Under the pieces are notes generated by a model. It had not been told where the DNA came from, did not search any database, and saw nothing but the letters and a program-made list of their open reading frames with translations. Below, in pieces: positions 1 through 41,394 of a stretch of DNA of 41,394 bases; the stretch's first letter is position 1; each line of letters starts with the position of its first letter. Source of the DNA: a virus; the IMG/VR virus record IMGVR_UViG_3300028571_001339, positions 1-41,394 of that record, one strand, 5' to 3'. Made by a program: the position numbers and the translations under genes.

Positions 1-1
1 C

Positions 2-580
2 CTGCTGATGCCAGTCAGCGCCAAGGTTTCGCCCAATGACTTGTTTGTGAAAGACAAGTATGTGAGTGAAGAACTGCGCAACTTGGCCAAAGAGCTGGGC
101 ATCCTAATGGTAACTGCAAGTCAGTTGAACAGATCAGCTGTGGAAGAGATTGAATTTGATCACTCACACATTTCAGGTGGTATCTCTAAAATCAACACAG
201 CTGACAATGTGTTTGGTATTTTCACCAGCCGTGCCATGCGTGAACGTGGCAAATATCAGATACAGTGCATGAAGTCTCGAAGCTCGACCGGCGTTGGTCA
301 AAAAATTGATCTGGAGTACAATGTTGAAACAATGCGCATTACTGATGAAGGCGGGGAAGAATCCAACCGACCCCAAGGCTCAATCATGGATTCAATCAAG
401 GCCCGCAGCCAGGTCAAGCCTGTTGGTGCCCCAGAAGAGTCAGGCGGCACGTCTACTGCATGGGAACGTGCCACAGGAACTCCGGCCTGGGAAAAACCAC
501 CACAGGACACTGGAAAAATCACAGCAGATGTGCAAAGTGCCAAGCTAAAGCAACTGCTGGGACAGATCAAAGCAAATTAA
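2..580 (+). CDS. Replicative DNA helicase, DnaB/T4 gp41 family, C-terminal part (5' truncated)
   Basis: The reading frame is open from the first bases of the window, so only the C-terminal end of the gene is present. The visible part matches the RecA-like core of hexameric DnaB helicases: an LRNLAKEL helix, then the SQLNR motif (a hallmark of DnaB motif H3), a GGISKI...AD stretch and a late R/K-rich KSRSSTGVG segment. In this family the protein unwinds the replication fork and is loaded with primase. The last 60 or so residues are a Pro/Gly/Ser-rich linker ending in a short helix (KLKQLLGQI), plausibly a partner-binding tail. It converges with and overlaps the next, minus-strand gene by 4 bases. 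Family assignment is firm; orthology to gp41 is inferred. Confidence 0.85.
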   Translation: MLMPVSAKVSPNDLFVKDKYVSEELRNLAKELGILMVTASQLNRSAVEEIEFDHSHISGGISKINTADNVFGIFTSRAMRERGKYQIQCMKSRSSTGVGQKIDLEYNVETMRITDEGGEESNRPQGSIMDSIKARSQVKPVGAPEESGGTSTAWERATGTPAWEKPPQDTGKITADVQSAKLKQLLGQIKAN

Positions 581-1509
581 GCTATTTCTCCCTTGATCAC
601 AGCATAACGTAACACTACAGCATCACTTGCTGATGCTGCCATGATATTGCGTACAGACACTTGTGCATTGCCTGCATTACAGATTGCATTAAAATAGTAA
701 CCGCCTGCGTTGGCTGTGCTGGTTTGATTGAGTATCAGCAGGTCAGTGTTGCCAATGTAGGAATTGGTCAAGGTAAAATTCACTGTGGTGGCAGCCGCCA
801 GCGATGCATTGTTCAAGGTAATTTGTCCAACAGGTTTGTTTAATGTCACACCTGTGGCTTTGTTGGTTGCTTGTGTTACTGTGCCGCCTGTACCAGCAGC
901 TCCTTGATATCCAATTGTTTGCCCTTCGGCTGCTAACAAAGGACGATTCAAATCAAATATGGTAATGGTGGTTCCGCTGTCGGCTGTAAAGAAACGGAAC
1001 TGATATGTGCCTGTGGCAGCAAATGTAATCACATTGGCGCTGTAGCCTTGAACTCCTGTAGTGCCCAAGCTAACTGCCGCGGGCAAGGTCAATGTGTAGG
1101 CAGTGTTGGTAATGTTCACAGCAATGTCAATGCTGCCGGCATCACCGGCCACGGGCCAGTTGGCAAAACTCAGGGAAACACTGCCTGTGGTTGTGATGTA
1201 CTGAAACTGTCCAGCAGAATAGTCCACGGTGACTGTGCCCGCAGTGGCTGTGTTTTGTAGATAAGTGTAACTGACGTCATTGAGTTTGACAGCATAAATC
1301 AGGTTGTCATTCATGTTGTTGTCCAGGGTGCCACCTGTCAGGGCAGATTTAACCACAACCTTGCTCTGCAAGTCAGTGATTTCATCGGCAGCATACTGAA
1401 AATTGGTTTTTGTAGCGGTGAAATTGTCCCGCATGCCTTGAGTGTTGTTGGGTTGCCCGGCAATGGGGTAGGCACCGTCGATGTTGTTGGGATTGATTGC
1501 GCTGGTCAT
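577..1509 (-). CDS. Virion structural or tail-fibre-like protein
   Basis: 310 residues. The N-terminus carries the pattern NNIDGAYPIAGQPNNTQGMR followed by DNF and a KTNFQYAADEI helix. I recall this pattern from N-termini of structural proteins in environmental T4-like phages. The rest is Gly/Thr/Asn-rich and predicted all-beta, with many TxTxT strands and almost no charged residues, typical of tail-fibre or neck appendage proteins. It is transcribed from the minus strand, with a late box (GATAAATA on minus, 1531-1538) and an AAGGAT ribosome site before its ATG. Exact role unknown; virion location is inferred from composition and promoter class. Confidence 0.6.
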   Translation of the reverse strand: MTSAINPNNIDGAYPIAGQPNNTQGMRDNFTATKTNFQYAADEITDLQSKVVVKSALTGGTLDNNMNDNLIYAVKLNDVSYTYLQNTATAGTVTVDYSAGQFQYITTTGSVSLSFANWPVAGDAGSIDIAVNITNTAYTLTLPAAVSLGTTGVQGYSANVITFAATGTYQFRFFTADSGTTITIFDLNRPLLAAEGQTIGYQGAAGTGGTVTQATNKATGVTLNKPVGQITLNNASLAAATTVNFTLTNSYIGNTDLLILNQTSTANAGGYYFNAICNAGNAQVSVRNIMAASASDAVVLRYAVIKGEIA

Positions 1510-1530
1510 TTGAGATCCTTGTGTTGCAGA

Positions 1531-1538
1531 TATTTATC
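1531..1538 (-). promoter_or_regulatory. Late promoter box GATAAATA
   Basis: Read on the minus strand this is GATAAATA, close to the T4 late consensus TATAAATA. It lies 22 bases upstream of the ATG of the minus-strand virion gene. It is divergent from a second late box at 1554-1560. Confidence 0.6.
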
Positions 1539-1553
1539 GTTAGTCCCAACACG

Positions 1554-1560
1554 CTAAATA
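1554..1560 (+). promoter_or_regulatory. Late promoter box CTAAATA
   Basis: CTAAATA lies 17 bases before the ATG at 1578. The same heptamer recurs before other structural genes in the window (4538, 8240, 19212, and 40047 on minus). Confidence 0.6.
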
Positions 1561-1577
1561 ATCAAAAGGCTGATATA

Positions 1578-1826
1578 ATGCAAAAAAGAACCCGCAGCAT
1601 TCTTGAAGAACTTGACAGCATGTATGTTGAACGTGATCGCAGACTGATCATTGAAAACCGTGCTGGCAACCTCATTGAGACTGCTATTCGCTTGCTGGAA
1701 CAAATTGATGCAGAGTACACACCCGAGCAAGCAGAAAACCTCACTCGCAAATTGTTGAATGCAATACGCACTCGAGACACCGGAAAGTTTGCTAGATCAG
1801 TACGGAGAACACATGCAGATTCATGA
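1578..1826 (+). CDS. Small charged helical protein, unknown
   Basis: 82 residues, almost entirely predicted helix and rich in Arg/Glu (starts MQKRTRSILEEL). The start at 1578 is the first ATG after the CTAAATA late box; a longer in-frame extension would run through that promoter and is unlikely. The 3' end overlaps the next gene by 14 bases, so the two are probably translated together. The late promoter and position among structural genes suggest a head or packaged component. No family recognised. Confidence 0.6.
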   Translation: MQKRTRSILEELDSMYVERDRRLIIENRAGNLIETAIRLLEQIDAEYTPEQAENLTRKLLNAIRTRDTGKFARSVRRTHADS

Positions 1827-2595
1827 ACTAAGTCGCCGCCGCCAAACCAATGAAGGATTTATGGATGCCATGAGAGCCATTAAATCTGGAGCGGCACAGA
1901 GCATTAACCAAAATTTGGGAACCAATATTGGTGGTGCCACAGCCGGGGCCACAGTTGCTCCGGGCTATGCGCAACAGGCAGCCACTGGTGCAACAGCACC
2001 TTTGATCAACAAAATAGCTCAAGAAAAGTCTGAGCAGTGGGACCAGACCTTGGCAGCGGCCATGAAAAACGAAAACACTCCTTACATGAGTCAGCTGGAT
2101 GGTAACAATTTAACCACCATTGCAACAAAAATGGTCAACAATGATTTAAGAACTCTGGGAAATGATTATAAAACTCTAGCAGCCAATATTGATCCTGCCA
2201 GCATGGGCGGCAAGGGACAGCAAATGGCCCGGGATATCGTGACACGAATTGATAATGAAATTACAGAGTTGATCAACACAGCTAAAAATCCCAGCTACAA
2301 TCCCAAAACACTAAAAGACCTAAATCAAAAATCTTGGCAAAAACTGGCTGGATTAATCCACACCGCCATGAGCATGGGCCAATTTCAGCGCGGCGCATCA
2401 AACCCAGCCGCAGCCACTGCCAGTAATCCTGCTGCAAGTCCTCAACTGAATGCTGCCATGCAGGCCATGGGGGTTGATGCCGCTGGACTCATGAAGCTCA
2501 ATGCCGCAGTGCGCCAATCAGGACAAAAACTAAACATCACATCTACAGGTTCTTCCCTTGTGGACAGTCTTTTGAAAGCAGCAAAATTGTTATGA
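1813..2595 (+). CDS. Putative head or packaged protein with N-terminal IHE tag
   Basis: 260 residues starting MQIHELSRRRQ. The start at 1813 is preceded by a good GGAG site at 1804-1807; the longer in-frame start at 1759 lacks one. The sequence is Ala/Asn/Gln-rich with helical stretches, a glycine-alanine patch near residues 35-60 and an NPAAATASNPAAS linker near residues 197-210. The N-terminal M-x-[ILV]-x-E pattern is shared with the genes at 2592, 6198 and 7118 and resembles the (I/L)-x-E cleavage signal of the T4 prohead protease. It overlaps the next gene by 4 bases (ATGA). No enzymatic motif was seen; function is inferred only from context. Confidence 0.6.
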   Translation: MQIHELSRRRQTNEGFMDAMRAIKSGAAQSINQNLGTNIGGATAGATVAPGYAQQAATGATAPLINKIAQEKSEQWDQTLAAAMKNENTPYMSQLDGNNLTTIATKMVNNDLRTLGNDYKTLAANIDPASMGGKGQQMARDIVTRIDNEITELINTAKNPSYNPKTLKDLNQKSWQKLAGLIHTAMSMGQFQRGASNPAAATASNPAASPQLNAAMQAMGVDAAGLMKLNAAVRQSGQKLNITSTGSSLVDSLLKAAKLL

Positions 2596-4523
2596 ATGTA
2601 TTTGAAGGTGGCAACGTATTCAAAGATAAAATGGGCATACCACTGACCCAGCGTATCAATCAGGCCGACATTCCCGGCACCATACAGTGGTTGGAAACAG
2701 TGTTGGACATGGACCTGTCCGGTGACGACGATCCTGACACAGGATACCCCAGCCGCTGGCTGGGCAGCACCGGCAAAAAAGAATCGTCAGGTGATCTTGA
2801 CATTGCCATTGACACCAATCAAGCCTCCAAGGAAGCCGTTGCCGCCAAGCTGACTCAGTTTGTCACCAGTCAGGGGCAGGATCCACGTGAGTGGGTAAAA
2901 AAAGCCGGCGAAGTACACTTCAAGACTCCCATCAACGGTGACCCTGCACAAGGCTTTGTGCAAACAGACTTTATGTTTTTTCCCAATGTGGACTGGGGCA
3001 CATTCTTCTACTCTGGTGGGGTAGACTCTGCGTATAAAGGCATGAACCGCAATGTACTGATGAGTAGTATTGCCAAGCAACTGGGACTCAAGGTCGGTGC
3101 CAACGGCATGTTTAGCCGTGCAACCAATCAACTGGTCAACCATGGCATGGATCCTGACTATGTGGCGTCGGTGTTATTGGGCCCAGGACATGACCGTAAA
3201 AGTTTAAAAAACGTAGAAACCATTTACAATGCTCTGTCAGCTGATCCTCAGCGTGATGCCAAGCTGGCAGATTTCCGTGAATATCTCCAGCGTGAGGGCG
3301 CAAGCGAGCCCAGCGTGGTCAAAGAAAATGATGTGAACTTCCTGGCTCGCCTGCGTGATCGCATTGTGAATCAAGGCATGCAGGCCATAGTGGAAAACCC
3401 TGGGTCTGCCAATCCCTATCAGTTGTATGAAGCCGAGGCCGCTGGAGTTGGCGGTAGAGCCAAGGGCATTGAACACCTGGAAGATCTGGTGTTCCGCAAA
3501 GGATCACAGGGTGTGCGTGAAGCACTGGCCATTATTGATGCTGCCGCGGCCAATCCTGGTGGCACCACCACGGTGAAATGGGATGGCAAACCAGCCATAA
3601 TTTTTGGGCGCAAACCCAGCACAGGTGAATTTGTACTCACAGACGGTTCGGGATTTGAAGCCAAGGGCTACGATGGACTTGCCACCAGTGTTGATCAACT
3701 GGCACAGTTCATGAACATGCGATCAGGCGATCGTCGCGAATTGATTCAGTTGTATGCCACACTGTGGCCCATGCTGGAAGCAGCAACGCCAGCCAACTTC
3801 CGGGGCTATGTCAAGGGTGACTTGTTGTACATGGATACCCCACCCGAAGTGTCGGGAAACTATGTGTTCCAGCCCAACACAGTTGAGTACAGAATTCCAG
3901 CTCAAAGTTCCTTGGGTCAGCGCATTGGTGCCAGCACAGTGGGCATTGCCATGCACAGCATGTATGCAGATCAGGGCGAGTCTCGACAGCCTCTGAGTCG
4001 TGTGAAATTTGTGGATGTTCCGGGACTGTTGTTGATTGAACCAATATACGGCAACGAAATTACCCCCAACAAACCATTGATCAAAGAAATCAAAACACTG
4101 TTGAGCACTCGGGGCACTGCAATTGACACCTTGTTTAATCCTGCAGAATTACGCACTCAACAGATCACAGACCTAGCCAAGCTGTGTGTGGACTACATCA
4201 ACTATAGAATCGGCACAGGGCATTTTGAAAATCTCCTGGGCGAATTTGGTAAATGGTTGCAGAGCAAGGTCAGCCCTAGAAAATTCAACAACATCATTGA
4301 ATACCTCAAAAGTCCCAGTTCCAACACTGAAGGCATGGCAGCGGCATTTACCCTGTTCTTGCTGTTGCATGATCTCAAGATGGATGTGCTGCAACAGCTG
4401 GACCGGCAGAGCCCGGGCAACGAGGGCTGGGTCATGGCCACACCGTCGGGCTATGCCAAAGCTGTGGATCGTTTTGACTTTACTGCTAGAAATCGTGCTC
4501 GAAACAATCCTCAATCAGCGTGA
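2592..4523 (+). CDS. Two-domain protein: pol-beta-type nucleotidyltransferase plus ligase-like KxDG domain
   Basis: 643 residues. Residues 58-74 read GSTGKKESSGDLDIAID, the GS...DxD signature of the pol-beta nucleotidyltransferase fold, and a third acidic residue follows at D126 (VQTDFMF). A second region has KWDG at 329-332 followed by PAIIFGR, like motif I of covalent nucleotidyltransferases (DNA/RNA ligases and capping enzymes). It also has YVKGDLLYMD near 406-415, which could stand for motif III. This half resembles a phage family I recall as DUF6267. The N-terminus MNVFEGG fits the short tag seen in neighbouring structural genes. Substrate and activity are unknown. The pol-beta motif is fairly clear; calling the second domain ligase-like is an inference from a short motif. 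Confidence 0.65.
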   Translation: MNVFEGGNVFKDKMGIPLTQRINQADIPGTIQWLETVLDMDLSGDDDPDTGYPSRWLGSTGKKESSGDLDIAIDTNQASKEAVAAKLTQFVTSQGQDPREWVKKAGEVHFKTPINGDPAQGFVQTDFMFFPNVDWGTFFYSGGVDSAYKGMNRNVLMSSIAKQLGLKVGANGMFSRATNQLVNHGMDPDYVASVLLGPGHDRKSLKNVETIYNALSADPQRDAKLADFREYLQREGASEPSVVKENDVNFLARLRDRIVNQGMQAIVENPGSANPYQLYEAEAAGVGGRAKGIEHLEDLVFRKGSQGVREALAIIDAAAANPGGTTTVKWDGKPAIIFGRKPSTGEFVLTDGSGFEAKGYDGLATSVDQLAQFMNMRSGDRRELIQLYATLWPMLEAATPANFRGYVKGDLLYMDTPPEVSGNYVFQPNTVEYRIPAQSSLGQRIGASTVGIAMHSMYADQGESRQPLSRVKFVDVPGLLLIEPIYGNEITPNKPLIKEIKTLLSTRGTAIDTLFNPAELRTQQITDLAKLCVDYINYRIGTGHFENLLGEFGKWLQSKVSPRKFNNIIEYLKSPSSNTEGMAAAFTLFLLLHDLKMDVLQQLDRQSPGNEGWVMATPSGYAKAVDRFDFTARNRARNNPQSA

Positions 4524-4537
4524 TTTTTACCAAATGA

Positions 4538-4544
4538 CTAAATA
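4538..4544 (+). promoter_or_regulatory. Late promoter box CTAAATA
   Basis: CTAAATA lies 43 bases upstream of the ATG at 4588, just after the stop of the two-domain gene. A stem-loop at 4547-4567 starts where the transcript should begin. Confidence 0.65.
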
Positions 4545-4546
4545 AG

Positions 4547-4567
4547 TGTAGGGCAAAGACGCCCACA
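4547..4567 (+). promoter_or_regulatory. 5' leader hairpin
   Basis: TGT-A-GGGC pairs with GCCC-ACA around the loop AAAGAC, with one bulged A. It sits at the predicted 5' end of the late transcript for the gene at 4588. It could protect the message or shape translation. Comparable hairpins follow the late boxes at 28423, 28954 and 40098. Confidence 0.5.
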
Positions 4568-4587
4568 AACTTAAAGGAAAATCTATC

Positions 4588-4986
4588 ATGGCTTATTTTA
4601 CTCGTGTTAATGGTGATGCACAACCAGTATTTGCATTGGACGTACAGAACGGTCCACTGAGCCCAACCAGCAACATTGCTGCCAACGGCCCAGTACAACC
4701 AGCTGGCCCCAAACTGGAATTTTTCAGCTTGACTGCCAACGCTACTCTGATTGCTCAAGGTGGTGTTAATGGTTACATTTCCAACGTTATTCAAGCAGTT
4801 CAACAAACTGCCACCGTTGCAATGTATCAAGTTACTCCCAGTGCTCCAACTGTGTTGAACATTGCCCTGTACCCAACAGGTGCTTACACCACTGCCACTC
4901 TAGTTGCTGCTGCTCAAACAGCCAACGCTGCTATTGGTATCCCAACAGCCAACGTTGCTGGCTCAGCTACTTTCACTAACGTCTAA
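4588..4986 (+). CDS. Small Ala/Thr-rich virion protein, possibly head decoration
   Basis: 132 residues, very rich in Ala, Thr, Val and Asn, with few charged residues and no cysteine. It is bounded by its own late promoter with a leader hairpin, an AAAGGAAAA ribosome site, and a strong terminator, so it forms a single-gene transcript. That design is typical of an abundant structural protein such as a capsid decoration or tail protein. No family is recognised and the decoration role is a guess from size, composition and transcription unit. Confidence 0.65.
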   Translation: MAYFTRVNGDAQPVFALDVQNGPLSPTSNIAANGPVQPAGPKLEFFSLTANATLIAQGGVNGYISNVIQAVQQTATVAMYQVTPSAPTVLNIALYPTGAYTTATLVAAAQTANAAIGIPTANVAGSATFTNV

Positions 4987-5005
4987 TCCACGCTGGTATT
5001 GAACG

Positions 5006-5031
5006 GCCCTGGAATATTCCAGGGCTTTTCT
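5006..5031 (+). terminator. Intrinsic terminator
   Basis: A perfect 20-base palindrome (GCCCTGGAAT/ATTCCAGGGC, 5006-5025) is followed by TTTTCTTT. It lies 20 bases after the stop of the gene ending at 4986. Confidence 0.85.
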
Positions 5032-5038
5032 TTGACCG

Positions 5039-5045
5039 TTAAATA
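5039..5045 (+). promoter_or_regulatory. Possible late promoter box TTAAATA
   Basis: TTAAATA lies 8 bases before the ATG at 5054. It would start a transcript almost at the start codon. It comes directly after a terminator, so some promoter is needed here; this is the only candidate I see. Confidence 0.4.
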
Positions 5046-5053
5046 CCAGTGGA

Positions 5054-5497
5054 ATGAAAATACTGTGTCGTACTCTTTTTGATTGCAGCCGCACCGGCGT
5101 TACCGGGCACTTCAAAGCCACAGCCATGCCTTTTCAGGATCATGCTGGACAATGGGTGCGCAATCAGCATGACTGGAACAAGAGTCGCAACCAACAACGC
5201 AACTGGGAAACACTGTTACAGATCATTGGATTGAGAACACAGCCGTTTGAACTGTCTAATCCTGTGTGCGATGCAGGCACCTGGGAATTCACTTTTATCA
5301 CAGAGTCCGAAGGTGTTTATGGTTTATCCAATGATCCTGATCCCTTGGCCGGACTCAAGCATGATTGTGACAACGTGCCCATGATGATCAATCTAGATGA
5401 AGAATATGGTATTGACCCTTGTTTGATCACCCAAGGTCACGCACAAAATATTTGGTTTGAATTGGTAAATACAGCATTGGAGAATTCTCATGTCTGA
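5054..5497 (+). CDS. Conserved phage protein of unknown function
   Basis: 147 residues starting MKILCRTLFDCSRTGVTGHF. It has five cysteines, several Trp and an acidic middle (SNDPDPLAGLKHDCDN). The N-terminal TLFDCSRTGVTGHF block reminds me of conserved hypothetical proteins in marine T4-like phages, but I cannot name a family. It begins a run of four genes overlapping by 4-50 bases, which points to one translation-coupled operon. No signal peptide or membrane segment. Confidence 0.6.
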   Translation: MKILCRTLFDCSRTGVTGHFKATAMPFQDHAGQWVRNQHDWNKSRNQQRNWETLLQIIGLRTQPFELSNPVCDAGTWEFTFITESEGVYGLSNDPDPLAGLKHDCDNVPMMINLDEEYGIDPCLITQGHAQNIWFELVNTALENSHV

Positions 5498-5753
5498 AAC
5501 TACTGAAATTGAAAAACACAGTTTAGAAGCTCATGTTGAGTTGTGCGCTGAGCGTTATAAAATGCTAGAGCACAAACTGGAAGTTGTGGAATTGTCAGTC
5601 AACGAAGTCAAAGAAAATCTTGACGGAATTGGGGTAAAAATAGACTCAATATCCAACAAACGCAATGATCAGATCATTGGCTGGGGCATGGCTATCATTG
5701 GTGCCTTGGCAGCCACTGTGGCCTGGCTGTTGCAACAATATGTTTTGAAATGA
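5490..5753 (+). CDS. Small tail-anchored coiled-coil membrane protein
   Basis: 87 residues. Residues about 10-60 form a heptad-rich coiled coil (MLEHKLEVVELSVNEVKENL). A single hydrophobic segment follows near residues 64-83 (IIGWGMAIIGALAATVAWLL), with the terminus just beyond. This layout resembles XhlA-type haemolysin/holin-accessory proteins, so a lysis or membrane-anchoring role is possible. It overlaps the previous gene by 8 bases and the next by 4. The topology is clear; the XhlA comparison is by architecture only. Confidence 0.6.
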   Translation: MSETTEIEKHSLEAHVELCAERYKMLEHKLEVVELSVNEVKENLDGIGVKIDSISNKRNDQIIGWGMAIIGALAATVAWLLQQYVLK

Positions 5754-6247
5754 CACCAACCGAAAAACTAGAACGATTTGCCGACCGAGAACTGCGGCGT
5801 AACATACAGCACATTCTAGTTGACAATGGGTCAGACACAGTGGTGGCATTTGGTGTGTATGTGATACACCAACAAAGTCAATTGGTAACAGTGTCAACCC
5901 CAGATCAAGAGCATGGTGAGTTCAGCAATCGACGCACAGCACTGAGCTGGTGTACCGCTGACAAGTTTAAAAAATACAATCTAGCACGAGAAATACAACA
6001 ACTAGATCAACGACGTCGTGGGTTGATTAATGATTTGTACTGTCGTACAACTCTACGGGATCGCAGTCGTGATGCAGAGTTCAAAGAAATGATTACAACC
6101 AAACTAGAACCCAAGGTCGAACACCTGCGTTACATAAATACTGAGTTAGAAAAATGTATAAATCAGGCTAAATACCTGCAAATTAGAGGATTCAATAATG
6201 AAACTGCAAGAACTCTCGGCTCCCAAGCCAGCAAAGCAAATAGCTAA
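5750..6247 (+). CDS. Unknown charged helical protein
   Basis: 165 residues. The N-terminal third is a mixed alpha/beta domain (residues 1-70, with a VVAFGVYVIH strand). The rest is long charged helix (EIQQLDQRRRGLINDLY, then EMITTKLEPKVEHLRYINTEL), likely a coiled coil. The 3' end runs 50 bases into the next gene, an unusually long overlap in this window. The organisation suggests co-expression with the head-like genes that follow. No family recognised. Confidence 0.55.
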   Translation: MTPTEKLERFADRELRRNIQHILVDNGSDTVVAFGVYVIHQQSQLVTVSTPDQEHGEFSNRRTALSWCTADKFKKYNLAREIQQLDQRRRGLINDLYCRTTLRDRSRDAEFKEMITTKLEPKVEHLRYINTELEKCINQAKYLQIRGFNNETARTLGSQASKANS

Positions 6248-7118
6248 AGTATTTGAAAGTTACTTTGGTAACAACATCAAGTTTGACCGTCTCACCACTG
6301 GTCAAACTCGTGCCATGTTGACCAAGGTACGTGGTATTCTTGGCGAAGCTCGCAAGAGCAGTGCTCGCCACACCAGCGAACAAAATCCTCAATATTTGCA
6401 ATTGGTCATGATGGAACAAGCACTGATAACCAGATTATCAGAAGACTTGCCAGTCCCACCAGGCCAACAAGCACAGCAAACAGATCCTGCACAGGCCGTG
6501 GCCAAGGTCAAGGACCCCAAATTGGCTGCTGCTCTTAAAAAGTCAGCTGCTGGTCAAACACTGAATCCCGATGAACAAAAAATGGTAGCCGGTGCTGCTC
6601 TCATGAAAGCCGAAAGCCGTTTGCGCAATGCATACCGCATGCTGAAAGAATCAGAAGTTCAACAAGCCCAAGTGGTGTTGGCTGCACAGGATCTAGTGGA
6701 CAAAATGCAAGGCATGTTGGAAGATGTCAGTGAACTACAGTTCAAAGAACTACCTGCACTAGTTGATTCCATCAAGAATCAAGTGGGCATTGACCAGGCC
6801 ACACAGTTCAATGCTGATGCCTCAGCGGCGCTGAGTGGACTGTTACAAAACATTCAAGGTTCCAAACAACAACTTGACGCTGCGCTGGGCGTGGTAACTG
6901 GTCAAGCACCCGCAGGTGCCATGGCCGGCGACATGGCAGCTGCCAATGCTGGTATTGATGCCGCAGCAGGCGACATGGCCGCCGCAGGAGAAGCAGGTGC
7001 CATGGCCGGTGCCGAAGCCGGTGTTGACGATCTTGATGCCATGGCAGCTGATGCTGGTGCCGAGCTAGATGCTGAAGAACCCGCAGGTGGCGCTGGCCTA
7101 GGTCGCGCTCGTCGCTGA
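6198..7118 (+). CDS. Putative prohead core or internal head protein
   Basis: 306 residues, starting MKLQELSAPKPAKQ. Mostly helical and charged in the middle (ESRLRNAYRMLKESEVQQAQVV... a segment I recall from environmental T4-like phages). The acidic, low-complexity tail from about residue 235 is made almost entirely of Ala, Gly, Met and Asp/Glu. It ends in a basic GLGRARR. An acidic, helical, Ala-rich protein with an (I/L)-x-E N-terminal tag fits a T4-style scaffold or internal core protein cleaved by the prohead protease. It ends in a TGATG overlap with the next gene. Role inferred from composition and context. Confidence 0.55.
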   Translation: MKLQELSAPKPAKQIAKVFESYFGNNIKFDRLTTGQTRAMLTKVRGILGEARKSSARHTSEQNPQYLQLVMMEQALITRLSEDLPVPPGQQAQQTDPAQAVAKVKDPKLAAALKKSAAGQTLNPDEQKMVAGAALMKAESRLRNAYRMLKESEVQQAQVVLAAQDLVDKMQGMLEDVSELQFKELPALVDSIKNQVGIDQATQFNADASAALSGLLQNIQGSKQQLDAALGVVTGQAPAGAMAGDMAAANAGIDAAAGDMAAAGEAGAMAGAEAGVDDLDAMAADAGAELDAEEPAGGAGLGRARR

Positions 7119-7480
7119 TGAAAATATTTGAAGTTGCAGACTTTCCAGGAGCCACTCCTGATCCTGAACAATTGTTGGGGCTGGTACAGTTTCTTGATGG
7201 CCGCGCCGAAGACACTGGTGCCAAAAAACAAATCAGTGTTGCTGCATTTATTCAACTGGCACAGAGTTTAGACATTGATGTCAGCCAAGACAACGTGGCC
7301 GATCTAGTGGGGCAACCTCCCTTGAGTCAGGTGCTGAATCCCATGGAACCCGGCGCAAACACCATTACATTCAAATCACCAGGTCAAGAAGCCGCGCCGG
7401 GCATGCCAGTCAACAAGGCACAGGACATTGTGGCCACAGCTGCCAAATCAGCCATGAAAAAAGACCGCAGTCTCGGTTAA
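7118..7480 (+). CDS. Small protein with N-terminal IFE tag, possible head component
   Basis: 120 residues, starting MKIFEVADFPG. It is acidic and Pro/Gly-rich, with helical segments near 20-45 and 50-60 and a basic helical end (AKSAMKKDRSLG). It starts on the last base of the previous stop codon, so it is translationally coupled to the core-like protein. The M-K-[IL]-x-E start matches its neighbours. No known fold recognised. Confidence 0.55.
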   Translation: MKIFEVADFPGATPDPEQLLGLVQFLDGRAEDTGAKKQISVAAFIQLAQSLDIDVSQDNVADLVGQPPLSQVLNPMEPGANTITFKSPGQEAAPGMPVNKAQDIVATAAKSAMKKDRSLG

Positions 7481-7494
7481 CATTGGCTTTGTAG

Positions 7495-7523
7495 TTGACA
7501 CTGGGTGGTTTTTGTGTTATACT
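7495..7523 (+). promoter_or_regulatory. Sigma70-type promoter
   Basis: TTGACA, 17-base spacer, TATACT. Only six bases separate the -10 from the ATG at 7530, so the transcript should begin on or next to the start codon (leaderless). Confidence 0.75.
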
Positions 7524-7529
7524 ACAAAA

Positions 7530-8243
7530 ATGATTGTTCAACGCTATAATTACACCCCTCTTACCAGAACCACAATTGAGGGCAAACGCCACTATTGTTT
7601 GCCCGATGGCTCCAAGGTTCCCAGTGTCACTACCATACTAGACAAAACAAAACCACGTGAAGCACGTGAAGCCCTGGCCAATTGGAAAAAAGCCGTGGGC
7701 GAACAACGAGCACAGGAAATTACCACAGAAGCTGCCAATCGTGGCACACGCATGCATGCCTATCTTGAGCACTACATTCTTCAAGAAGACATGAAACCCT
7801 TGCCCGGCAACCCATTTGCACACCCATCATGGTTCATGGCAGCAGAAGTCATCATGCAAGGTCTGCAACCCAATGTTATTGAATTCTGGGGCACAGAAGT
7901 TCCGGTGTACTACAGTGGGTTATATGCTGGCACCACAGACTGCCTGGGCTTGTGGAAAGGCCGGCCTGCCATCATGGACTTTAAACAAAGCAACAAAGTA
8001 AAAAAACGCGAGTGGATCGGGGATTACTTTGTGCAACTTGCTGCCTATGCAGCCGCACACGATGAAACACACGGCACCAGCATTGACACCGGTGTTATTT
8101 TAATGGCTGTGCAACCCAAAACTCTCCCTGACGGAACCATGGATAAACCCCAATATTTGGAGTTTGTGATTGAAGGTGATGAGTTTGCATACTGGAAAGA
8201 TGAGTGGATGAAACGTGTTGAGCTGTACTACCTCACACGCTAA
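7530..8243 (+). CDS. PD-(D/E)XK exonuclease (RecB/MGME1-like)
   Basis: 237 residues. The motifs of the RecB-like nuclease family appear in order: RGTRMH (about 71-76), E123, D137, DFK (150-152) and QLAAY (169-173). In this family D137, D150 and K152 bind metal and catalyse cleavage, and Q-x3-Y supports the fold. Phage members process recombination or replication ends. The start at 7530 is chosen over a TTG at 7512 because the latter lies inside the promoter. The message appears leaderless and there is no Shine-Dalgarno sequence. No cysteine cluster is visible, so unlike Cas4/AddB it should lack an Fe-S cluster. Confidence 0.8.
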   Translation: MIVQRYNYTPLTRTTIEGKRHYCLPDGSKVPSVTTILDKTKPREAREALANWKKAVGEQRAQEITTEAANRGTRMHAYLEHYILQEDMKPLPGNPFAHPSWFMAAEVIMQGLQPNVIEFWGTEVPVYYSGLYAGTTDCLGLWKGRPAIMDFKQSNKVKKREWIGDYFVQLAAYAAAHDETHGTSIDTGVILMAVQPKTLPDGTMDKPQYLEFVIEGDEFAYWKDEWMKRVELYYLTR

Positions 8244-8246
8244 ATA
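8240..8246 (+). promoter_or_regulatory. Late promoter box CTAAATA
   Basis: CTAAATA overlaps the last codons of the exonuclease and lies 24 bases before the GTG start of the tail-fibre gene at 8271. Confidence 0.65.
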
Positions 8247-8270
8247 TGTGATCACTCAAGGATTACAACT

Positions 8271-10103
8271 GTGGCAATAGTACAAATTTCTAGAATCACC
8301 CAGCGCAAGGGTCTTTACACCGACTTGCCACAACCACTGGCACCGGCTGAAATGGGCTGGGCTGTAGACGAACGCAGACTGTTCATTGGCAACGGCACTC
8401 TGGAAGAGGGTTCGCCAGTGATTGGCAACACTGAAATTCTCACTGAATATTCAGACATCTTAAATTTCACCACGGGCTACACCTATCAAGGTGCTGCCGC
8501 AGGCTACAGTGTTCAAACCGGTGCATCAGTTGGTGTTCCAGTCACGCAAAGCATACAGCAACGACTGGACAGCTTTGCAGTGATCACAGACTTTGGTGCC
8601 ACTGGAGACGGTGTGACCGATGTGACCGATGCAATTAACCGCGCACTTTATCAACTGTACTGCCGAGAAGTCAATCCGCAAATTCGACGTGGCTTGTTCT
8701 TTCCAGCCGGCATATACATTGTCACAGACACCATCAATATTCCTCCATTTGCATTTTTATACGGCGAAGGTGCCGACAGCACCAAGATACTGTTCACAGT
8801 GGCTGATTGGAATTTTGCCGCTGCTTGGCCGGCTGGCACTCTGGTGTACTACACTGCCACTGGTGAATATTACCGAGCCAATATTGCTGTGCCACCCAAC
8901 ACCAACATTGGTGACGTATCGCCCAGCAGTGAGCCATACTGGACCGAAGAAGCCTTGCCCAACTATGTGTTTAACACAGCTGACAGCTTGCAACAAACTG
9001 GAGCCAACATTGCCACCAATGGTGCCACACCACCAAGAGACATTGAAATTGTCAACATGGCATTTGCCACCACGGAATCAGGAACTGATTCTGCAGTGTC
9101 TCACAATGTGGGCTTAATTGAAAAAGCCAGTCAAGTTAAATTTAGTTCTGCACGATTTCAAGGTCCATTTGTGGTCAGTGATGGCAACACACAAACAGAA
9201 GATCTCAGTTGTATTCGTTTCTCGGGCAGTGTGTCACTGCCTTGCACACAAATCAATTTTGACAACTGCTGGTTTGGTGGGGCAACTTATGCAGTTGACA
9301 CTGATCAACAAATCGTGGGCTGTGTGATCTCCAGCAGCTATTTTGACACCCTGTACCAGGGTGTGGTACTGGGTGACTCCACCTTGGTCAATGGCGGCCC
9401 CACTGGTGTGCGCATCATGCACTCTACATTTGACAATATATACAACGAAGGCATTGTGATGGACACCGCAGGCATGAATGTGTCGGCTTACAATGCGTTC
9501 TATGACGTGGGCAATCACTTCAATGGCAACACATTGGCCTATACTCCAGTGATTGACATCAACAGTGACACCTGTGCCAGCATTGGTGACCTGTTTGCAC
9601 GTACCACAGCACAGTGTCTGCGCGGCGGCGCATACTATCCACGTGTGGAAACCAACAACACCACAGCAATTGCTCTGGGCATGAACAATACTCCTGCTGT
9701 GACCTACACTCCTGGTGGGGTCAGCAGTTTGACCATTGCCAACCAAATGGGCCTGGGCACCTATGTACGCGAAGCTGGCCTGCGAGATGTTCTGATCAAC
9801 AACAGCACTGCCAGTTTGTTTGTGGTTGACACATCAACAGACGCACAGGTTCAAGCATTCAAAATGGATTACACTATCTTGCGTGACGTAGATGTTCGAA
9901 CTGGAACATTGATTGTGGTGCGCGGCAAAAGCGATGCATCAGGTGGATTTAGCTACACCGACGACTATCAAGAAAATGACATCACTGGCATCACAATCAC
10001 ACCTGCCGAAGCTTCACCGGGCGGTGATATCACAGTGAGTTACACTGCTTCTTCAACTGGTGCCAATGGCACTATACATTTCAGCGTTACCCACCTTGCC
10101 TGA
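8271..10103 (+). CDS. Tail fibre/tailspike with pectate-lyase-type beta-helix
   Basis: 610 residues, GTG start with an AAGGA site eight bases upstream. Residues 1-55 resemble phage tail-attachment modules (QISRITQRKGLY... AVDERRLFIGNG). From about residue 105, DFGATGDGVTDVTDAI and FFPAGIY...ITDTI-like elements mark the pectate-lyase-3 right-handed beta-helix used by tailspikes that bind or cut surface glycans. A short insert near residues 180-230 (WPAGTLVYY...YRANIAVPPNT...YW) looks like a small carbohydrate-binding (CBM5/12-like) module, and a similar piece occurs in the protein at 17176. It probably recognises host polysaccharide. Whether it has lyase activity cannot be read here. Confidence 0.8.
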   Translation: MAIVQISRITQRKGLYTDLPQPLAPAEMGWAVDERRLFIGNGTLEEGSPVIGNTEILTEYSDILNFTTGYTYQGAAAGYSVQTGASVGVPVTQSIQQRLDSFAVITDFGATGDGVTDVTDAINRALYQLYCREVNPQIRRGLFFPAGIYIVTDTINIPPFAFLYGEGADSTKILFTVADWNFAAAWPAGTLVYYTATGEYYRANIAVPPNTNIGDVSPSSEPYWTEEALPNYVFNTADSLQQTGANIATNGATPPRDIEIVNMAFATTESGTDSAVSHNVGLIEKASQVKFSSARFQGPFVVSDGNTQTEDLSCIRFSGSVSLPCTQINFDNCWFGGATYAVDTDQQIVGCVISSSYFDTLYQGVVLGDSTLVNGGPTGVRIMHSTFDNIYNEGIVMDTAGMNVSAYNAFYDVGNHFNGNTLAYTPVIDINSDTCASIGDLFARTTAQCLRGGAYYPRVETNNTTAIALGMNNTPAVTYTPGGVSSLTIANQMGLGTYVREAGLRDVLINNSTASLFVVDTSTDAQVQAFKMDYTILRDVDVRTGTLIVVRGKSDASGGFSYTDDYQENDITGITITPAEASPGGDITVSYTASSTGANGTIHFSVTHLA

Positions 10104-10534
10104 TGTGGCCTCGAACATTTGAACAGAGGTTGGACTCTTGGGTCCAACTACGACAACAAGTCACCACCGTAGATGTTGAAACTGCTTTGCAGCACATCAA
10201 CGCCTGGTGGTTCCAAACTCCCTGGATGCCATATTATCTGCACTGGGATGACCAGGCCACCTGGCCAGATCCCTGGCAGCTTTTGAACGATAACATCTAT
10301 TGTGGTATTGCTCGAGGACTAGGAATCATGTATACTATTAGTATACTAGACCGACTAGACATTCAAGATGCTGAACTTATCGAAGTAGGATCGGACAATT
10401 TAGTCCAAGTGTCTGGGGGGAAATATATACTGAATTGGGACAAAGACGAGATTGTAAATATCAACTCAAAGTTAAAACCAAAACGGTCCAAGTGTCGATT
10501 GACACAACAAATAATAAAAAAGCAAATTACCTGA
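10103..10534 (+). CDS. Conserved phage protein of unknown function
   Basis: 143 residues starting MWPRTFEQRLDSWVQLR. Unusually rich in Trp (ten or so) with a WPDPWQLLNDNIYC block and a basic C-terminus (KLKPKRSKCRL). It starts on the stop of the tail fibre (TGATG), so it is coupled to it and may be a fibre assembly or attachment factor. The Trp-rich pattern is one I associate with conserved hypotheticals of environmental T4-like phages. No motif identifies an activity. Confidence 0.6.
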   Translation: MWPRTFEQRLDSWVQLRQQVTTVDVETALQHINAWWFQTPWMPYYLHWDDQATWPDPWQLLNDNIYCGIARGLGIMYTISILDRLDIQDAELIEVGSDNLVQVSGGKYILNWDKDEIVNINSKLKPKRSKCRLTQQIIKKQIT

Positions 10535-10535
10535 C

Positions 10536-12860
10536 ATGAAAACAATCTCTGTACAAAAGCGCAACGGCAGCCGAGAACTGCTGCATATTGAAAAGTGGCA
10601 AAATCAAGTGGCCAAGGTGTGCAAGGGCACAGCAGATGTGAGTCAGAGCATGATTGAAATCAAAGCTCAGATGCATTTTTACGATGGAATCTCTACTCGT
10701 GAAATTGATGGCATTACCTTACGTGCTATTGTAGACTTGATTGATGTAGAAGCCAACCCTGATGTTGGTCATGTCAACTATCAGTATGTGGCCGGCAAAC
10801 AACGACTCAGCATGTTGCGCAAGGATGTGTATGGTTCATACCAGCCGCCGCACCTTTACGAAATTGTCAAACGCAATGTAGAAGTTGGCTTGTACACTCC
10901 TGAACTGTTGGAGTGGTATACCCAGGATGACTGGAACAAAATGGAAGCCATGATTGATCATGACAAAGATGAACAATACAGCTATGCAGCCATTGAGCAG
11001 TTGATTGAAAAATATCTGGTACGCAATCGTGCCACAAAGGAAATATATGAAACTCCACAAGTTAGATACATGGTCGCGGCCGCTACTGTATTTCACTCAG
11101 AAGAACCGAACACAGCGAGAATGCGCTACATCAAAGAATACTACACAGCCGCCAGCGACGGATTATTTACATTGGCCACGCCGGTGTTGGCAGGGCTTGG
11201 TACACCTACTAAGCAGTTTAGTAGTTGCGTTCTTATTCGCTCGGATGATGATTTGGACAGTATTTTCGCGTCCGGAGAAATGATGGCCAAGTATGCCAGC
11301 AAACGTGCTGGCATTGGTTTAGAGATTGGTCGACTACGACCATTGGGCAGTCCCATCCGAGGTGGTGAGATTATGCACACAGGTATGATACCTTTCCTGA
11401 AAAAATGGTTCGGAGATCTGCGCTCATGCTCACAGGGAGGTATTCGTAATGCAAGTGCTACTGTTTTTTATCCTATTTGGCATCTTCAGTTTGATGATCT
11501 TATTGTACTCAAGAACAACCAAGGAACAGAAGAAACCCGAGTCCGTCATATGGATTATGGGGTTGTGCTTAGTGCCTTTTTCTGGAGACGATTCAAAAAC
11601 AAACAAGACATAACATTCTTTGATCCCAATGAAGTTCCGGATCTTTATCAAGCGTTCTATAGCAACACAGAACTTTTTGAAGAACTGTATGTCAAATACG
11701 AAAAGCAAAAAGGCCTTCGTAAGAAAACCATGAGCGCCGAAGAAGTGTTCAAAGGTGGAATTTTAAAAGAACGCACTGACACCGGACGCATCTATCTTGT
11801 GTTCATTGACAATGTAATGAAGCAAGGTCCATTTGACCCAGAGTATCACACCATTTACCAGAGTAACCTTTGCTGTGAAATATTATTACCTACTAAGTCT
11901 TTTAAACGCCTCGATGATGCTGATGGCCGTATTGCTTTATGCACCTTGGGCTCAATCAACTGGGGAGCTTTCCGCAACCCTGAAGACATGCGTAGGGCTT
12001 GCCGTATCTTACACCGTAGTCTTAACAATATTCTCGATTATCAAGACTTTCTCTCTATTCAGTCCAAGTTAAGCAATGATGAGATTCGTCCACTAGGCAT
12101 TGGTGTTACTAATCTAGCCTATTGGCACGCCAAGCGTGGGTTCAAGTATGGTGAAAAGGATGCCCTGCAAGATGTTAAAACATGGACAGAGCACCAGGCC
12201 TACTATCTAACAGAAGCATCAGTTGAGCTGGCCCGGGAACGTGGCCGCTGCCTGGGCAGTGATCAAACAAGATATGGACAAGGGGTATTCCCTTGGGAGC
12301 TCAGAGCTCGTGGTGTCAACGACCTAGCAGACTTTGCTCCTGAACTGGATTGGGAACCACTGAGAGCACAGATGAAAGAACATGGTGTTCGCAATGCCAC
12401 TCAAATGGCCATTGCACCTGTGGAGTCTAGTTCGGTTGTGATCAATTCAACCAACGGCATTGAAATGCCCATGAGCTTGATCTCAGTCAAGGAAAGCAAG
12501 GCCGGATCACTCACACAAGTGGTACCTGATTATCAAAGACTCAAGAATCGATACCAATTGATGTGGGCGCAGAAAGACTGTGACGGATATTTGAAAACAG
12601 CAGCCGTGCTGGCGGCTTACGTTGATCAATCAATATCCACCAACACATTCTACAATCCAGCACACTTTGCGGATCGTAAAGTACCAACTACATTGATTGC
12701 TCGCAACTTGATGCAGGCTCACTACTGGGGACTGAAAACATTCTACTACAGCTTGATCAACAAAGCAGGCAGCAAAATGAAACCTGAAGAAGAAGTGGCC
12801 ACACCACTGGAAGAAATTGATTTTGATAATCAAGAAGACTGCGAGGCTTGCAAGCTGTGA
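10536..12860 (+). CDS. nrdA: Ribonucleoside-diphosphate reductase alpha subunit (class I)
   Basis: 774 residues, the usual length. It reduces ribonucleotides to deoxyribonucleotides with NrdB. Residues 1-95 are an ATP-cone-like allosteric domain. Active-site residues are visible: C231 (QFSSCVL), the N444-x-C446-x-E448 set (SNLCCEI), C469 (ALCTLG) and the APVESSS loop near 630. The C-terminal CEAC (C769/C772) is the shuttle pair reduced by glutaredoxin or thioredoxin. It starts one base after the previous stop. NrdB and a glutaredoxin lie about 2-4 kb downstream, separated from it by Fe-S assembly genes. T4-like phages routinely carry nrdA/nrdB; the inserted genes are the unusual part. Confidence 0.95.
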   Translation: MKTISVQKRNGSRELLHIEKWQNQVAKVCKGTADVSQSMIEIKAQMHFYDGISTREIDGITLRAIVDLIDVEANPDVGHVNYQYVAGKQRLSMLRKDVYGSYQPPHLYEIVKRNVEVGLYTPELLEWYTQDDWNKMEAMIDHDKDEQYSYAAIEQLIEKYLVRNRATKEIYETPQVRYMVAAATVFHSEEPNTARMRYIKEYYTAASDGLFTLATPVLAGLGTPTKQFSSCVLIRSDDDLDSIFASGEMMAKYASKRAGIGLEIGRLRPLGSPIRGGEIMHTGMIPFLKKWFGDLRSCSQGGIRNASATVFYPIWHLQFDDLIVLKNNQGTEETRVRHMDYGVVLSAFFWRRFKNKQDITFFDPNEVPDLYQAFYSNTELFEELYVKYEKQKGLRKKTMSAEEVFKGGILKERTDTGRIYLVFIDNVMKQGPFDPEYHTIYQSNLCCEILLPTKSFKRLDDADGRIALCTLGSINWGAFRNPEDMRRACRILHRSLNNILDYQDFLSIQSKLSNDEIRPLGIGVTNLAYWHAKRGFKYGEKDALQDVKTWTEHQAYYLTEASVELARERGRCLGSDQTRYGQGVFPWELRARGVNDLADFAPELDWEPLRAQMKEHGVRNATQMAIAPVESSSVVINSTNGIEMPMSLISVKESKAGSLTQVVPDYQRLKNRYQLMWAQKDCDGYLKTAAVLAAYVDQSISTNTFYNPAHFADRKVPTTLIARNLMQAHYWGLKTFYYSLINKAGSKMKPEEEVATPLEEIDFDNQEDCEACKL

Positions 12861-12906
12861 ACACGCCTGCACTAGCAGTGATTGGATGCAATTGGTCCAG
12901 TAAATA

Positions 12907-12915
12907 TGTTATAAT
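12907..12915 (+). promoter_or_regulatory. Extended -10 promoter (TGTTATAAT)
   Basis: TG-T-TATAAT precedes iscU by 17 bases. I see no good -35 at 17-18 bases upstream. It would let the Fe-S genes be read apart from nrdA. Confidence 0.5.
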
Positions 12916-12932
12916 CAACAAGGAAACATCAC

Positions 12933-13316
12933 ATGGCTTATTCTAACAAGGTAATTGATCATTATGAAAATCCCAGAAATGTGGGATCTTTTGGCAAAGA
13001 TGACACAGACATTGGCACAGGCATGGTGGGAGCACCAGCCTGTGGCGATGTAATGAAACTACAAATAAAGGTGGATCATGATACAGGTATTATTACAGAT
13101 GCTCGTTTCAAAACGTATGGCTGCGGATCGGCTATTGCGAGCTCGAGCCTTGTCACAGAGTGGGTCAAGGGCAAAACACTTGACCAAGCAGGATCAATCA
13201 AAAACTCAGACATTGCAGCAGAACTTGCCCTCCCCCCAGTCAAAATCCACTGCTCCATCCTTGCCGAAGACGCCATAAAAGCCGCAGTTGAAGACTACAG
13301 GAAAAAAACATGCTAA
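12933..13316 (+). CDS. iscU: Fe-S cluster assembly scaffold IscU
   Basis: 127 residues, same length as bacterial IscU. It is the scaffold on which [2Fe-2S]/[4Fe-4S] clusters are built with sulfur from IscS. All ligands are present: C37 and D39 (PACGD), C64 (YGCGS), H106 and C107 (KIHCS). The HscA chaperone-recognition motif LPPVK is intact at 100-104, so it should still dock to the host HscA/HscB release machinery. No iscS, hscA, hscB or fdx is present in the window, so it must rely on the host for sulfur and release. It overlaps erpA by 7 bases. Clearly a functional-looking gene and likely host-derived. Confidence 0.95.
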
Positions 13317-13621
13317 CCATAACTGAATCAGCAAAATCAAAAATCTCAGACCTCCTGGTCGAGGAAAACAATCCCAATCTAAAAGTCCGAGTGTTTGTGC
13401 AGGGCGGCGGGTGCTCGGGATTTCAATATGGCTTCACTTTTGATGAAGTCAAAAACGAAGATGACTTTGAAATTGACGGTGTTCTAGCCGATGCCATGAG
13501 CATGCAGTACCTGTCCGGTGCCTTGGTGGATTTCAAAGACGATTTAAATGGAAGTCAATTTGTCATCAACAATCCCAACGCCACAACCACCTGCGGCTGC
13601 GGCAGCAGTTTTGGGGTATGA
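13310..13621 (+). CDS. erpA: A-type Fe-S carrier, ErpA-like
   Basis: 103 residues. It carries assembled clusters to target enzymes. The sequence shows the A-type cysteines C35 ([11 protein letters not shown]), C95 and C97 (TCGCGSSF), and blocks nearly identical to bacterial ErpA ([22 protein letters not shown]). ErpA is usually preceded by a DPMS motif; here it reads DAMS. It overlaps iscU by 7 and the next carrier by 4 bases, so the three are one translational unit. Assignment to ErpA rather than IscA rests on the FQYGF and NNPNAT blocks. Confidence 0.9.
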
Positions 13622-13938
13622 TAACACTCACACCCGCGGCTGAGTCTCAGGTCATACGAGTACTGAGCAAACGAGGTCGCGGGCTTGGCATACGCCTGGG
13701 TGTTAGAACCACTGGTTGCTCGGGACTGGCTTATGTGTTAGAATATGTAGATACACCAGCAGCCGAAGATATCTGCATTGACTGCACACAGTTCAAATTG
13801 TTTGTGGACCCCAAGAGCCATGTGTATCTTGATGGCATGCAAATGGACTTTGTTCGCAATGGGTTAAACGAAGGATTTGAATTTGTCAATCCCAATGAAC
13901 GTGACCGATGTGGCTGCGGTGAAAGTTTTAGAATATAA
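13618..13938 (+). CDS. iscA: A-type Fe-S carrier, IscA-like
   Basis: 106 residues. C34 ([13 protein letters not shown]), C98 and C100 (RCGCGESF) are the three conserved cluster/iron ligands. The GCSGLAY and [14 protein letters not shown] blocks are those of IscA. Two more cysteines (C53, C56) are not part of the family signature. It is the second carrier in the phage operon after ErpA, so the phage brings one scaffold and two delivery proteins but no cysteine desulfurase. ATGA overlap with erpA. Confidence 0.9.
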
Positions 13939-13942
13939 ACAC

Positions 13943-14134
13943 ATGAACAGTATTGAACGAATTTGGGCCCGTGCCACTGGTCATTTGATGGGCGAGTCCG
14001 ACAGTGATAAGCCCAATGTGCCTATCTTGACACTACGCGAAGCTCGAATAGCACTGTTTTTAAAAACATTCTGGGTGATACTGCATGTGATCACATGTGG
14101 GTTTATCATGGCAAACACAATAAGGCACTGGTAA
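13943..14134 (+). CDS. Small single-span membrane protein
   Basis: 63 residues; the ATG at 13943 lies just after the iscA stop. A soluble N-terminus (MNSIERIWARATGHLMGESD) is followed by one hydrophobic segment near residues 38-58 (LFLKTFWVILHVITCGFIMA). It belongs to the Fe-S/nrd operon by spacing. Unknown role; no family recognised. Confidence 0.55.
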   Translation: MNSIERIWARATGHLMGESDSDKPNVPILTLREARIALFLKTFWVILHVITCGFIMANTIRHW

Positions 14135-14214
14135 TGGATTTTTTAAACAAGATTGATTGGTATCAACACGATGGTGTGCGCAACGGCATAATTAAGTATT
14201 CACTGGGCAACTGA
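14134..14214 (+). CDS. Possible 26-residue peptide gene
   Basis: ATG at 14134 overlaps the previous stop (TAATG) and runs to a TGA at 14212-14214, filling the gap before the aldolase gene exactly. The peptide starts MDFLNKIDWYQHDG. The tight spacing suggests it is translated, but at this length chance is possible. Confidence 0.35.
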   Translation: MDFLNKIDWYQHDGVRNGIIKYSLGN

Positions 14215-14215
14215 C

Positions 14216-14854
14216 ATGTTAGAAACAATTTGTGAAGTATTAGAAGATGCGTATAAACGCAATTGGATTACCAGCCGTGATGGCAATGTGAGTATTCGCC
14301 ACCACGACCGTGACCACTTTTACATCACACCCAGTGGCGTTCGCAAGCAGACCATGCAACCGGATCAGTTTAAAAAGATTGGTATATTAAAACAACCAGT
14401 AAATCGTTATAACTGGATCGAACTACCATACACTGATATCAGTGCCAATCTCAAGCCCAGCGGAGAAATCCCCTTGCACTTTGGTCTGCAAAAAGAAATG
14501 GGGCAACACAGTAACGATGTGCGTGTGGTTGTACATGTACATCCCACATATTGCATTGCTGCCATGCATGCCGGCATTGATTTGAGTGCCATTAGCAATC
14601 AGTTTCCCGAACTCAATCGTTATACCCGAGTGGCACCCAATGTGGGAGATGTTGCTCCTATCAGTCAAGAACTAGCAGACCAATGCTTTGAAAAATTACA
14701 GCTAGATGATCGTGGAAACATTGCCTATGACATAGTGGGTATCAAAGGACACGGAGTAGTTGCCATTGACACCAGCCCGTGGCGAGCATACGAACACATA
14801 GAACGATTAGAACACATTTGCAAGATAGTGCTTGCGTCAGGAAAAAACACATGA
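14216..14854 (+). CDS. Class II (AraD/FucA-type) aldolase family protein
   Basis: 212 residues. This family uses a zinc ion to cleave or rearrange phosphorylated sugars (FucA, AraD, MtnB). Visible features: a DGNVSIR block (22-28), TPSG (38-41), catalytic-type Glu E84 (SGEIPLH), zinc ligands H107 and H109 (HVHP) and H179 (KGHG). It sits between the Fe-S genes and nrdB, overlapping nrdB by 4 bases. It is therefore expressed with nucleotide metabolism, and a role in a pentose- or methylthio-sugar salvage step is conceivable. The exact substrate cannot be read from sequence. Confidence 0.8.
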   Translation: MLETICEVLEDAYKRNWITSRDGNVSIRHHDRDHFYITPSGVRKQTMQPDQFKKIGILKQPVNRYNWIELPYTDISANLKPSGEIPLHFGLQKEMGQHSNDVRVVVHVHPTYCIAAMHAGIDLSAISNQFPELNRYTRVAPNVGDVAPISQELADQCFEKLQLDDRGNIAYDIVGIKGHGVVAIDTSPWRAYEHIERLEHICKIVLASGKNT

Positions 14855-15951
14855 GCCAACAACAATACAATTTAAAAACAAAAACAGACTACTTAAATCG
14901 CAAGATGTTTCTTGACCCTGCAGGTCCAGTTACCATTCAACGCTTTGAAGAAGTCAAGTACAACAAGCTGGCCAAGTTTGAACAAGAGGCTCGAGGGTTC
15001 TTCTGGGTGCCTGAAGAAATATCTCTAACCAAAGATGCCAACGACTTCAAAGAATCCAGCGAAACTGTTAGACATATTTTCACAGCAAACCTGTTGAGAC
15101 AAACAGCCTTGGACAGTTTGCAAGGTCGCGGCCCCAGCCAGATCTTTACGCCGGTGTGCAGTATTCCCGAACTGGAAGCCTTGATGTACAACTGGAGTTT
15201 CTTTGAAACCAATATTCATTCAAGAAGTTATTCACACATCATTCGCAACATCTACAATGTGCCCAAGGATGTGTTTGGCACCATTCATGACACCAGGGAA
15301 ATTGTGGACATGGCCAGTTCAGTGGGCAACTACTATGACAAACTACATGTGATCAATTGTCGCAAGGAACTGGGCGAAACTGTTGCTGAGCAAGACCATG
15401 TTGATGCAGTGTGGCTGGCCCTCAACGCCAGTTATGCGCTGGAAGCATTTCGATTCATGGTGAGTTTTGCCACAAGCCTGGCCATGGTAGAGAATCGCAT
15501 CTTTATTGGTAATGGCAATATCATTCAGTTGATCCTGCAAGACGAAATTGGTCACAAAGACTGGACTGCTTGGATCATCAATCAAGTTGTGAAAGAAGAT
15601 CCACGCTTTGCAGCCGCTCGTACTCGCTGTGAAGCCGAAGTATACCAATTGTATCTAGACGTGATCCGTGAAGAAAAAGACTGGGCCAACTACTTGTTCA
15701 AGTATGGTCCAGTGATTGGTCTCAATGCCAACATCTTGCGTGACTTTGTGGACTACACCGCGGTCAATGCACTCAAAGAGATTGGCGTCAAGTATCATGA
15801 ACCCGCACCTAGAAGCACACCCATACCATGGTTCAACAAGCATGTGGACACCAGCAAGAAACAAACTGCACTCCAGGAAAACGAATCAACTAACTATGTT
15901 ATTGGTGTCATGGGAGATGCCATTGACTACGAGGAATTGCCCAATTTATGA
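14851..15951 (+). CDS. nrdB: Ribonucleoside-diphosphate reductase beta subunit (class I)
   Basis: 366 residues from the ATG at 14851, which overlaps the aldolase stop (ATGA); a longer in-frame start lies inside the aldolase. It houses the diiron-tyrosyl radical cofactor. Ligands read D88 (ALDS), E119 and H123 (FETNIHSRSY), a Glu in ALEAFRF, and Glu/His in QDEIGH; the radical Tyr is Y127. The first Glu-His pair has three residues between them, one more than E-T-I-H in E. coli NrdB. The C-terminus (DYEELPNL) is acidic, as needed for NrdA docking. Confidence 0.93.
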   Translation: MSQQQYNLKTKTDYLNRKMFLDPAGPVTIQRFEEVKYNKLAKFEQEARGFFWVPEEISLTKDANDFKESSETVRHIFTANLLRQTALDSLQGRGPSQIFTPVCSIPELEALMYNWSFFETNIHSRSYSHIIRNIYNVPKDVFGTIHDTREIVDMASSVGNYYDKLHVINCRKELGETVAEQDHVDAVWLALNASYALEAFRFMVSFATSLAMVENRIFIGNGNIIQLILQDEIGHKDWTAWIINQVVKEDPRFAAARTRCEAEVYQLYLDVIREEKDWANYLFKYGPVIGLNANILRDFVDYTAVNALKEIGVKYHEPAPRSTPIPWFNKHVDTSKKQTALQENESTNYVIGVMGDAIDYEELPNL

Positions 15952-16358
15952 TTGACGACAACTGGTTCAAGCAAGGTGGGTTCACAACCTACAAGTATCC
16001 AACACCCATCAGCTATGAAACCGCCACAGACAACGGCACAGTAGACACTCTGGAAGGTCCTGTGAACTACACCGTGGGCCACAAGATCATTACCGGACCC
16101 AAGGGCGAGCAGTATCCTGTGAGTCCCATCAAGTTCTCTACGTACTACGACGACAACGGTGATGGCACAGCTACACCCAAGAAGATCATGAAAACAGCTC
16201 GACTGGCCAACCATGACGGTGTGGTAAAAGCCAGTTGGGGCAACTTGGAATACACCAAAGGCAATGACTATATTGTTCGTCATGGCCCGGGTGACTACGG
16301 TGTTGTCAAAACAGACATCTTTGCCAAGACATACCACATACCAACAAAAGGAAACTGA
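15948..16358 (+). CDS. PGDYG-domain protein
   Basis: 136 residues. The C-terminal part contains HGPGDYGVVKTDIFAKTY, the signature of the small PGDYG family found in phages and bacteria. A KTARLANHDGVVKASWGN segment precedes it. No activity is established for the family as far as I know. ATGA overlap with nrdB and direct abutment to glutaredoxin place it in the deoxynucleotide operon, which hints at a nucleotide- or redox-linked role. Confidence 0.65.
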   Translation: MIDDNWFKQGGFTTYKYPTPISYETATDNGTVDTLEGPVNYTVGHKIITGPKGEQYPVSPIKFSTYYDDNGDGTATPKKIMKTARLANHDGVVKASWGNLEYTKGNDYIVRHGPGDYGVVKTDIFAKTYHIPTKGN

Positions 16359-16580
16359 ATGAAAGCAATTGTATGGTCAAAAGACCACTGCCCCTACTGT
16401 GACCAGGCCAAGGCCTTGCTCAAACAGAAAGGTATTGAATTTGAAGAACGCAACATGAGTCGTGACTGGACTCGAGAACAACTATTAGAAGCTGTGCCCG
16501 CAGCTCGCACAGTACCACAGATCTTCATTGACGAAGAGCTAGTGGGTGGATTTAACGAACTGAAAGTAAAATTATCATGA
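16359..16580 (+). CDS. grx: Glutaredoxin
   Basis: 73 residues, single thioredoxin-fold domain. The dithiol active site CPYC is at 12-15, the cis-proline loop TVPQ follows near residue 52 and a GG pair near 63. It most likely reduces the C-terminal CEAC of the phage NrdA, as T4 NrdC does. A CPYC glutaredoxin could also bind a [2Fe-2S] cluster, though monothiol types usually do that. It starts directly after the PGDYG gene. Confidence 0.93.
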   Translation: MKAIVWSKDHCPYCDQAKALLKQKGIEFEERNMSRDWTREQLLEAVPAARTVPQIFIDEELVGGFNELKVKLS

Positions 16581-16885
16581 TGCAACTCGTACTTGAAACA
16601 GGTAAAGTTTATACCTTTAAATTAAACTCCGGTGAAGAACTAGTGGCCAAGGTAACCGCATGCTTTGGCGCTACAGCCACCCTGGAAGATCCAGTCAGCG
16701 TGGCTCCTGGCCCGCAGGGACTGGGCTTGGTGCCCACAATGTTTACGTCTGACCCCCAGGAAACCATCACGCTGAACAGCAACAGTGTTTCCTTGTATGC
16801 ACTAACTGATGACTCAGTTCGCATGAAATACATTGAAGCCGTGACTGGCATCAAGGTTCCTGAAAAGAAACTAATTCTAGGATAA
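16577..16885 (+). CDS. Small beta-rich protein, possibly Sm-like
   Basis: 102 residues. A YTFKLNSGEELVAKV hairpin, then TATLEDPVSVAP and NSNSVSLYAL strands, read like an Sm/SH3-type small barrel; I recall similar phage proteins annotated as LSm-like. The end (IEAVTGIKVPEKKLIL) is helical. It overlaps the glutaredoxin stop (ATGATG), so either of two adjacent ATGs may start it. Function unknown. Confidence 0.6.
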   Translation: MMQLVLETGKVYTFKLNSGEELVAKVTACFGATATLEDPVSVAPGPQGLGLVPTMFTSDPQETITLNSNSVSLYALTDDSVRMKYIEAVTGIKVPEKKLILG

Positions 16886-16886
16886 C

Positions 16887-17174
16887 ATGCCTGCGGCACA
16901 ACGACAAGGTGATCCCAACGGTGCTGGCGGTGTGGCCACGGGCGGAGTTGGCTCGGTTAGAGTCAACAATCGCCCGGTCGTGGTCGACGGCACCTCAGTG
17001 ACCCCACATCCCTGCTGTGGAAGTCGTGGTTGTCCGCCAGTGCATTGCAGTGCAGTAACGTCAGGTGGTGTGGGGTCGGTCAAAGCAGGCGGTATTGCCA
17101 TCAACGTAGACGGCAATTCAGACACTTGCGGCCATGCTAGATCATCGGGCAGTGGCACAGTAAACGTAGGCTAA
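16887..17174 (+). CDS. PAAR-type spike-tip protein
   Basis: 95 residues, Gly/Val-rich. Two internal repeats (GGVGSVRVNNRPVVVDG and GGVGSVKAGGIAINVDG) and paired Cys/His residues (HPCCGS, HCSA, CGHA) fit the zinc-bound cone of PAAR proteins that cap the gp5/VgrG spike, equivalent to T4 gp5.4. It sharpens the tail spike for membrane puncture. It is followed one base later by a large virion protein, so the two probably belong to the same baseplate unit. Confidence 0.85.
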   Translation: MPAAQRQGDPNGAGGVATGGVGSVRVNNRPVVVDGTSVTPHPCCGSRGCPPVHCSAVTSGGVGSVKAGGIAINVDGNSDTCGHARSSGSGTVNVG

Positions 17175-17175
17175 C

Positions 17176-19185
17176 ATGACAAGATCAGTTACATCACCAC
17201 TTCAGCTCACAGCAGCCGCTGGCCTGCTTGACAACACTGGCATCAAGGGCCTTCCTGCTGACTTGACAGCGGCATTGTTGGCCTTCAACAGCCTTGTTCC
17301 CATCCAGTACCTGCGCACAGCAATTGATAATTTTGCAGCCAAGACCTATGCTGCCGATGCCACTGCTGCCACCCTGCTGTCATTGCAGAGTCTGGGCGCT
17401 GCCAACTGCCCGGCCCTGGGCGACAGTATTCCTGCTGCCTACACCACACTGACGCCTGTGGTTGATCCAGCCGGCTTTACTGGCTTGATTGAGCAAACTG
17501 GCAATGCCTACCTTGGTGATGGTGATATAGGAAAATTTGCACAGGGCTTTATGGCAGTGCAAGGATATCTTGGTACTACCAACAGTTTTATTGAATCAGC
17601 TGTAAATGCCAACAGTTATCTTGGGCCATTCTTTACCAACATGAATGACCTTGTGACCAACAACATTTACAGTGTCAATCCAGATCTTGAAAATTTTGGA
17701 GTTGATCTAGCACGTCAGGGCAATCTAGTGGATCTAAGCAATCTTGAATTGTATGGAACTCCTGCCGGACTGCTGCAACAAATTTCACAACAGGGAAAAA
17801 TACGCGGAGATACTTTGCCCCTGGTCAAACCTGCATTGCTGGCAACTGGACTGACTGATGCCAACATTGCAGACCTGGTCAATGACAACCGTTATGGCTT
17901 GCTCAACCCCAATGGACTAACGCAGAACGAGTTTGATCAACTTCAGCGCCTGGCCTACAACGCCATGATCAATGTCAAGGACACTGCTTTGCTACAAGTA
18001 CTGGACATCCTTGACGTGACCACACCCAATATTGCCAGCATGGCAGACTTGTTGGATCCAGTCAAGGTATTTCCCTTGAGTTATCAAACTCTACAAACCC
18101 CCACCATCAACGGCCCCATACCAATCTACAACGGCCCTGAGTCGGTGTCATCGGCTGTGGCTCCAGCAGTGGAAGTCAACTTGCCTGTTAACAATGCCTG
18201 TGATGCACTTGGCAAAATAATTCCACAATCCACAGCCACTGCCAACAAAGCAATACAGGTCAGCCTGCAACAAATCAGCAACGTCAACAACACCACATTG
18301 CCTGAATTAGCTGACACTGTGCTGGGCAACACACCACAGTCCTGGGACCCAGTCAACGAGTACACAGCCAATTCAGTGGTGGCTGTGCCGGGCACCACAC
18401 CCACTAACTATCGAGCTCAACAAGACGTGCCACCAGGTGTGGACATTACCAACACTGCCTACTGGGCACCTGCCACGCTGGGCGGATTGAATACCATGTG
18501 TGGCTTGCCCTTGATTGAAGCCCAGACCACTCCAGTGGATGCATCAGTTACCAGTTATTTTGCCAATTCAGTGGCCACTGGATCAGGGGCTGATGGTACC
18601 ATCAACAACAATGATGTGTTGGGCACTGCACTGGGACTTACGCACACTGAATGTTTGGTCAGTGCCACTGCGGTGATGCAAAGTCTCATTACAGCTGGAG
18701 CATTGACTGCACTCACTGCCACCTACAACAGCATGCAGACCGCGGCATCCAATGCTGCCATGCAAGGATTCATTGCCACTGCTACCGGCCAAATTGTCAC
18801 AGTGGTTGCGGGTTATCCCACAGAAGTGGCCACACTCAACACCTGTTTTAACGACATGGCTGCTAGACTGAGTTCAGAAAAAGCATACCAAACACAGGCT
18901 GCAATTGATTACTTTAATCTACAACCTGGAGAAAAAACCAGTGTGCTGGCCTTGGTTCAAAATCTAAACTCCTACGGCCCACAAACTGACGTGGGTGGTC
19001 CAAACAATTTCTTGACTCAAGTGGCTGACACAACTACTCTAACTGGCCAGGCCATGGTAGGGTCATTGCGCCAGGCACAAAACCAAGTTCGGCTTGATGC
19101 CGCTGGCATCAGCACTGCGGCACTGGCAATTCCAGCAGACGCCAAAATAACACCCCCAAGTGGGGTTGATCTAGTTCAATGTTAA
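17176..19185 (+). CDS. Large virion protein, probably tail or baseplate
   Basis: 669 residues, rich in Ala, Thr, Asn and Leu and poor in Lys and Arg. It is mainly helical, with repeated LxxA patterns. Near residues 388-440 it has a short segment (EYTANSVVAVPG...YRAQQDVPPG...YW) resembling a CBM5/12-like surface-binding module. A matching piece is in the tail fibre at 8271. It lies directly behind the PAAR gene, so a baseplate, spike or neck component is likely. No enzymatic motif seen. Several Cys residues are scattered and not paired in an obvious motif. Confidence 0.65.
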   Translation: MTRSVTSPLQLTAAAGLLDNTGIKGLPADLTAALLAFNSLVPIQYLRTAIDNFAAKTYAADATAATLLSLQSLGAANCPALGDSIPAAYTTLTPVVDPAGFTGLIEQTGNAYLGDGDIGKFAQGFMAVQGYLGTTNSFIESAVNANSYLGPFFTNMNDLVTNNIYSVNPDLENFGVDLARQGNLVDLSNLELYGTPAGLLQQISQQGKIRGDTLPLVKPALLATGLTDANIADLVNDNRYGLLNPNGLTQNEFDQLQRLAYNAMINVKDTALLQVLDILDVTTPNIASMADLLDPVKVFPLSYQTLQTPTINGPIPIYNGPESVSSAVAPAVEVNLPVNNACDALGKIIPQSTATANKAIQVSLQQISNVNNTTLPELADTVLGNTPQSWDPVNEYTANSVVAVPGTTPTNYRAQQDVPPGVDITNTAYWAPATLGGLNTMCGLPLIEAQTTPVDASVTSYFANSVATGSGADGTINNNDVLGTALGLTHTECLVSATAVMQSLITAGALTALTATYNSMQTAASNAAMQGFIATATGQIVTVVAGYPTEVATLNTCFNDMAARLSSEKAYQTQAAIDYFNLQPGEKTSVLALVQNLNSYGPQTDVGGPNNFLTQVADTTTLTGQAMVGSLRQAQNQVRLDAAGISTAALAIPADAKITPPSGVDLVQC

Positions 19186-19211
19186 TTGAATTAATTTAGT
19201 CAAACCAATGA

Positions 19212-19218
19212 CTAAATA
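19212..19218 (+). promoter_or_regulatory. Late promoter box CTAAATA
   Basis: CTAAATA directly abuts the TTGACT -35 of a sigma70-type promoter at 19219. The porin gene could therefore be read both early and late. Confidence 0.55.
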
Positions 19219-19247
19219 TTGACTCTTGTGTACATTTAATGTATACT
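19219..19247 (+). promoter_or_regulatory. Sigma70-type promoter for the porin gene
   Basis: TTGACT, 17-base spacer, TATACT. The transcript start would be near 19254, giving a leader of about 20 bases with an AGGAAAA ribosome site before the ATG at 19275. Confidence 0.75.
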
Positions 19248-19274
19248 ATATACTTCAAACTTTTAGGAAAAATA

Positions 19275-20204
19275 ATGAAGAAACTTGCAGTAATTTTGAC
19301 CCTGGCCCTGGCCTCGGTGGCGGCCCAGGCACAAAGCCAGGTCACAGTGTATGGTCGTATGAACGCATTTGTGATTGACCAAACCACAGGCGGTGTAGAT
19401 GCCGGTGCCACTACGTCAAGCGAAAGCAGCCGAATTGGCATCCGTGCTGTGGAAAATCTTGGTGGCGGCTTGCAAGCTCGTGCCACCATTGAAACATCAG
19501 TTTCCAATGCCGCGCCAGATGCGGGTAGCGATACCAAGCTGGGCAACCGTACCAGCCTTGTGGGCCTAGCCACCAAACAATACAGTGTAGACCTTGGCCG
19601 TGACTATCACAGCCATTTCTGGCTAGTTCGCAGTGTGGATCCGTTCTGGGCCCGCACCATTGGATCAGCCAGCCAAGACGTGCATCACTTCCGTAACAAG
19701 CGACTCAGCAACACAGTATTCTTGCGTGCCGAACCCATCAAGGGCATTCGCTTGGCTCTGGACCGTCAACTCACTAATGACACCACTGGTGCTGGACTTG
19801 CCGAAGCCACTTCAGGATCAGTCACTGCTGATTTGGGTCGTCTCACAGTGGGTGCTGGCCGCTTTGAACAAGGCCTCAATGTCAGCAATGCTGTGATCGG
19901 ACGTGTAAACGTGGGAACTGGATATGTGGGAGTGTCCTACTCTGACGATACCACAGTGACCGCAGGTGTTCGTACCGAAAGCAAGGGCACCTTGCTCAGC
20001 GCCGAACAGTTGATTCCAGGCACACGCATCACTGCCAAGGCCAGCGTGGGTCGTACTGATTCAGGCATGCAAAGCTATGCTGTGGGCGCCGACTATGGCT
20101 TCAGCAAGACTGTGATTGGTCGTGTGATGTATCGCAATGCTGATCATAACGTAAATTCCAAGGATGTGCGTCAAGTGGTTGCAGGCCTAGAATACCGATT
20201 CTAA
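19275..20204 (+). CDS. Outer-membrane porin, betaproteobacterial type
   Basis: 309 residues. Residues 1-19 are a signal peptide (MKKLAVILTLALASVAAQAQ) with an AQA cleavage site. The mature start QVTVYGRMNAF matches Burkholderiales general porins (SVTLYGR). The body is alternating beta strands, and the last residues GLEYRF end in the aromatic Phe required for BAM-dependent barrel insertion. The start is chosen to follow the AGGAAAA site; a longer in-frame start would cover the promoter. It is somewhat short for this porin family. It is monocistronic with its own promoters and terminator. Probably acquired from a host; it may replace a receptor porin or change permeability. Confidence 0.88.
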   Translation: MKKLAVILTLALASVAAQAQSQVTVYGRMNAFVIDQTTGGVDAGATTSSESSRIGIRAVENLGGGLQARATIETSVSNAAPDAGSDTKLGNRTSLVGLATKQYSVDLGRDYHSHFWLVRSVDPFWARTIGSASQDVHHFRNKRLSNTVFLRAEPIKGIRLALDRQLTNDTTGAGLAEATSGSVTADLGRLTVGAGRFEQGLNVSNAVIGRVNVGTGYVGVSYSDDTTVTAGVRTESKGTLLSAEQLIPGTRITAKASVGRTDSGMQSYAVGADYGFSKTVIGRVMYRNADHNVNSKDVRQVVAGLEYRF

Positions 20205-20233
20205 ACACACTGTTGCTTTTTTGCAACACCCAA

Positions 20234-20256
20234 AACCCTGCAATTTGCAGGGTTTT
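20234..20256 (+). terminator. Intrinsic terminator
   Basis: AACCCTGCAA pairs with TTGCAGGGTT (20234-20253) and is followed by a T run. It closes the porin transcript. A second small hairpin (GTTGC-T6-GCAAC, 20212-20227) precedes it. Confidence 0.85.
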
Positions 20257-20263
20257 TTCATGG

Positions 20264-20292
20264 TTGACTGAATATTCATTTTATCTTATAAT
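20264..20292 (+). promoter_or_regulatory. Sigma70-type promoter (leaderless arrangement)
   Basis: TTGACT, 17-base spacer, TATAAT. Six bases separate the -10 from the ATG at 20299, so the message should start at the initiation codon. Confidence 0.8.
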
Positions 20293-20298
20293 ACTTGT

Positions 20299-20703
20299 AT
20301 GATATATTTTGCGTATGGAATGAACACCAATAGAGAGGAAATGCGTCACCGTTGTCGCGGTGCGCTGAGCCTTGGGCCAGCACAACTTCTGGGTCACTCG
20401 TTTCGATTTGCACATCACGCTGATGTGGAACCTTGTGAACACAGTCATGTTGAAGGTGTGGCCTGGCGCATTGACCAGTACCACCTGCAGGCCCTGGACA
20501 GACTCGAGGGCTATCCATGGTACTACGATCGTGTGCAGGCCACAATTTGTCTACGTGACCGCCAACTGCTGGCCTGGGTGTATCGCATGCAACCCGGCAA
20601 TGATCCAGCCTTGCCCAGTCAGCACTATTATGACACTGTCATGGAAGGGTACCAAGTGCATGGTGTGCCCACGGATCAACTGCTGAATGCTGTATTACTT
20701 TAG
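20299..20703 (+). CDS. Gamma-glutamylcyclotransferase-like protein (AIG2/GGCT fold)
   Basis: 134 residues. The substrate loop YGMN (6-9; usually YGSN) and the catalytic-type Glu E70 in DRLEGYPWYY mark the GGCT/AIG2 fold, which cleaves gamma-glutamyl amides to give 5-oxoproline. Possible substrates are gamma-glutamyl peptides or glutathione-type thiols, which would affect the host redox pool, but this is inference. It has its own leaderless promoter and no Shine-Dalgarno sequence. First gene after the porin terminator. Confidence 0.8.
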   Translation: MIYFAYGMNTNREEMRHRCRGALSLGPAQLLGHSFRFAHHADVEPCEHSHVEGVAWRIDQYHLQALDRLEGYPWYYDRVQATICLRDRQLLAWVYRMQPGNDPALPSQHYYDTVMEGYQVHGVPTDQLLNAVLL

Positions 20704-20719
20704 TAGTACAAAATCCTGG

Positions 20720-20748
20720 TTGACCAAAAATCGCCAATTTGCTATAAT
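20720..20748 (+). promoter_or_regulatory. Early-type promoter with conserved spacer
   Basis: TTGACC, 17-base spacer ending GCCAATTTGC, TATAAT; extended -10 (TGC). Leader of about 25 bases carries CAAGGAG. One of a family of near-identical promoters. Confidence 0.85.
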
Positions 20749-20778
20749 ATACACATAGACAGCAACAAGGAGCCCCAA

Positions 20779-21030
20779 ATGCGACACGTATCAGGTTTTA
20801 GTAATAGCACCAAAATTCGCTTTATCGTCAACGGTGTTGGCATGTACGGAACTGTAAACGATGCGTTTACAAAAATAGCCACAGTATCACATGGCGAGGC
20901 AGTTCGCCATGCTGTGAAACATCTGGCAGAAATTCGTCGTCGCAATCCTAACCGAGGCGAAGCTCGCCCGGTGGGTGTTGGTATTACACACGAAGGCATC
21001 CAAGTTCAAGTGGATTTGATGGCCAATTGA
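20779..21030 (+). CDS. Small unknown early-type protein
   Basis: 83 residues starting MRHVSGFSNSTKIRF. Mixed alpha/beta with a basic middle (LAEIRRRNPNRGEARP) and a beta C-terminus (VGVGITHEGIQVQVDLMA). The strong AAGGAG site and private early-type promoter are typical of phage host-takeover genes. Its TGA stop lies inside the TTGACC -35 of the next gene. No family recognised. Confidence 0.6.
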   Translation: MRHVSGFSNSTKIRFIVNGVGMYGTVNDAFTKIATVSHGEAVRHAVKHLAEIRRRNPNRGEARPVGVGITHEGIQVQVDLMAN

Positions 21031-21055
21031 CCAATAATTTGTCTTTTGCTATAAT
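21027..21055 (+). promoter_or_regulatory. Early-type promoter
   Basis: TTGACC, 17-base spacer, TATAAT, extended TGC. The TGA within the -35 is the stop codon of the gene ending at 21030. Confidence 0.85.
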
Positions 21056-21085
21056 ACTTGTATAGAAACTAAAAAGGAACTTGCA

Positions 21086-21418
21086 ATGATTACTCATGGA
21101 GATATGGTTGTTTACAAGAACATCGGCACTTACCATCTTGTACAAGATGATGGCTATGATGAAGACTCTGACACATGGTACGACCCCGAAGAACAGCACT
21201 ATGAGGTGCGCCACTTCTCAGGTCTAACAGTGACCGCTAACTCTGTAAAAGAGTGCAAGAAGTGCCTGGATGACTTTGAAGTCACTGCCCGCGAAATCCA
21301 CGAGGCCATCAACAAGTTGGCCTTGTACGGCTATCGTGTGTTTAAAGAACATGAGTATCAAGATACCTGTACAGACCCCAACGGCCTAAAGGCATTCGCT
21401 CGAGACTTCCTGCCCTAA
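21086..21418 (+). CDS. Acidic unknown early-type protein
   Basis: 110 residues, very acidic in the first half (QDDGYDEDSDTWYDPEEQHYE), starting MITHGDMVVYKNIG. A central CKKC pair (about 52-55) and a helical second half with HEAINKLALYGYRVFKEHE. An acidic, DNA-mimic-like N-terminus is one possibility for an inhibitor of a host nucleic-acid enzyme, but nothing proves it. AAAAAGGAA ribosome site; own promoter and terminator. Confidence 0.6.
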   Translation: MITHGDMVVYKNIGTYHLVQDDGYDEDSDTWYDPEEQHYEVRHFSGLTVTANSVKECKKCLDDFEVTAREIHEAINKLALYGYRVFKEHEYQDTCTDPNGLKAFARDFLP

Positions 21419-21423
21419 GACTT

Positions 21424-21448
21424 GTGTGGCTTTTTAGCCACACTTGTT
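21424..21448 (+). terminator. Intrinsic terminator
   Basis: GTGTGGCT/AGCCACAC with a TTTT loop (21424-21443) and following TTGTTT. It ends the transcript of the gene closing at 21418. Confidence 0.8.
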
Positions 21449-21451
21449 TGA

Positions 21452-21480
21452 TTGACCGATAAATCCCAATTTCGTATAAT
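21452..21480 (+). promoter_or_regulatory. Early-type promoter
   Basis: TTGACC, 17-base spacer containing CCCAATTT, TATAAT. It lacks the extended TG (TCG instead). It starts four bases after the terminator. Confidence 0.8.
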
Positions 21481-21511
21481 AGAAGTATAGTAAGAAAACA
21501 AGGAGCTAGCA

Positions 21512-21787
21512 ATGAGTACAATCTATCAAGCATTATCTGAGCAAGAAAAACGCCAAGTTCGTATGTATGGTGTCACAGAAGCAGGTATGCGTGAGGCTGT
21601 TGAATCTAGCCCAACATTCAAGCATTCTGGACCTGCTATGATGGCCGCTAGCATCATGTCTGACGTTCAAGAAATCATCGATCCAGAATACGGAGAGTTG
21701 GATTTTATGCGGGCCGAAGATGCTCGCCAGGCCCTGAATCGTGCCAAATGGATCTTGTTTGAATACTGTGAAACACGTCGCGGTTGA
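21512..21787 (+). CDS. Small helical unknown early-type protein
   Basis: 91 residues, starting MSTIYQALSEQEKRQVRMYG. Predicted all-helical; no cysteine until C87 near the end. AAGGAGC ribosome site. The stop TGA is embedded in the TTGACC -35 of the next promoter. Nothing recognisable as a domain. Confidence 0.6.
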   Translation: MSTIYQALSEQEKRQVRMYGVTEAGMREAVESSPTFKHSGPAMMAASIMSDVQEIIDPEYGELDFMRAEDARQALNRAKWILFEYCETRRG

Positions 21788-21812
21788 CCCAAAATTCCCA
21801 ATTTGCTATAAT
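21784..21812 (+). promoter_or_regulatory. Early-type promoter with conserved spacer
   Basis: TTGACC, spacer CAAAATTCCCAATTTGC, TATAAT; extended TGC. It overlaps the stop codon of the upstream gene. Confidence 0.85.
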
Positions 21813-21839
21813 ACACACATACACACAAAGGAGCCTGTA

Positions 21840-22112
21840 ATGAACGTCAAAGACATTAACTCTGCAATCATGTTTGGTAATTTTACCAACACCGAACTTG
21901 ACAGCATGCTCAGTGCAGTGCAATTTGCCAAATCTCAACTTCGCCAACAAAAAATTCGTACTTTTAGCAAAGGTGACGCTGTGAAGTTTTACAGTGTCAA
22001 ACGTGGACTGTCTGTGACTGGCACTGTGGCCAAAGTGGCCATCAAGTATGTCACAGTCAAAGACGGTGCTGTGCTGTGGAAGGTGCCTGCTAACATGCTG
22101 GAGGCAGCATGA
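21840..22112 (+). CDS. Small protein with KOW/SH3-like C-terminal half
   Basis: 90 residues from the ATG at 21840, chosen because it follows the promoter and an AAAGGAG site. The N-terminal half is helical (NTELDSMLSAVQFAKSQLRQ). The second half (KGDAVKFYSVKRGLSVTGTV... VTVKDGAVLWKVPANMLE) reads like a KOW/SH3-type nucleic-acid-binding barrel. It could bind RNA or ribosomes. It overlaps the next small gene by 4 bases (ATGA). Confidence 0.6.
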   Translation: MNVKDINSAIMFGNFTNTELDSMLSAVQFAKSQLRQQKIRTFSKGDAVKFYSVKRGLSVTGTVAKVAIKYVTVKDGAVLWKVPANMLEAA

Positions 22113-22252
22113 ACAACGCCTTGCGTGAACTTGCACTAACAGCAGGTGCTCCTGTAGAGGTGTTAGACCAACTTTGGTTCAACATCTTTTGCATGAAGTT
22201 TGCGGACGCCTTGCTTGACCTGGCAGAAAAAAATAACAATGATATTCAGTAA
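22109..22252 (+). CDS. 47-residue unknown protein
   Basis: ATG at 22109 overlaps the previous stop (ATGA) and has a strong GGAGG site four bases upstream. The peptide starts MNNALRELALTAGAPVEV and is helical and acidic to the end (LLDLAEKNNNDIQ). It bridges exactly to the ligase gene, overlapping its start by 14 bases. The ribosome site and coupling make it likely a real gene. Unknown function. Confidence 0.55.
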   Translation: MNNALRELALTAGAPVEVLDQLWFNIFCMKFADALLDLAEKNNNDIQ

Positions 22253-23645
22253 CTGGATGCTTAAATACATGGATGACAATAATTTTGACCCGTCTCGTTG
22301 CGAGGGTGTGATGTCCACAGGATGGATACGTGACCTTGAGAGCTCTGATAGCCGAATCCACAAGGAACGGGTTATTGAAAAAGCACTGATGGCCGCAAAA
22401 TTGGGCAGTGCCGATGCTCAGGCATTTTTGTTCAACTGCTACCAGGCCTACAATCCCTTTCATACCTTTCATGTCAAGCAAGTGCCCGAGAGTGTGGGGC
22501 TTGTGAACCGACCCAACAACTGGCCAGCATTCTGGGCCTTGCTGGAGAGTCTGCGCACACGTAGCGTGACTGGTGGCGATGCTCGCCGAGCCATTGAACG
22601 TTGCATGAACGAACAGTTTGACTCAGATGAGTGGAACATGGTTTGTCGGCGTGTGCTGATCAAGGACCTGCGTTGTGGTATCTCGGAAAAAACACTAAAC
22701 AAAGTGCTGGGCAACACCACCTGGAAGATTCCGGTGTTTACTTGTCAGTTGGCCCAGGACTCCACTGACCAACCCAAAAAGCTCAAAGGCATCAAACGGC
22801 TTGAAGTCAAGCTAGATGGTGTGCGTGTGCTGGCCGTGGTTTCTGGCAACAGTTGTACATTGTACAGTCGTAATGGCAAGGTGTTTGAAAACTTTCCACA
22901 GATTTCTGAAGCAATTTTGGCCAACCGGCAGGCGTTTCAATACGGTCGTGGTACCGGTGGATTGTTTGTGCTTGACGGTGAGATCGTGGGCGAGAGTTTT
23001 CAAAAGCTCATGAAACAAGCACACCGCAAATCAGACGCCAAGACCACTAACATGGTGTATCATATATTTGATATCTTGCCCCTGAGCTCATTCCAGGAAG
23101 GTCACTGCAACATGCAACAATACAAGCGTACCGAGTGGATTGAATCTGCTCGAGATCGTTTGATGAAAACTGATTGCCTACGTGCCATGACTGGCCTGGA
23201 TGTGGACCTGGACACAGCCGAGGGGCATGACATCATGCAACGTTTTGCCGACGATGCAGTGGCTGAAGGATTTGAGGGCATCATGATCAAAAGCATGGAT
23301 GCACCCTACATCTGCAAACGAAGTGATTCGTGGATGAAGTGGAAACCCACTATCAGTGTTGATTTGACCATTGTGGGGTTTGAACCAGGCACCGGTAGGA
23401 ATCTAAATCGTTTGGGTGCTATAATTTGTGAAGGAGAAGACAATGACCGTAGAATTCGTGTTAATGTTGGTACTGGCTTTAGTGATGCTGATCGCGATGA
23501 GTATTGGGCCAGTAGGGATCAGTTACTTGGTCACTTGGTTGAAGTCCAAGCGGACGCAGTTACTCAAAATCAAGACGGAACATACAGCCTCCGATTCCCC
23601 AGGTTCTTGAGGTTCCGTGACTTTGATGCAGGAGAAAAAGTATGA
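22239..23645 (+). CDS. ATP-dependent DNA ligase
   Basis: 468 residues, close to T4 gp30. It seals nicks through a covalent AMP-lysine. Motif I KLDG places the nucleophile at K191; motif III is LDGEI (245-249), IIIa IFDIL (276-280), IV EGFEGIMIK and V WMKWKP. The N-terminal 180 residues are the helical DNA-binding domain and the OB domain follows motif V. The start at 22239 gives a T4-like short N-terminus (MIFSNWML), but its ribosome site is weak and translation may depend on the overlapping upstream gene. It serves replication and repair of the phage genome. Confidence 0.93.
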   Translation: MIFSNWMLKYMDDNNFDPSRCEGVMSTGWIRDLESSDSRIHKERVIEKALMAAKLGSADAQAFLFNCYQAYNPFHTFHVKQVPESVGLVNRPNNWPAFWALLESLRTRSVTGGDARRAIERCMNEQFDSDEWNMVCRRVLIKDLRCGISEKTLNKVLGNTTWKIPVFTCQLAQDSTDQPKKLKGIKRLEVKLDGVRVLAVVSGNSCTLYSRNGKVFENFPQISEAILANRQAFQYGRGTGGLFVLDGEIVGESFQKLMKQAHRKSDAKTTNMVYHIFDILPLSSFQEGHCNMQQYKRTEWIESARDRLMKTDCLRAMTGLDVDLDTAEGHDIMQRFADDAVAEGFEGIMIKSMDAPYICKRSDSWMKWKPTISVDLTIVGFEPGTGRNLNRLGAIICEGEDNDRRIRVNVGTGFSDADRDEYWASRDQLLGHLVEVQADAVTQNQDGTYSLRFPRFLRFRDFDAGEKV

Positions 23646-23872
23646 GCAAACGAACTGGCCCCATCGCCTTGGACGGCGAAGCCGCTGATCGAATCACTGT
23701 GCTCACGCTGAAAGAGCAGAGAGCCTATCTCAAGAAAGAACTCTCGCAGTGGAAGAAAAATCCCCGCTCAGAAGACAATCCTGACGGATACTGGTTGCAT
23801 CCTGATGATGTAAGTGGAAACGAAATCATGGTTCACCATCTGGATGCTGTGATCAAATACTTTGGAGAATAA
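23642..23872 (+). CDS. Small unknown protein behind the ligase
   Basis: 76 residues starting MSKRTGPIALDGE. Charged, with a helix TLKEQRAYLKKELSQWKK and a WLHPDD turn. ATGA overlap with the ligase indicates coupled expression. Nothing recognised as a family. Confidence 0.6.
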   Translation: MSKRTGPIALDGEAADRITVLTLKEQRAYLKKELSQWKKNPRSEDNPDGYWLHPDDVSGNEIMVHHLDAVIKYFGE

Positions 23873-23874
23873 CA

Positions 23875-24306
23875 ATGAAAATTGGACTGAGCTATAGCCG
23901 TTGTGTTCGAGACATTGTGGATGGCCGGGTAGACATTGCGGATGTGCTGGTGCTGATTACCCGCACTGATTTTGATCCGCATGATGATGCTCAGTGGAAA
24001 GATATCTGGACCGGCTACGGCGGTGGCCAAACATTTGGCAATCCATTCAGTAGCCCCGAGTGGATGGACTATCCTGCTGAAGATGAAGATCGTTTTCGTA
24101 GTGTAAGCATTGAGCTGTGGGAAACTGGCAAGCTACATCAACCACGCAAGTTTGGCGCACACCCCAGCCGTCGTAGAGAAATTTGGTTGGAAACAGTGTT
24201 GCCCGACAGCGAGTTGGAATCTCGCCCGGCAGTGAAAGCGGCTTGGGATCAATTTCAAACTGTGGCTGGATTGACCAATGTCAAACTGGACCGAGAATAT
24301 CGATGA
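23875..24306 (+). CDS. Conserved phage protein of unknown function
   Basis: 143 residues starting MKIGLSYSRCVRDIVDGRVD. The opening block and the DPHDDAQWKDIWTGYG segment remind me of a hypothetical family found in several large phages. Aromatic and acidic, with a possible alpha/beta fold. It ends in an ATGA overlap with the next gene, so it belongs to the ligase operon. No motif identifies an activity. Confidence 0.6.
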   Translation: MKIGLSYSRCVRDIVDGRVDIADVLVLITRTDFDPHDDAQWKDIWTGYGGGQTFGNPFSSPEWMDYPAEDEDRFRSVSIELWETGKLHQPRKFGAHPSRRREIWLETVLPDSELESRPAVKAAWDQFQTVAGLTNVKLDREYR

Positions 24307-24764
24307 AGAAAATCTTCTATGAGAAAGTAGGTCGACGATATCGGCCGGTATACGAGTACGATCAAACCATGATGGATGCTTTCCCCAAAGGCACACACAT
24401 TGTGATGTGCTATCCAGGTGGTCAAAGCCGCCGTTACAACATTGATCCCAATTATGCTGCCATGATTGCCGCAGGGCGTGTGGCTGAAGATGCCATGTGC
24501 CGAGCCATGACCAAGGCCAGCGAACTGCGCCCACAGAAAACTCCCATCACCCCGGGTCAACAACGTGCATGGCGCAAGCTGGCCAAAGAAATGGGCGACG
24601 AACTTTGCACTTTGCACGGTTCAAGCACACACGACATTGCAGAAGCAGGCTTGCAGGCACTGCAAGCCGAAGCTGAGTCTCTAATGACCCATCCTGCTGT
24701 GCAAGAAGCCTACAACAAATTCTTGCTGGTTTGCAAAATGACCCGCAACAACAAACAGTCTTGA
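24303..24764 (+). CDS. Unknown protein, last gene of the ligase operon
   Basis: 153 residues from the ATG at 24303, which overlaps the previous stop; a longer in-frame start is buried in the previous gene. The N-terminal third is beta-rich (IFYEKVGRRYRPVYEYD, HIVMCYPGGQSRRYNI). The rest is helical, with AWRKLAKEMGDEL and a C-terminal helix pair. I cannot name a family. Confidence 0.6.
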   Translation: MKKIFYEKVGRRYRPVYEYDQTMMDAFPKGTHIVMCYPGGQSRRYNIDPNYAAMIAAGRVAEDAMCRAMTKASELRPQKTPITPGQQRAWRKLAKEMGDELCTLHGSSTHDIAEAGLQALQAEAESLMTHPAVQEAYNKFLLVCKMTRNNKQS

Positions 24765-24780
24765 TGTAACTCCAAATCAA

Positions 24781-24809
24781 TTGACACTTCACCGGCATGC
24801 ATGTATAAT
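24781..24809 (+). promoter_or_regulatory. Strong sigma70-type promoter
   Basis: TTGACA, 17-base spacer, TATAAT: a full consensus match at both hexamers. The transcript would start near 24816-24818, at the ATG of a 51-codon reading frame, and run about 180 bases before the next gene. Confidence 0.8.
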
Positions 24810-24817
24810 TACATGGC

Positions 24818-24973
24818 ATGATCGAGGAAATCGTGTTATCTAATGGACTTGGCGGGGTGAATCGACAACCTGGGCCCGCTGGTTCCGTGGCATGTAGATG
24901 TAAATCACATAGGATGAGGCACTGTCCTTGGTACCAACCAAAACCGGGCACTGGTCCGGTGTATGCTCATTAA
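24818..24973 (+). CDS. Possible leaderless small Cys/His-rich protein, or structured RNA
   Basis: The first ATG at the predicted transcript start opens a 51-codon frame to TAA at 24971. Its product starts MIEEIVLSNGLGGVNRQPG and carries a CRCKSH...HCPW cluster that could bind zinc. The frame uses several AGG/AGA/CGA codons that are rare elsewhere in the window, which argues against it. The same stretch can fold (TTGGTACCAA palindrome, ACCGG/CCGGT stem, a repeated GGCACTG-TCC), so a leader RNA or small RNA is an equal alternative. About 230 bases here carry no other gene. Confidence 0.35.
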   Translation: MIEEIVLSNGLGGVNRQPGPAGSVACRCKSHRMRHCPWYQPKPGTGPVYAH

Positions 24974-24997
24974 GGACAAAAACAGTGAAAGGACTCT

Positions 24998-25321
24998 ATG
25001 TCTGTTGAAGTTCAAACCTCTACGTTGAGTATGTCTGAGCCTCTCAGCCCTCTTAAAGTAACGCCCCCGGTCATGCACCGTATTTGGTTCAATATTGCAG
25101 TTGGTAGATCAGGTGTGAACTCCTGGTACAACATCATTCGCGAAGCCAACACCATGTTTGGTAAAACTGGCTGGCGCGGCCAACCGCATGTGAAGCGCAA
25201 ACTAGACAACAACTGGAAAAAAGAAACAGTTCGAGTATGGTTTGATGTGCCTGATCCCACATTTGGCACCTGGTGCAGTTTAAAATATGCAGTGATGCTA
25301 ACCGAAACTAACAATAAATAA
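24998..25321 (+). CDS. Small unknown protein
   Basis: 107 residues starting MSVEVQTSTLSMSEPL. A disordered, Ser/Pro-rich N-terminus is followed by a compact Trp-rich domain (RIWFNIAVGRSGVNSWYN, KTGWRGQPHVKRKL, VWFDVPDPTFGTW). The ribosome site is AAAGGA. It lies downstream of the strong 24781 promoter and the unusual leader. No family recognised. Confidence 0.55.
   Translation: MSVEVQTSTLSMSEPLSPLKVTPPVMHRIWFNIAVGRSGVNSWYNIIREANTMFGKTGWRGQPHVKRKLDNNWKKETVRVWFDVPDPTFGTWCSLKYAVMLTETNNK
25313..25320 (+). promoter_or_regulatory. Possible late promoter box AATAAATA
   Basis: AATAAATA overlaps the stop of the previous gene and lies five bases before the ATG at 25326. It would give an almost leaderless late transcript. 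Confidence 0.4.
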
Positions 25322-25325
25322 ATGC

Positions 25326-26711
25326 ATGTTCCTTAGTGTGATAACTTTACTAGTGGCCCTGAGCCTCAGCGCCATTGCTGCCTGGTACAGCATTATTGGG
25401 CTGACTGCAATTTTTGCATCAGCGGTCATACCCATCATCATCATGGGCGGTATGTTAGAGGTTGCCAAGGTTGTGGTAACTGTGTGGCTGCACGAGTACT
25501 GGAACCAGTGCCGCTTGGCCATGAAACTGTATCTTGTGCCAGCAGTGGTCATGCTCATGGTGATTACCTCCATGGGTATTTTTGGATTCTTGAGCAAAGC
25601 ACACCTGGATCAAGACATAATAAGTGGCGATGTACAATCAAAGATAGCCGTATATGATGAAAAGATCAAGACCGAGAAAGAGAATATTGAAGCAAACCGT
25701 CGGGCACTTAAACAGATGGATGAGGGAGTGGACCAAGTACTGGGCCGCTCAACAACAGAAGCGGGTGCTGAAAAAGCTGTGGCTATGCGTCGCTCCCAGC
25801 AGAAAGAACGTGCTAGACTTCAAGCTGAAATATCACAGTCGCAGAAGTCTATCGCGGAACTTAACGATGCCCGTGCGCCTATTGCCGCCGAGGTACGTAA
25901 AATTGAAGCCGAAGTTGGCCCGATAAAATACATTGCGGCTTTGATTTATGGTGACGACCCTGACGCCAACCTGCTGGAACGAGCAGTGCGTTGGGTTATT
26001 ATTTTACTGGTGATAGTGTTTGATCCCTTGGCCATCATGATGGTGTTGGCTTCAACAGAAAGCATGAAGTGGGTGCGAGAACGCAGACTTCGCCAAGAAC
26101 CAGACGTTAAAGAACCGCCCACTGAAGAAGATCGCACTGTTACTCCAGCCCCAGTGGTCCCAGAAGTAGCAGTCGAAGAAAAGTCTATTCTGGAACAACA
26201 CCCATATCTGAACCAACCATTTGCACATTTTGAAACTTTAACTCCTGTGGTGTACAAGCCCCAGCAAGAAACTCAAGAAGCCGAAGAAGAGTCCGACGAC
26301 CACCACGAAACAACCCCAACGGAAAAAGCAGCCATTAAAAAATGGAAAGAACTCAACCCACATCTCACACTCAAGGGACAACGGTTCCGACACAAGCTGG
26401 GTGAAATAGATGAGTTGCCCTGGATGAAACTGGTTGAGCCTGCAGCCAAGACTGGGTTTGGAACAGAATTCCCCCAGGATGCTGTTCGCGGTGACACCTA
26501 CATTAGAACTGATTCAATCCCCAACCGTGTGTTCAAACACAATGGTGATGAGTGGATTGAAGTTGACAAAAACATAGCTGACAGTTATACTTACGATACT
26601 GCATACATTGATCACTTGATCTTGTTGTTGTCTGAAGGACAGTACGATCCAGATGTACTGAGTGAAAGTGAACGAGAACAAATTGCACAACGCCTAGAAA
26701 CCAAAATCTAA
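25326..26711 (+). CDS. Polytopic membrane protein with coiled coil and cytoplasmic tail
   Basis: 461 residues. Three hydrophobic segments lie within residues 1-90 (residues about 4-22, 24-48 and 68-88). A long coiled coil follows at about 100-195 (KIKTEKENIEANRRALKQM). A fourth membrane span comes near 222-245 (IILLVIVFDPLAIMMVLAS), and then a long acidic and proline-rich tail. The C-terminal LSESEREQIAQRLE block is one I recall from T4-like environmental phages with a similar membrane protein. It could anchor replication or assembly machinery to the inner membrane; this is inference from topology. ClpX follows 15 bases after its stop. Confidence 0.7.
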   Translation: MFLSVITLLVALSLSAIAAWYSIIGLTAIFASAVIPIIIMGGMLEVAKVVVTVWLHEYWNQCRLAMKLYLVPAVVMLMVITSMGIFGFLSKAHLDQDIISGDVQSKIAVYDEKIKTEKENIEANRRALKQMDEGVDQVLGRSTTEAGAEKAVAMRRSQQKERARLQAEISQSQKSIAELNDARAPIAAEVRKIEAEVGPIKYIAALIYGDDPDANLLERAVRWVIILLVIVFDPLAIMMVLASTESMKWVRERRLRQEPDVKEPPTEEDRTVTPAPVVPEVAVEEKSILEQHPYLNQPFAHFETLTPVVYKPQQETQEAEEESDDHHETTPTEKAAIKKWKELNPHLTLKGQRFRHKLGEIDELPWMKLVEPAAKTGFGTEFPQDAVRGDTYIRTDSIPNRVFKHNGDEWIEVDKNIADSYTYDTAYIDHLILLLSEGQYDPDVLSESEREQIAQRLETKI

Positions 26712-26726
26712 CAATCAGCCCACCGA

Positions 26727-27929
26727 ATGAAAAAAGACATACCTGATACATGTAGTTTTTGTGGCAAACACAAAGATGCAGTGACCAAACTCATTGTTGG
26801 CGACACTGTTGCAATCTGCAACGAGTGCGTAGAACTCTGCGACTCATTGCTGACCGATGAAACATTGCCAGTGCCCAGTTCTAAACCCACTCTGGATCCA
26901 ATTCGTATTAAATCACATCTTGACCAGTATGTCATTGGTCAGGACCTGGCCAAGCAAGTGCTGGCAGTGGCCATTGTGAATCACTACAAACGCATCAACA
27001 ATTTGCGGTCTGACACTGAGATAGAAAAATGCAATATTCTCATGCTGGGTCCCACTGGTTCAGGCAAAACACTGCTGGCTCGCAGTGTGGCTCGTTATCT
27101 TGATGTGCCATTTGTAATTGCCGATGCCACCAGCCTTACAGAAGCAGGGTATGTGGGCGATGACGTTGAAAGCCTTATCAGCAGACTGTTTGCCGCAGCC
27201 GGTGGCGATGTGGAAAAAACACAGCAAGGTATTGTGTTCATTGACGAAATTGACAAAATCAGTCGGCGCAGTGAGAGTGCCAGTATCACGCGAGATGTGT
27301 CAGGAGAAGGTGTTCAACAGGCCCTGCTCAAACTAGTGGAAGGCACCAAGTGCAGAGTAACTCCCACTGGCAATCGCAAACATCCCAGTGGTGACATGGT
27401 TGAAATTGACACCACAAACATCTTGTTCATTGCCGGCGGCGCATTTGTGGGCTTGGACACCGTGGTCAAGAATCGTGTCAAGGGCACATCAATTGGGTTT
27501 GCAGCCGACCTAAACAAGCACACCGAACAAACCACCTTGACACAGACCACACCCGAAGACCTGATCAAGTTTGGCATGATTCCTGAGTTTGTGGGACGTT
27601 TCCCCAGTTGGGTAGCTCTGCAAGAACTCACACAAGAGGACTTGGTAAAAATTCTCACTGATGTAAAACACAACTATGTTTCACAATATCGTTGGTTGTT
27701 TGCTCAGGACAAGATTGAATTGAACTTTGATTCCCTGGCCTTGGATTTGATTGCTCAGCGCACCATGACCAGTCGCACTGGTGCTCGAGGATTGCACAGC
27801 GAACTGGAACGTGCGTTGTTGCCACACATGTTCAATTTGGTTAAATACCGTGAGCAAGGGATTGAACAAGTCAATATTGACATTGACATGATTACCAGCC
27901 CTGGACCACTCAAAACAGCAAATGAATAA
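26727..27929 (+). CDS. clpX: ClpX AAA+ unfoldase
   Basis: 400 residues. It has an N-terminal zinc-binding domain with C9, C12, C31 and C34; a Walker A GPTGSGKT (108-115); a Walker B FIDEID (171-176); the pore-1 loop GYVG (141-144); the RKH pore loop (NRKHPSGD); and a TGARGL sensor-2 motif. The ClpP-docking IGF tripeptide is intact at 256-258, so it may couple to the host ClpP. No clpP occurs in the window. In a phage it could redirect proteolysis or unfold host or virion proteins. It overlaps the bS21 gene by 8 bases. Confidence 0.95.
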
Positions 27930-28146
27930 ATTACACGGTAGATCAGTTCTGGTGCAAGATGGCAATGTAGATCGGGCCCTGCGCAAATTCAAGAAAAAAA
28001 TTCAGGAGTCAGGCCTGCTGGATGATTTGCGCAATCGAGAATGTTACATCAAGCCTACTACCGAACGCAAGCTCAAGGCAGCGGCCGCAAAAAAACGCTG
28101 GCAGCGAAAACTGCGCGATCAAGAGCTTCCTAAAAAAATGTATTGA
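27922..28146 (+). CDS. rpsU: Ribosomal protein bS21
   Basis: 74 residues. The pattern [19 protein letters not shown] followed by [12 protein letters not shown] and a basic KRWQRKLR tail is bS21. The protein sits on the 30S platform near the anti-Shine-Dalgarno helix and affects initiation. Phage bS21 genes are documented in aquatic viruses and can replace the host copy. It overlaps clpX by 8 bases and the following gene by one. The family match is clear; the effect on translation in this phage is inferred. Confidence 0.93.
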
Positions 28147-28406
28147 TGTACATTGAGTTTGCTCTACCGGGCGGTTCGGGTGGAATGGCAGCAGCCATGG
28201 CCAGTCAGAAATTGGATCAAGCCATCAAAGCCTGGGCCAACCGGTATGAAATTGAATATCGTACAAAAAATGTCAAATACAAGAAACGTGTGACATTTGA
28301 CGATGAACGCTGTTATGAGTTTTTTCTGTTGACCTGGCAACCAGTTGATCAGCAAAATTTTTGGACAACATATCGCCTGGTAACTGACCTAAATAATAAA
28401 ATATAA
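28146..28406 (+). CDS. Small unknown protein behind bS21
   Basis: 86 residues from the ATG at 28146, which overlaps the bS21 stop (TGATG). Starts [19 protein letters not shown], then a basic region (YRTKNVKYKKRVTFDDERCY) and a Trp-rich end. The glycine-rich opening looks like a flexible or nucleotide-loop region, but it is not a P-loop. Expressed with clpX and bS21. Unknown function. Confidence 0.6.
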   Translation: MYIEFALPGGSGGMAAAMASQKLDQAIKAWANRYEIEYRTKNVKYKKRVTFDDERCYEFFLLTWQPVDQQNFWTTYRLVTDLNNKI

Positions 28407-28422
28407 TTTTTTTTCGTGTATA

Positions 28423-28429
28423 ATAAATA
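28423..28429 (+). promoter_or_regulatory. Late promoter box ATAAATA
   Basis: TAATAAATA upstream of the heat-shock gene, 62 bases before its ATG. A second CTAAATA occurs at 28389-28395 within the end of the previous gene. A TATAAT also overlaps at 28419 but without a good -35. Confidence 0.55.
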
Positions 28430-28433
28430 ACTG

Positions 28434-28457
28434 TGTAGTGCCCATGGTGGGGCTACA
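28434..28457 (+). promoter_or_regulatory. 5' leader hairpin and conserved ribosome site of hsp20
   Basis: TGTAG pairs with CTACA and CCC with GGG, with a G-U pair and one bulge, just after the late box. The rest of the leader holds CTTGCTTAATAAAGGAGAA (28468-28486), which recurs almost unchanged before the phasin-like gene at 40154-40172. Confidence 0.5.
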
Positions 28458-28491
28458 TCAAAGTCATCTTGCTTAATAAAGGAGAAAACAA

Positions 28492-28944
28492 ATGACAAAA
28501 ACTCTCACCCTTCGCTCTTTCGACATTCCCACACTCACCAAATTTGGTATCGGTTTTGATAACATGTTTGATGAACTCATGCGTGTGAGTGCTCAGCAAA
28601 GCTCAACAAACTATCCACCCTACAACATTGTACAAATCAACGAAGATGAGTACATGATCAGTCTTGCCGTGGCCGGGTTTGGGCTTGATAATCTCTCAGT
28701 TACCAAGGACAAAAAGTTCTTGATCATTGAAGGCAAAGAATATCAGAGTGACAGCGAAAAGATTGTGCCAAACTACCTGCACAAAGGCATCAGCAACAGA
28801 AATTTCCGTAGAGAATTTCAGTTAGCAGATCATGTGGAGATTACCAATGCGCATCTTGAACTTGGCATCTTGAACGTTCACTTACGACGTGAAGTTCCTG
28901 AGGAAGCCAAGCCAAAGGCCATTGCTATCACGTACACAGCCTAA
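28492..28944 (+). CDS. hsp20: Small heat-shock protein (Hsp20/IbpA family)
   Basis: 150 residues. The alpha-crystallin domain runs from about residue 40 to 140 (PPYNIVQINEDEYMISLAVAGF... GILNVHLRREVP). It ends in an extended tail with an AIAITYTA segment, where the I-x-I-type motif usually mediates oligomer contacts. Such proteins hold unfolded proteins and feed them to other chaperones or proteases. T4-like cyanophages carry hsp20 as a late gene, and here a late box, leader hairpin and strong AAGGAG site fit high late expression. It lies between clpX/bS21 and clpS. Confidence 0.92.
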   Translation: MTKTLTLRSFDIPTLTKFGIGFDNMFDELMRVSAQQSSTNYPPYNIVQINEDEYMISLAVAGFGLDNLSVTKDKKFLIIEGKEYQSDSEKIVPNYLHKGISNRNFRREFQLADHVEITNAHLELGILNVHLRREVPEEAKPKAIAITYTA

Positions 28945-28953
28945 TATAATTGT

Positions 28954-28960
28954 GTAAATA
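28954..28960 (+). promoter_or_regulatory. Late promoter box GTAAATA
   Basis: GTAAATA lies 40 bases before the clpS ATG and immediately before a perfect 11-bp hairpin. Confidence 0.5.
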
Positions 28961-28985
28961 CAGTGGCAGCACTGTGCTGCCACTG
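28961..28985 (+). promoter_or_regulatory. Strong 5' leader hairpin of clpS
   Basis: CAGTGGCAGCA / TGCTGCCACTG with a CTG loop: a perfect 11-bp stem at the predicted transcript start. No T run follows on the plus strand, so it is not a usual intrinsic terminator. Confidence 0.6.
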
Positions 28986-29000
28986 CAACAAGGATAAAAC

Positions 29001-29309
29001 ATGCCACAAACCGACTCAGTTGTTAAAATTAAACCTGTCACGGACATCAAGGAGCCGCCAATGTATCGCGTGGTTTATATCAATGACAATCAAACCACCA
29101 TGGAATTTGTGATTGAAAGTTTGATTGAATACTTTAACTACACCGCAGAAACTGCTGAACGTATCACTGTGGATATTCACGAAGCCGGCTCAGCTGTGGT
29201 AGCTGTGTTACCATATGAACTGGCCGAACAAAAAGGCATTGAAGTCACATTGAGTGCTCGAGCACAAAGCTATCCCTTGCAGATCAAACTAGAACCTGAA
29301 GAAAATTAA
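29001..29309 (+). CDS. clpS: ClpS-family N-degron adaptor
   Basis: 102 residues. MYRVVYINDNQTTMEFVIESL and the VDIHEAGSAVVAVLPYELAE block mark ClpS, which delivers N-end-rule substrates to ClpA-ClpP. Pocket residues read N28, D29, M34 and H60. The usual third acidic residue (D36 in E. coli ClpS) is N30 here, which may change which N-terminal residues are bound. Host ClpS works with ClpA, whereas the only unfoldase in this window is ClpX. It overlaps the convergent phosphoesterase by 4 bases. Confidence 0.88.
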   Translation: MPQTDSVVKIKPVTDIKEPPMYRVVYINDNQTTMEFVIESLIEYFNYTAETAERITVDIHEAGSAVVAVLPYELAEQKGIEVTLSARAQSYPLQIKLEPEEN

Positions 29310-30097
29310 TAGTCAATCACAATGCGTCGGGGGTGGTACACATATTGAGAATAGTCAGTGTTGCCCCGACCCCGGCAGTTGTTGACAAATCTAACACTGG
29401 CTCGAGTTTGATCCACTGATCCATGATAGTGTCCAAAACACCAGGTGTGTATTTTTTTCTCAGTGTCGGCTGCTAGAGCCTGCATCATAAAACGATTGCC
29501 CATGACATTGAATCTCATGCTACCATCAAGATCAATGTCATGAGCAATCAATGCAGGATCAGGTACAGTGTGAGTGACCATGACAATGTGTTTGACATCG
29601 GCATGTGTTTGCAATCTACTCACACTGTTGATCATGTACGTGGCATCGGTGTTGCTCATTTTTCGTATGGCAAGAGTGTCGGCAGGATTCAACCGGTGAC
29701 GTTCTCGATACCACAGCTCGGATTGTTCGGGATCTATGGATAAATCAAAATCAAATCCCCACCAGCCATTTGTGCCCAAAATTGCAACCCCATCAATCAC
29801 AATCACATTGTCCTGCAAGTAGACCACATTTGGAATTCGACGGATTTGTCGGGCAAGGTCGTTGTAACTGGCACCCAGGTGGTCAAGGTAATCTTGATGT
29901 TCACTGTTGCCATCAATATAGAACACTGCTTGATAACACTGTCCCAGATGCTTGAGTACCGTTACCAGTTGAGCACGATCAGTGCAAACGTCACCGGCTA
30001 CCACACAAACTGGACTGGTGGCCTTCTCGGACCAAGAAAACTCCGTGGGCCATGTGTCAATGTGTATGTCAGAAATTAAATCAAAGGCTAGTTGCAT
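29306..30097 (-). CDS. Calcineurin-like metallophosphoesterase
   Basis: 263 residues. The metal motifs run SDIHID (D-x-H), AGDV (GD), GNSEH (in place of GNHE), THTVP and FGHYHG (GHxH), typical of the calcineurin-like superfamily. Members cut phosphodiesters or phosphomonoesters in nucleic acids or small molecules; the exact substrate is not visible. It is convergent with clpS and nearly abuts the start of the divergent gene at 30122. Distinct from the LpxH-like enzyme at 32088, which has the same catalytic fold but different flanks. Confidence 0.8.
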   Translation of the reverse strand: MQLAFDLISDIHIDTWPTEFSWSEKATSPVCVVAGDVCTDRAQLVTVLKHLGQCYQAVFYIDGNSEHQDYLDHLGASYNDLARQIRRIPNVVYLQDNVIVIDGVAILGTNGWWGFDFDLSIDPEQSELWYRERHRLNPADTLAIRKMSNTDATYMINSVSRLQTHADVKHIVMVTHTVPDPALIAHDIDLDGSMRFNVMGNRFMMQALAADTEKKIHTWCFGHYHGSVDQTRASVRFVNNCRGRGNTDYSQYVYHPRRIVIDY

Positions 30098-30121
30098 GAT
30101 ACATATTTAAAAGGAAATTGT

Positions 30122-30475
30122 ATGCACATTATTTTTGGAGACTCGTTGAAAGAATTACCTGACAGTTTTACTGTGTTGGAATTGGACACATTTGTTGTGC
30201 CCGGGGATGATCGGCCCAAGACTGCGTACTGTGTGGTTGAAAAAATTCCATTGAACGAATTTGATACCTTGGCAGCGTATCTCAAGATACACCAAGATCT
30301 CATGCAGTTTTATAAACAACGTCATTGGACCTATTGCGAACATGCCATTGAAGGACTCATGGGACGTTGGAATGGTGAGCTGGATACATTTTATTCCAGC
30401 ATGTTGCAACGTGTGCAACAGTTCAAAGAACATGAACCTGAACCAGACTGGACTGGCACAATTGTCAAGGGCTAA
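30122..30475 (+). CDS. Conserved phage protein of unknown function
   Basis: 117 residues from the ATG at 30122, which follows an AAAAGGAAA ribosome site; an earlier in-frame ATG at 30092 overlaps the divergent gene. Starts MHIIFGDSLKELPDSFTVLEL. An acidic N-terminal half is followed by a helical RHWTYCEHAIEGLMGRWN segment and a coiled end. I recall this layout as a conserved T4-like phage hypothetical protein. Unknown role. Confidence 0.65.
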   Translation: MHIIFGDSLKELPDSFTVLELDTFVVPGDDRPKTAYCVVEKIPLNEFDTLAAYLKIHQDLMQFYKQRHWTYCEHAIEGLMGRWNGELDTFYSSMLQRVQQFKEHEPEPDWTGTIVKG

Positions 30476-31460
30476 CTAGATTATCTCTAAAGATTGTCCA
30501 GGCTCGTTGCCAACTCCAGCGTTGGCTGCCTTGCAATACCTTGTCTCGATCAAGTGCCATGCACTGATGCACAGCTGATGCTAGATCCAGATCCATGAAC
30601 CCGGTGATGCCGGGTTCAACCACATCTAGTGGGCCAGCACAGGGGTATGCAGCCACTGGGGTACCACAGGCCATGGCTTCGATCATGACCAATCCAAAAG
30701 TTTCCCAGCGACTGGGGAAAACAAATACATCAGCATTGGCATAGTATATGGCTAGGTCCTGCCCGGTCTTGAATCCCACAAACTCAACATCAGGGTATTG
30801 TTTTTTGTAAGTTTCCAACATGGGTCCGTCGCCCACCATGATTTTGCGGCTGCGGGGATATGCTAGTTTAAAAAAGTCTTCAAGATTCTTTTCTTTGCTC
30901 ACACGGCTCACACATACCAGAGTGGTCATGTCGCTGTATTCGTGCCGCTGTCGTGTGTTGAATACCTTACGGTCAACACCACGGGTCCAGGGAATGACTT
31001 CGCCATCAAACCCATGAGATCTAAGATCTTGCACCATGGTGTCTGTTGTGGTCAGGACCTTGCCTGAATGTTTGTGAAACCAACGCACATAGCGCCAGGT
31101 CATGCTTTCAGGTATGCCTAGAAGAGTTTTAAGTCCTTCAGGAAACTTAGTGTGATAAGCAGTATTGTGCCTAACACAATGTTTTGAAAGATACTTTCTA
31201 GCCCACAAACCAATAGGACCCTCTGTGGCGATGTGGATATAATCCGGACGGATCTCCGCAATCTTCTTGCCCATTGCCCGGGGATAGGCAATCTTGACTT
31301 CGTGGTACACAGGGCAATCAATGTAGCTGAAGTCCCCGGGAGTAATGTAAACAAAGCGATAACCGTCACGAAGCGCACATGTTTCAATATTCGAGTAGGT
31401 GGTAACCACGCCATTTATTTGATCCGGTAAGTTATCTGTTATGATTAAGACAGTTTTCAT
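30465..31460 (-). CDS. GT4-family glycosyltransferase
   Basis: 331 residues, GT-B fold. The N-terminal domain starts MKTVLIITDNLPDQINGV, and the C-terminal nucleotide-sugar site has the E-x7-E motif (ETFGLVMIEAMACGTP) and a VGDGPM loop. A retaining GT4 enzyme of the MgtA/PimB type, which adds a sugar (often mannose or glucose) to a lipid or glycan at the membrane. Its start overlaps the stop of the next upstream gene (ATGA). Its companion phosphoesterase at 32088 makes a pair seen in bacterial genomes, which suggests acquisition from a host. Confidence 0.85.
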   Translation of the reverse strand: MKTVLIITDNLPDQINGVVTTYSNIETCALRDGYRFVYITPGDFSYIDCPVYHEVKIAYPRAMGKKIAEIRPDYIHIATEGPIGLWARKYLSKHCVRHNTAYHTKFPEGLKTLLGIPESMTWRYVRWFHKHSGKVLTTTDTMVQDLRSHGFDGEVIPWTRGVDRKVFNTRQRHEYSDMTTLVCVSRVSKEKNLEDFFKLAYPRSRKIMVGDGPMLETYKKQYPDVEFVGFKTGQDLAIYYANADVFVFPSRWETFGLVMIEAMACGTPVAAYPCAGPLDVVEPGITGFMDLDLASAVHQCMALDRDKVLQGSQRWSWQRAWTIFRDNLVSP

Positions 31461-32104
31461 CTTGCTAGCAGTTCATTTGTGAAATTCAACAACAATTCAT
31501 GATGTCGATAGTTGTGCCAATTTGGCTTTAGGTGTGGTTTGTCGTACCAACTGGGCAGGGCTTCGGGATGACACCCAATCACACCTATGCGGTTCTGAAC
31601 AATGGCCATGGGATCATTGTTTGGGTACCTGGCAACAGTGTCAAACTGACTCTCATCACCGATCAAACTGCACCCGTCATAAAAGTACATGTGTTCTTGA
31701 TGGCCTTGCCAGGACACCTTGGAAACTGTGCCAAAACTGCGTCTAACATCAGCATTGGGTCTTTTTATATATTGTTCTGCTGTTACACTGCGCAGTATGT
31801 CCAGGTAGTGATGTCCGGCCCAGTATGCACCCATGCATATTCCCAGATAACGCCCGCCATTGCTGAGGTAGTCCTTGATGTAGCCGGCTCGAGGTTTCAC
31901 CAATTTGTCAAAAGTGTCACTGTTGCCAATGCCCCCGGGAAATGCCACAATGTCTAGATTTTTAAACAACTTGGAGTTGATTTGATCTCGATTGAAAAAT
32001 CTAACTTGGTAATGTGGGTGCAGGGCTTCGTACATGCCAACACAACAGTGTGCTGAACATTCGGGATGATTTAGAAATATTGCTATTCTAGGTTTTGTTA
32101 TCAT
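31457..32104 (-). CDS. Class I glutamine-amidotransferase-like (BPL_N) protein
   Basis: 215 residues from the ATG at 32104; a longer in-frame start lies inside the upstream gene. The nucleophile elbow GICMGAY and a downstream GCHPEALP block match the amidotransferase/DJ-1-like fold of the biotin-protein-ligase N-terminal (BPL_N) family. PGGIGNSDTFDKL is the usual oxyanion-loop region. The role is not known; in bacteria such proteins occur near envelope genes. Overlaps the LpxH-like gene by 17 bases and the GT4 gene by 4. Confidence 0.75.
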   Translation of the reverse strand: MITKPRIAIFLNHPECSAHCCVGMYEALHPHYQVRFFNRDQINSKLFKNLDIVAFPGGIGNSDTFDKLVKPRAGYIKDYLSNGGRYLGICMGAYWAGHHYLDILRSVTAEQYIKRPNADVRRSFGTVSKVSWQGHQEHMYFYDGCSLIGDESQFDTVARYPNNDPMAIVQNRIGVIGCHPEALPSWYDKPHLKPNWHNYRHHELLLNFTNELLAR

Positions 32105-32852
32105 GTGCTGTGGTCCATGTGACAATTTCCCAACGTCCGTCATGATGTTCAACCAAGGCAGTCATTGACTCAACCCAGTCGCCGTCATTCATGTACATGA
32201 CACCGTTGATTTCCTTGATTTCTGCATGATGTATGTGTCCACAGATGACACCGTCAAAGCCACGCTTCTTGCAGTAGCCTGCTAGATTTTCTTCAAACTT
32301 GAATACAAAATCAACTGCTTTTTTCACACGGTACTTGAGAAACTTGCTCAGGCTCCAGTAACCAAAGCCCAGTCGGTGCCTTATCCAATTGAATCTGCTG
32401 TTCATGGAAAGAATAAAATCGTATGCTTTGTCTCCCAAGAATGCCAACCATGGTGCCAGTCTAGTGATGCCATCAAACATGTCTCCGTGGGTGACCAGGT
32501 AGTGTTTGCCGTCGGCGCCGATGTGTTCTGTTTGATTGCATATTTCTATGCTGCCAAAGCTGGCAGCATATGGAATCATGGGCCGCAAAAACTCATCATG
32601 ATTGCCGGCCACATACACAACTCGGGTGCCACGCTTGGCATGGCCCAGTACTCTTCGTACCACATTGGTGTGACTTTGTTTCCAGCGCAGTTGATTTTGC
32701 TGTATTTTCCAAGCATCAATTATGTCGCCCACTAGATACAGCGTAAAACAGGTGTTGTATTTGAGAAAATTGTTCAACTGCTCGGCCTTGCAGTCTCGTG
32801 TGCCTAGATGTACATCGCTGACAAAGATAGATCTGTAGGTTTTGGCTTGCAT
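32088..32852 (-). CDS. LpxH-like metallophosphoesterase (UDP-diacylglucosamine hydrolase family)
   Basis: 254 residues. Motifs SDVHLGT (D-x-H), GDIIDAW (GDxxD), GNHDEF (GNHD), THGD and GHIHHAEI (GHxH) appear in order, as in LpxH-type phosphoesterases that release lipid X in lipid A synthesis. The homologous bacterial enzymes often sit beside a GT4 glycosyltransferase, as here. Likely substrate is a nucleotide-linked lipid or sugar, but not proven. Starts three bases after the previous gene's stop and is tightly coupled to the gene at 32104. Confidence 0.85.
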   Translation of the reverse strand: MQAKTYRSIFVSDVHLGTRDCKAEQLNNFLKYNTCFTLYLVGDIIDAWKIQQNQLRWKQSHTNVVRRVLGHAKRGTRVVYVAGNHDEFLRPMIPYAASFGSIEICNQTEHIGADGKHYLVTHGDMFDGITRLAPWLAFLGDKAYDFILSMNSRFNWIRHRLGFGYWSLSKFLKYRVKKAVDFVFKFEENLAGYCKKRGFDGVICGHIHHAEIKEINGVMYMNDGDWVESMTALVEHHDGRWEIVTWTTAHDNKT

Positions 32853-32855
32853 GTA

Positions 32856-34136
32856 TTACTTATCTTGCTGCGCTGCCTGAATTCTTAGCCATTTTTGAAC
32901 TGCATCTTGCCTGGTATCTGCCCCGGGCGCACACATGATGCCGGGCCCAAATTCCCGCATGTATTGGCGCCACTGTGCAGCCGTGGCATGCTGCTTCATC
33001 TCAGACACCGACTCTTTGAGATTTTGTTGAAACTCTCCAACCACGTGATCGTGAAATTCTTGACTGAAAAATCTACGCCGATTATGATTTGCACGAGCTT
33101 GTAATTTTGTCCACAGTTGACCTTTTTCAACTGCTGGTAATACAGCAATGTCCTGCATGACCTTGACAATTTTTTTCAGACGTTTTACTGGATCAGATTC
33201 CAAATCATAGCTTTCGTCAATGATATCACCAAAAGTTTGAAATCCATAACTGCGCAAATATTTCAAGCTACCCGGAGTTGCTGCCAGTATAAATGGTTGT
33301 CCGCATGCAATGGGGCGCAGACTTTTTTCAGTCAAGTGCCAGCGATGGTCATCAAACAAAGTTTCCAACACAACTTCTATGCCAGTACTGACATAATCAT
33401 GTGACACATAATCAGCTGACGATTCAGGTGGGGATTGGTTGTTGACAAAATGATGTTCAATATCATTACGGTTAATTTCAAAGTCAACGTTGTGATAATG
33501 ATGATCTTGATAATTGATATTGTTGTCCCTGGCAGAAAATCCCATTTGGCAATGATTGGCCAAACCTGAATCTATCACCATTTCGGCAAACTTCAATCGG
33601 TATTCTCGAGTGCCTGACCAAGCTCGATTGTATATTAAAAAATCTGTAGTGGGTGTGTGATTGCGTTGCAACACAGGATCAATTTCAGCGTAACGATACC
33701 AGTCTCGAGCAATCACGGCGTGACTCCACCAATAACACCCAACTGCGCCATTGGATTCAAATCGTTCAAGGTCTTGGCTGTGTTGTTCGCTGTGCAACAG
33801 TATCACACGATCGTGCAAGAAGAACTCTCCAGCAACCACATTCATCAACACCGAGTATGGCGTGTTGGGTATGTCTCGGGGGCCTGATTTGTACTCAGAC
33901 GAAAGAACTAGTGGCTGTAATTTTGCCGGTTCCCATTGATCAAAAAACAAGGGTTCTTGATCATGGCAAATCATGTGCATGGTGGCAAATTTTTTCACAC
34001 GGTTCTGGGGCAATGGATTCAAGGGTTTGCAGTGTTTAAGTTTTCTTGAGCCATGCACATGCCAGCGATAAATTATTATGTCCTGGTCGCTGACCGCATG
34101 CAAGAAATTGTATAATCTATCTAAAGGAACACTCAT
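32856..34136 (-). CDS. Putative glycosyltransferase-like protein (GT-B/GT10-like C-terminus)
   Basis: 426 residues from the ATG at 34136 (starts MSVPLDRLYNFLHAVSDQD); upstream in-frame codons would overlap the divergent dehydrogenase gene. Near residues 312-365 it reads HLTEKSLRPIACGQPFILAA...GFQTFGDIIDESYD, which recalls the C-terminal nucleotide-sugar loop (TEK...G.PfI) of fucosyltransferase-type GT10 enzymes. The N-terminal half is unfamiliar, with CHDQEPLFFDQWEP and RYAEIDP blocks. It heads the minus-strand envelope operon. No ribosome site is visible at this start, so the exact start is uncertain. Confidence 0.55.
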   Translation of the reverse strand: MSVPLDRLYNFLHAVSDQDIIIYRWHVHGSRKLKHCKPLNPLPQNRVKKFATMHMICHDQEPLFFDQWEPAKLQPLVLSSEYKSGPRDIPNTPYSVLMNVVAGEFFLHDRVILLHSEQHSQDLERFESNGAVGCYWWSHAVIARDWYRYAEIDPVLQRNHTPTTDFLIYNRAWSGTREYRLKFAEMVIDSGLANHCQMGFSARDNNINYQDHHYHNVDFEINRNDIEHHFVNNQSPPESSADYVSHDYVSTGIEVVLETLFDDHRWHLTEKSLRPIACGQPFILAATPGSLKYLRSYGFQTFGDIIDESYDLESDPVKRLKKIVKVMQDIAVLPAVEKGQLWTKLQARANHNRRRFFSQEFHDHVVGEFQQNLKESVSEMKQHATAAQWRQYMREFGPGIMCAPGADTRQDAVQKWLRIQAAQQDK

Positions 34137-34139
34137 AGT

Positions 34140-35378
34140 ATGAAAAAAATTGGTTTTATTGGTATTGGTAAACTTGGGCTTGACTGTGCCGAAGTAATGG
34201 CAGAAAAGCATGAAGTCCGGGGTTACGATATTTACCCACGCACCAGTAACACGGTCAAAGTATGTGGCATTGAAGAATTGGTCAATGTCAGCGACTGGAT
34301 TTTTGTTGCTGTGCCCACTCCTCATACCGAGGGTTACGACGGCTCAGTTCCTTCAAGTCACATGGAACCTAGAGATTTTGGACACGAGGCAGTGATCGAC
34401 GCCATCAACAACATCAATCAGTATGCAACATCACCCAAAAAAGTAGTGTTGATCAGCACTGTGCTTCCAGGCACCACACGCCGCAAGTTTGTGCCCTTGT
34501 TGGATCCTCAGCACGAATTTGTGTACAATCCATATCTCATTGCCATGGGCTCGGTGAAATGGGACATGGTCAATCCAGAAATGGTCATGATTGGTACTGA
34601 AGACGGCAGCCTGACAGGCATTGCTGGTGAGCTGATTGAACTGTACAAAACAGTGATGGAAAACGATCCGCGCTACGAAGTTGGTACTTGGGACGAATGC
34701 GAAGCCATCAAGATCTTCTACAACACATTCATTTCGGCCAAAGTGGGTCTTGTGAACATGATTCAAGACTTTGCACTGAAAATTGGCAACATCAATGTGG
34801 ATGTTGTTACCAATGCTCTGGCACGAAGCACCATGCGCATCATGGGGCCCAAATACATGACCGCAGGCATGGGCGATGCAGGTGCATGTCATCCCAGAGA
34901 CAACATTGCCCTGCGTTGGTTGGCCAAGGAATACAACATTGGCTATGACTTGTTTGACACAGTGATGCATGCTAGAGAAATCCAAGCAGAAAATCTTGCC
35001 AAGTTCCTAGTTGATCAAGCCAAACAACATGGCATGAGTGTGGTAATTCACGGCAAAGCATACAAGCCAGATGTTCCCTATTGCATTGGATCATATTCAA
35101 CCTTGGTTGGTTTCTATGTCAAGAAGTTGGGATTCAATGTTAGATACATAGACCCCTTGGCAGATGACACAACCGAAGTTGTGTCAGAACTGGTTGGTCC
35201 TTGTGTCATATTGTGGGCACACAATCGAAAAATCACATATGAGTACACTGGTGAACAAGCTGACACTCCACCTTACTGCAACATCCCGGCCGGCAGCGTG
35301 ATTGTTGATCCCTGGCGCAAACTGGAATCAACTGACACAATAAAAGTGTTACACTATGGCAACACACGCAATCATTAA
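34140..35378 (+). CDS. UDP-sugar dehydrogenase (UDP-glucose/GDP-mannose dehydrogenase family)
   Basis: 412 residues. NAD-binding GFIGIGKLGLDCA (GxGxxG) at 5-17, a middle NPYLIAMGSVKWDM region, the catalytic cysteine C250 in GACHPRDN, and GKAYKPDVPY in the C-terminal UDP-binding domain. Such enzymes oxidise UDP-glucose to UDP-glucuronate, or related UDP-sugars to uronic acids, for capsules and surface glycans. The family is clear; the exact sugar is not. It starts four bases from the divergent gene at 34136 and overlaps the next by 23 bases. Confidence 0.88.
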   Translation: MKKIGFIGIGKLGLDCAEVMAEKHEVRGYDIYPRTSNTVKVCGIEELVNVSDWIFVAVPTPHTEGYDGSVPSSHMEPRDFGHEAVIDAINNINQYATSPKKVVLISTVLPGTTRRKFVPLLDPQHEFVYNPYLIAMGSVKWDMVNPEMVMIGTEDGSLTGIAGELIELYKTVMENDPRYEVGTWDECEAIKIFYNTFISAKVGLVNMIQDFALKIGNINVDVVTNALARSTMRIMGPKYMTAGMGDAGACHPRDNIALRWLAKEYNIGYDLFDTVMHAREIQAENLAKFLVDQAKQHGMSVVIHGKAYKPDVPYCIGSYSTLVGFYVKKLGFNVRYIDPLADDTTEVVSELVGPCVILWAHNRKITYEYTGEQADTPPYCNIPAGSVIVDPWRKLESTDTIKVLHYGNTRNH

Positions 35379-35874
35379 GTATCACATTGAACAGTTTTGG
35401 GACGACGAGTTCAAACAGCTCAACTACATCAATGAAACATTTAATGACACAGTCAACCTAACAACTTGGTTGGCGCTGGGTTATGCCAACCAGTTCACAG
35501 GAGACATGTGTGACATGCGTAGTCCACAGCCCAGTTGGAACCATCAGTTTGTTGACATGTTCAAAAAAAAGGGCTGGAAAGATGTTGGCACCAGTTACTA
35601 CAGAATGGGCACTGGCACCATACTTCCCACTCATGGGGATCTGTACGTGAAGTACATTGAATTGTTCAAGCTGCAAGGGCAACAGCACCGTATTCATAGA
35701 GCCATTGTGTTCTTGGAAAACTGGAAATCAGGGCACTACTTTGAAGGCAACGGTGTGCCTGTGACTGAGTGGCAAGCCGGTGATGTGGTAGAGTGGACCT
35801 ATGACACTCCGCATCTGGCAGCCAACATGGGCATTGACCCAAGATACACACTGCAAATAACAGGATGGGTATGA
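35356..35874 (+). CDS. 2-oxoglutarate/Fe(II)-type oxygenase-like protein
   Basis: 172 residues. H93-x-D95 in LPTHGDLY, a distal H153 (DTPHLAAN) and R163 (DPRYTLQITG) form the usual H-x-D...H triad and 2OG-binding Arg of the cupin-like oxygenase family. FLENWKSGHYFE and WQAGDVVEWTYD fill the barrel strands. Members hydroxylate amino-acid side chains, small molecules or nucleobases. Overlap with the UDP-sugar dehydrogenase by 23 bases and with the amidinotransferase by 4 suggests one pathway. The substrate is unknown. Confidence 0.7.
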   Translation: MATHAIIKYHIEQFWDDEFKQLNYINETFNDTVNLTTWLALGYANQFTGDMCDMRSPQPSWNHQFVDMFKKKGWKDVGTSYYRMGTGTILPTHGDLYVKYIELFKLQGQQHRIHRAIVFLENWKSGHYFEGNGVPVTEWQAGDVVEWTYDTPHLAANMGIDPRYTLQITGWV

Positions 35875-36785
35875 TTTCAACATTTAACGAGTGGGATCCT
35901 CTAAAAAAGATTGTGGTTGGTGATGCCAGCTTTGCCAACTGGCCCCGGTACGACCCAGTTTTTTCTCAAGAAAGTAAAAAAACTTCATGGAAAGAAACAC
36001 CAGTACCGTCGGGCGCTGTACCACAGTGGATCATTGACGAAGCCAATGAAGATTTACAACGACTGGCCGATACCCTGACACTGTTGGGAGTCAAAGTAGA
36101 ACGTCCCGCACCCTTGAATTTTCAAACCCACGATGGTATGTACAACTACTGTCCACGAGATCGACTGCTGGTGTATGGCAGTACCATAGTGGATCCTGCC
36201 ATGATGTATCCTTGCAGGGACATGGAACTGCAATGCTATCATGACGTTGTAGACTTGGCTGAACATTACCATTTTATGCCTCGCAACGAGGGACTGGTGC
36301 TAGATGCTGCCAACGTCTGCCGCCTGGGCGACAAAATGTTGTTTTTGGAATCAGACAGCGGCAATCGAGCAGCGTACAACTGGTTGTGCCAGGTATTTCC
36401 CAATGTTGAAATTGAGTTGTGCAATTTTTATGCTGGAGTACACATTGACTCAACAGTGGTGCCCTTGAGAGAAGGTCTTGTGATGTTGAATGCAGCTCGA
36501 GTCAATGAAAGCAATTGCCCCCAGGTGTTCAAGACTTGGGACAAAATATATGTTGATGAAGTTGTGGCTCAGGGCTTTTATCAGTATCCCTATGCTTCCA
36601 AGTGGATTGCCATGAACATGCTGGTGGTTGATCCGCACACTGTGATTGTGGACAAACATCAGACTGAATTGATTCGCAAATTAGAGCAATGGAATTTCAC
36701 CACTGTTCCATTGGAACTCCGCCACAGCCGAACACTGGGCGGAGGGTTTCATTGTGTTACCTTGGATCTAGTCAGGGGCAATTAG
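35871..36785 (+). CDS. Amidinotransferase-family protein (first copy)
   Basis: 304 residues from the ATG at 35871, with an AGGA site and an ATGA overlap; an ATG two codons earlier also exists. The pentein-fold catalytic residues are C295 (GGGFHCVTL), H191 and D193 (GVHIDST), and D145 (LVLDAANV). Members move an amidino group from arginine to an amine, as in creatine or streptomycin-type guanidino compounds, or act as arginine deiminases. NEWDPLKKIVVGD is the usual opening. A second, diverged copy lies at 38288. The acceptor is unknown. Confidence 0.85.
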   Translation: MISTFNEWDPLKKIVVGDASFANWPRYDPVFSQESKKTSWKETPVPSGAVPQWIIDEANEDLQRLADTLTLLGVKVERPAPLNFQTHDGMYNYCPRDRLLVYGSTIVDPAMMYPCRDMELQCYHDVVDLAEHYHFMPRNEGLVLDAANVCRLGDKMLFLESDSGNRAAYNWLCQVFPNVEIELCNFYAGVHIDSTVVPLREGLVMLNAARVNESNCPQVFKTWDKIYVDEVVAQGFYQYPYASKWIAMNMLVVDPHTVIVDKHQTELIRKLEQWNFTTVPLELRHSRTLGGGFHCVTLDLVRGN

Positions 36786-37198
36786 CCCAACAGGCTTGAC
36801 CCATCATTCTGTATTGATTCGTCAAAGCCGTCGTATGTGGCGGACCAAGCAGGTGAACCCAATTGATTGATAAAATCCACATAGGTCTGGGCCGATTCCT
36901 GAGTGTTCCAAGCCCGGCGCTGTGAATAATACACTTTTGATTCTGCAAACTCTTTTGCTGTTTCACCAATCTGACTGTTTCCGTGATTGGCTTCAGTAGA
37001 AGTTATACTAGCAGCCCAGGCAGTGCGAGAATACCAAATCTCATCAACAGCGTCCTTTTGCATAAACGTAAAGCCTTGACCATCTGTTAACCCAAGTTCA
37101 AATCTTTTTTCAAAAATTTGTAGGTAGGTATTTTCAATGTCATTGGCCAAAATTGGAGTATCAATCTCATTGTTAAAAGTGTTGGTGGTAACGTACAT
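36782..37198 (-). CDS. Unknown small protein with late promoter
   Basis: 138 residues starting MYVTTNTFNNEIDTPI. Acidic and Thr/Asn-rich, without cysteine, and with a helical middle. Read from the minus strand behind a GTAAATA box, so it is probably late and possibly a virion part. It overlaps the end of the amidinotransferase by 4 bases. I do not recognise it. Confidence 0.6.
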   Translation of the reverse strand: MYVTTNTFNNEIDTPILANDIENTYLQIFEKRFELGLTDGQGFTFMQKDAVDEIWYSRTAWAASITSTEANHGNSQIGETAKEFAESKVYYSQRRAWNTQESAQTYVDFINQLGSPAWSATYDGFDESIQNDGSSLLG

Positions 37199-37219
37199 GT
37201 TCGGTGTCCTCTGATGTTG

Positions 37220-37226
37220 TATTTAC
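37220..37226 (-). promoter_or_regulatory. Late promoter box GTAAATA
   Basis: GTAAATA on the minus strand, 21 bases before the ATG at 37198. An AGAGGAC ribosome site lies between. Confidence 0.5.
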
Positions 37227-37234
37227 CATCTGAC

Positions 37235-37264
37235 TTGACCATTAAGGCAGATCTGTGCTATAAT
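37235..37264 (+). promoter_or_regulatory. Sigma70-type promoter (leaderless arrangement)
   Basis: TTGACC, 18-base spacer, TATAAT with extended TGC. Only five bases separate the -10 from the ATG at 37270. Confidence 0.8.
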
Positions 37265-37269
37265 ACAGC

Positions 37270-38295
37270 ATGACTACACGTATTGGATTTTGTTGCAAAT
37301 GGCTCAATGACCCCAGTGAATTTGGGGGCATGAAGGTCAATGCTGTGGACCGTGACCTAAACGGCCGATCAACCACCATGCGCTGGCTTCGCGAACACAA
37401 AAACAAAGCCGAACAACGCCAATGGGACATCATGAATCACAATGCTGCCGCGGCTGTGAAGATGATTGAGCGTGTGGCCACACTGCCGCCTGAACGGCGC
37501 ATGGTACGCCTGGGTTCAGAAATGCTACAAGGCTATACCGAGCCCTCGTGGATTGACTGGTGGCAACGCACAGAAATTCAAGACCACTGTGCAAAGATTT
37601 TTGCACCCATTGGCGAAACTGCTCGCAGACTGGGTGTACGCATCAGTTTTCATCCCGGGCAGTTCTGTGTGCTGGCGTCGGAAAGTGACGAAATTGTAGA
37701 GCGTAGCATTGCAGAATTTGAGTATCATGCAGACATGGCACGTTGGATGGGCTATGGCGCCACCTGGCATGATTCGGGCTTCAAGATCAATGTGCATCTT
37801 TCGGGCAAGGGAGGCCCGGCCAAGTTCTTGCGCACACTGGGTAAATTAACCCCCGAGGCTCGCAACCTCATAACTATTGAAAATGATGAAATAAGCAATG
37901 GACTTGATACTACTTTACTTGTGGCTGAGCATGTGGCTCTCGTATTGGACATACACCATCATTGGATCAATTCCGGCGAATACATCTCCCCTCAAGATCA
38001 TCGTGTGGCAAGGGTTATTGACTCTTGGCGTGGTGTTCGTCCTGCTCTTCACTACTCAGTTAGTCGCGAAGATATTTTGGTCAATCATGATCAACGAGTT
38101 CGCCCAGACCTTGCTGCCCTTCTTGGTGCAGGTTATAAAAAACAAAAGTTACGAGCACACAGCGACCTTTACTGGAATCACGCTGTGACCGATTGGGCTC
38201 TGACCTTTGCTGAAGATTTTGACATTCAATGCGAAGCCAAGGGCAAAAACATTGCAAGCGAACAAGTTTATCAACGATACCAACAACATGCTTAG
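37270..38295 (+). CDS. uvdE: UV-damage endonuclease (UvdE family)
   Basis: 341 residues. TIM-barrel metal motifs appear in order: RIGFCCKW opening strand, SFHPGQF, a VHLSGKGG loop, IENDE, LDIHHHW, HYSVS and CEAKGKN. UvdE cuts the DNA strand 5' to UV photoproducts and other lesions, so it repairs the phage genome. The protein begins on its first strand directly after the promoter, with no leader or ribosome site. This supports the start at 37270. It overlaps the next gene by 8 bases. Confidence 0.93.
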   Translation: MTTRIGFCCKWLNDPSEFGGMKVNAVDRDLNGRSTTMRWLREHKNKAEQRQWDIMNHNAAAAVKMIERVATLPPERRMVRLGSEMLQGYTEPSWIDWWQRTEIQDHCAKIFAPIGETARRLGVRISFHPGQFCVLASESDEIVERSIAEFEYHADMARWMGYGATWHDSGFKINVHLSGKGGPAKFLRTLGKLTPEARNLITIENDEISNGLDTTLLVAEHVALVLDIHHHWINSGEYISPQDHRVARVIDSWRGVRPALHYSVSREDILVNHDQRVRPDLAALLGAGYKKQKLRAHSDLYWNHAVTDWALTFAEDFDIQCEAKGKNIASEQVYQRYQQHA

Positions 38296-39448
38296 TGTGT
38301 ATCAAGACTGGGATCCACTGCAAACATGCATTGTTGGTCGCACACTGCCACCTGAATACTATGCTTGGATCACTGTACCTCATGTGAGAGATTTGTTTGA
38401 AAAAATGGCCATTGAGACCGAACATGGCTCACAGTTGCTGGCTAACAAACTGCAAGAGCTTGGGGTGCATGTTCTTAGGCCAAACGTGAATTTGCAATAT
38501 CCTGCACATGAAAAAAATGTGTTTGTGCCACCACTACAACCTCGTAATCACATGATGATGATTGGTGATAAATTTTATTACCAAGACTGGAGCACACAGT
38601 ACTGGAAAAACTACTATGCCAACATAGCGGATCCTTCCTGGGAGAAGTACAACAACGTTTATGATTTCTTGGCTCATGCACCTGACTCACATGTAAATGA
38701 AGCATATGATCAATTTGGCCTGGAGCAAGAAATGTGTTTTTTGACTCACTTCAATGACACCCATGGTGATATCTTGCAATTTATCAAACAGCAAGGAAAT
38801 CAAACAATTGACTGGGACCGGACCGATGGCGGCGCACTAACCAGGGTTGGGCAGGATTTGTATTTTGGAACATCGGTCCAGCATCGAGACATGGATCAAT
38901 TAAAAAACATTTACGATGCAGAATTTCCAAATTATCGCAATCACATAATTGACTCAGTTGGACACACTGATGGCATATTTTGTATTGTGTGCCCTGGGCT
39001 AATTGTTGCGAATGATGACCCTGACTGTGTGATTGACTATGCCACGTATTTTCCAGACTGGGAAGTGATATATGTCAAGAACACAAATTTAATGGCAGCT
39101 CAATACAGCAAGTACAAAGAGTTTTTTAAAAAAACAAAATCACGTTGGTGGATACCGGGTCATGAACAAGACCAAGATCTAATAGCAACTGTGGAAGCTA
39201 GTTTTAATTCCTGGATTGGGTCATCGGGAGAAAGCATATTTGATGTAAACATGCTGGTGGTTGATGAAAAAAATGTTATCTCCAGTGTGCAAAACACCAA
39301 ACTAATTTCTATCCTGGAAAAATACGGAATTACAGTGCATGTTCTAGATATTCCGCACTCTTATTTCTGGGACGGAGGAGTTCATTGCATGACATTGGAC
39401 CTTGGCCGCCGGGGACAACAACACGATTATTTTCCCGGTAGATCATGA
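38288..39448 (+). CDS. Amidinotransferase-family protein (second copy)
   Basis: 386 residues from the ATG at 38288, overlapping uvdE by 8 bases. The catalytic cysteine C367 is in DGGVHCMTLDL; a GHTDGIF block carries the His/Asp pair, and YQDWDPLQTCIVG is the N-terminal signature. It is longer than the copy at 35871 and shares only motif-level similarity, so the two are old paralogs or separate imports. It may act on the same pathway as that copy. ATGA overlap with the membrane protein that follows. Confidence 0.82.
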   Translation: MLSVYQDWDPLQTCIVGRTLPPEYYAWITVPHVRDLFEKMAIETEHGSQLLANKLQELGVHVLRPNVNLQYPAHEKNVFVPPLQPRNHMMMIGDKFYYQDWSTQYWKNYYANIADPSWEKYNNVYDFLAHAPDSHVNEAYDQFGLEQEMCFLTHFNDTHGDILQFIKQQGNQTIDWDRTDGGALTRVGQDLYFGTSVQHRDMDQLKNIYDAEFPNYRNHIIDSVGHTDGIFCIVCPGLIVANDDPDCVIDYATYFPDWEVIYVKNTNLMAAQYSKYKEFFKKTKSRWWIPGHEQDQDLIATVEASFNSWIGSSGESIFDVNMLVVDEKNVISSVQNTKLISILEKYGITVHVLDIPHSYFWDGGVHCMTLDLGRRGQQHDYFPGRS

Positions 39449-39732
39449 ACACACTGTTAAAACCCACCTTTGATTGGATACGAGATGACTTTAAGTCTAA
39501 CCAAGTTCGTTTTGCTATTGAGTTGCTTGCTTGGGCTGCTAGCATTGGTTGCAGTATTACTATGGCACTCACAGTCCCCAACCCACCGCTTCTTGCTCTT
39601 TATCCTATTTGGATTGCTGGTTGTGCCATGTATGCTTGGGCTAGTTGGACTAGGAAATCTTTTGGCATGTTGGCTAACTATCTACTGTTGACCGCAATTG
39701 ACACGGTGGGGTTGGTTAGAATGATGATGTAA
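39445..39732 (+). CDS. Small three-span membrane protein
   Basis: 95 residues. A cytoplasmic start (MNTLLKPTFDWIRDDFKSN) is followed by hydrophobic segments near residues 23-43, 48-68 and 73-93. The segment CSITMALTVPNPPLLALYP recurs, as I remember, in a conserved family of environmental phages. It overlaps the second amidinotransferase by 4 bases, so it may be a membrane partner of that pathway. Function unknown. Confidence 0.65.
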   Translation: MNTLLKPTFDWIRDDFKSNQVRFAIELLAWAASIGCSITMALTVPNPPLLALYPIWIAGCAMYAWASWTRKSFGMLANYLLLTAIDTVGLVRMMM

Positions 39733-39737
39733 AAAAA

Positions 39738-39757
39738 GAGCTCCTGGGGCTCCTTTT
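39738..39757. terminator. Bidirectional intrinsic terminator
   Basis: GAGCTC-CTG-GGGCTC stem-loop flanked by an A run on the left and CTTTTTATTT on the right. It lies between two convergent genes (ends 39732 and 39757), so it can stop transcription from either side. Confidence 0.75.
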
Positions 39758-40026
39758 TATTTGGCAGATTTTTTTGCGCGGGGCTTGGCGGCTGCTTTGG
39801 CTGCACTGGGTTTTTTGGCAGGTGCTTTTTTGGCCTTGGTAACTTTGGCAACAGGTTTCTCAGGCTGCACTGTGGTTTCCACTACCGGGAATGGCCATGT
39901 GCCACCATCACTTTTGATTTCAGTTTTGACTTCTGGTACCGGAGTCGGAGCCTCGACTTTGTATGGGGCTTCGGTGCTGACCGTGGCTGGCTTTCCAAAA
40001 AATAACTCTTTAATTTTTGCAAACAT
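39757..40026 (-). CDS. Lys/Ala/Pro-rich protein with histone-H1-like tail
   Basis: 89 residues. A short N-terminal part (MFAKIKELFFGKPA) is followed by a Pro/Val-rich linker and a tail of about 30 residues made of Lys, Ala and Pro (KKAPAKK, AAKPRAKKSAK). This is the composition of the H1/AlgP-like tails that bind DNA. It has its own late box on the minus strand. It may condense DNA or be packaged with it; this is inference from composition. Confidence 0.6.
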   Translation of the reverse strand: MFAKIKELFFGKPATVSTEAPYKVEAPTPVPEVKTEIKSDGGTWPFPVVETTVQPEKPVAKVTKAKKAPAKKPSAAKAAAKPRAKKSAK

Positions 40027-40046
40027 TGTTTGTCTCCTTGTGCATT

Positions 40047-40053
40047 TATTTAG
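40047..40053 (-). promoter_or_regulatory. Late promoter box CTAAATA
   Basis: CTAAATA on the minus strand, 20 bases before the ATG of the Lys-rich protein at 40026; the ribosome site CAAGGAGA lies between. Confidence 0.6.
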
Positions 40054-40083
40054 TGATCAACTACTAATTTATTTTTTAAAAAA

Positions 40084-40098
40084 TGTTGCGCCGCAACA
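40084..40098. repeat. Short palindrome TGTTGCGCCGCAACA
   Basis: A near-perfect inverted repeat of 15 bases between two divergent late boxes. It could be a regulator site or a small hairpin; on the minus strand it is followed by a T run, so a weak terminator is possible. Confidence 0.45.
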
Positions 40099-40104
40099 TA
40101 AATA
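40098..40104 (+). promoter_or_regulatory. Late promoter box ATAAATA
   Basis: CATAAATA, 72 bases before the ATG of the phasin-like gene. It is divergent from the minus-strand box at 40047. Confidence 0.55.
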
Positions 40105-40121
40105 ATGTTACAATAATGCAT

Positions 40122-40145
40122 GGGACGCTGGATAGGCCGGGTCCT
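40122..40145 (+). promoter_or_regulatory. 5' leader hairpin and ribosome site of the phasin-like gene
   Basis: GGAC-G-CTGG pairs with CCGG-GTCC around ATAGG, with one bulge. Downstream, CTTGCTTAATTAAGGAGAA (40154-40172) matches the hsp20 leader at 28468 with a single base change and gives a strong AAGGAG site. Confidence 0.5.
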
Positions 40146-40176
40146 ATAGCAAACTTGCTTAATTAAGGAGAACACC

Positions 40177-40452
40177 ATGTTTACAGCAGACGCATTCATC
40201 GACACCGTTCAAACCGGTAAAAAGACTTTTGTCAATACCTTTGTCACAAACGAAACAGCCCGAGACGCCATGATCGAGTTCATTGACTCTCAAGCTGACT
40301 ACACCAAAAAAGCCGTCAAGGCCACCACAGATGCTGCCGCCACTGTGACCAGTGAAACTGTGAAGGCCATGCAAGAAGCCACTAAATTTGACTATGTCAA
40401 GTTTGGCGAAGGCATCATGAACGCTTACACAGCTACCACAGCTAAAAAGTAA
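40177..40452 (+). CDS. Phasin-like protein
   Basis: 91 residues, almost all helix and Ala/Thr/Lys-rich. FIDTVQTGKKTFVNTFV, FIDSQADYTKKAV and the TTDAAATVTSE repeats resemble the amphipathic helices of phasins, which coat polyhydroxyalkanoate granules. Typical phasins are about twice this length. Expression is by a late box with a strong ribosome site and a terminator, so it should be abundant. Alternatives: a small virion protein or a general helical chaperone. The phasin call is moderate, based on composition and pattern only. Confidence 0.5.
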   Translation: MFTADAFIDTVQTGKKTFVNTFVTNETARDAMIEFIDSQADYTKKAVKATTDAAATVTSETVKAMQEATKFDYVKFGEGIMNAYTATTAKK

Positions 40453-40472
40453 TACTCAAGTACTACCTTGCA

Positions 40473-40498
40473 AAAATCCTGCCCAGAGCAGGGTTTTT
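40473..40498 (+). terminator. Intrinsic terminator
   Basis: AATCCTGC-CCAGA-GCAGGGTT stem with a T run (40478-40492 core), directly before the next early-type promoter. Confidence 0.8.
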
Positions 40499-40499
40499 C

Positions 40500-40528
40500 T
40501 TGACCAAATATTCCCAATTTGCTATAAT
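40500..40528 (+). promoter_or_regulatory. Early-type promoter with conserved spacer
   Basis: TTGACC, spacer AAATATTCCCAATTTGC, TATAAT; extended TGC. It nearly repeats the promoter at 21784. Confidence 0.85.
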
Positions 40529-40558
40529 ATAGCATAGATTGATAAAAAGGAGCCCAAT

Positions 40559-40786
40559 ATGATGCACTCAAACGTACAAGAACTTATCGGCAAATTTGCA
40601 CAAATCCTAGATCGAGATCCCTTGGATCAGATGGAAGACACCCAGGCCATTCTAACTCAATTCACACATGCCTTGGCCACAGAATTGGGCGAAATGGTAG
40701 CCAACGAGCCCGAGCGTGATGGTGTTCGCATGTACTTTGACGAGAAAATTGCTCGTTATGTGATCAAGAAGCACGTGGGGTTGTAA
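40559..40786 (+). CDS. Small acidic helical unknown protein
   Basis: 75 residues, starting MMHSNVQELIGKFAQIL (the second ATG three bases on is equally likely). All-helical, acidic, with a basic C-terminus (IARYVIKKHVGL). Strong AAAGGAG site; private early-type promoter. No family recognised. Confidence 0.6.
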   Translation: MMHSNVQELIGKFAQILDRDPLDQMEDTQAILTQFTHALATELGEMVANEPERDGVRMYFDEKIARYVIKKHVGL

Positions 40787-40805
40787 AAACGCAACACTGG
40801 TCTGA

Positions 40806-40834
40806 TTGACCAATAATGCTCAATTTGCTATAAT
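40806..40834 (+). promoter_or_regulatory. Early-type promoter (near-leaderless)
   Basis: TTGACC, 17-base spacer ending CAATTTGC, TATAAT; extended TGC. Nine bases separate the -10 from the ATG at 40844, leaving room for at most a few leader bases. Confidence 0.8.
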
Positions 40835-40843
40835 TACTTCACT

Positions 40844-40999
40844 ATGAAAACAATCCAGTTCACACTGCCGCCTGTAAAGCAACGTGCTCATCGAGCCTTG
40901 TTTGATCAAGACTTGCCGTTCCGCGGTCGTGTGGAGCGTCCCAAGACTGATTACCGGCGCAAGCCCAAGCACCAGAATCGCAATCCAGATTCCGGTTGA
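40844..40999 (+). CDS. ArfA-like small basic protein (putative ribosome-rescue factor)
   Basis: 51 residues. The segment RALFDQDLPFRGRVE, then PKTDYRRKPKHQNR, follows the order of ArfA (AL-x-DPLFR-x-RVE, then a KGKGSYxRKxKH basic tail). ArfA places this basic tail in the empty mRNA channel of stalled ribosomes and recruits RF2. Length and net charge fit. It has no ribosome site and its transcript starts within a few bases of the ATG. Its TGA stop lies inside the next promoter's -35. I consider ArfA kinship likely but unproven, since it rests on a 30-residue match by eye. Confidence 0.5.
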   Translation: MKTIQFTLPPVKQRAHRALFDQDLPFRGRVERPKTDYRRKPKHQNRNPDSG

Positions 41000-41024
41000 C
41001 CAATAATTCAAATTTGCTTACAAT
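40996..41024 (+). promoter_or_regulatory. Early-type promoter
   Basis: TTGACC, 17-base spacer, TACAAT. It drives the lipoprotein gene at 41054 and overlaps the stop codon of the gene ending at 40999. Confidence 0.75.
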
Positions 41025-41053
41025 ACTAACATGTTAAACTCTAAAGGACGGTT

Positions 41054-41394
41054 ATGAAACACCTTGCTCTTTCCCTAGTTGCTGTGGCCATCTTGGCCGG
41101 CTGTAGTTCTTCTGGCAAACAGACTGGACCCATTAGCGAACAAAAACTGGCCACCAGTTTTGTTGGCGAAAACATCAAGATTGAAACCAGTTGCTCATGG
41201 TTTAGTTTTTCCAAGACCAACTGTGAACTTGTTTCCCTGGAAGTAGTGGGCACTGATTCCAGCTTTGGTGGCACTGCTACCAACCGCAAGGCTGCACTGA
41301 CTCGCGCTGAACTCAGGGCCAAGGCACAAGTGGCACGATTCTTGAATGAACAGATCACTACCACACAGATCAAACATGTGATTGCCAAGAATCT
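41054..41394 (+). CDS. Lipoprotein, LPP20-like (3' truncated by the window end)
   Basis: The frame is open to the last base; 113 residues are visible. MKHLALSLVAVAILAGCSSS is a lipoprotein signal with the lipobox LAGC (lipidated C17), so the protein is anchored in the envelope. Ser after Cys favours the outer membrane. A conserved-looking RAELRAKAQVARFLNEQI helix resembles LPP20-type lipoproteins. Ribosome site AAAGGAC; early-type promoter. Phage lipoproteins often block superinfection, which is a possible role. Confidence 0.8.
   Translation, partial: MKHLALSLVAVAILAGCSSSGKQTGPISEQKLATSFVGENIKIETSCSWFSFSKTNCELVSLEVVGTDSSFGGTATNRKAALTRAELRAKAQVARFLNEQITTTQIKHVIAKN

Follow-up and report, generated by a model that had tools for sequence, protein, structure and literature searches.

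The porin gene and its flanking signals

The window (the whole stretch of DNA analysed here) is a complete IMG/VR virus record of 41,394 b. On its + strand lies a porin gene with control signals of its own (Table 1); the GC content of the gene is 54%, versus 47% for the window. We placed the start at the ATG behind the AGGA sequence, while the mechanical list of ORFs gives 19239 instead. The porin features named in the original prediction were all found: an ORF with a signal peptide, a barrel (Porin_4 match, predicted strands) and Phe as the last residue. The closing terminator exists as well, though just beyond the end assigned to the feature (20204); absent from the list of a simple scan, it was read from the sequence.

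Table 1. Features of the porin locus and of the encoded protein
Feature	Position	Strand	Basis or conservation
Late-promoter-like box CTAAATA	19212..19218	+	[ACG]TAAATA enriched upstream of ORFs in the phage group; not kept in L003
Sigma70-type promoter TTGACT-N17-TATACT	19219..19247	+	Equivalent upstream of 10/11 scored phage porins
Shine-Dalgarno AGGA	19265..19268	+	Sequence
Porin, 309 aa	19275..20204	+	Pfam match, AF2 model, PDB match
Extra hairpin TGTTGC-TTTTTT-GCAACA, between stop codon and terminator	20211..20228	+	Hairpin of different sequence at the same place in L003, L004, L009 and L072
Intrinsic terminator CCCTGC-AATTT-GCAGGG-TTTTTT	20236..20258	+	Terminator-like hairpin after every homologue examined
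Signal peptide	residues ~1-19
Loop L3	residues 112-142
Terminal Phe	residue 309

The summed score of the sigma70-type promoters of the scored homologues was 106, as compared with a mean of 85 and a maximum of 95 in shuffles. The motif [ACG]TAAATA was present upstream of ORFs in 13 of 50 cases in the window (1.4 expected), 39 of 270 in record G006 (6.2 expected), 19 of 112 in G002 (1.9 expected) and 27 of 95 in G012 (7.7 expected); T as its first letter was rare. As this is a real upstream motif, located mostly 22-38 nt before ATG, it is probably the late promoter of the phage group. The CTAAATA of the window porin is situated 63 nt before ATG, outside the usual range. Late-type boxes were seen upstream of 5 of 14 porins (window, L004, L009, L015 and L072; 0.9 expected); none was present upstream of the porin of L003, the closest diverged homologue. 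Thus, the late promoter was rejected as a conserved element of the family, although the motif class to which the box belongs is real, being enriched upstream of genes in these phages. Of the dual early and late control originally proposed, the early-type promoter is well supported; the late one, plausible in the window, is not a family trait.

The hairpin preceding the terminator, which persists as its sequence changes, may point to a 3′-end RNA; we treat it as a lead only, and a search of Rfam and for tRNAs gave no match. With its sigma70-type promoter, strong ribosome site and terminator, the porin appears to be a stand-alone cassette, kept while its genomic position changed. The marks of a moron (a single gene, own promoter and terminator, variable position in the genome) were all found at the level of sequence.

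Directly after the porin, at 20264-21812, there is a series of small genes that look like early-type units, every one of them preceded by a TTGAC[CT]-N17-TATAAT promoter. On the other side, at 17176-19185 and directly after the gene of a PAAR-like protein, is the gene of a 669-aa protein, 27-53% conserved in related contigs, for which no match was found in Pfam, PHROG or GenBank phages.

Porin homologues in related phages

Five scans of viral contigs yielded 17 further IMG/VR records with porin homologues, one identical and the others 32-83% identical, in T4-like contigs of up to 349 kb. Porins are normally cellular, and the difference in GC content could also make one suspect a host/phage assembly chimera or bacterial contamination. 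We rejected this explanation and leave it practically no weight: a contig from a different metagenome (L002) is 99.6% identical to the window over 9,480 b, both junctions included, and synteny was observed in seven more records. The junctions, where the original prediction saw its own weak point, are therefore real. In L003, a 115-kb contig, a porin 83% identical in protein occupies the same locus as in the window, between the nrdA-nrdB-glutaredoxin-PAAR-~670-aa block and the gene of an ATP-dependent DNA ligase. The nrdB-to-ligase context is common to L004, L005, L009 and L013 (porin of the last 40% identical); synteny in L014 (porin 40% identical) and L073 (partial porin, 34%) extends up to the ~670-aa gene, where the contig ends or was cut. 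No close cellular match was found, and two scans of cellular genome contigs gave no relative.

Most of the window is syntenic with positions 173-215 kb of G006, a 349-kb record encoding a T4-type gp23 (E 1.6e-97). This and the T4-like gene content bear out the claim that the porin is carried by a T4-like phage. G006 has no porin at the window's locus; its porin sits at 341.6 kb, beside a metallophosphatase gene which is that found at 32088-32852 in the window.

Across the related phages, the porin was found in at least four genomic settings: (i) the nrd/ligase locus; (ii) beside TctC/DctP solute receptors (L006, L007, L012 and L062); (iii) in an apparent virion-gene block (L008, L010 and L011, the last with a tail sheath akin to the sheaths of PA5oct- and Atu_ph07-like jumbo phages); (iv) in L072, beside glycosyltransferase- and methyltransferase-like genes, as read by eye. 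Each of seven records tested had a single porin match. The values of dN/dS were 0.12-0.20 in diverged pairs and 0.25-0.31 in very close comparisons with L009, which indicates purifying selection. The porin gene thus appears to be resident in a group of phages that are T4-like and in part jumbo. A tblastn search with two divergent phage porins gave no match in 50,697 GenBank phages, a search that would also miss the distant Lc porin; the PF17236 capsid profile had no match anywhere and was uninformative.

Cellular matches were porins on Burkholderiales plasmids, 23-33% identical. In a tree, 14 phage porins separated from eight such plasmid-borne porins with support of 100/100. With so few cellular porins sampled and with long branches joining, the single phage branch does not by itself show a single acquisition. 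The porin had been called betaproteobacterial, and a phylogeny was proposed as the way to its host clade; a broad Porin_4/Omp32/PorB-like ancestry holds, but no host clade could be named, because the phage porins form a separate branch ~25-30% identical to the Burkholderiales porins sampled.

Two other gene groups of the window deserve mention. An IscU-like (NifU_N) gene followed by two IscA/ErpA-like Fe-S_biosyn genes (12933-13938) adjoins the genes of class Ia ribonucleotide reductase, and this Fe-S assembly set is conserved in G006 and G002. Genes of a ClpX-like ATPase with a zinc finger, an Hsp20 and a ClpS adaptor are clustered at 26727-29309, which suggests phage control of host Clp proteolysis.

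Predicted fold, loops and pore residues

The window porin matches Pfam family Porin_4 (PF13609) with E = 2.5e-22 and 80.5 bits (cut-off 27), and the profile cut-off was passed in all seven phage records tested; PHROG families gave no match for it. A signal-peptide-like N-terminus and a C-terminal Phe are conserved across the aligned homologues. A first AF2 model was weak (pLDDT 61); it was superseded by a model from 17 sequences (pLDDT 81.4, pTM 0.76) showing a 16-strand barrel with an L3 helix at 113-119. The closest solved structure found by Foldseek was Omp32 with malate (TM 0.79, E 1.5e-16), followed by Omp32 (anion-selective), BpsOmp38 and PorB; OmpF/OmpC-type structures scored below the Omp32/PorB ones. 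The protein is thus predicted to be a 16-strand barrel of the Porin_4/Omp32/PorB class. It is like Omp32 of Comamonas (Delftia) acidovorans and neisserial PorB, both 16-strand barrels of Porin_4 type, in predicted fold, in the helix-bearing L3, in a VTxYG start, in the motif SR-x-G-x-R ... E-x-LG-x-GL and in the terminal Phe; it differs in being viral and only ~20% identical to them.

Loops L4-L8 total 17-27 aa in the phage porins as compared with 34-92 aa in the eight cellular ones (Mann-Whitney p 9e-5, relatedness ignored), with L3 retained; the loop limits were taken from the window model and transferred by alignment. All 17 phage porins in the alignment have Arg or His at position 53 and Arg at position 92; these two positions and position 73 (Glu/Asp) are conserved and largely common to the cellular porins too. 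Arg140, Arg164 and Arg287, on the other hand, are nearly invariant in the phage porins and absent from the eight cellular ones; from residue alternation, Arg287 and Arg140, at the end of L3, are expected to face the pore. In a weak alignment, Arg53 and Glu73 of the window porin correspond to Arg38 and Glu58 of Omp32, which we take to be eyelet residues.

A literature search for phage porins found little. Lc of lambdoid phage PA-2 (as well as NmpC of a defective prophage) is a phage-borne general porin with its own promoter; the porin transcript of PA-2 also yields the sRNA IpeX. The window porin shares with Lc a location inside a phage genome and an own promoter. Lc, however, belongs to a temperate lambdoid phage and is of the enterobacterial OmpC/OmpF type, whereas gp23 in G006, the T4-like gene content and the fold ranking indicate T4-like phages with a porin of Omp32/PorB type. 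Two marine viral contigs with the gene order glnK-amtB-ompL offer a precedent for a viral porin beside an ammonium transporter; their OmpL, considered probably functional by the authors, is said to derive from Bacteroidetes (Flavobacteriales) (PMC8115048). As in some relatives of the window porin, a virus-borne porin stands beside a nutrient gene; the partners of OmpL are amtB and glnK, those of the phage porins TctC/DctP. A porin fold is also predicted for two viral metagenome proteins in BFVD, A0A6J5L4P1 and A0A6J5LP82 ('OmpC Outer membrane protein (Porin) [uncultured Caudovirales phage]'), which are 15-16% identical to the window porin.

Possible roles during infection

The best reading, to which we would give about an even chance, is uptake: the porin would let small anions in and so feed the infection. 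Membership in the Omp32/PorB class, additional arginines and solute-binding genes nearby suggest this. The porin would be expressed from early infection on (in the window phage perhaps late too), exported by Sec and folded by Bam; in the outer membrane of the host it would give a 16-strand pore of Omp32/PorB type that is probably a trimer and prefers anions. We infer expression, trimer, anion preference and benefit to the phage alike. Through such a pore, small anionic nutrients (di- and tricarboxylates, phosphate) would enter at a raised or maintained rate after expression of the host genes has been shut off by the phage.

Uptake genes, the neighbours that a phage transport AMG would be expected to have, are found near some of the porins. 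Those of L006, L007, L012 and L062 have TctC and/or DctP receptors within ~5 kb, and a PstS-like protein is encoded near the L007 porin; a PstS-like neighbour occurs in G006. Besides the receptors, these four islands hold conserved ~400-aa proteins beside the porin; membrane permeases for the viral tricarboxylate/TRAP receptors were not in view. Pairing of a porin with a TRAP receptor exists in bacteria, as a Comamonas plasmid carries a TRAP solute-binding gene directly upstream of a porin. No solute-binding gene adjoins the porin in the window or in its nearest relatives at the nrd/ligase locus, and TctC was not found in G000, G002 and G012, all of which may be fragments.

Loops as short as these are no specific sign of uptake. 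Since outer loops are what phages and bacteriocins grip, a nearly bare porin with the pore loop L3 kept could serve, as Lc does, for receptor replacement or superinfection exclusion: the infected cell would display less of the host porin, possibly with the help of a 3′-end RNA. The early-type promoter would suit such a role, and so would the extra hairpin seen in several members, given that IpeX, an sRNA from a phage porin transcript, lowers OmpC (PMC12197685). Against it, old porins persist in a lytic infection, so that active removal or masking would be required; we saw no sign of a porin serving as receptor for the phage or for its rivals, the hairpin has no Rfam match, and loop trimming may be mere genome economy. 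Because lytic infection cannot dilute the old porins, and because solute-binding genes near the porins of four relatives speak for uptake, we do not favour the receptor replacement suggested in the original prediction; the trimmed loops keep the idea alive as a doubtful possibility, weaker than uptake, with which it is mutually compatible.

The late-type boxes, more frequent upstream of porins than expected, and the place of three porins in an apparent virion-gene block, with a tail sheath in L011, could instead suggest a role in the envelope: as a long jumbo-phage infection proceeds, the porin would maintain an outer membrane that is stable and porous or, if made late, aid lysis. This is an improbable role in our view: the sigma70-type promoter is more conserved than the late box, the solute-binding neighbours would be left unexplained and porins of the Omp32/PorB-type fold are not known to lyse cells. 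It is very improbable that the protein is a virion component, for which a signal peptide would be odd, or a passive passenger gene with no function for the phage. The variable position between related phages, with G006 lacking a porin at the window's locus, would agree with a passenger, but the low dN/dS of diverged pairs, the single porin match in each of the seven records tested and the conserved signal peptide and terminal Phe speak against it; purifying selection, as estimated from the sequences, largely refutes this version.

Returning to uptake, one could speculate further that T4-like jumbo phages have made of a host Omp32-type porin a viral family, loop-bare and enriched in arginine, that both feeds the cell with anionic nutrients and denies competitors a grip, with phage-borne TctC/DctP/PstS-like receptors assisting the feeding in some lineages; taken as a whole, this is an unlikely proposal. 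The nutrient genes so far known from phages work, for the most part, within the cell or the periplasm. A viral porin that is conserved and has trimmed loops, with virus-encoded solute-binding proteins next to it in some lineages, would extend this to the host outer membrane, whose entry step the phages would be rebuilding. With a single protein, two long-standing ideas can be put to a direct test, the supply of nutrients to the infected cell and the exclusion of rivals at its surface, and the findings suggest infected cells fitted with a viral nutrient pore.
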